38,389 nucleotides of DNA from a virus: IMG/VR virus record IMGVR_UViG_3300031933_000087, positions 1 to 38,389 of that record. One strand, 5' to 3'. The notes beneath the pieces were generated by a model, which was given only the letters and a program-made list of their open reading frames with translations, did no database searches and had not been told where the DNA came from. Below, one piece after another: positions 1 through 38,389 of this stretch. A program made the translations under genes and the position numbers. How positions within the stretch are numbered: position 1 is the first letter of the stretch; each line of letters starts with the position of its first letter.

Positions 1-137
1 CCAACACGTTCACTATACAATAGTCCTCCACTTTTTTCACATTCTAATTTTTTATGATTGTAAAGTAATAAAAAAATTATGAGTATAATAACCCCAAATA
101 TAACAACAGGAGCATAGAACTTATAATCATTATCCAT
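1..137 (-). CDS. Small membrane protein, 3' end outside the window
   Basis: The visible 45 residues begin MDNDYKFYAP and hold one membrane segment (about residues 9-26, VVIFGVIILIIFLLL) followed by NHKKLECEKSGGLL. The motif C-x3-GG after a single membrane helix recurs in the gene at 1414-1602, so the two may be related. A GGAG lies about 10 nt before the ATG, at the end of the preceding gene. The reading frame runs off the left edge. Function unknown. Confidence 0.6.
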   Translation of the reverse strand, partial: MDNDYKFYAPVVIFGVIILIIFLLLYNHKKLECEKSGGLLYSERV

Positions 138-142
138 TTTAA

Positions 143-349
143 TCACTCCAAAATAATATCACAACCGTCGTTTCGTAAGTTCAACGACCATACAGATTTT
201 ACCACATTTGATAGATTATTACCAGCACTCATCCATACCTCATAATCCTCACCATACTCATTTGTATCGGGCAGAACACTCAATATTTCTTTGAGTTCCC
301 GAATGGTGAGTGCGTCAGTTGTGAATGGTTGGTTTCTTATATCAGTCAT
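143..349 (-). CDS. Hypothetical protein, 68 aa
   Basis: Soluble acidic protein with no motif I recognise. Its ATG lies inside an 8-nt overlap ATGACTGA with the preceding gene, whose stop is the TGA, so translation is probably coupled. It ends five bases before the next start. Confidence 0.6.
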   Translation of the reverse strand: MTDIRNQPFTTDALTIRELKEILSVLPDTNEYGEDYEVWMSAGNNLSNVVKSVWSLNLRNDGCDIILE

Positions 350-647
350 TTTTCAATCTTTCAGTAATACTTTCAAAATCTTTGTAATCATAAGACTTTG
401 GTTGTCCTCGTATCATCTTACCATTTTCAAACCTAATTTTTTGTATCACAATTTTACCTGGAACAGAGCAAAAGTCCATCCAAATTTGCGAATACTCCTC
501 ATAGTGTTTGATTAGATGTTTTGTAACTAACTCATAGTCAATCATTTTCTCACACCGATGTAATGGAATACGAAGAAACTGAAAGAACCTTCCAATATAT
601 CCTATCTGTGTTCCACATTTAGGGCAACAATACGATGGGTGGGTCAT
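342..647 (-). CDS. Hypothetical protein with N-terminal cysteine cluster, 101 aa
   Basis: The N-terminus reads MTHPSYCCPKCGTQIG, a CxxC knuckle, with a later HRC near residue 32 that could complete a metal site. The rest is a charged soluble protein ending KND. The ATG overlaps the previous stop by 4 nt (ATGA), which supports this start. Zinc binding is an inference; function unknown. Confidence 0.6.
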   Translation of the reverse strand: MTHPSYCCPKCGTQIGYIGRFFQFLRIPLHRCEKMIDYELVTKHLIKHYEEYSQIWMDFCSVPGKIVIQKIRFENGKMIRGQPKSYDYKDFESITERLKND

Positions 648-781
648 TCTTCATCACCAAAGCATTCAAGCAAAGCACGGGCAAGTCCTCTTACGATTTC
701 TTTATCATACCACCAATCTTCACCATCACTCAAATAACCTAGAATAAAATTATCAAGTTCTTCATCTGTTGGTTTAGTCAT
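644..781 (-). CDS. Hypothetical protein, 45 aa
   Basis: Small acidic protein starting MTKPTDEELDNFILGYLSDG and ending LLECFGDEE. It fills the gap between the flanking genes exactly: its start shares ATGACTAA with the previous gene's end and its stop overlaps the next ATG as ATGA. Function unknown. Confidence 0.6.
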   Translation of the reverse strand: MTKPTDEELDNFILGYLSDGEDWWYDKEIVRGLARALLECFGDEE

Positions 782-956
782 TTTTCTTAAGTTCCATCAC
801 TATCATTTCAACCATATCACATTCATTTTGACTGAAATTATAGTAGAGTTTATCCATTTTGTCTAGTAAATCATTTTCTGCGTCCTCATTTCCAGTAATC
901 CTTTCATATAAGGACTGGATTAGTATTGAAAAATACTCACGGATAGGTTCAGTCAT
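774..956 (-). CDS. Hypothetical protein, 60 aa
   Basis: Acidic, probably helical protein ending ELKKND. It starts in an ATGA overlap with the preceding gene and its 3' end overlaps the next start by 8 nt. No recognisable domain. Confidence 0.6.
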   Translation of the reverse strand: MTEPIREYFSILIQSLYERITGNEDAENDLLDKMDKLYYNFSQNECDMVEMIVMELKKND

Positions 957-1237
957 TTTTTACAATTCTCTATTATTTTAGAAAACTCATAATACTTACA
1001 GATTTTCAAACTTCCATTATTATAAACCTTTTCGTCATCACCACTTTCAATCAAGGAAAAATTGTTCAGGGCATAACAATTAGTATGTTTTAGTGCGGAA
1101 CCATAATTGATAAACCATCCCCGATATATGTGATTTTGTTTAGTATTGATAGAATGAGTATCTTGAATATAAAGATGAACTTTATTAGGAGTTTCCTCCC
1201 ATAAGCAGAGTTTTATTGTATATGAGTTGTTAGTCAT
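953..1237 (-). CDS. Hypothetical protein, 94 aa
   Basis: Soluble protein with alternating hydrophobic residues at its start (MTNNSYTIKLCLWEE), suggesting beta structure. It is coupled on both sides by 4-nt ATGA overlaps. Function unknown. Confidence 0.6.
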   Translation of the reverse strand: MTNNSYTIKLCLWEETPNKVHLYIQDTHSINTKQNHIYRGWFINYGSALKHTNCYALNNFSLIESGDDEKVYNNGSLKICKYYEFSKIIENCKK

Positions 1238-1383
1238 TTCTCATTCTCTTTCTCTTTTTTTCTTTGCTTAAACCCGACCTTTACTTCAGGGTTAAATGTT
1301 TCGCAATTGGATTTAATACTAATATCTGGAATATAAGGGCAATACACAAAACCATCCCCCCACACTATTTTTATTTTAGTCAT
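1234..1383 (-). CDS. Hypothetical protein, 49 aa
   Basis: Reads MTKIKIVWGDGFVYCPYIPD and ends in a strongly basic, glutamate-rich tail (QRKKEKENEK). It fills the space between two called genes and overlaps the next ATG by 4 nt. Function unknown. Confidence 0.55.
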   Translation of the reverse strand: MTKIKIVWGDGFVYCPYIPDISIKSNCETFNPEVKVGFKQRKKEKENEK

Positions 1384-1413
1384 TTTTCACACCTATGATA
1401 AGTTTAGTTAGTT

Positions 1414-1602
1414 TCACAAGACCCTCTTTGGAATACAAGTATCTTTATATCCTTTAATAATTACTCCACCACTCTCAACACATTTCTGTCTGTCTATATT
1501 AGTTTGATGTTGAAAATAAACGGCAAGTCCTATTACAAGTAGAAGTGAAAGAATAGCAGGCATAAATGCTTTCAATAATATAGAAAATTCTTTAGTTTTC
1601 AT
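1414..1602 (-). CDS. Small single-pass membrane protein with C-x3-GG motif, 62 aa
   Basis: I start at MKTKEFSILLKAF because AAAGGAGGACTT immediately precedes this ATG; a longer frame upstream overlaps the zinc-ribbon gene. A hydrophobic segment (AFMPAILSLLLVIGLAVYF, about residues 12-30) is followed by QKCVESGGVIIKGYKDTC. The C-x3-GG motif after one helix matches the partial gene at the left edge. Likely inner-membrane protein of unknown role. Confidence 0.7.
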   Translation of the reverse strand: MKTKEFSILLKAFMPAILSLLLVIGLAVYFQHQTNIDRQKCVESGGVIIKGYKDTCIPKRVL

Positions 1603-1778
1603 AAGTCCTCCTTTCTCACATAATAAACATAAAGTTGTTCCCCACATTCAGGGCAAATAGGTTTCATAACTTCTCCTTTTTCTGCTCTCCACCAACAGTT
1701 ATTACATCCCAAAAAGGCATCATCAACACGCAATCCTTTTAGGTCAAACTTATGTGAAATGTTAGTTAGAGTTCTCAT
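1599..1778 (-). CDS. Small zinc-ribbon protein, 59 aa
   Basis: The sequence holds CNNCWWR near residue 29 and CPECGEQL near residue 44, the paired CxxC layout of a zinc ribbon. A GAGGA lies just upstream of the ATG, and the stop overlaps the next start as ATGA. Such mini-ribbons are common in phages, but their partners are usually unknown. Confidence 0.65.
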   Translation of the reverse strand: MRTLTNISHKFDLKGLRVDDAFLGCNNCWWRAEKGEVMKPICPECGEQLYVYYVRKEDL

Positions 1779-1784
1779 AAGTCC

Positions 1785-2159
1785 TCAGTATTTTTCAGCA
1801 CAAATAAAAGTATCAGGTTTTTCTGAAATGTAGAACCATTTATGCCTTGGAGAATGTTCTCGGTAGCAAAAGGTTTTCTCCATTCTAACATAATCTCCAT
1901 CTTTCATCAAACCAGAGTTATGAATGTAATTTACATAGTTCTTTGCTTTCTTCGCACTCTCAAAGTATTTTGATACTCTATCGGTTTTAGTCCAATAATA
2001 AACATCATAATACAATCTGCGTTTGATTTTCTTATGTGATTTTCTGGTGAGATACTTATAAACCTCTGGATGAAGTAGAACCGCATTCATCTGTTCGTTA
2101 TGTTGTTCTTTGAGTTCTTTTATAAGGTCATCCCTGATAATTTCTTGTGGTTCAGTCAT
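1785..2159 (-). CDS. Hypothetical basic protein, 124 aa
   Basis: Lysine- and tyrosine-rich protein. Residues about 39-60 (TRKSHKKIKRRLYYDVYYW) are strongly basic and could touch nucleic acid. It begins in an 8-nt ATGACTGA overlap with the preceding gene. No family recognised. Confidence 0.6.
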   Translation of the reverse strand: MTEPQEIIRDDLIKELKEQHNEQMNAVLLHPEVYKYLTRKSHKKIKRRLYYDVYYWTKTDRVSKYFESAKKAKNYVNYIHNSGLMKDGDYVRMEKTFCYREHSPRHKWFYISEKPDTFICAEKY

Positions 2160-2400
2160 TCTTCACCTGCTTATATTTTAGGGCAAAGTGTCGGTAAGCA
2201 CCCATAGCAATTTTAGGCATCCAATCACTATGATAACGTAATGGAAGAGTTAAGTTAGAACAGAACTCCCGTGCCTTATTTCGCAATAAAGAGTTTTCAT
2301 CCTCACCAGTTTCTTTCCAATTCTCATAATCCTCAATAATCTTCCAGAGGTCTTCCTCATTCATAGAATTGACGAAACTCTCAATTGTTAGGTATTTCAT
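2152..2400 (-). CDS. Hypothetical protein, 82 aa; first gene after a promoter
   Basis: Starts MKYLTIESFVNSMNEEDLWK and ends KYKQVKND. Its ATG lies about 25 nt downstream of the TATAAT box at 2426-2431, so it is probably the first gene of the transcript that continues to the left edge. Function unknown. Confidence 0.65.
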   Translation of the reverse strand: MKYLTIESFVNSMNEEDLWKIIEDYENWKETGEDENSLLRNKAREFCSNLTLPLRYHSDWMPKIAMGAYRHFALKYKQVKND

Positions 2401-2425
2401 AAGAGGTTTCTGTGTCTATGAGTGT

Positions 2426-2479
2426 ATTATAGGGCATCATAGGGACTTTGTGGGTGCCCTTGTGCCGGTTCTTCAAGTG
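2426..2479 (-). promoter_or_regulatory. Bipartite early-type promoter, copy 1
   Basis: Minus strand: CACTTGAAGAACCGGCACA (2461-2479), 29 nt, then TATAATAC (-10 at 2426-2431), followed by ACTCATAGACACAG. There is no good -35 hexamer 17 nt before the -10. The stop codon of the gene at 2473 lies inside the upstream half. Confidence 0.7.
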
Positions 2480-2625
2480 TCCCACTTCTTCCATTTGAGT
2501 GGTGGTGGTGTTGTTGGTTTATTTCGGTTCTCATAAAGATATCCACCCAACCAAAAAACACCGGGAGAAACTTCCCGTTCATTTGAGAAGAAGAACTTAA
2601 GAATTTTGAGTAGGATTTTAGTCAT
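2473..2625 (-). CDS. Hypothetical protein, 50 aa
   Basis: Starts MTKILLKILKFFFSNEREVS and has a proline-rich tail (TTPPPLKWKKWDT). The amphipathic N-terminus may associate with membranes. It overlaps the preceding stop by 4 nt (ATGA), and its own TGA is part of the CACTTGA half of promoter copy 1. Function unknown. Confidence 0.55.
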   Translation of the reverse strand: MTKILLKILKFFFSNEREVSPGVFWLGGYLYENRNKPTTPPPLKWKKWDT

Positions 2626-2858
2626 TTTACATTTACAATAAATTTTCCCATTTCTACATAATATTGTTTATTATGATTTAGTTTAGCACTTTCAACATAC
2701 CAGATAAATCCAACTTTATCTCCCAATTCATCCAGTTGTTCCTGAATACCCTCCATCGTTCCATATCTATGATTTTTATAGTTTTCTGGATAATTTGAGA
2801 AAACATCTTCTAATATCCTAATCTGTTTTTCCGTATGGGTCATTTCTTTATGTTTCAT
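2622..2858 (-). CDS. Hypothetical protein, 78 aa
   Basis: Acidic soluble protein. The start at MKHKEMTHTEK is supported by a 4-nt overlap with the previous stop; the internal ATG at residue 6 is possible. No recognised domain. Confidence 0.55.
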   Translation of the reverse strand: MKHKEMTHTEKQIRILEDVFSNYPENYKNHRYGTMEGIQEQLDELGDKVGFIWYVESAKLNHNKQYYVEMGKFIVNVK

Positions 2859-3424
2859 TTCTCATCAATCCACTGGAACCCCATCAACTTATAAACAAAC
2901 CAACGAAAAACAATATTCGGTTTTTTCTCTACATAAAACCTATAATATCCATCGTCACCAATCGTATAATACCCTTGATGATTACTTCCGTGTTTTACCA
3001 CAAAACTTGGAGAACTATATTTGACATCACCAGTTATAGAAAGTTTAGAGTAATCAAGTGTTCCTGAAAATGTATATTTGATTGGAAAATTTCCATTTTC
3101 ACGGGCATACTCAAAATTCCCAATAATCTTATCAAAATTCCAGTCGTAGTTTCTTTCACCAGTTAGTTTAGAAGCATTAAAGTTTCTCTTTGTTTGCTCT
3201 ATGAGTTTCTCAAACTTCTCATCAAGTTCTTGTGAGATTTCTTCCAGAGTTTTAGGGTTCTCTGGTATATCAAGATAATCTTTGATTACATCAAAATACT
3301 CAAACTCTTCGGTGAAATAAAAACAACCAAGAATATAAGGAAGAACACTTTGAGGTGCTCTTTTGAGTTTCTCTGGGTTGAGTTTATATCCTGTTGTTCC
3401 TATTTTTAGTGTTGTTTCAGTCAT
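2855..3424 (-). CDS. Hypothetical protein, 189 aa
   Basis: One of the larger proteins of the small-gene array. Residues about 50-80 are a charged, probably helical stretch; the C-terminal half is tyrosine-rich and likely beta (GYYTIGDDGYYRFYVEKK). It starts in an 8-nt overlap with the preceding gene. Function unknown. Confidence 0.65.
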   Translation of the reverse strand: MTETTLKIGTTGYKLNPEKLKRAPQSVLPYILGCFYFTEEFEYFDVIKDYLDIPENPKTLEEISQELDEKFEKLIEQTKRNFNASKLTGERNYDWNFDKIIGNFEYARENGNFPIKYTFSGTLDYSKLSITGDVKYSSPSFVVKHGSNHQGYYTIGDDGYYRFYVEKKPNIVFRWFVYKLMGFQWIDEK

Positions 3425-3698
3425 TTTTCTTATAAAACTCTATTTTGAGTTGAGTAATGAGTAAATCAACTTTATCTTCAATACGAGTAAGTCGTTCCTC
3501 AATAGTATCCATATGATACTCATCAATTGCTTCTTTTTTAACTGAATACGGGTCAATCGTTGCCATAGTTCCTTGTAGTGAATTGAGTAGTTGTTCGTCG
3601 TTAGTCATTTGTCCTTTTGGTATAATGTTTGGTTTTTGAGTTTTAGGAGAACCAGAAGCATTAGTTTTCATTCGGGAACCTTCTGTAAAGTCAGTCAT
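3417..3698 (-). CDS. Hypothetical protein, 93 aa
   Basis: The first half is low-complexity and rich in K, P, N and T. The second half has a heptad-like stretch (MDTIEERLTRIEDKVDLLIT) suggesting a coiled coil and oligomerisation. Both ends lie in 8-nt ATGACTGA overlaps. Function unknown. Confidence 0.6.
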   Translation of the reverse strand: MTDFTEGSRMKTNASGSPKTQKPNIIPKGQMTNDEQLLNSLQGTMATIDPYSVKKEAIDEYHMDTIEERLTRIEDKVDLLITQLKIEFYKKND

Positions 3699-3825
3699 TT
3701 TTCAATTCTCTGTTAATAATCTCCTTGACTACATTATACTTGATTTTATCAATTTCTTCATCTACCCTCTTCTTTGCTTCCTCATTCATACTTTTGAGTG
3801 AGGTTTCCCATTCTTCGTCAGTCAT
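3691..3825 (-). CDS. Hypothetical helical protein, 44 aa
   Basis: Highly charged, probably one long helix (EEAKKRVDEEIDKIKYNVVK). Its final codons AAT GAC TGA form the start region of the next gene, an 8-nt overlap. Function unknown. Confidence 0.55.
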   Translation of the reverse strand: MTDEEWETSLKSMNEEAKKRVDEEIDKIKYNVVKEIINRELKND

Positions 3826-4067
3826 AATGCCTCCACATTATCAGCAATCTCATTTAGTTCATCATAATGATTTTTGAGTGTTTTTGTGATTAGAGAATGA
3901 GGTTCTCGTTCATCAGGATTTACCCGACTAATAAAAACTTTAAGAGTTCGTTTGTCATCCTGAAAGGACAACTCTACCTTATTGGTTTCGTCCCAATTCA
4001 CATAAGACCTTCCATCTTGGTCTATAATTTCAATACGGGTTACTTTATCAAGTGGGTAGTAAGTCAT
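3822..4067 (-). CDS. Hypothetical protein, 81 aa
   Basis: Soluble protein with an N-terminal beta-like half (TRIEIIDQDGRSYVNW) and a helical C-terminus (LKNHYDELNEIADNVEAL). It overlaps the upstream gene by 20 nt and the next start by 4 nt. Function unknown. Confidence 0.6.
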   Translation of the reverse strand: MTYYPLDKVTRIEIIDQDGRSYVNWDETNKVELSFQDDKRTLKVFISRVNPDEREPHSLITKTLKNHYDELNEIADNVEAL

Positions 4068-4266
4068 TTACCACCTCCATAAACTCATCATAAGACAAAT
4101 CAACAAAATCTTCATAATACAATTTATTCACAATTTTATTCACCACTTCTAAATCAAAATATTTTTCTAATTCAGTTCTGGTTTCGCAGGATACTCTTCC
4201 GTGTCCGTCGTGAGTTGTTTTTAGTTTCTCAAAGGAACTCATATCAAAAATATTAGTATCAGTCAT
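4048..4266 (-). CDS. Hypothetical protein, 72 aa
   Basis: Acidic protein with a probable helical C-terminus (LYYEDFVDLSYDEFMEVVND). It begins in a TAATG junction with the preceding gene. No domain recognised. Confidence 0.6.
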   Translation of the reverse strand: MTDTNIFDMSSFEKLKTTHDGHGRVSCETRTELEKYFDLEVVNKIVNKLYYEDFVDLSYDEFMEVVNDLLPT

Positions 4267-4442
4267 TATCTTATCCCAGTTTCAAATAGTTCTTTCAGTT
4301 CGTCGTGAAGAGTTCCCAGTTCATCATATTGTTCTCCATATGTAAATCCTTGGCCAGAACTTGCTAATTGTAGAAGACGATAGAGTTGTCGTGTTTGGTC
4401 TTCTGTGATTGTGATTTTATAATTTTTGGTAATTTCAATCAT
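4266..4442 (-). CDS. Hypothetical protein, 58 aa
   Basis: I start at MIEITKNYKITITEDQTRQL because GAGGAG precedes this ATG and the upstream gene's TGA lies within an 8-nt ATGATTGA overlap. A longer frame would read backwards through that gene. Function unknown. Confidence 0.6.
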   Translation of the reverse strand: MIEITKNYKITITEDQTRQLYRLLQLASSGQGFTYGEQYDELGTLHDELKELFETGIR

Positions 4443-4578
4443 TTTTAATCTCCTCACAAGCATCTTCATAAAGTTGTTTCGCAAAACCTAATAGTTCATC
4501 TTCAGAAAAAGTATAAGTTCTATCAGTATTATACAACCCATATGCGTCAGCATACATAAAAATTCGGTCTTCAGTCAT
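4435..4578 (-). CDS. Hypothetical protein, 47 aa
   Basis: Starts MTEDRIFMYADAYGLYNTD and ends in an acidic helix with the KND tail seen in several neighbours. Start and stop are both inside coupled overlaps (4 nt and 8 nt). Function unknown. Confidence 0.55.
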   Translation of the reverse strand: MTEDRIFMYADAYGLYNTDRTYTFSEDELLGFAKQLYEDACEEIKND

Positions 4579-4742
4579 TCTTCCTCTCCAAATCTAAAAG
4601 GATAAAGTCGTTTCACACCACCAGAAGCATACTTGATTTCATCTTCTAATTGACGAATATACACGAAAATTGAGTATGGAACCTCAAAGTGCTCTAACTC
4701 TTTGGTCTCATTATTATAGCACGAAATGTAGGATTTAGTCAT
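4575..4742 (-). CDS. Hypothetical protein, 55 aa
   Basis: Starts MTKSYISCYNNETKELEHFE. A TATAATAATG sequence lies inside the early codons (4713-4718) and could act as an internal promoter. The 3' end overlaps the next ATG by 4 nt. Function unknown. Confidence 0.55.
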   Translation of the reverse strand: MTKSYISCYNNETKELEHFEVPYSIFVYIRQLEDEIKYASGGVKRLYPFRFGEEE

Positions 4743-4906
4743 TCCTCATCCCCATAATCAGGCACACTTACACTGGAGTCAATCATCTGGTAATTATAAA
4801 CACCACGAACATCCCACATCATATTTTTTAGTAGTTTTTCTGCTTCCTCATAAGTATCAGCAGCAATTACAACTTCACCAGAATATTCAAAGTGGTAGTC
4901 ATTCAT
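4739..4906 (-). CDS. Hypothetical protein, 55 aa
   Basis: Starts MNDYHFEYSGEVVIAADTYE. The beta strand then helix containing TYEEAEKLLKNM resembles small phage proteins with a DpdA- or YcfA-like fold, but I cannot assign it. Coupled by ATGA at both ends. Confidence 0.55.
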   Translation of the reverse strand: MNDYHFEYSGEVVIAADTYEEAEKLLKNMMWDVRGVYNYQMIDSSVSVPDYGDEE

Positions 4907-5004
4907 TTCAGTTCCTCGTCGTTTTTAGAACCAGCAGAGATAAAACTACCAATAAAAACTGCGACAGGAATACTCAAAATAAACCAGAGAATGATAAAGG
5001 TCAT
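4903..5004 (-). CDS. Tiny membrane protein, 33 aa; first gene of its transcript
   Basis: Nearly all of MTFIILWFILSIPVAVFIG is hydrophobic, giving one membrane helix and a short charged tail (SKNDEELK). It lies directly downstream of promoter copy 2 and overlaps the next gene by 4 nt. No clear Shine-Dalgarno sequence. Confidence 0.5.
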   Translation of the reverse strand: MTFIILWFILSIPVAVFIGSFISAGSKNDEELK

Positions 5005-5027
5005 AGGAGTTTTGTGTGTATGAGAGT

Positions 5028-5072
5028 ATTATAGGGCATCAGGGCATCAAAATCAAGTGCCTTGTGCCAGTT
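5028..5072 (-). promoter_or_regulatory. Bipartite early-type promoter, copy 2
   Basis: Minus strand: AACTGGCACA (5063-5072), 29 nt, TATAAT (5028-5033). A good -35 hexamer TTGATT (5051-5056) sits exactly 17 nt before the -10. The initially transcribed region ACTCTCATACACACA resembles copies 1 and 3. It should drive the small-gene array to its left. Confidence 0.8.
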
Positions 5073-5443
5073 CAGTCATTGGGTAGTGCCTCCAGTGCTT
5101 TACGGATTTTGTCACACGATATGATGCCACCGTGAGAAACACGAAAATCGTTTGAGATTTCATCTAATTGCTCCAATGCCTGCTCCTTCAAACTTGGCGG
5201 TTTTGGGCGACAGGCGTTGCGGAGTGCATTAGATGCCATCTCTCCAAAAGGAATACCAAGCGGACTGGGGATACTCTTTAGTTGTTCGCAACACTCTTCC
5301 AGTTGTTGGTCGGCGCCATATTGGGCGGCGCGGTCAATCATATAGTCCTCTCGTTCAACACTGATGACTTTGAACGGAGATTCTGACTGCCACTGGCAAC
5401 GCAGCTCTGGTGGTGGTGTGATTGGGTGTTGCTGATTACTCAT
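5072..5443 (-). CDS. Hypothetical protein, 123 aa
   Basis: Less AT-rich than its neighbours, starting MSNQQHPITPPPELRCQW, an opening I associate with cyanophage and marine Synechococcus small proteins. The tail (KEQALEQLDEISND...IRKALEALPND) resembles the tail of the next gene upstream (5525-5836). The stop TGA is the first part of the TGAACTGGCACA box. Function unknown. Confidence 0.65.
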   Translation of the reverse strand: MSNQQHPITPPPELRCQWQSESPFKVISVEREDYMIDRAAQYGADQQLEECCEQLKSIPSPLGIPFGEMASNALRNACRPKPPSLKEQALEQLDEISNDFRVSHGGIISCDKIRKALEALPND

Positions 5444-5466
5444 AATGTTTCTGTGTGTATGTAAGT

Positions 5467-5521
5467 ATTATACAATAAAAAAGGGTCTCCGTAAAGACCC
5501 CGTGTGCCAGTTCTTCAGGTG
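5467..5521 (-). promoter_or_regulatory. Bipartite promoter copy 3 fused to a terminator hairpin
   Basis: Minus strand: CACCTGAAGAACTGGCACA (5503-5521), then hairpin GGGTCTTTACGGAGACCC (5483-5500) with a T-run, then TATAAT (5467-5472). TTTACG (5490-5495), mostly in the loop, lies exactly 17 nt before the -10 and can serve as the -35. One short segment may therefore end the upstream transcript and start the next. Confidence 0.75.
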
Positions 5522-5524
5522 TCC

Positions 5525-5836
5525 CTAATCATCTGGTAAGTATTCCAATGCTTGACGAATGCGAGCAATTCTTGATGTATCAATTTCTTTAATTGTTGAT
5601 ATTTCATTAAGAGCAAAAATCGCACTTTGTTTTCTGCTGGTTGTCGCACTAGCTCTATAAAGATTTAGATTAGTCGCTATAGACCTAATGTGATGTTTGT
5701 TAAGGTATTCTACACATTCCCTACGCTCTTCCGTAGAAGCCCACACAGCTACATCTTCAATTAATGGAGATAATACTTCTGGCGATTGATTATGCTTCTC
5801 ACACCAAGTAGAGATTTGAGAGTAGTCCGGTTTCAT
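5525..5836 (-). CDS. Hypothetical protein, 103 aa
   Basis: Helical protein whose end (KQSAIFALNEISTIKEI then RIRQALEYLPDD) resembles the tail of the 5072-5443 protein, suggesting a shared C-terminal module. It lies between promoter copies 3 and 4. Function unknown. Confidence 0.6.
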   Translation of the reverse strand: MKPDYSQISTWCEKHNQSPEVLSPLIEDVAVWASTEERRECVEYLNKHHIRSIATNLNLYRASATTSRKQSAIFALNEISTIKEIDTSRIARIRQALEYLPDD

Positions 5837-5857
5837 AATTTGGATTTGACTGGGGAT

Positions 5858-5912
5858 ATCCTACAACAAAAAGGGGTCTCCGTAAAGACCCCGTGTGACA
5901 GTTTCTCAAGTG
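5858..5912 (-). promoter_or_regulatory. Bipartite promoter copy 4 fused to a terminator hairpin
   Basis: Minus strand: CACTTGAGAAACTGTCACA, hairpin with stem GGGGTCT/AGACCCC (5873-5892), TTTACG at 5881-5886 and, 17 nt on, a weak -10 TAGGAT (5858-5863). It follows the glycosyltransferase stop and should drive 5525-5836. Confidence 0.65.
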
Positions 5913-5919
5913 GTTGTCG

Positions 5920-6834
5920 TCAACGTCTGTATGAAACCTTTTTTACTCCCAAGAAAAAGCATTTTATTCTATTCATCATTTTTTTATGAAGTGGTATTCT
6001 TTTTCTTGACATTTCAATAAAAATATATGGAAGATTATACTTCTCAAGAACTTCTTTTGTTTGCCTACGCAACTCCTCTATCTCCATATTCACTTGGTCT
6101 TTATACTGTATTGATGGTTCAAATAATTTGGTCTTTCTTCCTCTCCAGTTTTTACCCATAGAACCCACAGAAAGACCTTCACTTTCCAAATGAATGACTA
6201 CAATTTCGGGTAAAAGTTCTCTATCCTTACGGGCAAACTTCTTACACTGGAGAACATCGGTTCTATCACAATAATCGTGTTGAGTTGGATAATTAAATAC
6301 ATTAGAACCTTTTGGGTTCCAAAGTTGAAAGTATCCAATCGGTTCATAACCGGCATTCTTGTTATTATACTCGGCAATTCTAACTCCAATTGGAAAGGTG
6401 GTTAGATGAATATAAACCCAACCTTCCTGTATTTTTTGTGGGTCATTAATGAACTCAGCCCATTTCTCATAAGAAGGGCACATTAATCTATCGGCACCAT
6501 AAATCTTATGAGGTTCTAATGGGATGTTTTCAAGTATGTTTCTTGTAAGTGGAGGAAGATAGATGTCGGCATCCAAGTGAATTACCCATCCCTTATTTTC
6601 TAATTGAGACAATCCATAGTTGATGGCAGCGCCTTTATTAAAACTGTCTCCGTTCTCATAAAAAATGTCAGTTTGAATACATCTAACGTGATAATACTCA
6701 CAAAGTTCTTTGGTTTTTTCGTCTTTTGTATCAGTTATAACAATGAGATTATCAAAATGAGTTTTGTTATGTGGCAGAGTGTGTGCTAGAAAATCGCTGT
6801 AATTTACGCATACTATAATGCCTTCCAGATACAT
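5920..6834 (-). CDS. Family 2-like glycosyltransferase, 304 aa
   Basis: The layout is that of a GT-A glycosyltransferase: an N-terminal Rossmann-like start (LEGIIVCVNYSDFL, NLIVITDTKD), the motif FNKGAAINYGL near residues 66-76, and the metal-binding DxD in WVIHLDADIYLPP (D88, D90). Such enzymes transfer sugars from nucleotide donors; in phages they modify DNA, virion proteins or host surface sugars, and the target cannot be read here. The C-terminus is basic. A late-promoter-like CTAAATAG lies about 30 nt upstream. Confidence 0.75.
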   Translation of the reverse strand: MYLEGIIVCVNYSDFLAHTLPHNKTHFDNLIVITDTKDEKTKELCEYYHVRCIQTDIFYENGDSFNKGAAINYGLSQLENKGWVIHLDADIYLPPLTRNILENIPLEPHKIYGADRLMCPSYEKWAEFINDPQKIQEGWVYIHLTTFPIGVRIAEYNNKNAGYEPIGYFQLWNPKGSNVFNYPTQHDYCDRTDVLQCKKFARKDRELLPEIVVIHLESEGLSVGSMGKNWRGRKTKLFEPSIQYKDQVNMEIEELRRQTKEVLEKYNLPYIFIEMSRKRIPLHKKMMNRIKCFFLGVKKVSYRR

Positions 6835-6861
6835 TGGAACATCTACTATAGCGGGTCAAAA

Positions 6862-6869
6862 CTATTTAG
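6862..6869 (-). promoter_or_regulatory. Possible late promoter (CTAAATAG)
   Basis: One mismatch to the T4-type late box TATAAATA, about 30 nt before the glycosyltransferase ATG. Supported by position only. Confidence 0.35.
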
Positions 6870-6886
6870 ATTTTTGTGGTTTCAGT

Positions 6887-7051
6887 TCACTTTTCTGTTT
6901 GGACTTTTGAGTAATCCCCGGATAGAATTATCATTCTTGGTGAAATTCTTCCTTCGGGAGCAGGAGGTTCCATAATTACATAATTATCGCCAATATAGAC
7001 GATATATCCCTCCATTTCCCGATAAACCACAGACTGATTAAGCACGAACAT
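6887..7051 (-). CDS. Hypothetical protein, 54 aa
   Basis: I start at ATG MFVLNQSVVYREMEGYIVYI, with TGGAG upstream; a TTG 30 nt earlier extends the frame but is less likely. Beta-rich segments (GYIVYIGDNYVIMEPPAPEG) suggest a small beta barrel. Function unknown. Confidence 0.5.
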   Translation of the reverse strand: MFVLNQSVVYREMEGYIVYIGDNYVIMEPPAPEGRISPRMIILSGDYSKVQTEK

Positions 7052-7098
7052 CTTTAATATACTCCAAAAATATCCAATCAAAATGATTTAATCTTTAC

Positions 7099-7389
7099 TC
7101 ACACAAAGCATTTCTCCAGTATTGTTTGATGAATTGGCATAGCAGTATAATTTCGTGTGTCCTCATACCGAACCTCTTTGCCGATTGTGATGCTGTTTAC
7201 TGGGGAAAAATACTTACGTTTTTTAGAAGAGTAAAATCCCCAGACACTTCTTGTCGGTTTTCCGTTATTATAATCAAACTTGCGAGTACAATTTAACCAA
7301 ATGCGAATTACTCCCGACTTATATTCCTCAAAAGAATAAAAATACTGCTCGGGGGCAATATGATCGAATGGAATGTCAAGATTTTTCAT
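7099..7389 (-). CDS. Hypothetical protein, 96 aa
   Basis: Aromatic-rich soluble protein (PEQYFYSFEEYKSGVIRIWL). It begins in a TGATG junction with the frameshifted gene upstream, so translation may be coupled to it. Function unknown. Confidence 0.6.
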   Translation of the reverse strand: MKNLDIPFDHIAPEQYFYSFEEYKSGVIRIWLNCTRKFDYNNGKPTRSVWGFYSSKKRKYFSPVNSITIGKEVRYEDTRNYTAMPIHQTILEKCFV

Positions 7390-7621
7390 CAGGTCGTGAA
7401 TGCTTCTACTACTCGTGAGGTTTCATCTTCGACAAGAGCAAACTTTCGGGAATTGACTACTTCTTTCATAATCAAACTATCATAATTATTGAGATATTCA
7501 TCCCTCCAGTTCAGTAGAATATCGTGAACTTCGTTATCATCCTACCAATAACTGCGATAAGTCCAGAGTACTCACTTGCGGGAAAAGGAACCCAAAAATC
7601 TACCAGATACAGATACTTCAT
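7389..7621 (-). pseudogene. Frameshifted small gene, about 77 codons
   Basis: The frame opens MKYLYLVDFWVPFPASEYSG and continues LIAVIGRM, then ends in an alternative frame after 36 codons. One frame over, starting at the same point, a coherent acidic sequence continues (DDNEVHDILLNWRDEYL to the stop at 7389), with good linkage to the next gene by TGATG. Adding one G in the GG at 7541-7542 joins the halves as IGRDDNEVHD. The 233-nt length is one short of a multiple of three. It may be a real mutation, a sequencing error or, less likely, programmed frameshifting. Function unknown. Confidence 0.6.
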
Positions 7622-7634
7622 CGTGTGTTGTGAA

Positions 7635-7805
7635 TTACTCATTAAGTTTAGACTGAAATTGCTGATTTGTCAACTGCCTTTGTAGTTCATACTGAAGTGG
7701 AACCAAATGAGAATGGAGAAATTGCTCGCACTCATTTCCCTCAAGTAAGGACATTAGATTATGAACTTGTTCTAATGCGAGAATTAGTCGAATTGATGAG
7801 TTCAT
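7635..7805 (-). CDS. Hypothetical helical protein, 56 aa
   Basis: Starts MNSSIRLILALEQVHNLMSL and is probably entirely helical with glutamine-rich surfaces (LQYELQRQLTNQQFQ). It overlaps the next gene upstream by 4 nt. I recall similar small proteins in T4-like cyanophages but cannot name a function. Confidence 0.6.
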   Translation of the reverse strand: MNSSIRLILALEQVHNLMSLLEGNECEQFLHSHLVPLQYELQRQLTNQQFQSKLNE

Positions 7806-7954
7806 CTGGCAGGTGGAGGTAGTTGTGGTTTTGCCATTTCAATTGTGGTCTTCTGTAGATTTACCATTCCTCCATTTAGAACATCAGCGATTGGTCCAAA
7901 TCCAACCGTAGCAGCGATAATACCAAAGACGGTTCCGGCGATAAAGTTAATCAT
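7802..7954 (-). CDS. Small membrane protein, 50 aa
   Basis: The start at MINFIAGTVFGIIAATVGFG has GAGGAG about 10 nt upstream, so the longer frame is rejected. Residues 2-18 form a glycine-rich membrane helix; the tail is proline-rich (KPQLPPPAR). Likely inner membrane; function unknown. Confidence 0.6.
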   Translation of the reverse strand: MINFIAGTVFGIIAATVGFGPIADVLNGGMVNLQKTTIEMAKPQLPPPAR

Positions 7955-7955
7955 T

Positions 7956-8093
7956 TTAAAGAAACTCCTCAACAAAGTAATCAACCGTTAATTCCATTTT
8001 CGCGGCTGTGTTTTCAATAAACTCATCCAGAATTTCCGGAGAATCTTCCTGAATGATACGGTAATAAGAATACCAAAGGTCAGTAGGCATCAT
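7956..8093 (-). CDS. Hypothetical protein, 45 aa
   Basis: Begins MMPTDLWYSYYRIIQEDSPE and is acidic and helical. Its start lies in the end of the metallopeptidase gene (CTATGATG), and its last codons hold the ribosome-binding site of the next gene. Function unknown. Confidence 0.55.
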   Translation of the reverse strand: MMPTDLWYSYYRIIQEDSPEILDEFIENTAAKMELTVDYFVEEFL

Positions 8094-8554
8094 AGTGTGT
8101 TTAGAAGGCGATTGGGAAAGTATGTAATTGTTTTTGGATATTTTTCTGCGATGTATTCGTCATACAGGACTTTTTCTTGAGAGTGTGCTTCTATTTCGTG
8201 TTTTTGATCCATATACTCATAATCCTCCATACACTCACCATTAAAGTATCTTTTGGATGATTTGAATTTGAGTTCTCCTTTTACCCACTGCTGAAGATGT
8301 ACCAACTCGTGGAGTAAAACTGTAATATAGGTTTCCCTATTCATATGAGTATTCATCTCAATCAAAAAACTGCGAGGTCTATAGGTTTTATCCGCGACAT
8401 CACAATATCCTAGTGCTCCTTCGCGGTTTAATCCACGATGAAGAACCTCGATTTCCAATTTATGTCGTGGAAAATACTTGGATACAAACCAGCATACAAC
8501 ATCCTTACATAGACGCTTTGAGTACCCATAACCCGTAGTTTCAAGAAAAATCAT
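8090..8554 (-). CDS. SprT-like zinc metallopeptidase, 154 aa
   Basis: HELVH at residues 82-86, in VLLHELVHLQQW, is the HExxH zinc site of metallopeptidases. A downstream acidic and histidine-containing helix (HEIEAHSQEKVLYDEY) could supply the third ligand, as in SprT-like proteins. The family cleaves proteins, often DNA-bound ones; the phage substrate is unknown. The start overlaps the preceding small frame by one base (TAATG), and the stop overlaps the next ATG. Confidence 0.75.
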   Translation of the reverse strand: MIFLETTGYGYSKRLCKDVVCWFVSKYFPRHKLEIEVLHRGLNREGALGYCDVADKTYRPRSFLIEMNTHMNRETYITVLLHELVHLQQWVKGELKFKSSKRYFNGECMEDYEYMDQKHEIEAHSQEKVLYDEYIAEKYPKTITYFPNRLLNTL

Positions 8555-8658
8555 TAGAATAAGGAGTTTAGAGTGACATTACAAATACGAACTCCCCAGT
8601 TCATAAAAATACAAAATGAGGAGACAAAGACAAGACGATCAAAATTACTCATTTTCAT
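8554..8658 (-). CDS. Tiny hypothetical protein, 34 aa
   Basis: Reads MKMSNFDRLVFVSSFCIFMN and so is partly hydrophobic. It exactly fills the gap between the exported protein and the metallopeptidase and ends in a TAATG junction with the latter. Small and unconserved to my knowledge. Confidence 0.4.
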   Translation of the reverse strand: MKMSNFDRLVFVSSFCIFMNWGVRICNVTLNSLF

Positions 8659-8660
8659 AA

Positions 8661-9089
8661 TTAACAGGCGAAAGAAAGACCTCCAAGACCCGCACCAAGT
8701 GCGGTTGCCCATCCACGATTATTGCGATTGTTATTGGTACTAGTCATCGAGCGACCGATTGCTCCACCAATTACAGCACCTAATAGAGTACGAGTGGGAT
8801 TACAATTTGGATTGCTGCGACGACCATAATATCCTCCATTATTGTACCCATTATACCCATTATAACCGTTGTATCCACGATTATAGTAGGCACCACTATT
8901 GATTTGATTACAGGGAACATTAAAAGACTGAACGCTTACACCACCCGAATAGTAGTTCCCGTATTGGTCGTATCCTCCGGGTTGATATACCTCCTGATAT
9001 TGAGTACAGACACCGAAAGAGTTAACCTGTTGTGCCTGTACCGGAACAGAGAAGAGTGTGAGAGGAAGTAGTAGAAGAAGTTGTTTCAT
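8661..9089 (-). CDS. Exported glycine-zipper protein, 142 aa
   Basis: I start at MKQLLLLLPLTLFSVPVQAQ, a clear signal peptide with an AQA-type cleavage site; the 14 codons before it overlap the next gene. The mature part is glycine-, tyrosine- and asparagine-rich with a tandem GYN repeat (about residues 79-91). Two small-residue membrane stretches follow (TLLGAVIGGAIGRSM and WATALGAGLGGLSF), typical of glycine-zipper two-helix domains. Probably placed in the periplasm or outer membrane, perhaps affecting the host envelope (inference). Confidence 0.7.
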   Translation of the reverse strand: MKQLLLLLPLTLFSVPVQAQQVNSFGVCTQYQEVYQPGGYDQYGNYYSGGVSVQSFNVPCNQINSGAYYNRGYNGYNGYNGYNNGGYYGRRSNPNCNPTRTLLGAVIGGAIGRSMTSTNNNRNNRGWATALGAGLGGLSFAC

Positions 9090-9093
9090 CGGT

Positions 9094-9561
9094 TTAGCGT
9101 TTGTACAACCATGATCCAGACCAGTCAGCATTTGATAAAGCCCACTCCCGGTCTTTAATTAGAAGAAGGTTATACCTTTCTCCCGCTGCCGGTGCCTTCC
9201 ATGAACTTGACTTAAAAACTCCACCAGACTTCTTATTTATGAAGGCATGACAAGAACGGGAAGGAGAACGATCTGGACCATTATCAATCACCATCACAAT
9301 CTTATAATACTTACGACCACTCTCAATCACAAACTCATAATCACATTCACCATTCTTTAGTTTTTTAATCGCTTCTTGATGATGATTGATTCCGCCCTCG
9401 TCACGATAAGTCTCAAGAGAACGCTTATGATGTTTGATGCTGTAATCAATGTAGTTCTGCCGTAGTGCCTCACACAGAGAAAGAGTGTGCTTCAGGATGT
9501 TGTCCGCGATTTGCTCTCTAGCAGGGGCAGAAGCGGCATAGTCAGCGAAGGTGGTCGTCAT
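9094..9561 (-). CDS. Conserved cyanophage protein, 155 aa
   Basis: Soluble basic protein with a C-terminal block (SRSCHAFINKKSGGVFKSSSWKAPA... LIKDREWALSNADWSGSWLY) that I recognise from many T4-like cyanophages, where it has no assigned function. It is the first gene after promoter copy 5 (ATG about 23 nt from the -10). Confidence 0.65.
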   Translation of the reverse strand: MTTTFADYAASAPAREQIADNILKHTLSLCEALRQNYIDYSIKHHKRSLETYRDEGGINHHQEAIKKLKNGECDYEFVIESGRKYYKIVMVIDNGPDRSPSRSCHAFINKKSGGVFKSSSWKAPAAGERYNLLLIKDREWALSNADWSGSWLYKR

Positions 9562-9583
9562 CGGTGTTCCGTTGTATGAACCT

Positions 9584-9637
9584 ATTATAGGGCATCCAGA
9601 GGGGTCGGGAGTGCCCTGTGTGCCAGTTCTTCTTCTG
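9584..9637 (-). promoter_or_regulatory. Bipartite promoter, copy 5 (inside a gene end)
   Basis: Minus strand: AACTGGCACA (box 9619-9628), 29 nt, TATAAT (9584-9589). The whole element is translated as the C-terminus of the gene at 9585-9749 (residues EELAHRALP...), whose TAA stop lies within the TATAAT. The -35 is weak. Confidence 0.65.
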
Positions 9638-9749
9638 TCACATAATAGTCATCATACGCTAGACAACCCATCCAGTTTTGGGGATTATTACCATAGATTT
9701 CAATCTCTCGGATTTCGTCAAGAAGTTCTGATAGTTCATTCGAAAACAT
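9585..9749 (-). CDS. Hypothetical protein, 54 aa, ending inside a promoter
   Basis: Starts MFSNELSELLDEIREIEIYG, preceded by GAGGG. It contains NPQNWMGCLAYDDYYVTEEE, and its final 15 codons are formed by promoter copy 5. It has a nearby TATAAT (9774-9779) and the element in the methyltransferase end upstream. Function unknown. Confidence 0.55.
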   Translation of the reverse strand: MFSNELSELLDEIREIEIYGNNPQNWMGCLAYDDYYVTEEELAHRALPTPLDAL

Positions 9750-9773
9750 TGGAAGACCCTCAATTACCTTTTT

Positions 9774-9779
9774 ATTATA
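9774..9779 (-). promoter_or_regulatory. TATAAT box before the 54-aa gene
   Basis: TATAAT in CTGCTATAATAAAAAGG about 25 nt upstream of the ATG at 9749. No convincing -35 hexamer. The same GTGCTATAATA-like context occurs at 15338-15343 and 4713-4718. Confidence 0.4.
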
Positions 9780-9850
9780 GCAGAAAAATCGTCTATTGGC
9801 TCAGTTTTATTTTGGGATAATATTTAATCAAATTGATTGAGTTATATATG

Positions 9851-10939
9851 TTAGTATAAAGCATTTGTCAAAGGATTGGACGGATCTTGTGCCAGTTGTT
9901 GGAGTGGTAAGGGAAGGTATTGCCAGATTGTTTTTTCAATAATATCAAATCTCAAGTTATAAGCACCATTTGTTGAGTGAAAAGAGACTTCAGACCAATC
10001 AATATTTCTGATAATATTATCAACTTCTTCTTTATAATTGAGAACAAGGATTCCATATCCACGACGATGAGGAAGTTTTTCAAAATCATCATAAATGCGA
10101 ATAGAATCAGAACCAAAACAAGTGGATGGCAAATAGTAATCGCAAGTATAAAGATGTTTTTTATTTCTTGTGCTTCCTGAAGAACCACCATCAGAAAGTG
10201 AATATATTTTAACAATACCTGACAAGTTTACTCTTTTTTCTTCTATTTTATGATTTTTTGCCCAAATCTGAAAAACTACATTAACATTTACAGTTTTTCC
10301 ATCGGGATAATAAAATGACGAATCTACAACTTCACTATGAATTAGATTCAGACCTTTTACTCTACCTTTACAACTTCCTTTTCCATTACTATCAAATAAT
10401 TGCGGCAAAACGAAGCATACAAAGTCACAAAACTCTGCTGCGTGATTGGTAAACTTAAGAGCAAGATGTCCCCTTAATCCAAATGGAGGATTGCCTATAC
10501 AAATATTATTTTTTGTAGGTGGTTTCCAGTTAAGAAAATCTGATTGAATTATACCTTCACGTTTAGGTTCTATATCCACACCAATACGACGATCTTCTGG
10601 CATTAGAGCATAAAAACTTCCATCACCTGCTGATGGTTCAATAAAAGTGAACTCTGAAATATTTACATTTAGACTCTTGAGAACTTCAATTACTTTGTTA
10701 TAGCAATATTGTGCCGTATCTTTATGTGTAAAGAATTGATCCTTTTCTTTCTCTGAAAACTGTGAATAATTTACATGAATATTAGCAACACGACACAGAT
10801 CAAAATAATACTGCGGCGGTACTTCTTTCTTCTCTATCCACCTCTTGATTGTACCTTTGTGTAGATACAATTCATCACAAATGACACTCATACCATATTG
10901 TTGGTAGATGGGAAGAAAGAAGTCGTAGATATTATTCAT
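9851..10939 (-). CDS. N6-adenine DNA methyltransferase, 362 aa
   Basis: Motif I is EPSAGDGSF (about residues 101-109), followed by GVDIEP, and the catalytic motif IV is NPPFG (about 150-154), the order of gamma-type adenine methyltransferases. The first 60 residues contain a helix-turn-helix-like stretch (GMSVICDELYLHKGTIKRWI) that could bind DNA and autoregulate. I start at MNNIYDFFLPIYQQ because its ATG lies in an 8-nt ATGAATAA overlap with the endonuclease-like gene. It probably protects phage DNA from that endonuclease. Confidence 0.8.
   Translation of the reverse strand: MNNIYDFFLPIYQQYGMSVICDELYLHKGTIKRWIEKKEVPPQYYFDLCRVANIHVNYSQFSEKEKDQFFTHKDTAQYCYNKVIEVLKSLNVNISEFTFIEPSAGDGSFYALMPEDRRIGVDIEPKREGIIQSDFLNWKPPTKNNICIGNPPFGLRGHLALKFTNHAAEFCDFVCFVLPQLFDSNGKGSCKGRVKGLNLIHSEVVDSSFYYPDGKTVNVNVVFQIWAKNHKIEEKRVNLSGIVKIYSLSDGGSSGSTRNKKHLYTCDYYLPSTCFGSDSIRIYDDFEKLPHRRGYGILVLNYKEEVDNIIRNIDWSEVSFHSTNGAYNLRFDIIEKTIWQYLPLPLQQLAQDPSNPLTNALY
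9853..9906 (-). promoter_or_regulatory. Bipartite promoter, copy 6, coding for the methyltransferase C-terminus
   Basis: Minus strand: CACTCCAACAACTGGCACA, 29 nt, TATACT (9853-9858). The element is translated as QQLAQDPSNPLTNALY at the end of the methyltransferase. A perfect TTGACA (9866-9871) also stands 17 nt before TATATA (9843-9848), so a second -10 is possible. Confidence 0.6.
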
Positions 10940-11549
10940 TACCAATAAGTTTGCTGAGAAGAAAGAAACTAAGTAGGTCATCATCAGGTTGATTCAAATC
11001 ATACTTAAATGTAACACCTGCTTTGATGCCATGTACAATAGAGCACATACTAAAATCAACTTTTGCTTTGCCAGTCTCATTCTTACGGCAGTGACCGTTC
11101 TTACCGAAGATAGCAAGATTGATTTTATTATCTTTTACTATCTCATCATAGCGAACGATAGTAATATAGATTACATCGTTAGCGTCGTAATCAATAAAAG
11201 TAGCAAGATCCCATTGGTTATCCGTGAAATAAACATTTTCGTGTTGCCAACCTTTAGCAACACCTTTAGATACAGTACGCCCAGAGGTTTTTACTTCAAC
11301 GCGAAGTTTTTTGCCATTATGAAGATACCAGAATAAATCATAAACACCATCAATATTGGATGTGTTTGAATCTTCATCCCATTGAACTGGAATATCAGTG
11401 TATTTACGAATAGTGTCTCTTAGTAGTTCTTCACCACATTTACCTTTATAATCGGTAGAAAGTTTTACAACTTCTTCAAACAAAGAACCAGTCCAGTAGG
11501 TAGATTTCTGCTTGTAATCTTCAGTCAGTTTGGTGATTAGGTCTCGCAT
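10932..11549 (-). CDS. Restriction-endonuclease-like protein (PD-(D/E)xK), 205 aa
   Basis: The segment YDLFWYLHNGKKLRVEVKTS has the spacing of a PD-(D/E)xK nuclease: D71, then E85-V-K87 (from the chosen start). The overlap with a methyltransferase gene makes a type II-like restriction-modification pair likely. A longer start at 11576 (MIPTYTSN) exists, but its ATG lies within the -10 TATGAT of promoter copy 7, so I prefer MRDLITKLTEDYKQK. Recognition sequence unknown. Confidence 0.65.
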   Translation of the reverse strand: MRDLITKLTEDYKQKSTYWTGSLFEEVVKLSTDYKGKCGEELLRDTIRKYTDIPVQWDEDSNTSNIDGVYDLFWYLHNGKKLRVEVKTSGRTVSKGVAKGWQHENVYFTDNQWDLATFIDYDANDVIYITIVRYDEIVKDNKINLAIFGKNGHCRKNETGKAKVDFSMCSIVHGIKAGVTFKYDLNQPDDDLLSFFLLSKLIGNE

Positions 11550-11571
11550 TGGATTGCTTGTGTATGTAGGT

Positions 11572-11630
11572 ATCATAAACTACCTATAACCGGTTGAGAA
11601 CCCCCCTTGTGCCACTTCCCAAACTGTCAC
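11572..11630 (-). promoter_or_regulatory. Bipartite promoter, copy 7, before the restriction-modification pair
   Basis: Minus strand: GTGGCACA (11608-11615), 30 nt, TATGAT (11572-11577), then ACCTACATACACAAG, matching the initially transcribed region of copy 3 (ACTTACATACACACAG). AACCGGTT lies in the spacer and is a perfect 8-bp palindrome that a controller protein could bind (inference). Confidence 0.6.
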
Positions 11631-11843
11631 TCAATCATCATAAACTCTACATTCCAGAGCATCAGGATGCGAGTCACAATAAAGTTCTAATGGCGTTGGG
11701 TCATAAGAATCTTCCGGATGTCTCTGTTGGTATTTTTCTAGTGCTTGAAGTTCTTCTTCCGTATGACGACGCATCTGTGGGGAGATGGTTGGGTCTTCTA
11801 TAAGTTTTCTATCTTTATCGATATGCTGTTGAATATCATTCAT
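11631..11843 (-). CDS. CP12-like Calvin-cycle regulator, 70 aa
   Basis: The C-terminus DPTPLELYCDSHPDALECRVYDD (about residues 48-70, two cysteines nine apart and ending ECRVYDD) matches the GAPDH-binding tail of cyanobacterial CP12. The charged N-terminus (MNDIQQHIDKDRKLIEDP) is helical. CP12 binds GAPDH and phosphoribulokinase and shuts down carbon fixation; cyanophages are known to carry cp12. The usual central AWD_VEEL motif is not visible, so only the C-terminal half is supported. Confidence 0.65.
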   Translation of the reverse strand: MNDIQQHIDKDRKLIEDPTISPQMRRHTEEELQALEKYQQRHPEDSYDPTPLELYCDSHPDALECRVYDD

Positions 11844-11864
11844 TGGGATATTTTTAATATCATA

Positions 11865-11872
11865 TATTTATC
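11865..11872 (-). promoter_or_regulatory. Late-type promoter (GATAAATA) before the CP12-like gene
   Basis: GATAAATA overlaps the TGA stop of the upstream gene. Between it and the next ATG is a short hairpin GATATT-AAA-AATATC in the presumed leader. No Shine-Dalgarno sequence is obvious. Confidence 0.5.
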
Positions 11873-12035
11873 AACCACCTCGTTCCTGAAGAGACCTTAC
11901 AAGTAGTTCACTAAATCGTTCCATATGAGTATAATGAACCGAAGCTGGTGAATCATTAATTGCGTTTTTAAGAGCGGAAAGTTCCTTCCACTCTTCTTCG
12001 GTAAGAGTTTTAATTTTTGGTTGTGTAAGGTTCAT
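11871..12035 (-). CDS. Conserved small cyanophage protein, 54 aa
   Basis: Starts MNLTQPKIKTLTEEEWKELS, contains ALKNAINDSPASV and ends FSELLVRSLQERGG. I recognise this family from T4-like cyanophages, where it is uncharacterised. AAGGAAT precedes the ATG. Confidence 0.65.
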   Translation of the reverse strand: MNLTQPKIKTLTEEEWKELSALKNAINDSPASVHYTHMERFSELLVRSLQERGG

Positions 12036-12058
12036 AATTCCTTCATTTTTCAGAAACT

Positions 12059-12088
12059 ATTATACTATTATCTATGTAGATGTGTTGA
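12059..12088 (-). promoter_or_regulatory. Sigma70-like promoter
   Basis: TATAAT (12059-12064) with TCAACA (12083-12088) 18 nt upstream, about 24 nt before the 54-aa gene. It lacks the AACTGGCACA box. Confidence 0.5.
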
Positions 12089-12134
12089 TTTCCTAACAAT
12101 CTCTTAAGAGTGTTGTTATAAAACTTTACATAAC

Positions 12135-12353
12135 TCATCCAAACATACTGCCAAACATTCCGCTATCTCCAAACTTACGATTTTCCAGTTTATCCAATAG
12201 ATTTTCGGTGTGCTCTAAGGTATCAAGTGCGTGAATAATCTCAGCGATGTGCTTACAGACAAAAGGTTTTTCGTTCACGGCGGCATCCCGAAGGGCAGCA
12301 CGAAGATGACTTTGTGCCTCAAGTAGTTCTTCTTCGACTTTGGGTGAAATCAT
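12135..12353 (-). CDS. Hypothetical helical protein, 72 aa
   Basis: Start MISPKVEEELLEAQSHLRAA has TTGGAG just upstream, so the TTG extension is rejected. Mostly alpha-helical, with a glycine- and phenylalanine-rich tail (GMFGSMFG). About 50 bases with no gene separate it from the promoter at 12059. Function unknown. Confidence 0.6.
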   Translation of the reverse strand: MISPKVEEELLEAQSHLRAALRDAAVNEKPFVCKHIAEIIHALDTLEHTENLLDKLENRKFGDSGMFGSMFG

Positions 12354-12374
12354 TTTAATCTCCAAGTAATAATG

Positions 12375-12560
12375 TTAATTTAGTTTAAGTAAGGTGTCGT
12401 AATCCTCCTCGGGAAGCATACAAAGAGCACAGGACGCAATCTCATAAATGTCTTCTTTTGTAAGACCATCAAGTGTCATACAAGGTCCGTCACCAAAAGA
12501 AATAGAGAAACTATAACCATCTTCAGGATGTGATGACCCACAGGTTTGGATGGTTCTCAT
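12375..12560 (-). CDS. Hypothetical protein, 61 aa
   Basis: Starts MRTIQTCGSSHPEDGYSFSI in an ATGA overlap with the AbrB-like gene. It contains GDGPCMTLDGLTKEDIYEI and a CALCML stretch. Function unknown. Confidence 0.6.
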   Translation of the reverse strand: MRTIQTCGSSHPEDGYSFSISFGDGPCMTLDGLTKEDIYEIASCALCMLPEEDYDTLLKLN

Positions 12561-13102
12561 TCCTTCACCCAAAAACCATCGTCGGTCATAGTCCAACCAG
12601 CGGCAATTGCCTCATCGTGATTGAGTTGTTTGACAGATTTTTTAAGAATAAAAGTTCCGTCATCATTATCAATCCACTCAACATCATCTCCTTCCTTAAG
12701 ATTTGCCGCTTCCAATAGGTCATCGGGAAATGTGATGAAATATTCACCATTCACAGTATCTTCTTCCACAGGAAGTTGCCACTTGACTACCTTATCTTCC
12801 TTATATTGTGAAAGTGCTTCCATATCACTATGACCCCAGGGACGCATATAATCATCCGCCTCTTCTTGTTTTAGTTTGGTTACAGTTTCATCCCAAGCAT
12901 CCTTAAACTTTCGGTCAAACTCCTCAAGGTAATATTGTAGATACTCATCCACAGCGTACATAAGAGTTTCTGTTTTCTCACGATTTCCGGATTCAAGTGA
13001 GTCAATCGCACTATCCAGAATCGCACGGGCACTACAGATTTTTGATGATGCTGCTTCTAGTTCATTCATTTTTTCCCACACACGAGCATAATCCAAAGTC
13101 AT
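12557..13102 (-). CDS. Protein with C-terminal AbrB/MazE-like domain, 181 aa
   Basis: The first 100 residues are helical and charged. Residues about 118-155 (EYFITFPDDLLEAANLKEG, DDVEWIDNDDGTFILKK) fit the swapped-hairpin AbrB fold of transition-state regulators and MazE antitoxins, and similar sequences occur in cyanophages. The start MTLDYARVWEKMNE follows GGGAGAAA and overlaps the stop of the GIY-YIG gene by 4 nt, so its translation now depends on that gene. Confidence 0.6.
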   Translation of the reverse strand: MTLDYARVWEKMNELEAASSKICSARAILDSAIDSLESGNREKTETLMYAVDEYLQYYLEEFDRKFKDAWDETVTKLKQEEADDYMRPWGHSDMEALSQYKEDKVVKWQLPVEEDTVNGEYFITFPDDLLEAANLKEGDDVEWIDNDDGTFILKKSVKQLNHDEAIAAGWTMTDDGFWVKE

Positions 13103-13968
13103 TTTCTCCCAAGTCTCCAACCATTACCAGGACATTCTAGCATCATCTTACAATTTCCGCAACCATCATTCCACCACTTTATACCTTTTTTTGCCTCACT
13201 TATTTTTATTTTACTTTCTTCTGAATGAGTTTTGCCTAACAAGTTAGTATTACCTTTTTTTACCTCACTCATTTTTCTTTTGGTTTCTTCTGAATGAGTT
13301 TTTCCCTGTTTTGCCTCACTTATTTTTCTTCTGGTTTCTTCTGATGGATTTTTTTTTGCCTCACTCAATTTTATTTTGGTTTCTTCCGAAAGGATTTTAC
13401 CTTTATTTGATTCGCCAATTTTTCTTTTGTGTTCTTCTGAAAGAATAGATCCTTTTCTACTGGGGGGTATAGTTTTATTTGCTTTGTGTGCCTCACTTAT
13501 TTTTCTTCTGGTTTCTTCTGAAAGGGGTTTATCAAAATTATGATTTTTCTCCCCTCTTAGTGCTTCACTTAATTTTGCTTTATGTTCTTCTGTAAGAGTT
13601 TTTCCTTTCTTCGCTTCACTCAATTTTATTTTGGTTTCTTTAGATCGTTTTTTTCCTTTATTTGATTCGCCAATTTTTCTTTTGGATTCTTTACTTGTAA
13701 TTCTCCCAGAAACTCCTTCTCCTCCATTAGTTCTATTATGAAGAATACCAGTTCCCAAATCTTTTCTACCAAAGACAGCAATCATATAGATTTCGTGCTT
13801 AAATGCCTCTTGTTCGGTTAGATTTTTCTTGAGAAATATTATTCTCGACTTATCTTTGGGTGGTTTAATGTCTTTTTTACTTCTCCAATATACACGATTT
13901 CCTTTACCCTTACCAATATAGTAAGGAGTTCTATCTTCACGCAGATATGCGTAAGTGTAGTATTTCAT
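13099..13968 (-). CDS. GIY-YIG homing-type endonuclease with NUMOD3 repeats (A), 289 aa
   Basis: The N-terminus YTYAYLREDRTPYYIGKGKG is a GIY-YIG nuclease start, with a later glutamate (KHEIYMIAVFG) and LHNRTNGGEG as further core elements. About eight repeats of the form (S/T)EE(T/H)KxKISEAKKGK follow, the NUMOD3 DNA-binding repeat of homing endonucleases. It ends CPGNGWRLGRK. Composite element 1 precedes it, and the stop overlaps the AbrB-like gene, so it sits inside an operon. Confidence 0.8.
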   Translation of the reverse strand: MKYYTYAYLREDRTPYYIGKGKGNRVYWRSKKDIKPPKDKSRIIFLKKNLTEQEAFKHEIYMIAVFGRKDLGTGILHNRTNGGEGVSGRITSKESKRKIGESNKGKKRSKETKIKLSEAKKGKTLTEEHKAKLSEALRGEKNHNFDKPLSEETRRKISEAHKANKTIPPSRKGSILSEEHKRKIGESNKGKILSEETKIKLSEAKKNPSEETRRKISEAKQGKTHSEETKRKMSEVKKGNTNLLGKTHSEESKIKISEAKKGIKWWNDGCGNCKMMLECPGNGWRLGRK

Positions 13969-13979
13969 CTGCTTTAGAG

Positions 13980-14073
13980 GTGTTGTGGTTATAGTTATTT
14001 ATACAAGAAAAGGAGCATTTCTACTCCTTTTCTGCTTATAAGTCACCACAACACATAAGCACTACTATTTATC
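13980..14073 (-). ncRNA. Composite sRNA/leader element 1 (before endonuclease A)
   Basis: Minus-strand order: late box GATAAATA (14066-14073); H1 with a 7-bp stem (14055-14061 with 14033-14039); H2 with a 12-bp stem and GAAA loop (14006-14033), closed by TTTTCT; late box TATAAATA (13996-14003); then ACCACAACAC (13980-13989). The last is a perfect complement of 10 bases in the 15-nt H1 loop (14045-14054). An RNA of about 58 nt and a matching mRNA 5' end are inferred. Confidence 0.65.
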
Positions 14074-14223
14074 GTCAGTATAATCTTGTACTGCCTGTTC
14101 TACAATAACCTGGATTTCTTTGCTCGTAAAATTATTCATAAAAGACCACATAGGGTCTTCCTTATCCCAGTTGATTTCGTAGGAACCGTCTTCGTTTTTT
14201 ATAATTTTTAGTGAGTCACTCAT
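14065..14223 (-). CDS. Hypothetical protein, 52 aa, paralogue of 15322-15492
   Basis: Starts MSDSLKIIKNEDGSYEINWD and continues DPMWSFMNNFT and IVEQAVQDYTDDK. It shares the order NxDGxxxIxWDxxDP...E with the protein at 15322-15492. It begins in a TGATG junction, and its stop lies within the first late box of element 1. Function unknown. Confidence 0.65.
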   Translation of the reverse strand: MSDSLKIIKNEDGSYEINWDKEDPMWSFMNNFTSKEIQVIVEQAVQDYTDDK

Positions 14224-14345
14224 CAGTCTCTTTTCTTGGGAGCATTACAAACATTACAATAATATGAGAAACCACTCTTAAAACCCTTAACGACCTGATA
14301 GTGGTCTTTATCGAGTGGTTTCTCCTCACCACAATTGGCACACAC
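14223..14345 (-). CDS. Small zinc-ribbon protein, 40 aa, GTG start
   Basis: Contains CANCGEEKPLDKDHY and YYCNVCNAPKKRD: two CxxC pairs with the spacing seen in short ribbons that often accompany HNH and GIY-YIG nucleases. I start at the GTG at 14345, because the longer frame overlaps the whole upstream gene and has no good start. Stop is in a TGATG junction. Confidence 0.5.
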   Translation of the reverse strand: MCANCGEEKPLDKDHYQVVKGFKSGFSYYCNVCNAPKKRD

Positions 14346-14346
14346 T

Positions 14347-14535
14347 CTAGTTTGGAGTGTCCCAATCTGATTTTTCTTGTTTACGGAGGCTCTTAAGTTC
14401 TCTGTAAAGTTCCTTGATTTGTTGATAAGCGTCTTCTGGCGAAATCTTATCCGCGATTTCAAGTCCGGCAATGAGACCGACTTTATCTCCAAAACGAGCC
14501 AGTGCTCTTTCATACTCAGACAATAACTCATACAT
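14347..14535 (-). CDS. Hypothetical helical protein, 62 aa
   Basis: Starts MYELLSEYERALARFGDKVG in an 8-nt ATGTATGA overlap; the longer TTG frame is rejected. Helical, with a basic end (KSLRKQEKSDWDTPN). Function unknown. Confidence 0.6.
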   Translation of the reverse strand: MYELLSEYERALARFGDKVGLIAGLEIADKISPEDAYQQIKELYRELKSLRKQEKSDWDTPN

Positions 14536-14764
14536 TTTGATTAACTCCACAATGTTCGGCAACAATATCTATGCGGGCATCAACAGCACGAATATTTTCC
14601 ATTAGTTCATAGAGTACATTTGTAGTCTCAATATTTTCTTCTTCTAATCTTCTAATATCCTCAAGAGAACCATAATACTTTTGCTCTAATGCCGCAAGGC
14701 GATCATAAACATCATCAATCGGTACTTGATCCGCATATCCCCAGTTGTGTAACCATCCCATCAT
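14528..14764 (-). CDS. Hypothetical coiled-coil protein, 78 aa
   Basis: Opens MMGWLHNWGYADQVPIDDVY, then about 40 residues with a heptad pattern (LAALEQKYYGSLEDIRRLEE). A trimeric or dimeric coiled coil is likely. Function unknown. Confidence 0.6.
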   Translation of the reverse strand: MMGWLHNWGYADQVPIDDVYDRLAALEQKYYGSLEDIRRLEEENIETTNVLYELMENIRAVDARIDIVAEHCGVNQNV

Positions 14765-14943
14765 TTAATCACTCCTATAGATTTCAAGTAAAGATTGTAT
14801 CTCATAAAACGCTGAACCGATGGTTTAATATCCAAACTCCTACAACACTCACAATAGGATAAAAACTCAAAGAATGGTGTTGTGGGGTCAAGTGCCGGAT
14901 ACTTTGGGTCATAATAACCCATAATGCCACGAAAGTCAAGCAT
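14761..14943 (-). CDS. Hypothetical protein, 60 aa
   Basis: Contains YPALDPTTPFFEFLSYCECC and a basic C-terminus. The start shares an 8-nt ATGCTTGA overlap with the preceding gene; an internal ATG (MGYYDPKYP) is possible. Function unknown. Confidence 0.55.
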   Translation of the reverse strand: MLDFRGIMGYYDPKYPALDPTTPFFEFLSYCECCRSLDIKPSVQRFMRYNLYLKSIGVIK

Positions 14944-15130
14944 TTAGTTCTTCGGCAAGGGATAGAAGGTCATTTTTATCCAGAACAATCAAATCATTTT
15001 GTGCCGTATAAGACCTTATATTCTCTGCGGCAGTAAAAAGAATAGCGGCAACTAACTTTTCTTCTGTATCGGCACCATTATTACGGTGTTCCCATACTGC
15101 GTTCATAAACTCCTGTGCTCTTTCGGTCAT
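14936..15130 (-). CDS. Conserved cyanophage protein, 64 aa
   Basis: Starts MTERAQEFMNAVWEHRNNGA and ends LDKNDLLSLAEELNA. I recognise the family from T4-like cyanophages; function unknown. Overlaps the preceding stop by 4 nt. Confidence 0.65.
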   Translation of the reverse strand: MTERAQEFMNAVWEHRNNGADTEEKLVAAILFTAAENIRSYTAQNDLIVLDKNDLLSLAEELNA

Positions 15131-15315
15131 TTTTGGTATAGTTGGTAATCTTTTTTGGTGAAATTACTTCTGGTTATGTATTTCTGTGCGTTTAGTAATG
15201 AATCAAAATAACAGGTTTTAACATCGGCAAGTTCTTTGCCTTCCCTATGAACGACGATGACGGGAAACCCCTCATACTTAAACTCCGGAACCACATCAAG
15301 TTTTTTCTTTGGCAT
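15127..15315 (-). CDS. Hypothetical protein, 62 aa
   Basis: Basic protein starting MPKKKLDVVPEFKYEGFPVI. GAAGGA lies just before the ATG, and the TATAAT at 15338-15343 is about 25 nt upstream, so it may have its own promoter. Function unknown. Confidence 0.6.
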   Translation of the reverse strand: MPKKKLDVVPEFKYEGFPVIVVHREGKELADVKTCYFDSLLNAQKYITRSNFTKKDYQLYQK

Positions 15316-15321
15316 TTTCCT

Positions 15322-15492
15322 TCAGGATTGTTCTGGTATTATAGCACGACTTTGGAGTTTCTGCTCGCAATATTCTCGGATTTCTCGAATAAAATCCTCC
15401 TCGGTCCAAGTACTCAACATATTTTCGATGGGGTCGTTTGGGTCCCAAGAAATATTAAAAGTTCCATCTGGATTTTCTTTTACGTCAATCAT
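15322..15492 (-). CDS. Hypothetical protein, 56 aa, paralogue of 14065-14223
   Basis: Starts MIDVKENPDGTFNISWDPND and continues PIENMLSTWTEEDF and REIREYCEQ. Its alignment with the 14065 protein suggests a local duplication. The last codons contain the TATAAT used by the next gene. Overlaps the preceding gene by 8 nt. Confidence 0.65.
   Translation of the reverse strand: MIDVKENPDGTFNISWDPNDPIENMLSTWTEEDFIREIREYCEQKLQSRAIIPEQS
15338..15343 (-). promoter_or_regulatory. TATAAT box inside the end of a gene
   Basis: CGTGCTATAATACC lies in the codons for SRAIIP of the 15322 gene, about 25 nt before the ATG at 15315. No good -35 hexamer. Confidence 0.4.
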
Positions 15493-15673
15493 TTATTTTT
15501 TCCCCCCATAACCATTTAGTTTCTCCTGTTGGATTTGGTTGTAGTTCATAATACTCTTCATCATCTAATCGTCTATACACATAATGAGTTCCGTCCTCTC
15601 TTTCACAAATAAATTCACATTTATGAGGAGAATACAATCGTGCCTCAATTATTTTGTCCTTTAGATTTAACAT
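15485..15673 (-). CDS. Hypothetical protein, 62 aa
   Basis: Beta-like pattern (CEFICEREDGTHYVYRRLDD) and a tryptophan-rich end. It overlaps both neighbours (29 nt and 8 nt). Function unknown. Confidence 0.6.
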   Translation of the reverse strand: MLNLKDKIIEARLYSPHKCEFICEREDGTHYVYRRLDDEEYYELQPNPTGETKWLWGEKIND

Positions 15674-15938
15674 CGTATTTGATTATAATTTTCTTATGAC
15701 TGGTATAATTGTCAGAGCACGAATAATGTTCTACCACACCATCAAGTTCTTTAGCAATTTCATTTATATCCTTTCCACATTTATATCCTTCCTCATAAGC
15801 GGCGAGTAACCACTTATACATCAACTCTTTTCTTTGTTGCGGATCTTCTGTTTCCACATCACCATAAAAATATTCACTCAAGAATGTATAGGGTGATACA
15901 TTACTATCTATCCAATTTAAGAAATGTTCCTCAATCAT
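15645..15938 (-). CDS. Hypothetical protein, 97 aa
   Basis: I start at MIEEHFLNWIDSNVSPYTFL, where ATGATTGA links it to the preceding stop; the longer frame has no support. A helical core is followed by a basic tail (SHKKIIIKYDVKSKGQNN). Function unknown. Confidence 0.6.
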   Translation of the reverse strand: MIEEHFLNWIDSNVSPYTFLSEYFYGDVETEDPQQRKELMYKWLLAAYEEGYKCGKDINEIAKELDGVVEHYSCSDNYTSHKKIIIKYDVKSKGQNN

Positions 15939-16141
15939 TTTTGGCAGTCCAAGAAGTAGTGATAGTTTGCTCCATTTGGAGGAGAATATCTCACGACCGC
16001 ACATCCATTATAAGTATCAATGACCTCAAACTTACTTTCATATTGGAGTGCTTCTGCCGGTTTATTAGGTTTTATCATATAAAATAGCAGAAGAAGTGAT
16101 AATACCCCAACCGTAGCACCAAAAATTACTGGTTTATTCAT
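15935..16141 (-). CDS. Small N-anchored membrane protein, 68 aa
   Basis: Residues about 4-23 (PVIFGATVGVLSLLLLFYMI) form a membrane anchor. The rest (CAVVRYSPPNGANYHYFLDC) is a small cysteine-containing domain, likely periplasmic, where the two cysteines could form a disulfide. Overlaps the next gene upstream by 8 nt. Confidence 0.6.
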   Translation of the reverse strand: MNKPVIFGATVGVLSLLLLFYMIKPNKPAEALQYESKFEVIDTYNGCAVVRYSPPNGANYHYFLDCQK

Positions 16142-16346
16142 CCCAAGGTGTCCTCCTTTCTAAAAGTTGTTTGATTTTTTCGATTGTTTTTGGGTCTGGT
16201 GGTTCGGCAAGTCGTTTTTGGAGTTCCTCAAAGTCTTCTCTGGAGATACAGATTGTTTCTGGTTTTGCTCCAAAGTATTTAAGGCATCTGCGTTCATACC
16301 TCCAGTGCTTATAATCACGCCATAAGGATACAAAAAAGTTTCTCAT
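16134..16346 (-). CDS. Protein with a TacA/DUF1778-like C-terminus, 70 aa
   Basis: The C-terminal half, ISREDFEELQKRLAEPPDP then IEKIKQLLERRTPW, resembles the toxin-binding tail of DUF1778 (TacA-type) antitoxins. The N-terminus (MRNFFVSLWRDYKHWRYERR) is basic and aromatic instead of a ribbon-helix-helix, and no acetyltransferase toxin is nearby. It may neutralise a host toxin (inference). Confidence 0.5.
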   Translation of the reverse strand: MRNFFVSLWRDYKHWRYERRCLKYFGAKPETICISREDFEELQKRLAEPPDPKTIEKIKQLLERRTPWDE

Positions 16347-16612
16347 AGTTCTCTGGTGTGTGAAAGATTATAAGGTGCCCCATATGATATAAACTCCATA
16401 CTAAATGAGAACGACCAGATATTAAAGTCTATGGAGAATATACTACCACACAAAAATCCCAAAGTCAATCTCATACGAGGGTTCCAAGACCAATATTCAC
16501 TTGTATGTATTTCTACATCAAGAACATTAAATCTCTTAAACTGACCTATGGTTGCGTAGGCGTCCCTCCCATAATCATAATCTGTATAAAAATCAAATAG
16601 TTTCATCGTCAA
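16343..16612 (-). CDS. Hypothetical protein, 89 aa
   Basis: Aromatic-rich beta-like protein (SIFSIDFNIWSFSFSMEFIS). Starts at 16612, or two codons later at MKLFDFY. It overlaps the preceding gene by 20 nt. Function unknown. Confidence 0.55.
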   Translation of the reverse strand: MTMKLFDFYTDYDYGRDAYATIGQFKRFNVLDVEIHTSEYWSWNPRMRLTLGFLCGSIFSIDFNIWSFSFSMEFISYGAPYNLSHTREL

Positions 16613-16772
16613 AAGAGAAGTATTCGTAGATTTCGGACATTACACACTCTTCTATATTGTCACGAATGGTTCCCTCATTTGGGTTCTCAATATGTTTGTG
16701 TGCTCTGTGCCAACCACGTTTTACACCTGCGTTAATTGCCATTTCTAAAATCACAAGAGTTTTAGCTTTCAT
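16593..16772 (-). CDS. Conserved small cyanophage protein, 59 aa
   Basis: Starts MKAKTLVILEMAINAGVKRG, continues WHRAHKHIENP, and ends MSEIYEYFSFDDETI. The family looks familiar from T4-like cyanophages, without known function. GGGAGG lies just upstream of the ATG. Confidence 0.65.
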   Translation of the reverse strand: MKAKTLVILEMAINAGVKRGWHRAHKHIENPNEGTIRDNIEECVMSEIYEYFSFDDETI

Positions 16773-16975
16773 TAGATTACCTCCCAGTCACATTCCCAGT
16801 GACAATCTTCACTTATATTTACCCAGAAAAAGTATTTTTGATTTTGACTAGCAAGAAACAACATACCATCTCCTTTATCCTGTTCCACAATACAGACAGA
16901 ATTATTTTCCATACTATTGATAAGGCGGTTTTTTGCCTTACTTGATTTAGGTTTTACAGTAACTTTGCGGGTCAT
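16772..16975 (-). CDS. Conserved small cyanophage protein, 67 aa
   Basis: Starts MTRKVTVKPKSSKAKNRLIN, then VCIVEQDKGDGMLFLA and a tryptophan-rich end. A familiar uncharacterised cyanophage family. Overlaps its upstream neighbour by 4 nt. Confidence 0.65.
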   Translation of the reverse strand: MTRKVTVKPKSSKAKNRLINSMENNSVCIVEQDKGDGMLFLASQNQKYFFWVNISEDCHWECDWEVI

Positions 16976-17172
16976 TTGAAAAATCCAGTAGCAACAGCAA
17001 TAATTAAAACAATAGCAAGAATAGTAAGACCAACCAGAGCACTAATCCACAAAGGAGATAGTACCCACCACCAACTCCAAGTAATGTGACCGGTAAGTTT
17101 TAGACCAATAAACAATACGGTAAGCAAACTAGGGAAAATACCACTAGAGGAAGATGAAGTGTTGTTAGACAT
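16972..17172 (-). CDS. Two-helix membrane protein, TmemFXF-like, 66 aa
   Basis: TVLFIGLKLTGHITWSWWWV and SALVGLTILAIVLIIAVATG form two membrane helices around the signature LKLTG-I-WSWWWV-SPLW of the phage 'transmembrane Fragile-X-F' family. I start at MSNNTSSSSSGIFP; an in-frame TTG at 17232 would add 20 residues. Probably inner membrane; role unknown. Confidence 0.65.
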   Translation of the reverse strand: MSNNTSSSSSGIFPSLLTVLFIGLKLTGHITWSWWWVLSPLWISALVGLTILAIVLIIAVATGFFK

Positions 17173-17264
17173 AATGTTAGAATTGGAGTTTTTGATTGCG
17201 GTTTTTTCAATTAAATCAAGAAATTTACTCAAGAGGTGTGTGTCGTTTTTTTATTTACCTAGTC

Positions 17265-17319
17265 ATTATAAGGCAAAAATAGGGTCTCGTAAAGACCCCC
17301 TGTGACGGTTTGTCGGGTG
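17265..17319 (-). promoter_or_regulatory. Bipartite promoter copy 8 fused to a terminator hairpin
   Basis: Minus strand: CACCCGACAAACCGTCACA, hairpin GGGTCTTTACGAGACCC (17282-17298), TATAAT (17265-17270). TTTACG (17288-17293) is exactly 17 nt before the -10. It follows endonuclease gene B and drives the membrane-protein operon. Confidence 0.75.
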
Positions 17320-17322
17320 TCC

Positions 17323-18198
17323 TTATGATATTCTTCTTCTCTTGGAAGTGTCTATACCATTTCTCTTTTGATACTTTGAAAGATTTCCGGGATTAGCAAT
17401 ATATCCAGTTTCAGTACATTCCCATTTTTGAGAGCATACTTTTTTTCCAGTTTCTCTTCTTTTTTCTGTAGGTATTCCATAAATTCCAATACCAAGTTCT
17501 TTACATTTTTTACCTGCTATTTTTCCGCCAATTTTACCACCTATGGATCCTCCTTTTTTGCCATTTTTTGTTCTTTCTTCTGGAGTAAAAGCATATATTC
17601 CAGTTCCATTTTTCTTATGAGTTTCTGCCGCTTTTTTTCCATTTTCACTTCTTTGTTCAAAACTCATCCCATAAAACCCAATATTATTATTTTTATGAGT
17701 TTCTACTCCTTTTTTACCATTTTCACTTCTTTGTTTGGGAGAAATTCCACATAAACCAGTTTTATTTTTTTTATGATTATTTCCACTAGTTATTCCACCT
17801 CTACTAGAATTTTTTAACCTTTCATCTTTATTTAAAGCAAATATTCCCACATTATTTTCTTTTGTTTTCTCTCCACCTTTCAATCCTGCTTTTTTTTGAT
17901 GTTCTATGGAAAATATACCAGCACAATTTTCATTTAAACACCATTTATCATCATTATAAAATTCTTTAATTATTCTTTTTTCAACTTTATTCCCTTCTAT
18001 CCAACCATCATCAGTATAAGGAAACACTTCTAATATTTGTTTTTTGGGAGTATAAAGTTCCCAAACCCATTTATTAGTGTATGGAGAACCCCAATATTCC
18101 TCATCAAATACATCTTCTTTATGAACACCATAATAGTAATACAAAACTTCCTCAAAGGTGATTTTGTATATGTAAATTCTTGGACTTTGTGAAGTCAT
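17323..18198 (-). CDS. GIY-YIG-like endonuclease with repeats (B), 291 aa
   Basis: The N-terminus IYIYKITFEEVLYYYYGVHK fits a divergent GIY-YIG core, with EGNKVEKRIIKEFY (catalytic glutamate helix) and WCLNENCAG as later elements. The usual arginine of the nuclease is not obvious. About six repeats of the type GIYxxTPEERTKNGKKGG follow. The C-terminus, CTETGYIANPGNLSKYQ then RNGIDTSKRRRIS, is shared with C, D and E. Preceded by composite element 2. Confidence 0.7.
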   Translation of the reverse strand: MTSQSPRIYIYKITFEEVLYYYYGVHKEDVFDEEYWGSPYTNKWVWELYTPKKQILEVFPYTDDGWIEGNKVEKRIIKEFYNDDKWCLNENCAGIFSIEHQKKAGLKGGEKTKENNVGIFALNKDERLKNSSRGGITSGNNHKKNKTGLCGISPKQRSENGKKGVETHKNNNIGFYGMSFEQRSENGKKAAETHKKNGTGIYAFTPEERTKNGKKGGSIGGKIGGKIAGKKCKELGIGIYGIPTEKRRETGKKVCSQKWECTETGYIANPGNLSKYQKRNGIDTSKRRRIS

Positions 18199-18204
18199 CG
18201 TTAT

Positions 18205-18312
18205 TCTCTATGAACGGCATTACTATTTATAATAGTTTATAATAGAAAAGGTGCCCGAAAGCACCTAATCTGTCTGTAGAGAATTGCCGTTCCTAGAGAC
18301 ATTTGTATTTAG
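18205..18312 (-). ncRNA. Composite sRNA/leader element 2 (before endonuclease B)
   Basis: Minus-strand order: late-like box CTAAATAC (18305-18312); H1 with 5 + 3 bp (18271-18279 with 18293-18301) and a 13-nt loop; H2 GGTGC-TTTCGG-GCACC (18250-18265) followed by TTTTCT; late box TATAAATA (18224-18231); then 18205-18219, which pairs with 18285-18299 at 14 of 15 positions, including the H1 loop. Confidence 0.6.
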
Positions 18313-18315
18313 GTA

Positions 18316-19119
18316 TTAGATTTCAATTGTTAAATTTGGATCAAAATTAAGATTTAGACCGGAAGAATTCACTCCCGAATAATACCCCCTAGGATTACAA
18401 ATTATTTCACATTCATTAATAGAGTATCGAAAACTTTCGTGTGTATGACCGTGCGACCAATATTTGATTTGAGGATTATCCAAAATCAAATCCTCCAAGT
18501 TACTCGCATATGCCCCATTCGCAATACCAGCAGTTCGGTATTTTGGATGAACCGATTGATAAGATGGTGCGTGATGTGTAAGAACCCAAGTTTTAGTATC
18601 CTTAAACTCCTCCAACTTTTGCTGAAGAAATAGTTTGGACTTCTTATGAAACTTGAGAGTATCCTCGGGGTTCATCTTACGATAGTTAGAACCAATACGA
18701 ATAACCTTATAATCATTCATACACTGTGCCGCTTCCATCATCTCCAGAGCATTCTCATTACGAAAGTCAGTCCAGAGGGTGCAACCTAAGAAAATCGTAT
18801 CCTTTATTTTTACATAATCGTTCTCAAGGTAATGAATTTCTTTTGGAAGATGCTCTGCGAGAACATCAAAGGTTCCCTCCACATTATACCCATAAAATTC
18901 GTGATTACCATTTATGTAAAGAACCTCATCAAAGTTCTTTACGCACTTCTGTAGGAAGTCATCATAGACCTTATGAAGAGGTCCATCTTTCTTAAAGTGC
19001 CGGGCACATAGAATGTCTCCACCAAGAATAAGAACATCACCTGTTCCAAGGTCAGGAACTCCGTGACCGTGTTCGCAAGCCTCCAAATGTAAATCCGAGA
19101 CGCATTTAATCCTTGTCAT
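18316..19119 (-). CDS. Calcineurin-like metallophosphoesterase, 267 aa
   Basis: All family motifs are present: SDLHLE (about residues 8-13), GGDI (33-36), INGNHE (69-74), THHAP (about 178) and SHGHTHES (about 222). These residues hold two metal ions that cleave phosphoesters in nucleotides, nucleic acids or proteins. Its position beside the kinase, phosphatase and ligase suggests a nucleic-acid end-processing role (inference). The ATG at 19119 is preferred to the adjacent GTG. Confidence 0.8.
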   Translation of the reverse strand: MTRIKCVSDLHLEACEHGHGVPDLGTGDVLILGGDILCARHFKKDGPLHKVYDDFLQKCVKNFDEVLYINGNHEFYGYNVEGTFDVLAEHLPKEIHYLENDYVKIKDTIFLGCTLWTDFRNENALEMMEAAQCMNDYKVIRIGSNYRKMNPEDTLKFHKKSKLFLQQKLEEFKDTKTWVLTHHAPSYQSVHPKYRTAGIANGAYASNLEDLILDNPQIKYWSHGHTHESFRYSINECEIICNPRGYYSGVNSSGLNLNFDPNLTIEI

Positions 19120-19267
19120 CACAAAGTCCCACAGGTGGTTTGATATTCATAAGGTCATTATACAGCAACATAGCAAAAATGTGGTGAGGTCTTGTGCCAG
19201 TTTCAATTGCGGAACTGGTGGCAACCGCCCACATAATATTCAGTTGATTTTTATCAGGCAGTTCCAT
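19106..19267 (-). CDS. Hypothetical protein, 53 aa, containing a promoter
   Basis: Starts MELPDKNQLNIMWAVATSSA in a TGATG junction with the phosphatase gene. Residues ETGTRPHHIFAMLLYNDLMN are encoded by promoter copy 9, including the TATAAT (codons LYND). The 3' end overlaps the phosphoesterase start by 14 nt. Function unknown. Confidence 0.6.
   Translation of the reverse strand: MELPDKNQLNIMWAVATSSAIETGTRPHHIFAMLLYNDLMNIKPPVGLCDDKD
19157..19202 (-). promoter_or_regulatory. Bipartite promoter, copy 9, inside a gene
   Basis: AACTGGCACA (19193-19202), 30 nt, TATAAT (19157-19162), then GACC and the phosphoesterase start 38 nt on. The upstream CAC half is degenerate (GCAATTGAAACTGG), perhaps because the sequence is also coding. 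Confidence 0.55.
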
Positions 19268-19722
19268 CAAAAATCTCCTTTACCTTGTGATACATCAAAC
19301 ACAAAAATACCACGATTTATCCACATATCAATTACCCTTTTCCTATCATCAAAAACAGCAAAGATATTATAATCCTCCTCAATCTGGTCGGCAAGTTCTC
19401 CCTTTACAATCGCATCATCCCGATGGTCTTCATACTTTCGCATTAGAAGACCATTATAATCGTGTTCGCAAATACCATACTTCTCAAACCATTTCAGGGT
19501 CACATCACGATAGTCATCACTTCTTCCACTTACAAAGAAGATTGGAAATCTATCTTTGAGTGCGTTAAGAACCTCAAGAACCTGTGGAATTGGTCGGTCG
19601 TTTATAATCCCCAAGTTCCAGGCATTCCAATTGCGAGGTTTAGTTGCGACATACTGACGACGATGAGAAACATCACATAATGTCCCATCTAAATCCACAA
19701 CTACACAATTAGGTTTCGTCAT
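19267..19722 (-). CDS. Polynucleotide 3'-phosphatase (HAD), 151 aa
   Basis: VVVDLDGTLCD (D10, D12) is HAD motif I; FVSGRSDDYR (about 59-68) is motif II; DRKR with the preceding FDD gives the acidic motif. It matches the C-terminal half of T4 Pnkp, which removes 3'-phosphates from broken RNA or DNA ends. Here it is a separate gene, overlapping the kinase gene by 14 nt, so the two probably work together. Confidence 0.75.
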   Translation of the reverse strand: MTKPNCVVVDLDGTLCDVSHRRQYVATKPRNWNAWNLGIINDRPIPQVLEVLNALKDRFPIFFVSGRSDDYRDVTLKWFEKYGICEHDYNGLLMRKYEDHRDDAIVKGELADQIEEDYNIFAVFDDRKRVIDMWINRGIFVFDVSQGKGDF

Positions 19723-20191
19723 TTACACACTCCACATAATCAAAATCCTCATTACGAGTAGGAATTTCAAGTTGATGATACATTCTTTTGAGAATGCTTT
19801 CGGGAATAAACTTACCTTCACGATTTTTGTTTCGTTCCAGCGCCTCTTCTAGTGATACCTCAAAGTACATCACACCTCTTGCGTAAAAGGAAGGGAGTTT
19901 GGAAAGTTTTTTCTTTCTGGTCTTGACTGTGAGATTTGTCTGGTCCCAAATGAGATTTTCACCCCTATCCTTCGCCATAATGAACGCAAGTTCTAACTGA
20001 CGGGTTGCTTCACTAATACAATCCTCAAAGATTTCGTTATAAGTCGTATTGTGTTCTTGTGCGACCTTTTCAATATAATTGTCTGTGGATAAGATTACCG
20101 AATTGGACCAATAAGGAATTGTTTTCAGTTTTTCGACGTATGTAGATTTTCCGGAACAAGGGATACCTACAAGCATTACACATTCAGGCAT
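19709..20191 (-). CDS. Polynucleotide 5'-kinase, 160 aa
   Basis: GIPCSGKST at residues 9-17 is the P-loop; STDNYIEK and IWDQTNLTVKTRKKKLSKL correspond to the substrate and Arg-lid regions of the T4 Pnkp kinase domain. The enzyme would phosphorylate 5'-OH ends for ligation. Length fits the kinase domain alone. Promoter copy 10 lies about 20 nt upstream. Confidence 0.75.
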   Translation of the reverse strand: MPECVMLVGIPCSGKSTYVEKLKTIPYWSNSVILSTDNYIEKVAQEHNTTYNEIFEDCISEATRQLELAFIMAKDRGENLIWDQTNLTVKTRKKKLSKLPSFYARGVMYFEVSLEEALERNKNREGKFIPESILKRMYHQLEIPTRNEDFDYVECVNDET

Positions 20192-20211
20192 TTTTCTTTA
20201 TCTTTGGAAGT

Positions 20212-20266
20212 ATTATACAATAAAAAAGGGTCTCCGTAAAGACCCTTTGTGCCAGTTTGAGAAGTG
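20212..20266 (-). promoter_or_regulatory. Bipartite promoter copy 10 fused to a terminator hairpin
   Basis: Minus strand: CACTTCTCAAACTGGCACA, hairpin with stem AAAGGGTCT/AGACCCTTT (20225-20248) and T-run, TATAAT (20212-20217). TTTACG (20235-20240) is 17 nt before the -10. The hairpin-to-promoter part is identical to copy 3. Confidence 0.75.
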
Positions 20267-20269
20267 GTA

Positions 20270-21160
20270 TTATGATATGCGTCTTCTGTTTGTTTTAGAA
20301 GTATCTATACCTCTCGCCTTTTGGTATGAAACTACTCCAGCAGCAGTAGATATATAACCAGTTTCACAACACTCCCATCTTTGGGTGTTTATTATTTTCG
20401 CTGATTTTTTACCTATTTCCACTTTTTCTTCTTTTGTTAGTGAAAATATACCCAATCCTAGTTCTTTCGCCCTTTCCCCCACAATTTTACCACCAATAGA
20501 ACCTCCTTTTCTACCACTCTCTTTTCTTTGTTCTTTTGTTTGTCCGTGAATACCTACACCAAGTTCATATGATTTTTTGCCACCTTTTTTACCCCCTTTT
20601 TTACAATTTTTAGTCACTTGCTCCGGAGTAAGTCCGTGAATACCTACACCAAGTTCATATGTTTTAGTTCCTCCCACTTTTCCTCCTTTTTTACTAATTT
20701 CACTTCTTTGCTCTTTGGTAAATCCATAAAATCCAATACCAAGTTCTTTAGATTTTTTGTTTATTTCTCTATTCCTTTCAATCCATTCTTCTTTAGATAA
20801 TCCGTGAACGCCAATACCAAGTTCTCTTTGTGTTTGATGTGATTTTTTTACATTTTCTCTTGCCTGCTCTGTTGGAACATAAAATCTTGTAGTAGTTTGA
20901 TAGCATCTATTGGCAAAGTGTGGATTTTCTACTACCTTATAATATTCTTGTAAAATAATCTCATCAGCATATGCTTCTTCTCTTGTAGCATAATCACTTT
21001 TGAGTATTATCTTTTGAGTTGGTTTGAAGGTTTTATCATAAAAAGAACCAAGATACTTTACATCTTCTTCTGGTAAGCATTTACATCCTCTGCTACCAAA
21101 ATATCCTCTACCCCATTCTTCATACGAATAATAGGTATAGTAATACTTTCGATTTTCCAT
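20270..21160 (-). CDS. GIY-YIG-like endonuclease with repeats (C), 296 aa
   Basis: I start at MENRKYYYTYYSYEEWGRGY; the 27 codons before it lie in the leader element. YYTYYSYEEWGRGYFGSRGC is the GIY-YIG core, with the conserved arginine, and AYADEIILQEYY holds the glutamate. Five or six repeats such as ELGIGFYGFTKEQRSEISKK follow. The end CCETGYISTAAGVVSYQKAR then GIDTSK is the shared C-terminal module. Preceded by composite element 3. Confidence 0.7.
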   Translation of the reverse strand: MENRKYYYTYYSYEEWGRGYFGSRGCKCLPEEDVKYLGSFYDKTFKPTQKIILKSDYATREEAYADEIILQEYYKVVENPHFANRCYQTTTRFYVPTEQARENVKKSHQTQRELGIGVHGLSKEEWIERNREINKKSKELGIGFYGFTKEQRSEISKKGGKVGGTKTYELGVGIHGLTPEQVTKNCKKGGKKGGKKSYELGVGIHGQTKEQRKESGRKGGSIGGKIVGERAKELGLGIFSLTKEEKVEIGKKSAKIINTQRWECCETGYISTAAGVVSYQKARGIDTSKTNRRRIS

Positions 21161-21165
21161 AGTTC

Positions 21166-21262
21166 TGCTTTTGATTTGGTCTTTATTATTTATACAAGAA
21201 AAGGAGCATTTCTGCTCCCGTTCTCTGCTTTTAGCGACCAAACCAAAGCACCATTATTTATA
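21166..21262 (-). ncRNA. Composite sRNA/leader element 3 (before endonuclease C)
   Basis: Minus-strand order: late box TATAAATA (21255-21262); H1 with a 6-bp stem (21226-21231 with 21245-21250) and a 13-nt loop; H2 GGAGCA-GAAA-TGCTCC (within 21197-21224) and TTTTCT; late box TATAAATA (21187-21194); then 21170-21181, complementary to 21236-21247 at all 12 positions with one G-U pair, plus three more pairs after a bulge. Confidence 0.65.
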
Positions 21263-21264
21263 CA

Positions 21265-21741
21265 CTATGAATATACAAACTCCTTCCAATCACTTACATT
21301 AGAAGTATTGATAGTCAGGTGAAGTTTATTATAAGGTCTCTTGACTTGTTTCAGTAGAGGCATTCCAGATTCTTCTGGTGTTTTGTTTCCTTTCTTTACA
21401 TTACAGGAACCACAACACGAACATAGGTTTTCCCAACTATCTACTCCTCCCCGAGACGCAGGATGAATGTGGTCTATTGTAAGATTTTCAGTTGCCCCAC
21501 AATATAAACACTTGTATCCATCCCTCTTCATAACTAGACTTCTGGTGGGACGATTTTCCATTAACTTCCTATAAGGCAACCGAATATAATTCAACAACCG
21601 AATAACTTTTTCGGTAATCATATGTGCCTTTTGTTTCAGGAGTAGAACAATTGCTCTGCGTCCATCACAAATATTGATAGGAGAATAATCACTATTTAGA
21701 ACAAGAACGTTGTTTTTAATGCCGATTTTTTGATAATCCAT
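21265..21741 (-). CDS. HNH endonuclease, 158 aa
   Basis: CLYCGATENLTIDHIHPASR and GGVDSWENLCSCCGSCNVKK form an HNH core with two CxxC zinc pairs and the catalytic DH (about residues 90-91), ending KKGNKTPEES. The N-terminal LVLNSDYSPINICDGRRAIV is typical of cyanobacterial and phage HNH proteins. It may be a free-standing homing enzyme or a nuclease acting with its repair-gene neighbours. Confidence 0.8.
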   Translation of the reverse strand: MDYQKIGIKNNVLVLNSDYSPINICDGRRAIVLLLKQKAHMITEKVIRLLNYIRLPYRKLMENRPTRSLVMKRDGYKCLYCGATENLTIDHIHPASRGGVDSWENLCSCCGSCNVKKGNKTPEESGMPLLKQVKRPYNKLHLTINTSNVSDWKEFVYS

Positions 21742-21747
21742 AGACGT

Positions 21748-22932
21748 TTATTGTTCTTGAGTATCTATATGGTTCCAATCTAAATTACCCCACATCCATC
21801 GGGCATCGTTAATCTTTTGCTGGGAACTCAAAGATTTTCCAATCATATCAATTAGAACTTCTTGAGAACCTTTACCACCTTTCATCGCATACATTATAGG
21901 AGCATATTTGGGAAGCACGATTTTCTGGACGAACTCAACAGCAAAGTCTTTCTTATCAGGGTACTTTGTGTTTCCGGTCACAAAGAGATCCACCAAATCA
22001 CAGGCAACGTCTTCCAGACCCGCCCAGAATGCCCTCTCAAAGGAGCGTAGGCGGTCTGCGTCCTCTGGGGTCAAGAGGGGCACCAAATCGTCTACAGAGT
22101 CTCCCAGAAGGGTCTGGAGGACGTTCTTCTCCTGACTGATGCTGTCTTTGGATCGGTGGCGAAGCACATAATCATCCGCTTTCACCTTCACCATATGACC
22201 GGTATCAAAACGAAGAACAATACCTTCACCATCATCCCATTCACGAACTTGCTTCACGAACAGTTCAATATTCTGGACGGCAAGACCATCAACTGCTTTT
22301 ACAACAGGAATACCCCAGGAGGTTGCGTAGTTCTTCATTACCTCATAATCCACATACTTCCCAGTATCATTATAACGCATTCCGGTAAGAATTAGATTGT
22401 CTTCGGGATAATCCACCACAACACGATTTTTACGGGAACACCACTCAAAGAGAGGAGTGGTTCCTTTTTGGATACACTTGCGAATGAAAGTATCATAATG
22501 AGATTTATCGGCAACGAACACTTCTGCGTTCATAGACACAGAAGTTATGCCGGATTTAGTACATAAGCGAAATCCATAAGAAGTTGGTTGAGCGGAAATT
22601 AATGAACCATCTAACTTCTCAAGAACAATATGAGGTTCATAGAGATTAATTTTATTCAGTTGTGTTTCTTCTTTTTCGCCAACATTAAAGAACTTATGAT
22701 ATTTTCTACAAATCAGGTCTCCGTTCTCATTAAAAGTAATTCCCCTACATTCTCGTCTTACAGCAGAACCCACAGGGTCATTATCATCCCACTTAAAGGT
22801 TTCCTCAAGTGCGACCATATACTTGATTACGGTGTAACCTTCTTTCTCAATTACACGAAACTCTTTACGACCCTCAATATGGGGAAGAACATCATCAATA
22901 TGCGTGATGTGTGGGAAGTCGTAGGTAATCAT
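21748..22932 (-). CDS. rnlA: T4 Rnl1-type RNA ligase, 394 aa
   Basis: EKLDGSL near residues 105-111 carries the nucleotidyl-accepting lysine K106. ECRGITF, KYHKFFN, FEWCSRKNRVVVDY and LTGMRYNDTGKYVDYE follow the order in T4 gp63, and the C-terminal helical region matches its tRNA-binding part. Length is close to T4 Rnl1 (374). It seals RNA ends prepared by the kinase and phosphatase nearby, classically to repair anticodon-nuclease damage. I start at the ATG at 22932; the upstream TTG lies in the promoter. Confidence 0.85.
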   Translation of the reverse strand: MITYDFPHITHIDDVLPHIEGRKEFRVIEKEGYTVIKYMVALEETFKWDDNDPVGSAVRRECRGITFNENGDLICRKYHKFFNVGEKEETQLNKINLYEPHIVLEKLDGSLISAQPTSYGFRLCTKSGITSVSMNAEVFVADKSHYDTFIRKCIQKGTTPLFEWCSRKNRVVVDYPEDNLILTGMRYNDTGKYVDYEVMKNYATSWGIPVVKAVDGLAVQNIELFVKQVREWDDGEGIVLRFDTGHMVKVKADDYVLRHRSKDSISQEKNVLQTLLGDSVDDLVPLLTPEDADRLRSFERAFWAGLEDVACDLVDLFVTGNTKYPDKKDFAVEFVQKIVLPKYAPIMYAMKGGKGSQEVLIDMIGKSLSSQQKINDARWMWGNLDWNHIDTQEQ

Positions 22933-22953
22933 AGTTTTTTTTATTATACAATC

Positions 22954-23007
22954 ATTATAATACAATTTTTCTAAAAATCAAGTTATATTGTGCCAGTTTA
23001 ATGAGTG
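22954..23007 (-). promoter_or_regulatory. Bipartite promoter, copy 11, before the RNA ligase
   Basis: CACTCATTAAACTGGCACA, 29 nt, TATAAT (22954-22959), with TTGATT (22976-22981) 16 nt upstream of the -10. A second TATAAT lies at 22943-22948. There is no GC hairpin in this copy. Confidence 0.7.
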
Positions 23008-23013
23008 TCCCTC

Positions 23014-23919
23014 CTAAAACATTCTTTTTCTATTAGACACATCTATACCCCTAGATTTTTGGTATCTACTTAATGCCCCCGGTGAAGTAATAAAACCAGT
23101 TTCGGTACAAATCCATCTTTGTAAGTTTGTTTTTCTCCCACATTCTTGGCGTTTTTCTTTAGGTATTGAATATATCCCACTTCCATTTTCTTTATTTTTC
23201 ATAGCACCTTTTCTCCCATTTTCCCTTATTTGTTCTGGAGATAATGAATATAATCCTGTACCATTTTCTTTGTGTTTTACTAAACTTTTTTTGCTATTTT
23301 CTTTCCGTTGTTCTTTAGTCAAAGAAAATATTCCGCTTTGATTGAGTTTAGTTTGTTCTCCACCTTTTCTAGCATTTTCTTTTATTTTTTCTTCATCATA
23401 AGAAAATATTCCTTTTTTATTATTTTTACAAGAGTTTCCTCCTTTTATGCCGTGCTGCGACATTTCTTCTTTTGTGCGAGAAAATACTCCCTTTTTTTCT
23501 TCTTTACTTTTGAGACCCGCTTTTTTACAATTGTTAATTCTTTCTTCTTCAGTTAATGAGAAAAAACCTGTACTATTATTTTTATTATTTGTTCCAACTT
23601 TTTTCCCATTTTTTCTCCTAATTTCTAATGATATTGAACCGCCACAATTTTCATTAAGGCACCATTTATCACTTTGATATACTGGACCAATCAATCTTTG
23701 TTCTATCTCGTTTGCTTCTAACCAACCTTCATCTGTAAAATCAAAGAACTGAAGTATTTGTTTCTTTGGACTATAGAGTTCCCAACACCATTTGTGTGTT
23801 TTTGGAGAACCAATATAATATTCCCCAAACTTTTTCTCTTTATGAACTCCATAATAGTAATACAAAACTTCCTCAAAAGTAATTTTGTATATGTATATTC
23901 TTGGACTTTGTGAAGTCAT
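23014..23919 (-). CDS. GIY-YIG-like endonuclease with repeats (D), 301 aa
   Basis: The first 30 codons are nearly identical in DNA to genes B and E (MTSQSPRIYIYKITFEEVLY). EANEIEQRLIGPVY and WCLNENCGG follow. About seven repeats such as GIFSLTKEQRKENSKKSL fill the middle; the end CTETGFITSPGALSRYQ then RGIDVSNRKRMF is the shared module. Preceded by composite element 4 and followed by promoter copy 11. Confidence 0.7.
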   Translation of the reverse strand: MTSQSPRIYIYKITFEEVLYYYYGVHKEKKFGEYYIGSPKTHKWCWELYSPKKQILQFFDFTDEGWLEANEIEQRLIGPVYQSDKWCLNENCGGSISLEIRRKNGKKVGTNNKNNSTGFFSLTEEERINNCKKAGLKSKEEKKGVFSRTKEEMSQHGIKGGNSCKNNKKGIFSYDEEKIKENARKGGEQTKLNQSGIFSLTKEQRKENSKKSLVKHKENGTGLYSLSPEQIRENGRKGAMKNKENGSGIYSIPKEKRQECGRKTNLQRWICTETGFITSPGALSRYQKSRGIDVSNRKRMF

Positions 23920-23928
23920 AGTTCTACT

Positions 23929-24017
23929 CTGTAATTCGCATTACTATTTATACAAGAAAAGGAGCATTTCTGCCCCCTTTCTACCTTAAGTGCGAACTAC
24001 AGGTAATGTTATTTATA
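23929..24017 (-). ncRNA. Composite sRNA/leader element 4 (before endonuclease D)
   Basis: Minus-strand order: late box TATAAATA (24010-24017); H1 with a 5-bp stem (23982-23986 with 24001-24005) and a 14-nt loop; H2 (about 23955-23982) with a 12-bp stem, GAAA loop and TTTTCT; late box TATAAATA (23945-23952); then 23929-23940, pairing with 23991-24002 at all 12 positions, one of them G-U. Confidence 0.65.
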
Positions 24018-24020
24018 AGA

Positions 24021-24045
24021 CCTCCTCAACAAAAAGTCAAGGAGG
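24021..24045 (-). terminator. Stable hairpin after the 77-aa membrane-protein gene
   Basis: A 10-bp stem, CCTCCTTGAC with GTTGAGGAGG including two G-U pairs, around a loop of five Ts. No T-run follows, so it may be a processing or stabilising hairpin. It lies just before the first late box of element 4. Confidence 0.5.
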
Positions 24046-24067
24046 AATGGACGGTTTATGAACTGGT

Positions 24068-24301
24068 TTAGGATTTGATTTCTTCCATCATTTCCTTCGC
24101 TATTCTATCATACTTGCGGTTCTGTATCCAAGTAGTAACAAAGTTATTGGGATGAAATCTTATCATCCATAAAAGTCTTACCACATTTAATTTCATCATC
24201 TTAAAGACCAATAAAAAATAATCAGCAACATTTTGGTCTATAATCATTATATACGCAATAATTCCCAATACAAGAAGTAATCCGTAATTAAGTGAAAACA
24301 T
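24068..24301 (-). CDS. Conserved membrane protein, 77 aa
   Basis: An N-terminal membrane helix (YGLLLVLGIIAYIMIIDQ) is followed by YFLLVFKMMKLNVVRLLWMI and a basic tail, a pattern I recognise from T4-like cyanophages. Function unknown. A late-type box lies about 25 nt upstream. Confidence 0.65.
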   Translation of the reverse strand: MFSLNYGLLLVLGIIAYIMIIDQNVADYFLLVFKMMKLNVVRLLWMIRFHPNNFVTTWIQNRKYDRIAKEMMEEIKS

Positions 24302-24323
24302 AGAGTTGTTTATGATGTGAGAA

Positions 24324-24331
24324 TATTTATC
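24324..24331 (-). promoter_or_regulatory. Late-type promoter (GATAAATA)
   Basis: Overlaps the TGA stop of the upstream gene (GGGATTGATAAATA) and precedes the membrane-protein gene by about 23 nt. Confidence 0.5.
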
Positions 24332-24902
24332 AATCCCAAAAAAATTCTAACGCTTTTAACGCTCCAAAAAATTGATTATAATCACAGGAAATACCATAAC
24401 TCTTACCTTCCTTGAGTTCGTCTATGAAGTTTAGAATACCGGTGGTTGCGGGATTATGTTGAACGTATTCGTGAAACCGAAAGACATCAAACTTCTCATT
24501 ATAAGAAAGAAAGGAACAATAATTGTCGGTGTATCCGGTCACAAATAAACTACTTCGGTCAATACCAGAATGATTTATGGAGTTCCATTTATAGGTTGGT
24601 TCTCCATTATATTCACCACATTCTTCACTAAAGTCGTGTTCCAGACCATCAATATACTCATCATACTTTTCTGGGTCAATACAGAATTTAGTTTCTTTCC
24701 ATTTTTTGGTTTCGTCCAGACACATTTCCCTGAAATCACCTGATGCCCTGAAGACAAGATTTAGAACATAATATTGCCAATCCGGAAACTCATCTCCTTC
24801 TTCAAAAATACCAATCTTTTCAGCGAACTTTTCTCCCGACGCCCATCTGGAACGATAGGAGTGATGTAATATCTCAAATTGGCGGTCTTCTGTCTCATTC
24901 AT
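24330..24902 (-). CDS. Hypothetical protein, 190 aa
   Basis: Acidic protein rich in aromatic residues and with several cysteines (ECGEYNGEPTYKW, GYTDNYCSFLSYNEK). No motif recognised. It starts in an 8-nt ATGAATGA overlap. Confidence 0.65.
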   Translation of the reverse strand: MNETEDRQFEILHHSYRSRWASGEKFAEKIGIFEEGDEFPDWQYYVLNLVFRASGDFREMCLDETKKWKETKFCIDPEKYDEYIDGLEHDFSEECGEYNGEPTYKWNSINHSGIDRSSLFVTGYTDNYCSFLSYNEKFDVFRFHEYVQHNPATTGILNFIDELKEGKSYGISCDYNQFFGALKALEFFWD

Positions 24903-25071
24903 TTGATTTTTCTCTCATAAGTACAAGTTTTCCCCAAATTAAGTCATAATAATTTTGACTATCAATATCGTGTTCGTATACCTCATTTAGTTTAATTTTT
25001 GATTTAACCAAACTAATCAAATCTTCAATTTCTTGTTTGGTTAAGTTCTCAAATACTGGGTCGGTTGTCAT
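24895..25071 (-). CDS. Hypothetical helical protein, 58 aa
   Basis: Starts MTTDPVFENLTKQEIEDLIS and is charged and helical throughout. Coupled to neighbours by 8-nt and 4-nt overlaps. Function unknown. Confidence 0.6.
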   Translation of the reverse strand: MTTDPVFENLTKQEIEDLISLVKSKIKLNEVYEHDIDSQNYYDLIWGKLVLMREKSNE

Positions 25072-25262
25072 TTAAAGAAAGATTGTAGGACTTTACCTTT
25101 TTCGGCACGACTACTATATTCATTCACCCATTCATTAAGAACATCACGAATATCCTCACAGATTTGTTCTGGTGAAGTATCCTGGTCTTCCAGATACTCA
25201 TAGATTGCTTCTTCAAGTGCCCTGTATCGGGTCCATTCAGGAGAATATGGTTTGTATTTCAT
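25068..25262 (-). CDS. Conserved small cyanophage protein, 64 aa
   Basis: Starts MKYKPYSPEWTRYRALEEAI, a family I recall from T4-like cyanophages, and ends in a helical charged tail. The TTG two codons earlier is rejected. It stands about 21 nt after a strong promoter. Confidence 0.65.
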   Translation of the reverse strand: MKYKPYSPEWTRYRALEEAIYEYLEDQDTSPEQICEDIRDVLNEWVNEYSSRAEKGKVLQSFFK

Positions 25263-25283
25263 AATCAAAAGGTATATGAGGAT

Positions 25284-25312
25284 ATTATAGAGTGTTTATG
25301 AGTTTTCGTCAA
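25284..25312 (-). promoter_or_regulatory. Strong sigma70-type promoter
   Basis: TTGACG (25307-25312), 17-nt spacer, TATAAT (25284-25289). The -35 lies in the last codons of the upstream gene. It lacks the AACTGGCACA box, so it is a second promoter class. Confidence 0.75.
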
Positions 25313-25442
25313 GTTCTTTCAGGTAAGAAATCCACCATTCTGGATTTTGAGGTACATACCATAATGGTTCTGGTTTTCCGTTCTCAAAATACCAGTCACT
25401 AATTGCCTGCTTTACAGTTTCACCAATTTCTATTTTTTTCAT
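25296..25442 (-). CDS. Hypothetical protein, 48 aa
   Basis: I start at MKKIEIGETVKQAISDWYFE, which overlaps the upstream membrane-protein gene by 23 nt; an ATG three codons earlier is possible. Contains PEPLWYVPQNPEWW. Function unknown. Confidence 0.55.
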   Translation of the reverse strand: MKKIEIGETVKQAISDWYFENGKPEPLWYVPQNPEWWISYLKELDENS

Positions 25443-25620
25443 TCTCTTCATCAATATCTTCATATGCGTTGGAGAGAAATGGTCCGTGGGGAAGTTTGGC
25501 ATCTTCTTTTACATACTTGACTTCAGCGGCACTGTAGGACATCCATAAGGAAATCTTTGTGATGATGATAATAATCGCAAGAGGTAGAAAACATAAGGAT
25601 ATGAGTAATGGATAGTTCAT
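25420..25620 (-). CDS. Small membrane protein, 66 aa
   Basis: Residues about 4-24 (PLLISLCFLPLAIIIIITKI) form one membrane helix; the tail is acidic (NAYEDIDEENEKNRNW). The ATG follows endonuclease gene E, in TATAAATTAAATG, by a few bases. Function unknown. Confidence 0.6.
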   Translation of the reverse strand: MNYPLLISLCFLPLAIIIIITKISLWMSYSAAEVKYVKEDAKLPHGPFLSNAYEDIDEENEKNRNW

Positions 25621-25625
25621 TTAAT

Positions 25626-26411
25626 TTATAATATTCTTATTCTTTTAGAAGTATCTATGCCTCTCGCATTTTGATATTTAGATAATCCTGATGGATTGGA
25701 AATATAATCAGTTTCCGTACACATCCATTTTTGTGATAACATTTTTTTAGCATTTTCACTTCTTTGCTCTTTTGTTAATGAAAAAATTCCTAAGTTATTT
25801 TCTCTATTTTTTCTACCACCTATTTTGCCTCCAATACTTCCACCTTTTATACTATTTTTTCTTTTTTCTTCTTTAGTTAATCCAAATATTCCCAAATTAT
25901 TCTCTTTCATTTTTTTAATTCCTTTTTTACTATTTTCACTCAATTGCTCTTTCGTCAATCCAAATATTCCAGTTTTATTATCCTTTGCCTTTTGTGCGGA
26001 TTTTTTACCAGTTTCACTTCTTTTTTCTTTTGATAATCCAAAAATACCTACTCCAAGTTCTTTTGCCTTTTTATATCCTACTGCGCCACCAATCTTACCT
26101 GCTTTACTTTTTGACCTTAACGACACTTTACCCGCACAACTTTCATTTAGACACCATTTATCGGCGTTAAAAACTGGTTTGATTAATCTTCCTTCAACTT
26201 TCTGTGCCTCTAACCAACCTTCATCAGTAAAAGAAAAAACTTCAAGTATCTGTTTTTTGGGTGTATAAAAATTCCAAGCCCACTTATGAGTTACGGGAGA
26301 ACCCATATAATATTCATTAAACTTCTTTTCTTTATGAACTCCATAGTAATAATACAAAACTTCCTCAAAGGTAATTTTGTATATGTAAATTCTTGGACTT
26401 TGTGAAGTCAT
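25626..26411 (-). CDS. GIY-YIG-like endonuclease with repeats (E), 261 aa
   Basis: Nearly identical to B and D over the first 30 codons, then EAQKVEGRLIKPVF and WCLNESCAG. About five repeats like GIFGLTKEQLSENSKKGI follow, and it ends CTETDYISNPSGLSKYQ then RGIDTSKRIRIL. Shortest of the five because it has fewer repeats. Preceded by composite element 5. Confidence 0.7.
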   Translation of the reverse strand: MTSQSPRIYIYKITFEEVLYYYYGVHKEKKFNEYYMGSPVTHKWAWNFYTPKKQILEVFSFTDEGWLEAQKVEGRLIKPVFNADKWCLNESCAGKVSLRSKSKAGKIGGAVGYKKAKELGVGIFGLSKEKRSETGKKSAQKAKDNKTGIFGLTKEQLSENSKKGIKKMKENNLGIFGLTKEEKRKNSIKGGSIGGKIGGRKNRENNLGIFSLTKEQRSENAKKMLSQKWMCTETDYISNPSGLSKYQNARGIDTSKRIRIL

Positions 26412-26419
26412 AGTAATCT

Positions 26420-26526
26420 TGTTGAAACGGCACTACTATTTATAAAAGTTTATAATAGAAAAGGTGCCCGAAAGCACCTAATCTGTCCGTAGAGAATTGC
26501 CGTTCCAACAGACACTCTTATTTATT
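26420..26526 (-). ncRNA. Composite sRNA/leader element 5 (before endonuclease E)
   Basis: Minus-strand order: late-like box AATAAATA (26519-26526); H1 with a 7-bp stem including one G-U (26484-26490 with 26508-26514) and a 17-nt loop; H2 GGTGC-TTTCGG-GCACC (26463-26478) and TTTTCT; late box TATAAATA (26437-26444); then 26420-26432, pairing with 26498-26510 at all 13 positions, one G-U. Confidence 0.65.
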
Positions 26527-26527
26527 C

Positions 26528-26866
26528 CTAATCTCTTCTCCTCCAGTTTCTATCTCCCTCTCCTTCATCAGTATCATCTCTCTTAAAAAAATCCACGATT
26601 TCATCGGGACTATTAAATCCCGAAACACCAAATCTTTCGTGACCTATCCCACCCAAATCTAAGGCATTTAGAAATCCATCTAAATTATCCTCCGTCATAT
26701 TTTCATTCTCTGCTTTTCTCCGTGCCTTTCTTATAATTGAAGCAGCGGAAGCATTATGAGAGGAAAGTTTATTCGCCCAAATCATATCTTCAAGAGAAAC
26801 TTCTTCTCTATTCGCAATCTTTTCGGCAATTTTTTCAAGACGAACCCGATAAGCAGTTGATAACAT
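26528..26866 (-). CDS. Conserved cyanophage protein, 112 aa
   Basis: Starts MLSTAYRVRLEKIAEKIANR, then LEDMIWANKLSSHNASAA and a basic stretch, and ends acidic then RNWRRRD. I recognise the family from T4-like cyanophages, without function. The first 70 residues are helical. Confidence 0.65.
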   Translation of the reverse strand: MLSTAYRVRLEKIAEKIANREEVSLEDMIWANKLSSHNASAASIIRKARRKAENENMTEDNLDGFLNALDLGGIGHERFGVSGFNSPDEIVDFFKRDDTDEGEGDRNWRRRD

Positions 26867-26868
26867 TT

Positions 26869-27024
26869 TTAGTAATACGATTTTAGATAGGTTATGACAT
26901 CATCACGAATTTGATTGAGTTCTTTCTCACAATTCAAGATTTTCGCTCTTTCACGAATATTAGTATGTAGAGTATATAAGTCCTCAAGCATTAAATTGAT
27001 TGCTTCTGTTTGAGTTTCATTCAT
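26869..27024 (-). CDS. Hypothetical helical protein, 51 aa
   Basis: Starts MNETQTEAINLMLEDLYTLH and is helical throughout. It begins in an 8-nt ATGAATGA overlap and ends three bases before the next ATG. Function unknown. Confidence 0.55.
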   Translation of the reverse strand: MNETQTEAINLMLEDLYTLHTNIRERAKILNCEKELNQIRDDVITYLKSYY

Positions 27025-27172
27025 TATTTTGAGGACAGAATGGAACAATCTTTTTGAGTTCTTCTATGATTTCCATTTTTTGTTGATAGTTAATTCCAAT
27101 TATACTCTGTAACCGGTTTACGATGATGTATAATTGACTACAACTTATGATTGTGGCGAGGACAATAGACAT
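27017..27172 (-). CDS. Small membrane-associated protein, 51 aa
   Basis: Starts MSIVLATIISCSQLYIIVNR, a short hydrophobic helix, then an amphipathic part (KMEIIEELKKIVPFCPQNNE). GGAG is not seen; a late box (AATAAATA) is just upstream. Function unknown. Confidence 0.5.
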   Translation of the reverse strand: MSIVLATIISCSQLYIIVNRLQSIIGINYQQKMEIIEELKKIVPFCPQNNE

Positions 27173-27178
27173 TTGGAG

Positions 27179-27186
27179 TATTTATT
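27179..27186 (-). promoter_or_regulatory. Late-type promoter (AATAAATA)
   Basis: Overlaps the TAA stop of the upstream gene (GGGTAATAAATA), only about 7 nt before the next ATG, so the leader would be extremely short if it is used. Confidence 0.35.
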
Positions 27187-27385
27187 ACCCAAATCCTTTT
27201 GATTTACTTTTGGGTTTATCCAGAACCTCAAAGTAATTTAAGTAATCCGGAACCTGATTAAGAGAGAACCAGTGTGCCTGTGCGTTCTCATAATCATCAA
27301 AATCTATTGTTCTTTCATCACAAAGATGAAGACGATAGATATGACGATCATAAGGTTTATGAGATGTTTGAGAGAAGATTTCCAT
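27185..27385 (-). CDS. Conserved small cyanophage protein, 66 aa
   Basis: Starts MEIFSQTSHKPYDRHIYRLH and ends LDKPKSKSKGFG with FDDYENAQAHWF between, a pattern I recall from T4-like cyanophages. Function unknown. Its start touches the preceding stop. Confidence 0.65.
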   Translation of the reverse strand: MEIFSQTSHKPYDRHIYRLHLCDERTIDFDDYENAQAHWFSLNQVPDYLNYFEVLDKPKSKSKGFG

Positions 27386-27588
27386 TACTCAATCCCATCA
27401 AACTGACGAATGTATGCGACACACTTCTTCCACTTCTCAAATTCCTTATCGCTAAAGTTATCACTTGCGTATGGGATATTCACAATAGAAGCGCAAACAC
27501 GATTTACATTTACGCGGATCATCATATCATTCGCAAATGCTGGAGATGAGAAAGGAAGAATGGCAAGTAGTGGAATGAGTTTCTTCAT
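27385..27588 (-). CDS. Small exported protein, 67 aa
   Basis: MKKLIPLLAILPFSSPAFA is a signal peptide with AFA cleavage. The mature 48 residues hold two cysteines (VNRVCASIVN and KKCVAYIRQFD) that may form a disulfide in the periplasm. I recall similar exported proteins in cyanophages. Confidence 0.65.
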   Translation of the reverse strand: MKKLIPLLAILPFSSPAFANDMMIRVNVNRVCASIVNIPYASDNFSDKEFEKWKKCVAYIRQFDGIE

Positions 27589-27833
27589 AGATATTCTTCA
27601 AGAGTAGAAGATGACTTACGGTTTCGTGGAGTTTGCTTTACTTTTTTGAGAATGTAGTCCTTTGCGAGATAAAAGGAACTTGAGGTATGAACCTGTTCCC
27701 CATTACAAATGATTACATACTTGTTTTTGCCCCAAGGAACGGCAGCCCATTTTCCATCGCTGGTGACATATCCTTCAGGATGAGGTTCTTCGGCATTAAG
27801 AATGCGGATGTTTGGTATGTTAGGGGTCAGCAT
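27585..27833 (-). CDS. Hypothetical protein, 82 aa
   Basis: Beta-like core (GKWAAVPWGKNKYVIICNGE) and a basic tail (KKVKQTPRNRKSSSTLEEYL). It overlaps the preceding gene by 7 nt. Function unknown. Confidence 0.6.
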   Translation of the reverse strand: MLTPNIPNIRILNAEEPHPEGYVTSDGKWAAVPWGKNKYVIICNGEQVHTSSSFYLAKDYILKKVKQTPRNRKSSSTLEEYL

Positions 27834-27961
27834 GTGACATTCACAACCCTGGCGTTAGGATTCCGTGCCAGAATAACTCTCTGTGCCTCAGCGGGATTGT
27901 TAGCATAGACTTCTTCTGTTTGACGTTGATTGCCAGCGATAAAAATGACCCGATACTTCAT
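27827..27961 (-). CDS. Hypothetical protein, 44 aa
   Basis: Starts MKYRVIFIAGNQRQTEEVYA, with NNPAEAQRVILARNPNARVV: a compact beta-alpha-beta pattern like small HTH-free adaptor proteins. First gene after promoter copy 12. Function unknown. Confidence 0.6.
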   Translation of the reverse strand: MKYRVIFIAGNQRQTEEVYANNPAEAQRVILARNPNARVVNVTC

Positions 27962-27989
27962 TTGAGTTTCCTCTGTTGGTTACTTGTGT

Positions 27990-28033
27990 ATTATAGTAGA
28001 AAAGAGGTCCTTTGGGAACCCCCTGTGTGCCAG
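27990..28033 (-). promoter_or_regulatory. Bipartite promoter, copy 12
   Basis: CTGGCACA (28026-28033) directly after the helicase stop (TGAACTGGCACA), 30 nt, TATAAT (27990-27995). A 5-bp hairpin GGTTC/GGACC with one G-U lies in the spacer. Confidence 0.65.
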
Positions 28034-28034
28034 T

Positions 28035-29285
28035 TCAGCGATTGATTGTGCTGATGGCAACGTCCCCCTTCTGGAAGATAATATCCACCACGCTCTGGAC
28101 CTTCTGTGCGGTGCCCTTGGATACCTTGTCAAAGGTCGGGCAAATCACCAGACCATAGGATTTGGTGTAGGTCTCCAGAGCGCCTGCCTGAAGGGCACCA
28201 GAGCGGATACCAGCGGCATCCTGGGGGTGTAGGCGCAGGGTGCGACCCATAGTCTGCCCGATGCCTACAATATCCATAGAGCGCATAAAGACCACCGCTT
28301 CCAGAGCAGAAATATTGATACCTTCTGCGAGAATGCTGTGATGGAGAACCACAAACTTCTTGTCGGCGTTCTTGCCCCACTCGTTGAGAATATCAAAGAA
28401 CACCTCACGATTGACTTTATGACCGTCAATAAAGGCACCGTGCTTTGCGGTGATGTGAAGAATAGAATATCCTTCCTGTGCTAGTTGTTCGGCAAAGTCA
28501 GTTTGAGAAAGAAGACCAATAATGTGCTTGGTCGCTTTGGCGCAAATCAGGATTTTATTGACAGGATTATCCTGAATGGTCTGGAGCAGATACTCACAAT
28601 CCCGTTGGGCGATGTCCTCTCCCTTGACAGAGAGGCGCATTTGAGAAGCAATCACTTTAGGAGGAATGATATAACCGTTCCGTACCAACTCAGGAGCAGG
28701 AACCTTGGCGATGATTTGACCGTAGATATCAAAGTCATTCATACCGGGTTTGCCGATTACGTTGCTATACTTTGGAGTGGCAGTAAAGAAGAAACAACGT
28801 TGTGCTTCTGCGCTAAAATACTCTACCGCAGGGAAGAAATCACGACGCACAGAATTATGTGCCTCGTCGAAGTAAATGGTATCTACGGAGATATCTGCCC
28901 GCTGAAGTTGATGTAGAGAATTATAGGTGGTGAAGATAAGTTTGTGACCCGAAATGTTCTCGTGCCAAGCGCGGATTATGTTGGGTTTGGTAGAAGAATA
29001 GTGATGCGTCTCTCCCGTGTGAATATGAAGAACAGAAGCGTTGGTGATAAACTCCAGATACTCGCTGGAAAGTTGTTCTGCCAGCAAAATTCTTGGAGAA
29101 ACAACTACAATTGTCTTTGAGATGTTAGACTGGAATTGACGAACAGCATCAAAGATACCAACGTTGGTCTTACCGCCTCCTGTTGGAAATACGCAGATAC
29201 CTTTAGAATGCTGTGAGAGGGCATCCAGAGCAGTTTGTTGGTGAGGACGGAGTTGGATCACGGGTCTCATTTCGTATGAATACAT
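28035..29285 (-). CDS. Superfamily 2 DNA helicase, 416 aa
   Basis: All core motifs are visible: FPTGGGKT (Walker A), VSPRILLAEQL (Ia), FDEAH (II), FFTATP (III), LHHSILAEGINI (V) and QTMGRTLRLHP (VI). The N-terminal LRPHQQTALDAL matches the start of restriction-type and UvsW-like helicases. It likely remodels DNA forks or recombination intermediates. It is shorter than T4 UvsW, so I do not name it so. I start at MYSYEMRPVI, with GAGGGG upstream; MRPVIQLRP (29270) is possible. Confidence 0.75.
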   Translation of the reverse strand: MYSYEMRPVIQLRPHQQTALDALSQHSKGICVFPTGGGKTNVGIFDAVRQFQSNISKTIVVVSPRILLAEQLSSEYLEFITNASVLHIHTGETHHYSSTKPNIIRAWHENISGHKLIFTTYNSLHQLQRADISVDTIYFDEAHNSVRRDFFPAVEYFSAEAQRCFFFTATPKYSNVIGKPGMNDFDIYGQIIAKVPAPELVRNGYIIPPKVIASQMRLSVKGEDIAQRDCEYLLQTIQDNPVNKILICAKATKHIIGLLSQTDFAEQLAQEGYSILHITAKHGAFIDGHKVNREVFFDILNEWGKNADKKFVVLHHSILAEGINISALEAVVFMRSMDIVGIGQTMGRTLRLHPQDAAGIRSGALQAGALETYTKSYGLVICPTFDKVSKGTAQKVQSVVDIIFQKGDVAISTINR

Positions 29286-29339
29286 AATAACCCCTCTGCG
29301 GGAAAACCACAAGAGGGGGTTGTGCCAGTTCCTTAAGTG
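29284..29339 (-). promoter_or_regulatory. Bipartite promoter-like element, copy 13, with hairpin
   Basis: CACTTAAGGAACTGGCACA followed by hairpin CCCCTCT/AGAGGGG (29291-29318), then TTATTATG at 30-31 nt, a poor -10 overlapping the helicase ATG. Supported mainly by the box. Confidence 0.45.
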
Positions 29340-29348
29340 TCCTTAAGG
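29331..29348. repeat. Short perfect palindrome
   Basis: CCTTAAG-GACA-CTTAAGG, a 7-bp stem with a 4-nt loop, overlaps the CAC half of copy 13. It may help end the upstream adhesin transcript. About 85 bases between the adhesin and helicase genes hold this, copy 13 and nothing else seen. Confidence 0.5.
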
Positions 29349-29395
29349 GCTTAGAGTATTATCTTCAACGGAGACAAAGGTAGTCTACATGGTTT

Positions 29396-31054
29396 TTAGT
29401 AAAGTGTCAAGCTTGTGGAACCAACACCAGTAACGGTAAATGTTAATATATTTCCGGATACTGTAATTTGTACTGGATTAGTAACTCCAATTCCACTTGT
29501 AAATCCATTTTGGGATGTTGTGACACCAGTAATACGAGCATCTCCAACTACATGAAGTTTTGATGTTGGAGTTGTGGTTCCTATACCAATATTATTTGTT
29601 ACATATAATTGATTATTGATTGTAACATTATTTGCCAATCCAATTATAGGTTCAGCAGAAGGAAATCCAGTACTAGATACGATAATTTGATTAGAAGTGC
29701 CACGGATCGACTGAACATAATTACCGTTGGTATATGTTCCTAATGTAATTGAATTGGGAGCAATAGTTGCGGCAATCCCAACATCATCAGTTCCATTAAA
29801 AGATGTTGCCGCCGAGCTTACAAAACTTCCAATAATGCTAAAATTTCTTGCGATATAAAGTTGAGTAGCAGAAGAAGCAAGCCCAGTTAAATTACCATAA
29901 AAACCATTAGAAGATGTCACAATTCCAATAGCATTTATATTAGTCGAATTTAGATTTGTAATACTACCAGTTGTTGTTGTTAATGTGGTAATTCCGGCAG
30001 TACCATAAGTAAGATTTGTTCCTGAAATAGTAGTAACAATCCCACTATTAGTCCTTAAGGTGTTAATTATTCCAGTACCACTATAAGTAAGAGTTGTTCC
30101 TGAAATAGTAGTAACAATACCACTATTGACATTTAAACTATCACCACGTATATTACCACTAACCGAAATACTTTCCCCTGTAAAGTATGTAATATCCCCA
30201 TTAACAGTGTCTAATGTTTGGATGGTAGCAACACCAGTTGTTCTTAAATCTGCATTGTTTAAGTAAGTAATAGTTGATGCAGTAGAAGTTAAATTAGTAT
30301 TAGTTAAATTAGTAATTGTTCCAGTTGTTGTTGTTAATGTGGCAATTCCTGCACTACCATAAGTAAGAGTTGTTCCTGAAATAGTAGTAACAATCCCGCT
30401 ATTAGCATTTAAAGTACCAAATATACCAGTACCACTATAAGTAAGATTTGTTCCGGATAAAGTAGTGATAATACCGCTAACAGTATTTAATGTGTCAACA
30501 CTTCCATTTCCGGAAACTCGTAGTGATGTAGCAATTAAATTGTTTAATGTAGTTATGCCAGTTATATTTGCGGTTACTGCAGTAATAATTCCAGTTGTAT
30601 TTACATTTCCGGTAAGTGCATCAACCGAAAATCCATTTCCAGTCAAAGGGTTCTGTCCTACCTGTAAAGAGTGATATGGAAGTGTGGTTCCTATACCAAC
30701 TTTAGATGTGGTAGAAATATTTCCAACATTAACATACCATCCATCGACAGCAATTGCATAAATGCTAGTCAGTCCAACGGCACTTCCATAAAATGTGCCG
30801 GCCCTAACTTCACCAGAAGAGGTAAATGTAATTCCAGAACCAATCTTTACATCGCTGTAAAAAGTAGAAACTCCGGTGACTGCTAGATTGGTCGCTGTGA
30901 CTAGTCCGGTAATTTTTGCGGTTCCGTGAACATCAAGAAACTCTCTGGGAATTGATGTTCCAATTCCAACCAGACCATTTGGATTTACAATAAAGTTGTC
31001 ATCATCGACCTGAACTCCATTTCTAAAATTAAATGATTTATTGTAATTTGCCAT
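29396..31054 (-). CDS. Virion adhesin/fibre protein with repeats, 552 aa
   Basis: Starts MANYNKSFNFRNGVQVDDDN. Three copies of the fibre motif VGIGTSIP...LDVHGTAKITG occur (about residues 28-49, 119-134, 493-511). The middle (about 190-380) is a run of threonine- and glycine-rich repeats such as SGIVTTISGTTLTYSGTGI, built from near-identical DNA. These are typical of trimeric beta-structured tail fibres. No S74 autoprotease end is visible. Starts about 20 nt after a late box. Confidence 0.7.
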   Translation of the reverse strand: MANYNKSFNFRNGVQVDDDNFIVNPNGLVGIGTSIPREFLDVHGTAKITGLVTATNLAVTGVSTFYSDVKIGSGITFTSSGEVRAGTFYGSAVGLTSIYAIAVDGWYVNVGNISTTSKVGIGTTLPYHSLQVGQNPLTGNGFSVDALTGNVNTTGIITAVTANITGITTLNNLIATSLRVSGNGSVDTLNTVSGIITTLSGTNLTYSGTGIFGTLNANSGIVTTISGTTLTYGSAGIATLTTTTGTITNLTNTNLTSTASTITYLNNADLRTTGVATIQTLDTVNGDITYFTGESISVSGNIRGDSLNVNSGIVTTISGTTLTYSGTGIINTLRTNSGIVTTISGTNLTYGTAGITTLTTTTGSITNLNSTNINAIGIVTSSNGFYGNLTGLASSATQLYIARNFSIIGSFVSSAATSFNGTDDVGIAATIAPNSITLGTYTNGNYVQSIRGTSNQIIVSSTGFPSAEPIIGLANNVTINNQLYVTNNIGIGTTTPTSKLHVVGDARITGVTTSQNGFTSGIGVTNPVQITVSGNILTFTVTGVGSTSLTLY

Positions 31055-31070
31055 CTTGGAGACTTTTTAA

Positions 31071-31079
31071 GTATTTATG
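31071..31079 (-). promoter_or_regulatory. Late-type promoter (CATAAATAC)
   Basis: Contains the TAA stop of the collar protein (TCA TAA ATA) and lies about 17 nt before the ATG of the 552-aa protein. Confidence 0.55.
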
Positions 31080-31614
31080 AAACTCTCATAATGAAAGCAA
31101 GAGCATAGTATGGTGGAAGGTTTGCGGTATTAGTTGTTGGAGTAGAACCTGATGCGGTGATTGATGTCGCAACTGTGAGATTGGTCTTAGCACTCTCTGT
31201 TGTAACTGTCCCTTTGTCGGGTCCCCCATCCCACCCAGCAAATTCTTGATTGGCCCCCTGCCCCGTTCCCTCATTTGAAGTAGAATCTCTTGTAAACAAA
31301 TTATGAGTGTGACCAACTTCAGTAACAGTTGAAGTTGCGGCATGACTATGAGAAACCACAGTGGCAGTCGCACTACCACCGGTTGCTGCTACGGCATATC
31401 CACTTCCTGCTCCAACAATAAATCTATCTTGTAGATTTGGAGTCCCATTTGCCCCATTACAAAGTCTCCAACTGGATGGAATAGTGGCAACACTTCCGGA
31501 CCACATTATAATTCCACCAATAGGAACTAATGCTCCAGAGACAGTAGAATCTAATTTAGCAGTCGTTACGGCATTATCTCTTATAAATCCCGATTGTACT
31601 TGAGTCTGTGACAT
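31075..31614 (-). CDS. Short tail-collar protein, 179 aa
   Basis: Residues about 30-60 (VPIGGIIMWSGSVATIPSSW, RLCNGANGTPNLQDRFIVGA) are a phage tail-collar domain. HSH and HTH motifs (about 88-104) resemble the metal-binding histidines of T4 short fibres, and it ends NLPPYYALAFIMRVS. Probably part of the fibre or baseplate adhesin set. AAGGAG lies before the ATG. Confidence 0.8.
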   Translation of the reverse strand: MSQTQVQSGFIRDNAVTTAKLDSTVSGALVPIGGIIMWSGSVATIPSSWRLCNGANGTPNLQDRFIVGAGSGYAVAATGGSATATVVSHSHAATSTVTEVGHTHNLFTRDSTSNEGTGQGANQEFAGWDGGPDKGTVTTESAKTNLTVATSITASGSTPTTNTANLPPYYALAFIMRVS

Positions 31615-31634
31615 TTTAAGTTCTCCTTATATTA

Positions 31635-31642
31635 GTATTTAA
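31635..31642 (-). promoter_or_regulatory. Late-type promoter (TTAAATAC)
   Basis: Includes the TAA stop of the upstream gene (GAT TAA ATA); one base off the T4 late box. Confidence 0.4.
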
Positions 31643-31971
31643 TCAATTTTACCTTCTTCTAACATATTTAGTTGAGTGATTTGTGCTGGGACAACTCCTT
31701 GCTGAAGTGCCTGAATATAAAGTTGTTGGTTTTGATGATTTCCTTTTACAACTTCATTTCTAAAAGACTCAACAGCGGCACCAGTTTGATTTGATTTTTG
31801 TGCTATTTCTACTGCCATAATAGGCATCCAAGTTACGGCACATCCCCATTCATCTACTGGTTCTCCAGTATTAGGATTGGTTCCTCGCATTTGAGTAAAC
31901 CAAGAACACTTTAATCCTATACAATCTTTTTTAATAAGAGGGCAGAAATCCCCTGGTTTCATTTTTGTCAT
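31639..31971 (-). CDS. Cysteine-cluster protein between fibre genes, 110 aa
   Basis: The N-terminus CPLIKKDCIGLKCSWF then WGCAVTWMP has four cysteines that could bind a metal or an Fe-S cluster. The C-terminal half is helical and glutamine-rich. I recall this family beside cyanophage fibre genes. An assembly or chaperone role is inference. Confidence 0.65.
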   Translation of the reverse strand: MTKMKPGDFCPLIKKDCIGLKCSWFTQMRGTNPNTGEPVDEWGCAVTWMPIMAVEIAQKSNQTGAAVESFRNEVVKGNHQNQQLYIQALQQGVVPAQITQLNMLEEGKID

Positions 31972-31993
31972 AGTAAAAAATAATATTTTAATT

Positions 31994-32000
31994 TATTTAG
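31994..32000 (-). promoter_or_regulatory. Weak late-type box (CTAAATA)
   Basis: Contains the TAA stop of the 2008-aa gene; about 25 nt before the next ATG. Confidence 0.35.
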
Positions 32001-35000
32001 TTCTTAGAGCAAAGAATGATATCAATATATTGAACCGCAAAGTCCATGGCAGATCCACTAAAAGAAGCACCTGATAAAGATCCACTACCAGAACCACTAA
32101 AGGAGTGATCGTGCCCTTGTCCTGCTAATCCATAGTCAACGCCAGCACCGGTTCTGTCATTAGACCCTGATGCACCCTGTATTGTGATGCCGGTTTGGCT
32201 GCTGGTTGTAGATCTATAATTAGATCCAGGATTTGCATCAGCATTTCCATTCCCTGTTGCTCCAGTGTTGTCGTCCACTCCCCACAAATGGTTGTGCCCC
32301 GGATCATTAACTCCGTGAGTGTGCTGACTCAATGAGTGTTGGTGAGGTGGAAGTTGTGCTACAGTTAATGCTCTAGATCCAGTAGTTCCGGAAACGCTTA
32401 TAGATATACTTCCTCCACTTAGACTACCCGAAGGAGTTCTAGAAGCAAATACACTTGTAAAATTAGTAGTACCACCAGTACCACCACCAGTTCCCGATAC
32501 AACTCTTAGTGCCTTGTTATTCTGTGTAGTTACTTTTGTCCAACCAGTTGGAGCATCTGCTTGATAGAATAATACCACAGAACCGGGAGGTACTGATGGA
32601 GGTAATGCTTTCCAGGCAACACCAGATGATGTAGTACTATCAGCAGTTAATACGGTATCATTGGAACCAACATTAACTTGTGTAGCAGCATTATCACCAA
32701 TTGCCACAAGAATTTGTCCCTTGGTATTCCAATCAACATTAGAAATTAAAGAACCTTGTCCACCAAGAGCAACAATGAAGTGAATTGTTCCACTCGCAGG
32801 TGCCGTTGTGAATCTAATCGTACTTGTATTTGTTCCAGGAGGAGATTCCACAATTATAAAATCACTTCCCGGTCTCTGAATTACACCACCTAACGATACT
32901 ATTAAGTTGGCAGAACCTCCGGCAGGAATGAAAGTATTACCATTAATTCTAAGTGTAAAGTCGGTAAGAGTTCCGTTAAATGAAAGTTGGTCACATATTA
33001 ATGAATTTCCAAGTGGGAATGTACCACTTACACTTGCAGTGTTCGCCGGAGTGTAACCAAGCGCACCAATAATCTCTGCACCGGTAAGTTCAACATCACT
33101 ACCATCTGCCTTAAGGAAGTTAATTACTGGGGCACCATTCTTTACAAACTTTGCCGCAGTAACACCACTTGCAGAATTTACAATTAATGACCCATCAATT
33201 GTAGTATTTCCAGTTGTTGCCGTAACATTAAACTTATTGGTATTAATATTTAAATTACCAGTAACATCAAGAGTAGAACTTAAAGTAGTAGCACCAGTAG
33301 ACTTAAGTGTTCCGCCAACATTTAAATTCTTGACAATACCAACACCACCAGACACAACTAGTGCTCCATTTGCAATATTTGTGGATTGTGTGTCATCGGT
33401 TACCTTTAATTGAGATTTAACATTTACATTATCATTAAATTTAACTCCTTTATTAAATGTTACGGGACCATCAAACTGAGAAAGAACGGCACCGGAATTG
33501 CCACCCTCAACAACAAGTCTTTCTTTAACCGTGACCTCATCAAATATGACACTCAATCTCGAAGGGTCTTCGCCGGTAACTGTGGGAATTGGATTATCAA
33601 ATGTAATTTCTTCACCGGTTGAAGATGATGTCTTGCGGTTACCAATAAAGGAGTCTCCATTATTATTCATACCGGTATAAACAACAACACCACCTGACCT
33701 TTCTTGAGACTGTACCAAGAACTCCTCTCTTTCTGTCAGAGTTATGACCTGAACTTGAGGTAGTCCAGTAGAATAGTTTCCCGGACCATATCCAAGATAC
33801 TCAAAGGTATGCCCCGATGCTCTGACAATTGAGGGTCTTCTAAACTCAATTGGAATTGGTTTAATCTTTCTAACAAGTGATCCACTATCATGAGCGACTT
33901 GTTTTGTTGCGAGAGCACCACGAATAACTGTAATTCCAACATTACCGACAGAAGGAGTAGTAAGAGTGCTGTTCGCAACTCTCATAATCTCTTCATCAAT
34001 CTGTATATAAGACCCGAGTGGAAATCTCTTAGTTATTGCCACATAAGTATTAGATACAACAATTGTGGTAGTAGTTGTAGTAATTCCACTAGCGGCAACA
34101 AGTGTCTCTTTATCAAAAAATGTAATACTTCTGGTTCCAAGATTTTCGGCATCAGAATCAGAACTCGCACCATTTGCCGATAATCCGTGCTTCAGAATAT
34201 ATCCACCATTCACACTACCTATATCAGGTGTGAGTGCCGTAAATGAATCAATATCTATTTTATCACTTACAACATAATCACCACGATTGTTATTTGAGGA
34301 ATCGATGACTCTAAACTTATTACCGGCGACCAATCCGTGAGGTGCGGAACAATTAAAGGTTCTTATTCCAACTGAAGAATAAGAGTCACCTCCAATCAGA
34401 ACCGAAGGTCCGAGAACAAAGGCATATTGTGAATTTGTAACAACTGGGTCTCCCGTAGTTCTGGCGATTGAAATTGTTCTGTCTCCAGAAACTGCCGTAA
34501 TGCGGTGATAGGTATCAGAGGTTGTTCCGTCTCCGGTAAACTGAACCACATTACTAATCGCCGCTGTAATACCGAATGTGGAAATTGTATATCTGGCAGC
34601 ACTATCACCATTACCCAGTTGAGTTCCAGTGCTTGATAATGCGGCAGACTCAAAGAATAGCGATTCATCATTAGTATATCCAGAACCAGAAGAAACAATA
34701 TCCGCCGAAACAATCGCACTCCCATCCACAACAACTCTTGCGGTTGCTCCTTTCCAAGTTCCAGATGCGCTGTCATTCAGAAGTTTAACATTTTGATATG
34801 TTCCATTAGTATAAAGATCTCCATCTACTTTTGAGATATAAGTTACAATACCAGCAAGGCCGTGCCTTCTAGCAAAAGTAATTGTCGGACTTGTTGTTGT
34901 AGAATTGGTTACGGAAGATATATCAAGACCAACACCAAAAGATGTGAGTACCGTATTGATTGATTCTCTTGTAATACTCTTCTTAAGGTCGTTTGTGACT

Positions 35001-38000
35001 ACTTCACCCAGAGGTGCTCGCTTGGCAAATGACTTAGCGGAAGGTGGATTGTCGTGAATATTATCTCTATCCAGTTGAGGATATAAATCAACGACATTTT
35101 GACTATATTTAATATTTGTAAACTCCGTTGGTACTGCCTTGTCAGCGATTAGAGCATAAATGTGATAAACACCATCCTGAATTCCCTCAATATATGGAGT
35201 AATTAATTCATTTCTGTAATTGTAAATGTTAGATTGTAAATTATTTCTTTCAAATCTTGGTGATGTAATTGTTCTGCTAGTTGTGTTATTTGTGAATACA
35301 AGATTACTTCCATATGAATCTGGTGTTGTATATGTAAATGTCATATCATCAGCAACAGATGCTACCACAAATGTTCCATTAGATCCTCGATTATCTTTGG
35401 CAGAAGTATATGTGCTGTCTGTTATATTTTTAACAATAATAACATCACCAACCTGAAGATTATGAGGAAGTTCTGAGATGATTGTTACTGTATTTGCAGT
35501 TCTGGTACACTTCGCAATTAAACTTAAGTTTTTATTATACTCATAATCAGATTTTGTAATCGACGAAGAAGTAGGATCGTTATTATTACGATATCCCGTA
35601 GAACTAGTTTGCTGAATTACAAATCCGTCTTCTGGATTTTTAGCACCTACGAGTTCTTTGGGAATTACAACTCTAATCTTATAAAGTTTTTCATCCAAAC
35701 TTCTGCTATCGGCAGTTCTCTTCACATAAGAAGGTTCTGTTCTGTCAGTTAATCCAGCAACTCCAAGTTCATTAATTCTGGTATAAATGTCACTACCGGC
35801 ATTTGTTGTGATGTACCACTGGGACTGTGTTACATCCCATTGAACTGGATGCCCCTCATCACCGGCAATCTTGTCTGATACACGACTTAAAATTCGAAGA
35901 GATGTTCCACCATAAACGGCAATTTCAGTTCCAGTGTCTGCTGCTGATTTTGAAGAAGCGAGTTTAATTGTAGAAGATGAGAATCTAATCGCATAATATA
36001 CAGTATTTTCTACAATATTTTCTGGAAGGTCGCCAACATCACTTAAGATAATAACTTTTTCTCCTGTCAGAATGGTATGAGTTCCTAAAGTAAACTCATT
36101 TGATGATGGTCCAGCAGGATCTACAACATATTCTTTGACAGAACTTGAGACACCATCGGACATTAAGATATTTGCCGAGTATTCTGTTCCGTTTGCGGCA
36201 AAATATAATTTATCATTTAATTTTGCGCCAATTCTATAACCTTGAGTGAGAATTGGGGGAACATCATCTTGAGAAGTAAATCCAAATAGATATAATCTGG
36301 TGTTATTGCTACCAGGAGCATCAATCTTGGCAACATCGAATTGAAGCCAATCAATATTGTCCTCTTCTCCTACAATCGTTCTTGGAGTAATAATTGAGGT
36401 AATGAACGCTTTATTGTCTTTGGTGAATGCTTCTTTCTTAAATCCCGAAGAATTAAGTGAAATCTGACCGAAGTTGGAGTTTGAGTTGGTGATACTTAAG
36501 TCAGCACCAGTTTCTGCATCGAAGTGCTTATTAAAACCAATCGCAAAGACGGATACAACCTGAATAAAGGCGTCATTAGTCGCTTTTATATGACTTGTTT
36601 CCCATCCACTTCTATAAATTGAAAGTGGTTCTAAATGATATGCTATGTTGGTCGAAGATGAATTACCAGATAAAGATGCCCCCGCTTCTCTGGTAATGGC
36701 AATACTATCAGAATAATTTCGATTTGTGGGATTATATCTTACAAATGCACGATCATCCTTCTGTAGAGATACTCCGGTGAATTGAGCCACAACCATCGAA
36801 CGAAAACCAGATGCCTTACTACCATCAGCAAGCATTCCATTCATACCATAAACTGAACGCAAGGAAATATTAAAGATGTATGGAGATGCTCCGGTTACGG
36901 TATCAGTCTCGATTGTTACAAATGCACTTGATGCATTTCCGGGTGTGGTTAAATTAAGAGGAAAGTTTGGAAGAAGATATGTAAAAACAGTTGTATCAGT
37001 TTCACTGATACTCTGAACTTTTGTCGAGATATTATAATTTGCCGGCGAAACACCACTAATTCTAATTGGTGTTCCTGCAGTTAGTTCGTGAGGTACTGCA
37101 GTTTTAACCGTAACCTGACTGTTTGGAGTTCCGCCAGAACCAGCCTCAATAGTAGAAATCTGAATAGGATCCGTAGCAAAAGCACCCACAATCTCCCATT
37201 CTGGTCTCTGCTTCTCAAAACCACCGGGATTTTGTGGGTACTTTTGATCGATGTCTCTACCGGACGCAAGATTAAATGCGTTCGAGAGTTTCGCATAATA
37301 CATATCAAGGTCAGTAAGACCATAAGAACCTACTTCATTCACACCATCGGCATACTCAAAACAGGTGAGTTTGTGGTGAGAGAATGTTGGTGTTGATTGG
37401 TTATTGACTGAAAAATCTCTTGGGTCAGTATAGACTGTGCCTTCTAGGTTGCCATCAAAAATACAGAACTGCCAGAAATAACAGGCGCCCGTAATTCTGA
37501 AAATTGCCGAGTTTGGAACAGAGGAATCGGTTGGATTTGGAACGTATTTTGGACGAATTTTGGTCTTTCTTAAATCAAGACCGACAATCGAAGTTCCTCT
37601 GGGTACAACAACTCCACCATTAATACTATTGAACTTATAAAGAATATTATCTTCTTGTGTAAGGTCGAATACAGAATTGAGTGTGAGTGATAATGTGCTC
37701 GAAGCCTGTGATGTTGCTCCGCTTGGTGATACTGCTGTCGCAACTTCTCCAACATTATGTACCACAAAACCGGGACGATTATCAACCGTATGAGCGCCGG
37801 GCATCAGGAGAATTGTGGTCTTCTCCACATCATCATTACTATTTCCTTTCTGATAGGAAAATCTTGCCGATTCTAAAAGTGCTCGCTGTAGCGTCTTAAA
37901 AGGTTGAGCGAGTGAATTGCCCTGATTACTAATACTATCAGTCGAATCAAGGTCACTTGGACTAACGTATAATATTCTTCCTTCGGTGTTCTTAATGAAA

Positions 38001-38023
38001 TTATCTAATTTGTTAAGACTCAT
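31997..38023 (-). CDS. Giant virion adhesin/tail fibre, 2008 aa
   Basis: The N-terminal 100 residues (GRILYVSPSDLDS, QPFKTLQRALLESARFSY, TTILLMPGAHTV) are the start of a right-handed beta-helix often seen in cyanophage structural proteins. A long threonine- and serine-rich beta body follows. A fibre segment with VTDDTQSTNIANGALVVSGG (about residue 1555) leads to a collar domain (SVPPGSVVLFYQADAPTGW, about 1815). The end has HxH metal motifs (HQHSL, HTHG, HNHLW, HDHSF). Likely the host-binding fibre. Confidence 0.75.
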   Translation of the reverse strand: MSLNKLDNFIKNTEGRILYVSPSDLDSTDSISNQGNSLAQPFKTLQRALLESARFSYQKGNSNDDVEKTTILLMPGAHTVDNRPGFVVHNVGEVATAVSPSGATSQASSTLSLTLNSVFDLTQEDNILYKFNSINGGVVVPRGTSIVGLDLRKTKIRPKYVPNPTDSSVPNSAIFRITGACYFWQFCIFDGNLEGTVYTDPRDFSVNNQSTPTFSHHKLTCFEYADGVNEVGSYGLTDLDMYYAKLSNAFNLASGRDIDQKYPQNPGGFEKQRPEWEIVGAFATDPIQISTIEAGSGGTPNSQVTVKTAVPHELTAGTPIRISGVSPANYNISTKVQSISETDTTVFTYLLPNFPLNLTTPGNASSAFVTIETDTVTGASPYIFNISLRSVYGMNGMLADGSKASGFRSMVVAQFTGVSLQKDDRAFVRYNPTNRNYSDSIAITREAGASLSGNSSSTNIAYHLEPLSIYRSGWETSHIKATNDAFIQVVSVFAIGFNKHFDAETGADLSITNSNSNFGQISLNSSGFKKEAFTKDNKAFITSIITPRTIVGEEDNIDWLQFDVAKIDAPGSNNTRLYLFGFTSQDDVPPILTQGYRIGAKLNDKLYFAANGTEYSANILMSDGVSSSVKEYVVDPAGPSSNEFTLGTHTILTGEKVIILSDVGDLPENIVENTVYYAIRFSSSTIKLASSKSAADTGTEIAVYGGTSLRILSRVSDKIAGDEGHPVQWDVTQSQWYITTNAGSDIYTRINELGVAGLTDRTEPSYVKRTADSRSLDEKLYKIRVVIPKELVGAKNPEDGFVIQQTSSTGYRNNNDPTSSSITKSDYEYNKNLSLIAKCTRTANTVTIISELPHNLQVGDVIIVKNITDSTYTSAKDNRGSNGTFVVASVADDMTFTYTTPDSYGSNLVFTNNTTSRTITSPRFERNNLQSNIYNYRNELITPYIEGIQDGVYHIYALIADKAVPTEFTNIKYSQNVVDLYPQLDRDNIHDNPPSAKSFAKRAPLGEVVTNDLKKSITRESINTVLTSFGVGLDISSVTNSTTTSPTITFARRHGLAGIVTYISKVDGDLYTNGTYQNVKLLNDSASGTWKGATARVVVDGSAIVSADIVSSGSGYTNDESLFFESAALSSTGTQLGNGDSAARYTISTFGITAAISNVVQFTGDGTTSDTYHRITAVSGDRTISIARTTGDPVVTNSQYAFVLGPSVLIGGDSYSSVGIRTFNCSAPHGLVAGNKFRVIDSSNNNRGDYVVSDKIDIDSFTALTPDIGSVNGGYILKHGLSANGASSDSDAENLGTRSITFFDKETLVAASGITTTTTTIVVSNTYVAITKRFPLGSYIQIDEEIMRVANSTLTTPSVGNVGITVIRGALATKQVAHDSGSLVRKIKPIPIEFRRPSIVRASGHTFEYLGYGPGNYSTGLPQVQVITLTEREEFLVQSQERSGGVVVYTGMNNNGDSFIGNRKTSSSTGEEITFDNPIPTVTGEDPSRLSVIFDEVTVKERLVVEGGNSGAVLSQFDGPVTFNKGVKFNDNVNVKSQLKVTDDTQSTNIANGALVVSGGVGIVKNLNVGGTLKSTGATTLSSTLDVTGNLNINTNKFNVTATTGNTTIDGSLIVNSASGVTAAKFVKNGAPVINFLKADGSDVELTGAEIIGALGYTPANTASVSGTFPLGNSLICDQLSFNGTLTDFTLRINGNTFIPAGGSANLIVSLGGVIQRPGSDFIIVESPPGTNTSTIRFTTAPASGTIHFIVALGGQGSLISNVDWNTKGQILVAIGDNAATQVNVGSNDTVLTADSTTSSGVAWKALPPSVPPGSVVLFYQADAPTGWTKVTTQNNKALRVVSGTGGGTGGTTNFTSVFASRTPSGSLSGGSISISVSGTTGSRALTVAQLPPHQHSLSQHTHGVNDPGHNHLWGVDDNTGATGNGNADANPGSNYRSTTSSQTGITIQGASGSNDRTGAGVDYGLAGQGHDHSFSGSGSGSLSGASFSGSAMDFAVQYIDIILCSKN

Positions 38024-38051
38024 TTTATTATCTATGGACCTTATTATCTTT

Positions 38052-38059
38052 TATTTATG
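38052..38059 (-). promoter_or_regulatory. Late-type promoter (CATAAATA)
   Basis: Includes the TAA stop of the upstream gene (TCA TAA ATA) and lies about 29 nt before the giant fibre ATG. Confidence 0.55.
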
Positions 38060-38363
38060 AAGATAAATCCTGCTGTAGAAACTCATAATCCTCATCAGGA
38101 AGGTCTTGGGGATTTTCTAAATCCATCTCAAAGAGTAGTGGATGTGCTTCTTCGTCGATTAAGTAGAATGATTTTTGATAGAATATTTCTGGTGATAATG
38201 TAAGTTGCTCTTCTGCCATCTTGATTATTTCTGGGTCATCCTGTATGATTGCTGGCAACTCATCGAAGGTAAATGGAATACTATTGATATGATAAGTCTT
38301 GATAATAAATCTTTCATTATCAGTTCTATACCAATTATAAGAATATGTAATCTTATAAGACAT
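38055..38363 (-). CDS. Hypothetical protein upstream of the giant fibre, 102 aa
   Basis: Starts MSYKITYSYNWYRTDNERFI with beta-like alternation, then an acidic helical C-terminus (NPQDLPDEDYEFLQQDLSS). Its place among virion genes suggests a structural or assembly role. The 26 bases to its right hold nothing I can call. Confidence 0.6.
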   Translation of the reverse strand: MSYKITYSYNWYRTDNERFIIKTYHINSIPFTFDELPAIIQDDPEIIKMAEEQLTLSPEIFYQKSFYLIDEEAHPLLFEMDLENPQDLPDEDYEFLQQDLSS

Positions 38364-38389
38364 TTTGATATTGTCGATATCTTATATTT

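Follow-up and report, generated by a model that had tools for sequence, protein, structure and literature searches.

Described RNA repair systems and the cyanophage locus

RNA repair in phages is usually described through the fused polynucleotide kinase-phosphatase of T4 (Pnkp, pseT), which together with the T4 RNA ligase Rnl1 (rnlA) provides the precedent for tRNA repair (PMC3014915). In bacteria, the Pnkp1-Rnl-Hen1 complex similarly unites healing domains of the kinase and HAD types with a ligase that acts on cleaved RNA (PMC4411300), while the HD-Pnk proteins of phages RM378 and CP220 are fusions of the kinase with an HD phosphohydrolase domain. Here we analyzed a 38,389-nt stretch of cyanophage DNA (IMG/VR record IMGVR_UViG_3300031933_000087, hereafter the window), which carries a T4-like RNA repair kit with a separate 5'-kinase and 3'-phosphatase beside an RNA ligase. 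The genes all lie on the minus strand, in the order Rnl1-family RNA ligase (21748..22932), HNH endonuclease-like protein (21265..21741), mobile repeat-rich gene D (20270..21241), stand-alone kinase (19709..20191), stand-alone HAD_PNKP-family phosphatase (19267..19722), a small ORF of 54 aa (19106..19270) with relatives in three other loci (L034, L036, L037), and a calcineurin-like metallophosphoesterase (MPE; 18316..19122). Catalytic motifs are intact in the kinase, phosphatase, Rnl1, MPE, and HNH proteins; ligase, kinase, and phosphatase form the core of the set, with HNH and MPE as optional extras.

As the sequence-only reading had proposed, the two healing enzymes are encoded by two separate genes: the kinase ORF (20191-19709) and the phosphatase ORF (19722-19267) share 14 nt on the minus strand (19709..19722, ATGACGAAACCTAA), where the kinase stop and the phosphatase start overlap in different frames. 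A 14-nt overlap is also found in one related locus (L035), and an 8-nt overlap in another (L036). The locus resembles T4 in combining a 5'-kinase, a HAD 3'-phosphatase, and an Rnl1-type ligase, with the kinase placed before the phosphatase. In T4, however, Pnkp is fused and not directly beside rnlA, whereas no single polypeptide of the T4 bifunctional type is present in the window, and the window kinase lacks Arg38 and sits on another branch. Bacterial Pnkp1 is likewise fused, unlike the separate kinase and phosphatase of the window. The kinase domains of the RM378 and CP220 HD-Pnk proteins fall on the window kinase's side of the tree and also lack Arg38, and a YN.VF-type motif is common to RM378 HD-Pnk and the window kinase; in contrast to these fusions, the window kinase is a 160 aa, kinase-only ORF in which no HD phosphohydrolase domain was found, and its phosphatase is a separate HAD protein.

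Identity of the kinase, phosphatase and ligase

The kinase matches the Pfam profile AAA_33 (E 4e-18, 66.5 bits vs a cut-off of 27) as well as PHROG polynucleotide kinases. Its predicted fold (pLDDT 94.5) has as best PDB matches the kinase of C. thermocellum Pnkp (CthPnkp, Z 17.2) and T4 Pnkp (Z 16.5); PSTK, zeta toxin, and metabolite kinases share the same fold with slightly lower Z scores than the polynucleotide kinases. The core motifs are all found (P-loop GIPCSGKST, D37, DQTN, R120, and R124), and by fold and core motifs this protein is a polynucleotide-kinase-like P-loop kinase with a predicted 5'-OH kinase activity. The position of T4 Arg38, a residue important for T4 kinase activity, is occupied by Ile. 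The HD-Pnk of RM378 is reported to be active in work cited in PMC1997131, though RM378 is also without Arg38. The kinase gene is a mosaic, with an approximate breakpoint at 19790..19840 (strand not applicable): its sequence downstream is like that of loci L035 and L036, and upstream like that of L037 and L039.

The phosphatase (151 aa) matches PF25109 HAD_PNKP (E 1.2e-28, 100.5 bits vs a curated cut-off of 27.6), and its catalytic residues are found (DLDGT, SGR, K107, and D125-D126), so that profile score and the DxDGT, SGR, K, and DD signature place it in the HAD_PNKP family. When compared to the PDB, its profile matched the HAD domain of Pnkp1 (E 7e-28) and the T4 phosphatase (E 1e-20 to 1e-21), bacterial Pnkp1 being the best PDB match of both the kinase and the phosphatase profiles.

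The ligase, a putative sealing enzyme, is Rnl1 by its nucleotidyltransferase core (PF09511, E 3e-33, 115.9 bits vs a cut-off of 28.3) and its motifs (motif I EKLDGS of the KxDG type, GEGIVLR, and VKVKADDY). It also matches phrog_562 (E 7e-69) and, among PDB entries, T4 Rnl1 (E 1e-19), while a match to TIGR02308 (E 8e-37) is under that model's cut-off, and the score against the T4-type C-terminal domain PF20819 (21.0 bits) is below the cut-off of 27. The ORF opens at TTG 22965, and the first ATG, at 22932, gives a protein of 394 aa and agrees with the gene end in the sequence-only reading.

Distribution and origin of the unfused pair

An unfused kinase and stand-alone HAD_PNKP phosphatase (HADp) on one strand were detected in 44 distinct loci from viral contigs and cultured roseophages, the window included, and Rnl1 is also present in 40 of these. 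The kinase-HADp spacing ranges from overlap to 5.5 kb, with several gene orders, and many relatives have ~190-380 nt or a whole gene, sometimes deaminase-like, between the two. The unfused layout is real and widespread in phages, and its parts are known enzyme types. No description of such an unfused set was found in a literature search that was thin on subscription journals.

As in the window, the roseophages RpAliso, RcXuper, MD18, and DSS3P8 and the Caulobacter phage Cr30 encode Rnl1 followed by a stand-alone kinase, ~36-42% identical to the window kinase. Rnl1 immediately precedes the kinase in all five and in BUCT-ZZ01, one small gene separates the two in B23, and in RHph_I1_18 the ligase-kinase pair adjoins a CCA-adding enzyme, a Thg1-type gene, and tRNAs. 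RHph_I1_18 is the exception among the 34 loci searched for nearby tRNA genes, with none in the other 33. The roseophages also carry a stand-alone HADp, but 2.5-3.1 kb upstream. Among 22 contigs carrying such a stand-alone kinase, HAD_PNKP scored above cut-off in 16, and none was found in the kinase-bearing B23, BUCT-ZZ01, and Cr30 nor in contigs G004, G013, G017, and G231; because several kinase-bearing phages and contigs are without it, the phosphatase is not obligatory. Phage records commonly name both stand-alone HAD phosphatases and stand-alone kinases "polynucleotide kinase", a label that hence covers two different proteins and is corrected here.

The sequence-only reading had described the pair as "split". 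If a fused Pnkp gene of the T4 type had broken recently, perhaps through a frameshift or an error in sequencing, this would fit the conserved T4 domain order (kinase then phosphatase) and the 14-nt overlap in another frame. We consider this origin very improbable given the 44 unfused loci with their varied spacings and orders. In addition, a branch supported at 100/99 separates the window kinase, with the RM378-type HD-Pnk kinases beside it, from T4-type fused kinases, and the HAD domains of fused proteins cluster together (98/94), although these trees are unrooted and compatible with an ancient fission. Arg38 (T4 numbering) is found in 8/8 fused kinases vs 0/93 stand-alone ones. A sequencing error or frameshift dividing one gene, which the sequence-only reading had itself named as the outcome that would overturn it, is ruled out by the 43 other distinct unfused loci. 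Fusion through a programmed frameshift in the overlap likewise found no support, many relatives having an intergenic stretch or gene at this place. Kinase and phosphatase thus do not look like a recently broken T4-type enzyme, and because of the kinase branch, the Arg38 marker, and the fused-HAD group, "unfused" is a better term than "split". Together with the trees and the Arg38 marker, the freely varying gene order indicates an independent unfused system instead.

Function of the set and its optional neighbors

Family and PDB matches, intact motifs, the kinase fold, and the recurrent linkage of the genes support a set that heals and seals ends and devotes a gene of its own to each healing step, as first suggested from the sequence. 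We infer that three separate enzymes act jointly on RNA, most likely (probability of roughly 0.7) restoring RNAs cut during infection. The kinase would phosphorylate 5'-OH ends, the HAD phosphatase would take off the 3' (or 2',3'-cyclic) phosphate, and the Rnl1-type ligase would join the healed ends, the targets being, as with T4 Pnkp and Rnl1, probably tRNAs or else other RNAs cleaved in infection. The kinase, from the HD-Pnk side, and the HAD_PNKP phosphatase would represent an old unfused pair kept as neighbors. By analogy with T4 (PMC3014915), defense against host RNA-cleaving immunity is a plausible purpose, and the widespread unfused version in cyanophages and roseophages suggests that aquatic phages also meet RNA-cutting attack. 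Counting against the repair role of the set are the Ile in place of Arg38, the lack of HAD_PNKP in several kinase-bearing phages and contigs, and the presence of tRNA genes near only 1/34 loci. PrrC-like proteins (PF13166) are rare across the cyanobacterial family sampled, that of a Cyanobium genome (6/201 above cut-off), and the single full-length hit matches the PADLOC candidate PDC-S06 best and PrrC less well; these hits neither prove nor exclude a target nuclease.

T4 Pnk is known to act with RegB in mRNA turnover besides tRNA repair (PMC3014915), and the set could similarly alter RNA ends to let host RNases E/G and PNPase degrade cut transcripts. Such a process needs no ligase, yet Rnl1 is linked in 40/44 loci, which makes this unlikely. 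Mending of DNA ends or nicks, for instance where the phage's HNH and homing nucleases have cut, appears less likely still: the ligase belongs to the RNA ligase 1 family and recombination is the normal route for homing breaks, even if an HNH gene separates ligase from kinase in several loci and a stand-alone HAD_PNKP is paired with a DNA ligase gene in some phages (DoCa6). Within the RNA repair reading, we tentatively raise the possibility, itself rather unlikely, of a distinct modular lineage whose stand-alone kinase, lacking Arg38, acts in trans together with Rnl1 and a 3'-end phosphatase that can be exchanged, perhaps as a three-protein complex, with substrate recognition unlike that of T4 Pnkp. 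The 3'-end phosphatase would then be the HAD protein where present and something else where absent. The widespread unfused layout shows that the healing steps are separable and exchangeable, and these small single-function enzymes make kinase and phosphatase specificity separable for testing.

HNH and MPE, counted in the sequence-only reading as members of the set, are better seen as optional neighbors. The HNH protein (PF14279, E 2e-13; phrog_16726, E 3e-51) is of a host-type family, with relatives 40-46% identical in bacterial chromosomes, many of them from cyanobacteria. A role as dedicated repair factor is unsupported given this wide occurrence, although the linkage does recur, with HNH at this position in 7 further distinct loci that hold HADp as well. 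The MPE (PF00149, E 6e-10; phrog_1649, E 2e-53) lies downstream of HADp in five loci (L030, L035, L036, L037, and L057) and was found in 6/22 related contigs. It is unsupported as a stand-in phosphatase, being present in one (G231) of the four contigs without a HAD_PNKP match.

The set had also been described as broken up by GIY-YIG genes C and D. Gene D does lie inside it, but the likewise mobile and repeat-rich gene C (23014..23919, minus strand) only flanks it upstream, as the third paralogue, E (17323..18198, minus strand), does downstream, and their GIY-YIG identity is unconfirmed: all three display a GIY-YIG motif-like pattern and repeats, yet C and D have no Pfam GIY-YIG match, hhalign of the GIY-YIG-like genes to I-TevI gave no match, and the gene D model (pLDDT 45.7) was too poor for a fold search. 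Gene D, a putative GIY-YIG/NUMOD3-like homing endonuclease with an internal ATG at residue 28 (position 21160), is missing from three loci (L035, L036, and L118) where HNH abuts the kinase. It is a recent insert, a mobile element that landed between HNH and kinase. Two paralogues, C and E, occur elsewhere in the window, and it has DNA relatives in S-PM2 and S-SRM01.

Gene layout and enzyme identities

The cluster lies entirely on the minus strand and is transcribed in the order gene C (23919-23014), Rnl1-type ligase (22932-21748), HNH gene (21741-21265), gene D (21241-20270), kinase (20191-19709), HAD phosphatase (19722-19267), 54-aa ORF (19270-19106), metallophosphoesterase (MPE, 19122-18316), and gene E (18198-17323), with C, D, and E being repeat-rich, putatively mobile paralogues. 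Kinase and phosphatase are two genes, read in different frames, with exactly 14 nt in common (ATGACGAAACCTAA), as the sequence-only reading had claimed. Profile searches assigned the ligase to RNA_lig_T4_1 (3.3e-33), the phosphatase to HAD_PNKP (1.2e-28), and the kinase to AAA_33 (4e-18), all in Pfam, with additional polynucleotide-kinase matches in PHROGs for the kinase, while the MPE and HNH genes matched Metallophos and HNH_5 (Pfam/PHROGs). In the PDB, the ligase matched T4 Rnl1, and profiles of kinase and phosphatase relatives matched Pnkp1 and T4 Pnkp, the kinase also matching C. thermocellum Pnkp. Catalytic motifs were found in all cluster enzymes. The predicted kinase model, of high confidence (pLDDT 94.5), was nearest to polynucleotide kinases (CthPnkp, Z 17.2; T4, Z 16.5), but also matched PSTK (Z 16.3) and zeta toxin (Z 14.0), and such a predicted fold alone does not decide the substrate.

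Because the 38,389-base window matches cyanophages S-SRM01, B23, and S-PM2 at the DNA level, and Photo_RC (psbA/psbD-type) proteins are encoded on 7 of the 22 contigs that carry the related kinase cluster, the hosts of this virus are likely cyanobacteria. In the L118 record (contig G020), the Photo_RC match falls in three pieces (65024-66337, minus strand), possibly an intron-interrupted psbA, and the match is likewise broken in contig G013. In the window, a further repeat-rich gene at 13968-13099 (minus strand) has four NUMOD3 stretches (1.5e-36) and PHROG homing endonuclease matches, in a region with many mobile nuclease genes.

Unfused kinase and phosphatase genes

When viral contigs and annotated phage genomes were scanned, 44 distinct loci were found to encode kinase and HAD phosphatase separately, in every case on one strand. 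The kinase comes first in 33 and the phosphatase in 11, spacings run from overlap up to 5.5 kb, and Rnl1 is also present in 40. The recurrence of separate genes across these loci rules out a sequencing error that split one gene. L035 and L036, the closest relatives, have overlaps of 14 nt and 8 nt, and HAD_PNKP scored above cut-off on 16 of the 22 contigs that encode a kinase of this type. A second contig group carries a deaminase-like gene between the two (L065 4497-4877, L066, L139; phrog_174 dCMP deaminase, 4e-18), and a third group a conserved ~76-aa ORF (L028 5455-5685 and relatives) with no PHROG match.

A "split" pair could also mean a broken T4-type enzyme, yet phylogenies (two for the kinase, one of them a quick tree) argue against this. 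In the kinase tree, fused kinases of the T4 type, together with the phiKSUM kinase-ligase protein, are set apart from stand-alone and HD-Pnk kinases by a branch with 100/99 support, RM378 and CP220 clustering with the stand-alone ones (96/93). In the HAD tree, all eight fused T4-type phosphatases fall on one side of a 98/94 branch. The T4 Arg38 position is Arg in all eight fused kinases, and Ile (79), Val (8), Leu (5), or His (1) in 93 stand-alone ones; RM378 and CP220 also lack Arg38. Since the RM378 enzyme is reported active in work cited by PMC1997131, this absence does not rule out kinase activity. Judged from sequence, the pair is thus unfused rather than broken, and a very old fission of a fused gene is possible because the trees are unrooted.

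Accessory genes and a mosaic kinase

HNH and MPE, previously counted in the repair set, instead appear to be accessories. Besides the window, 7 distinct phosphatase-holding loci have an HNH gene between ligase and kinase (the ligase itself being in view in 6 of them), but most of the 44 lack it, and MPE matched on 6 of 22 related contigs. Many bacterial chromosomes, among them those of cyanobacteria and Prochlorococcus, encode members of this HNH family at 40-46% identity.

Gene D is absent from L035, L036, and L118, where HNH directly adjoins the kinase. DNA identity to the nearest relatives is 81% for Rnl1, 82-84% for HNH, 93-95% for the phosphatase, and 84% for MPE, and 71-74% for the kinase, which is partly L037/L039-like instead (breakpoint ~19,790-19,840). 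Given this mosaic kinase, the absence of D in relatives, and the known conversion of neighbouring genes by phage homing endonucleases (PMC10448857), the pattern fits gene D, a putative homing endonuclease in which searches recovered no nuclease domain, having homed in with conversion of the adjoining kinase. L035 and L118 both derive from metagenome 3300024346 and both end inside the cluster at the HNH/kinase junction; they could be pieces of a single genome or come from two closely related ones.

Proposed function and cultured phages

By analogy to T4, whose Pnk and Rnl1 restore tRNA-Lys after cleavage by PrrC (PMC3014915), the set most likely works by healing and sealing cut RNA: kinase and phosphatase would heal breaks with 5'-OH and 3' or 2',3'-cyclic phosphate ends, which Rnl1 would then seal. 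The enzyme activities, RNA as substrate, and purpose of the set are what we infer here. Separate healing enzymes would be a variant of a known theme, as jumbo phages differ in their HAD, HD, or calcineurin-like phosphatases, and PNK-HAD phosphatases are "usually fused" to the kinase (PMC7824862). As for attacking nucleases, 6 of the 201 genomes searched from a single cyanobacterial family encode PrrC-like PF13166 proteins that score above cut-off, and RloC had turned up in 0 of 37 cyanobacteria in a previous survey (PMC2610378).

Our literature search found no published description of the unfused arrangement, but publicly available genomes already contain this layout: a stand-alone kinase comes immediately after Rnl1 in Cr30, RpAliso, MD18, RcXuper, DSS3P8, RHph_I1_18, and BUCT-ZZ01, in B23 a single small gene separates the two, and roseophages also carry the HAD phosphatase, 2.5-3.1 kb upstream. 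No HAD_PNKP match was obtained in B23, BUCT-ZZ01, or Cr30. In RHph_I1_18, the neighbours of the ligase-kinase pair include two tRNAs and genes for a CCA-adding enzyme and a tRNA-His guanylyltransferase, a setting that agrees with tRNA repair. The B23 kinase (L002, 5989-6464) has an apparent frame change near its 3' end with loss of the Arg motif, and appears to be a pseudogene or a sequencing error. In roseophages L004, L018, and L019, the next gene after the kinase is HslV-like ("proteasome subunit beta") and is possibly linked to it.
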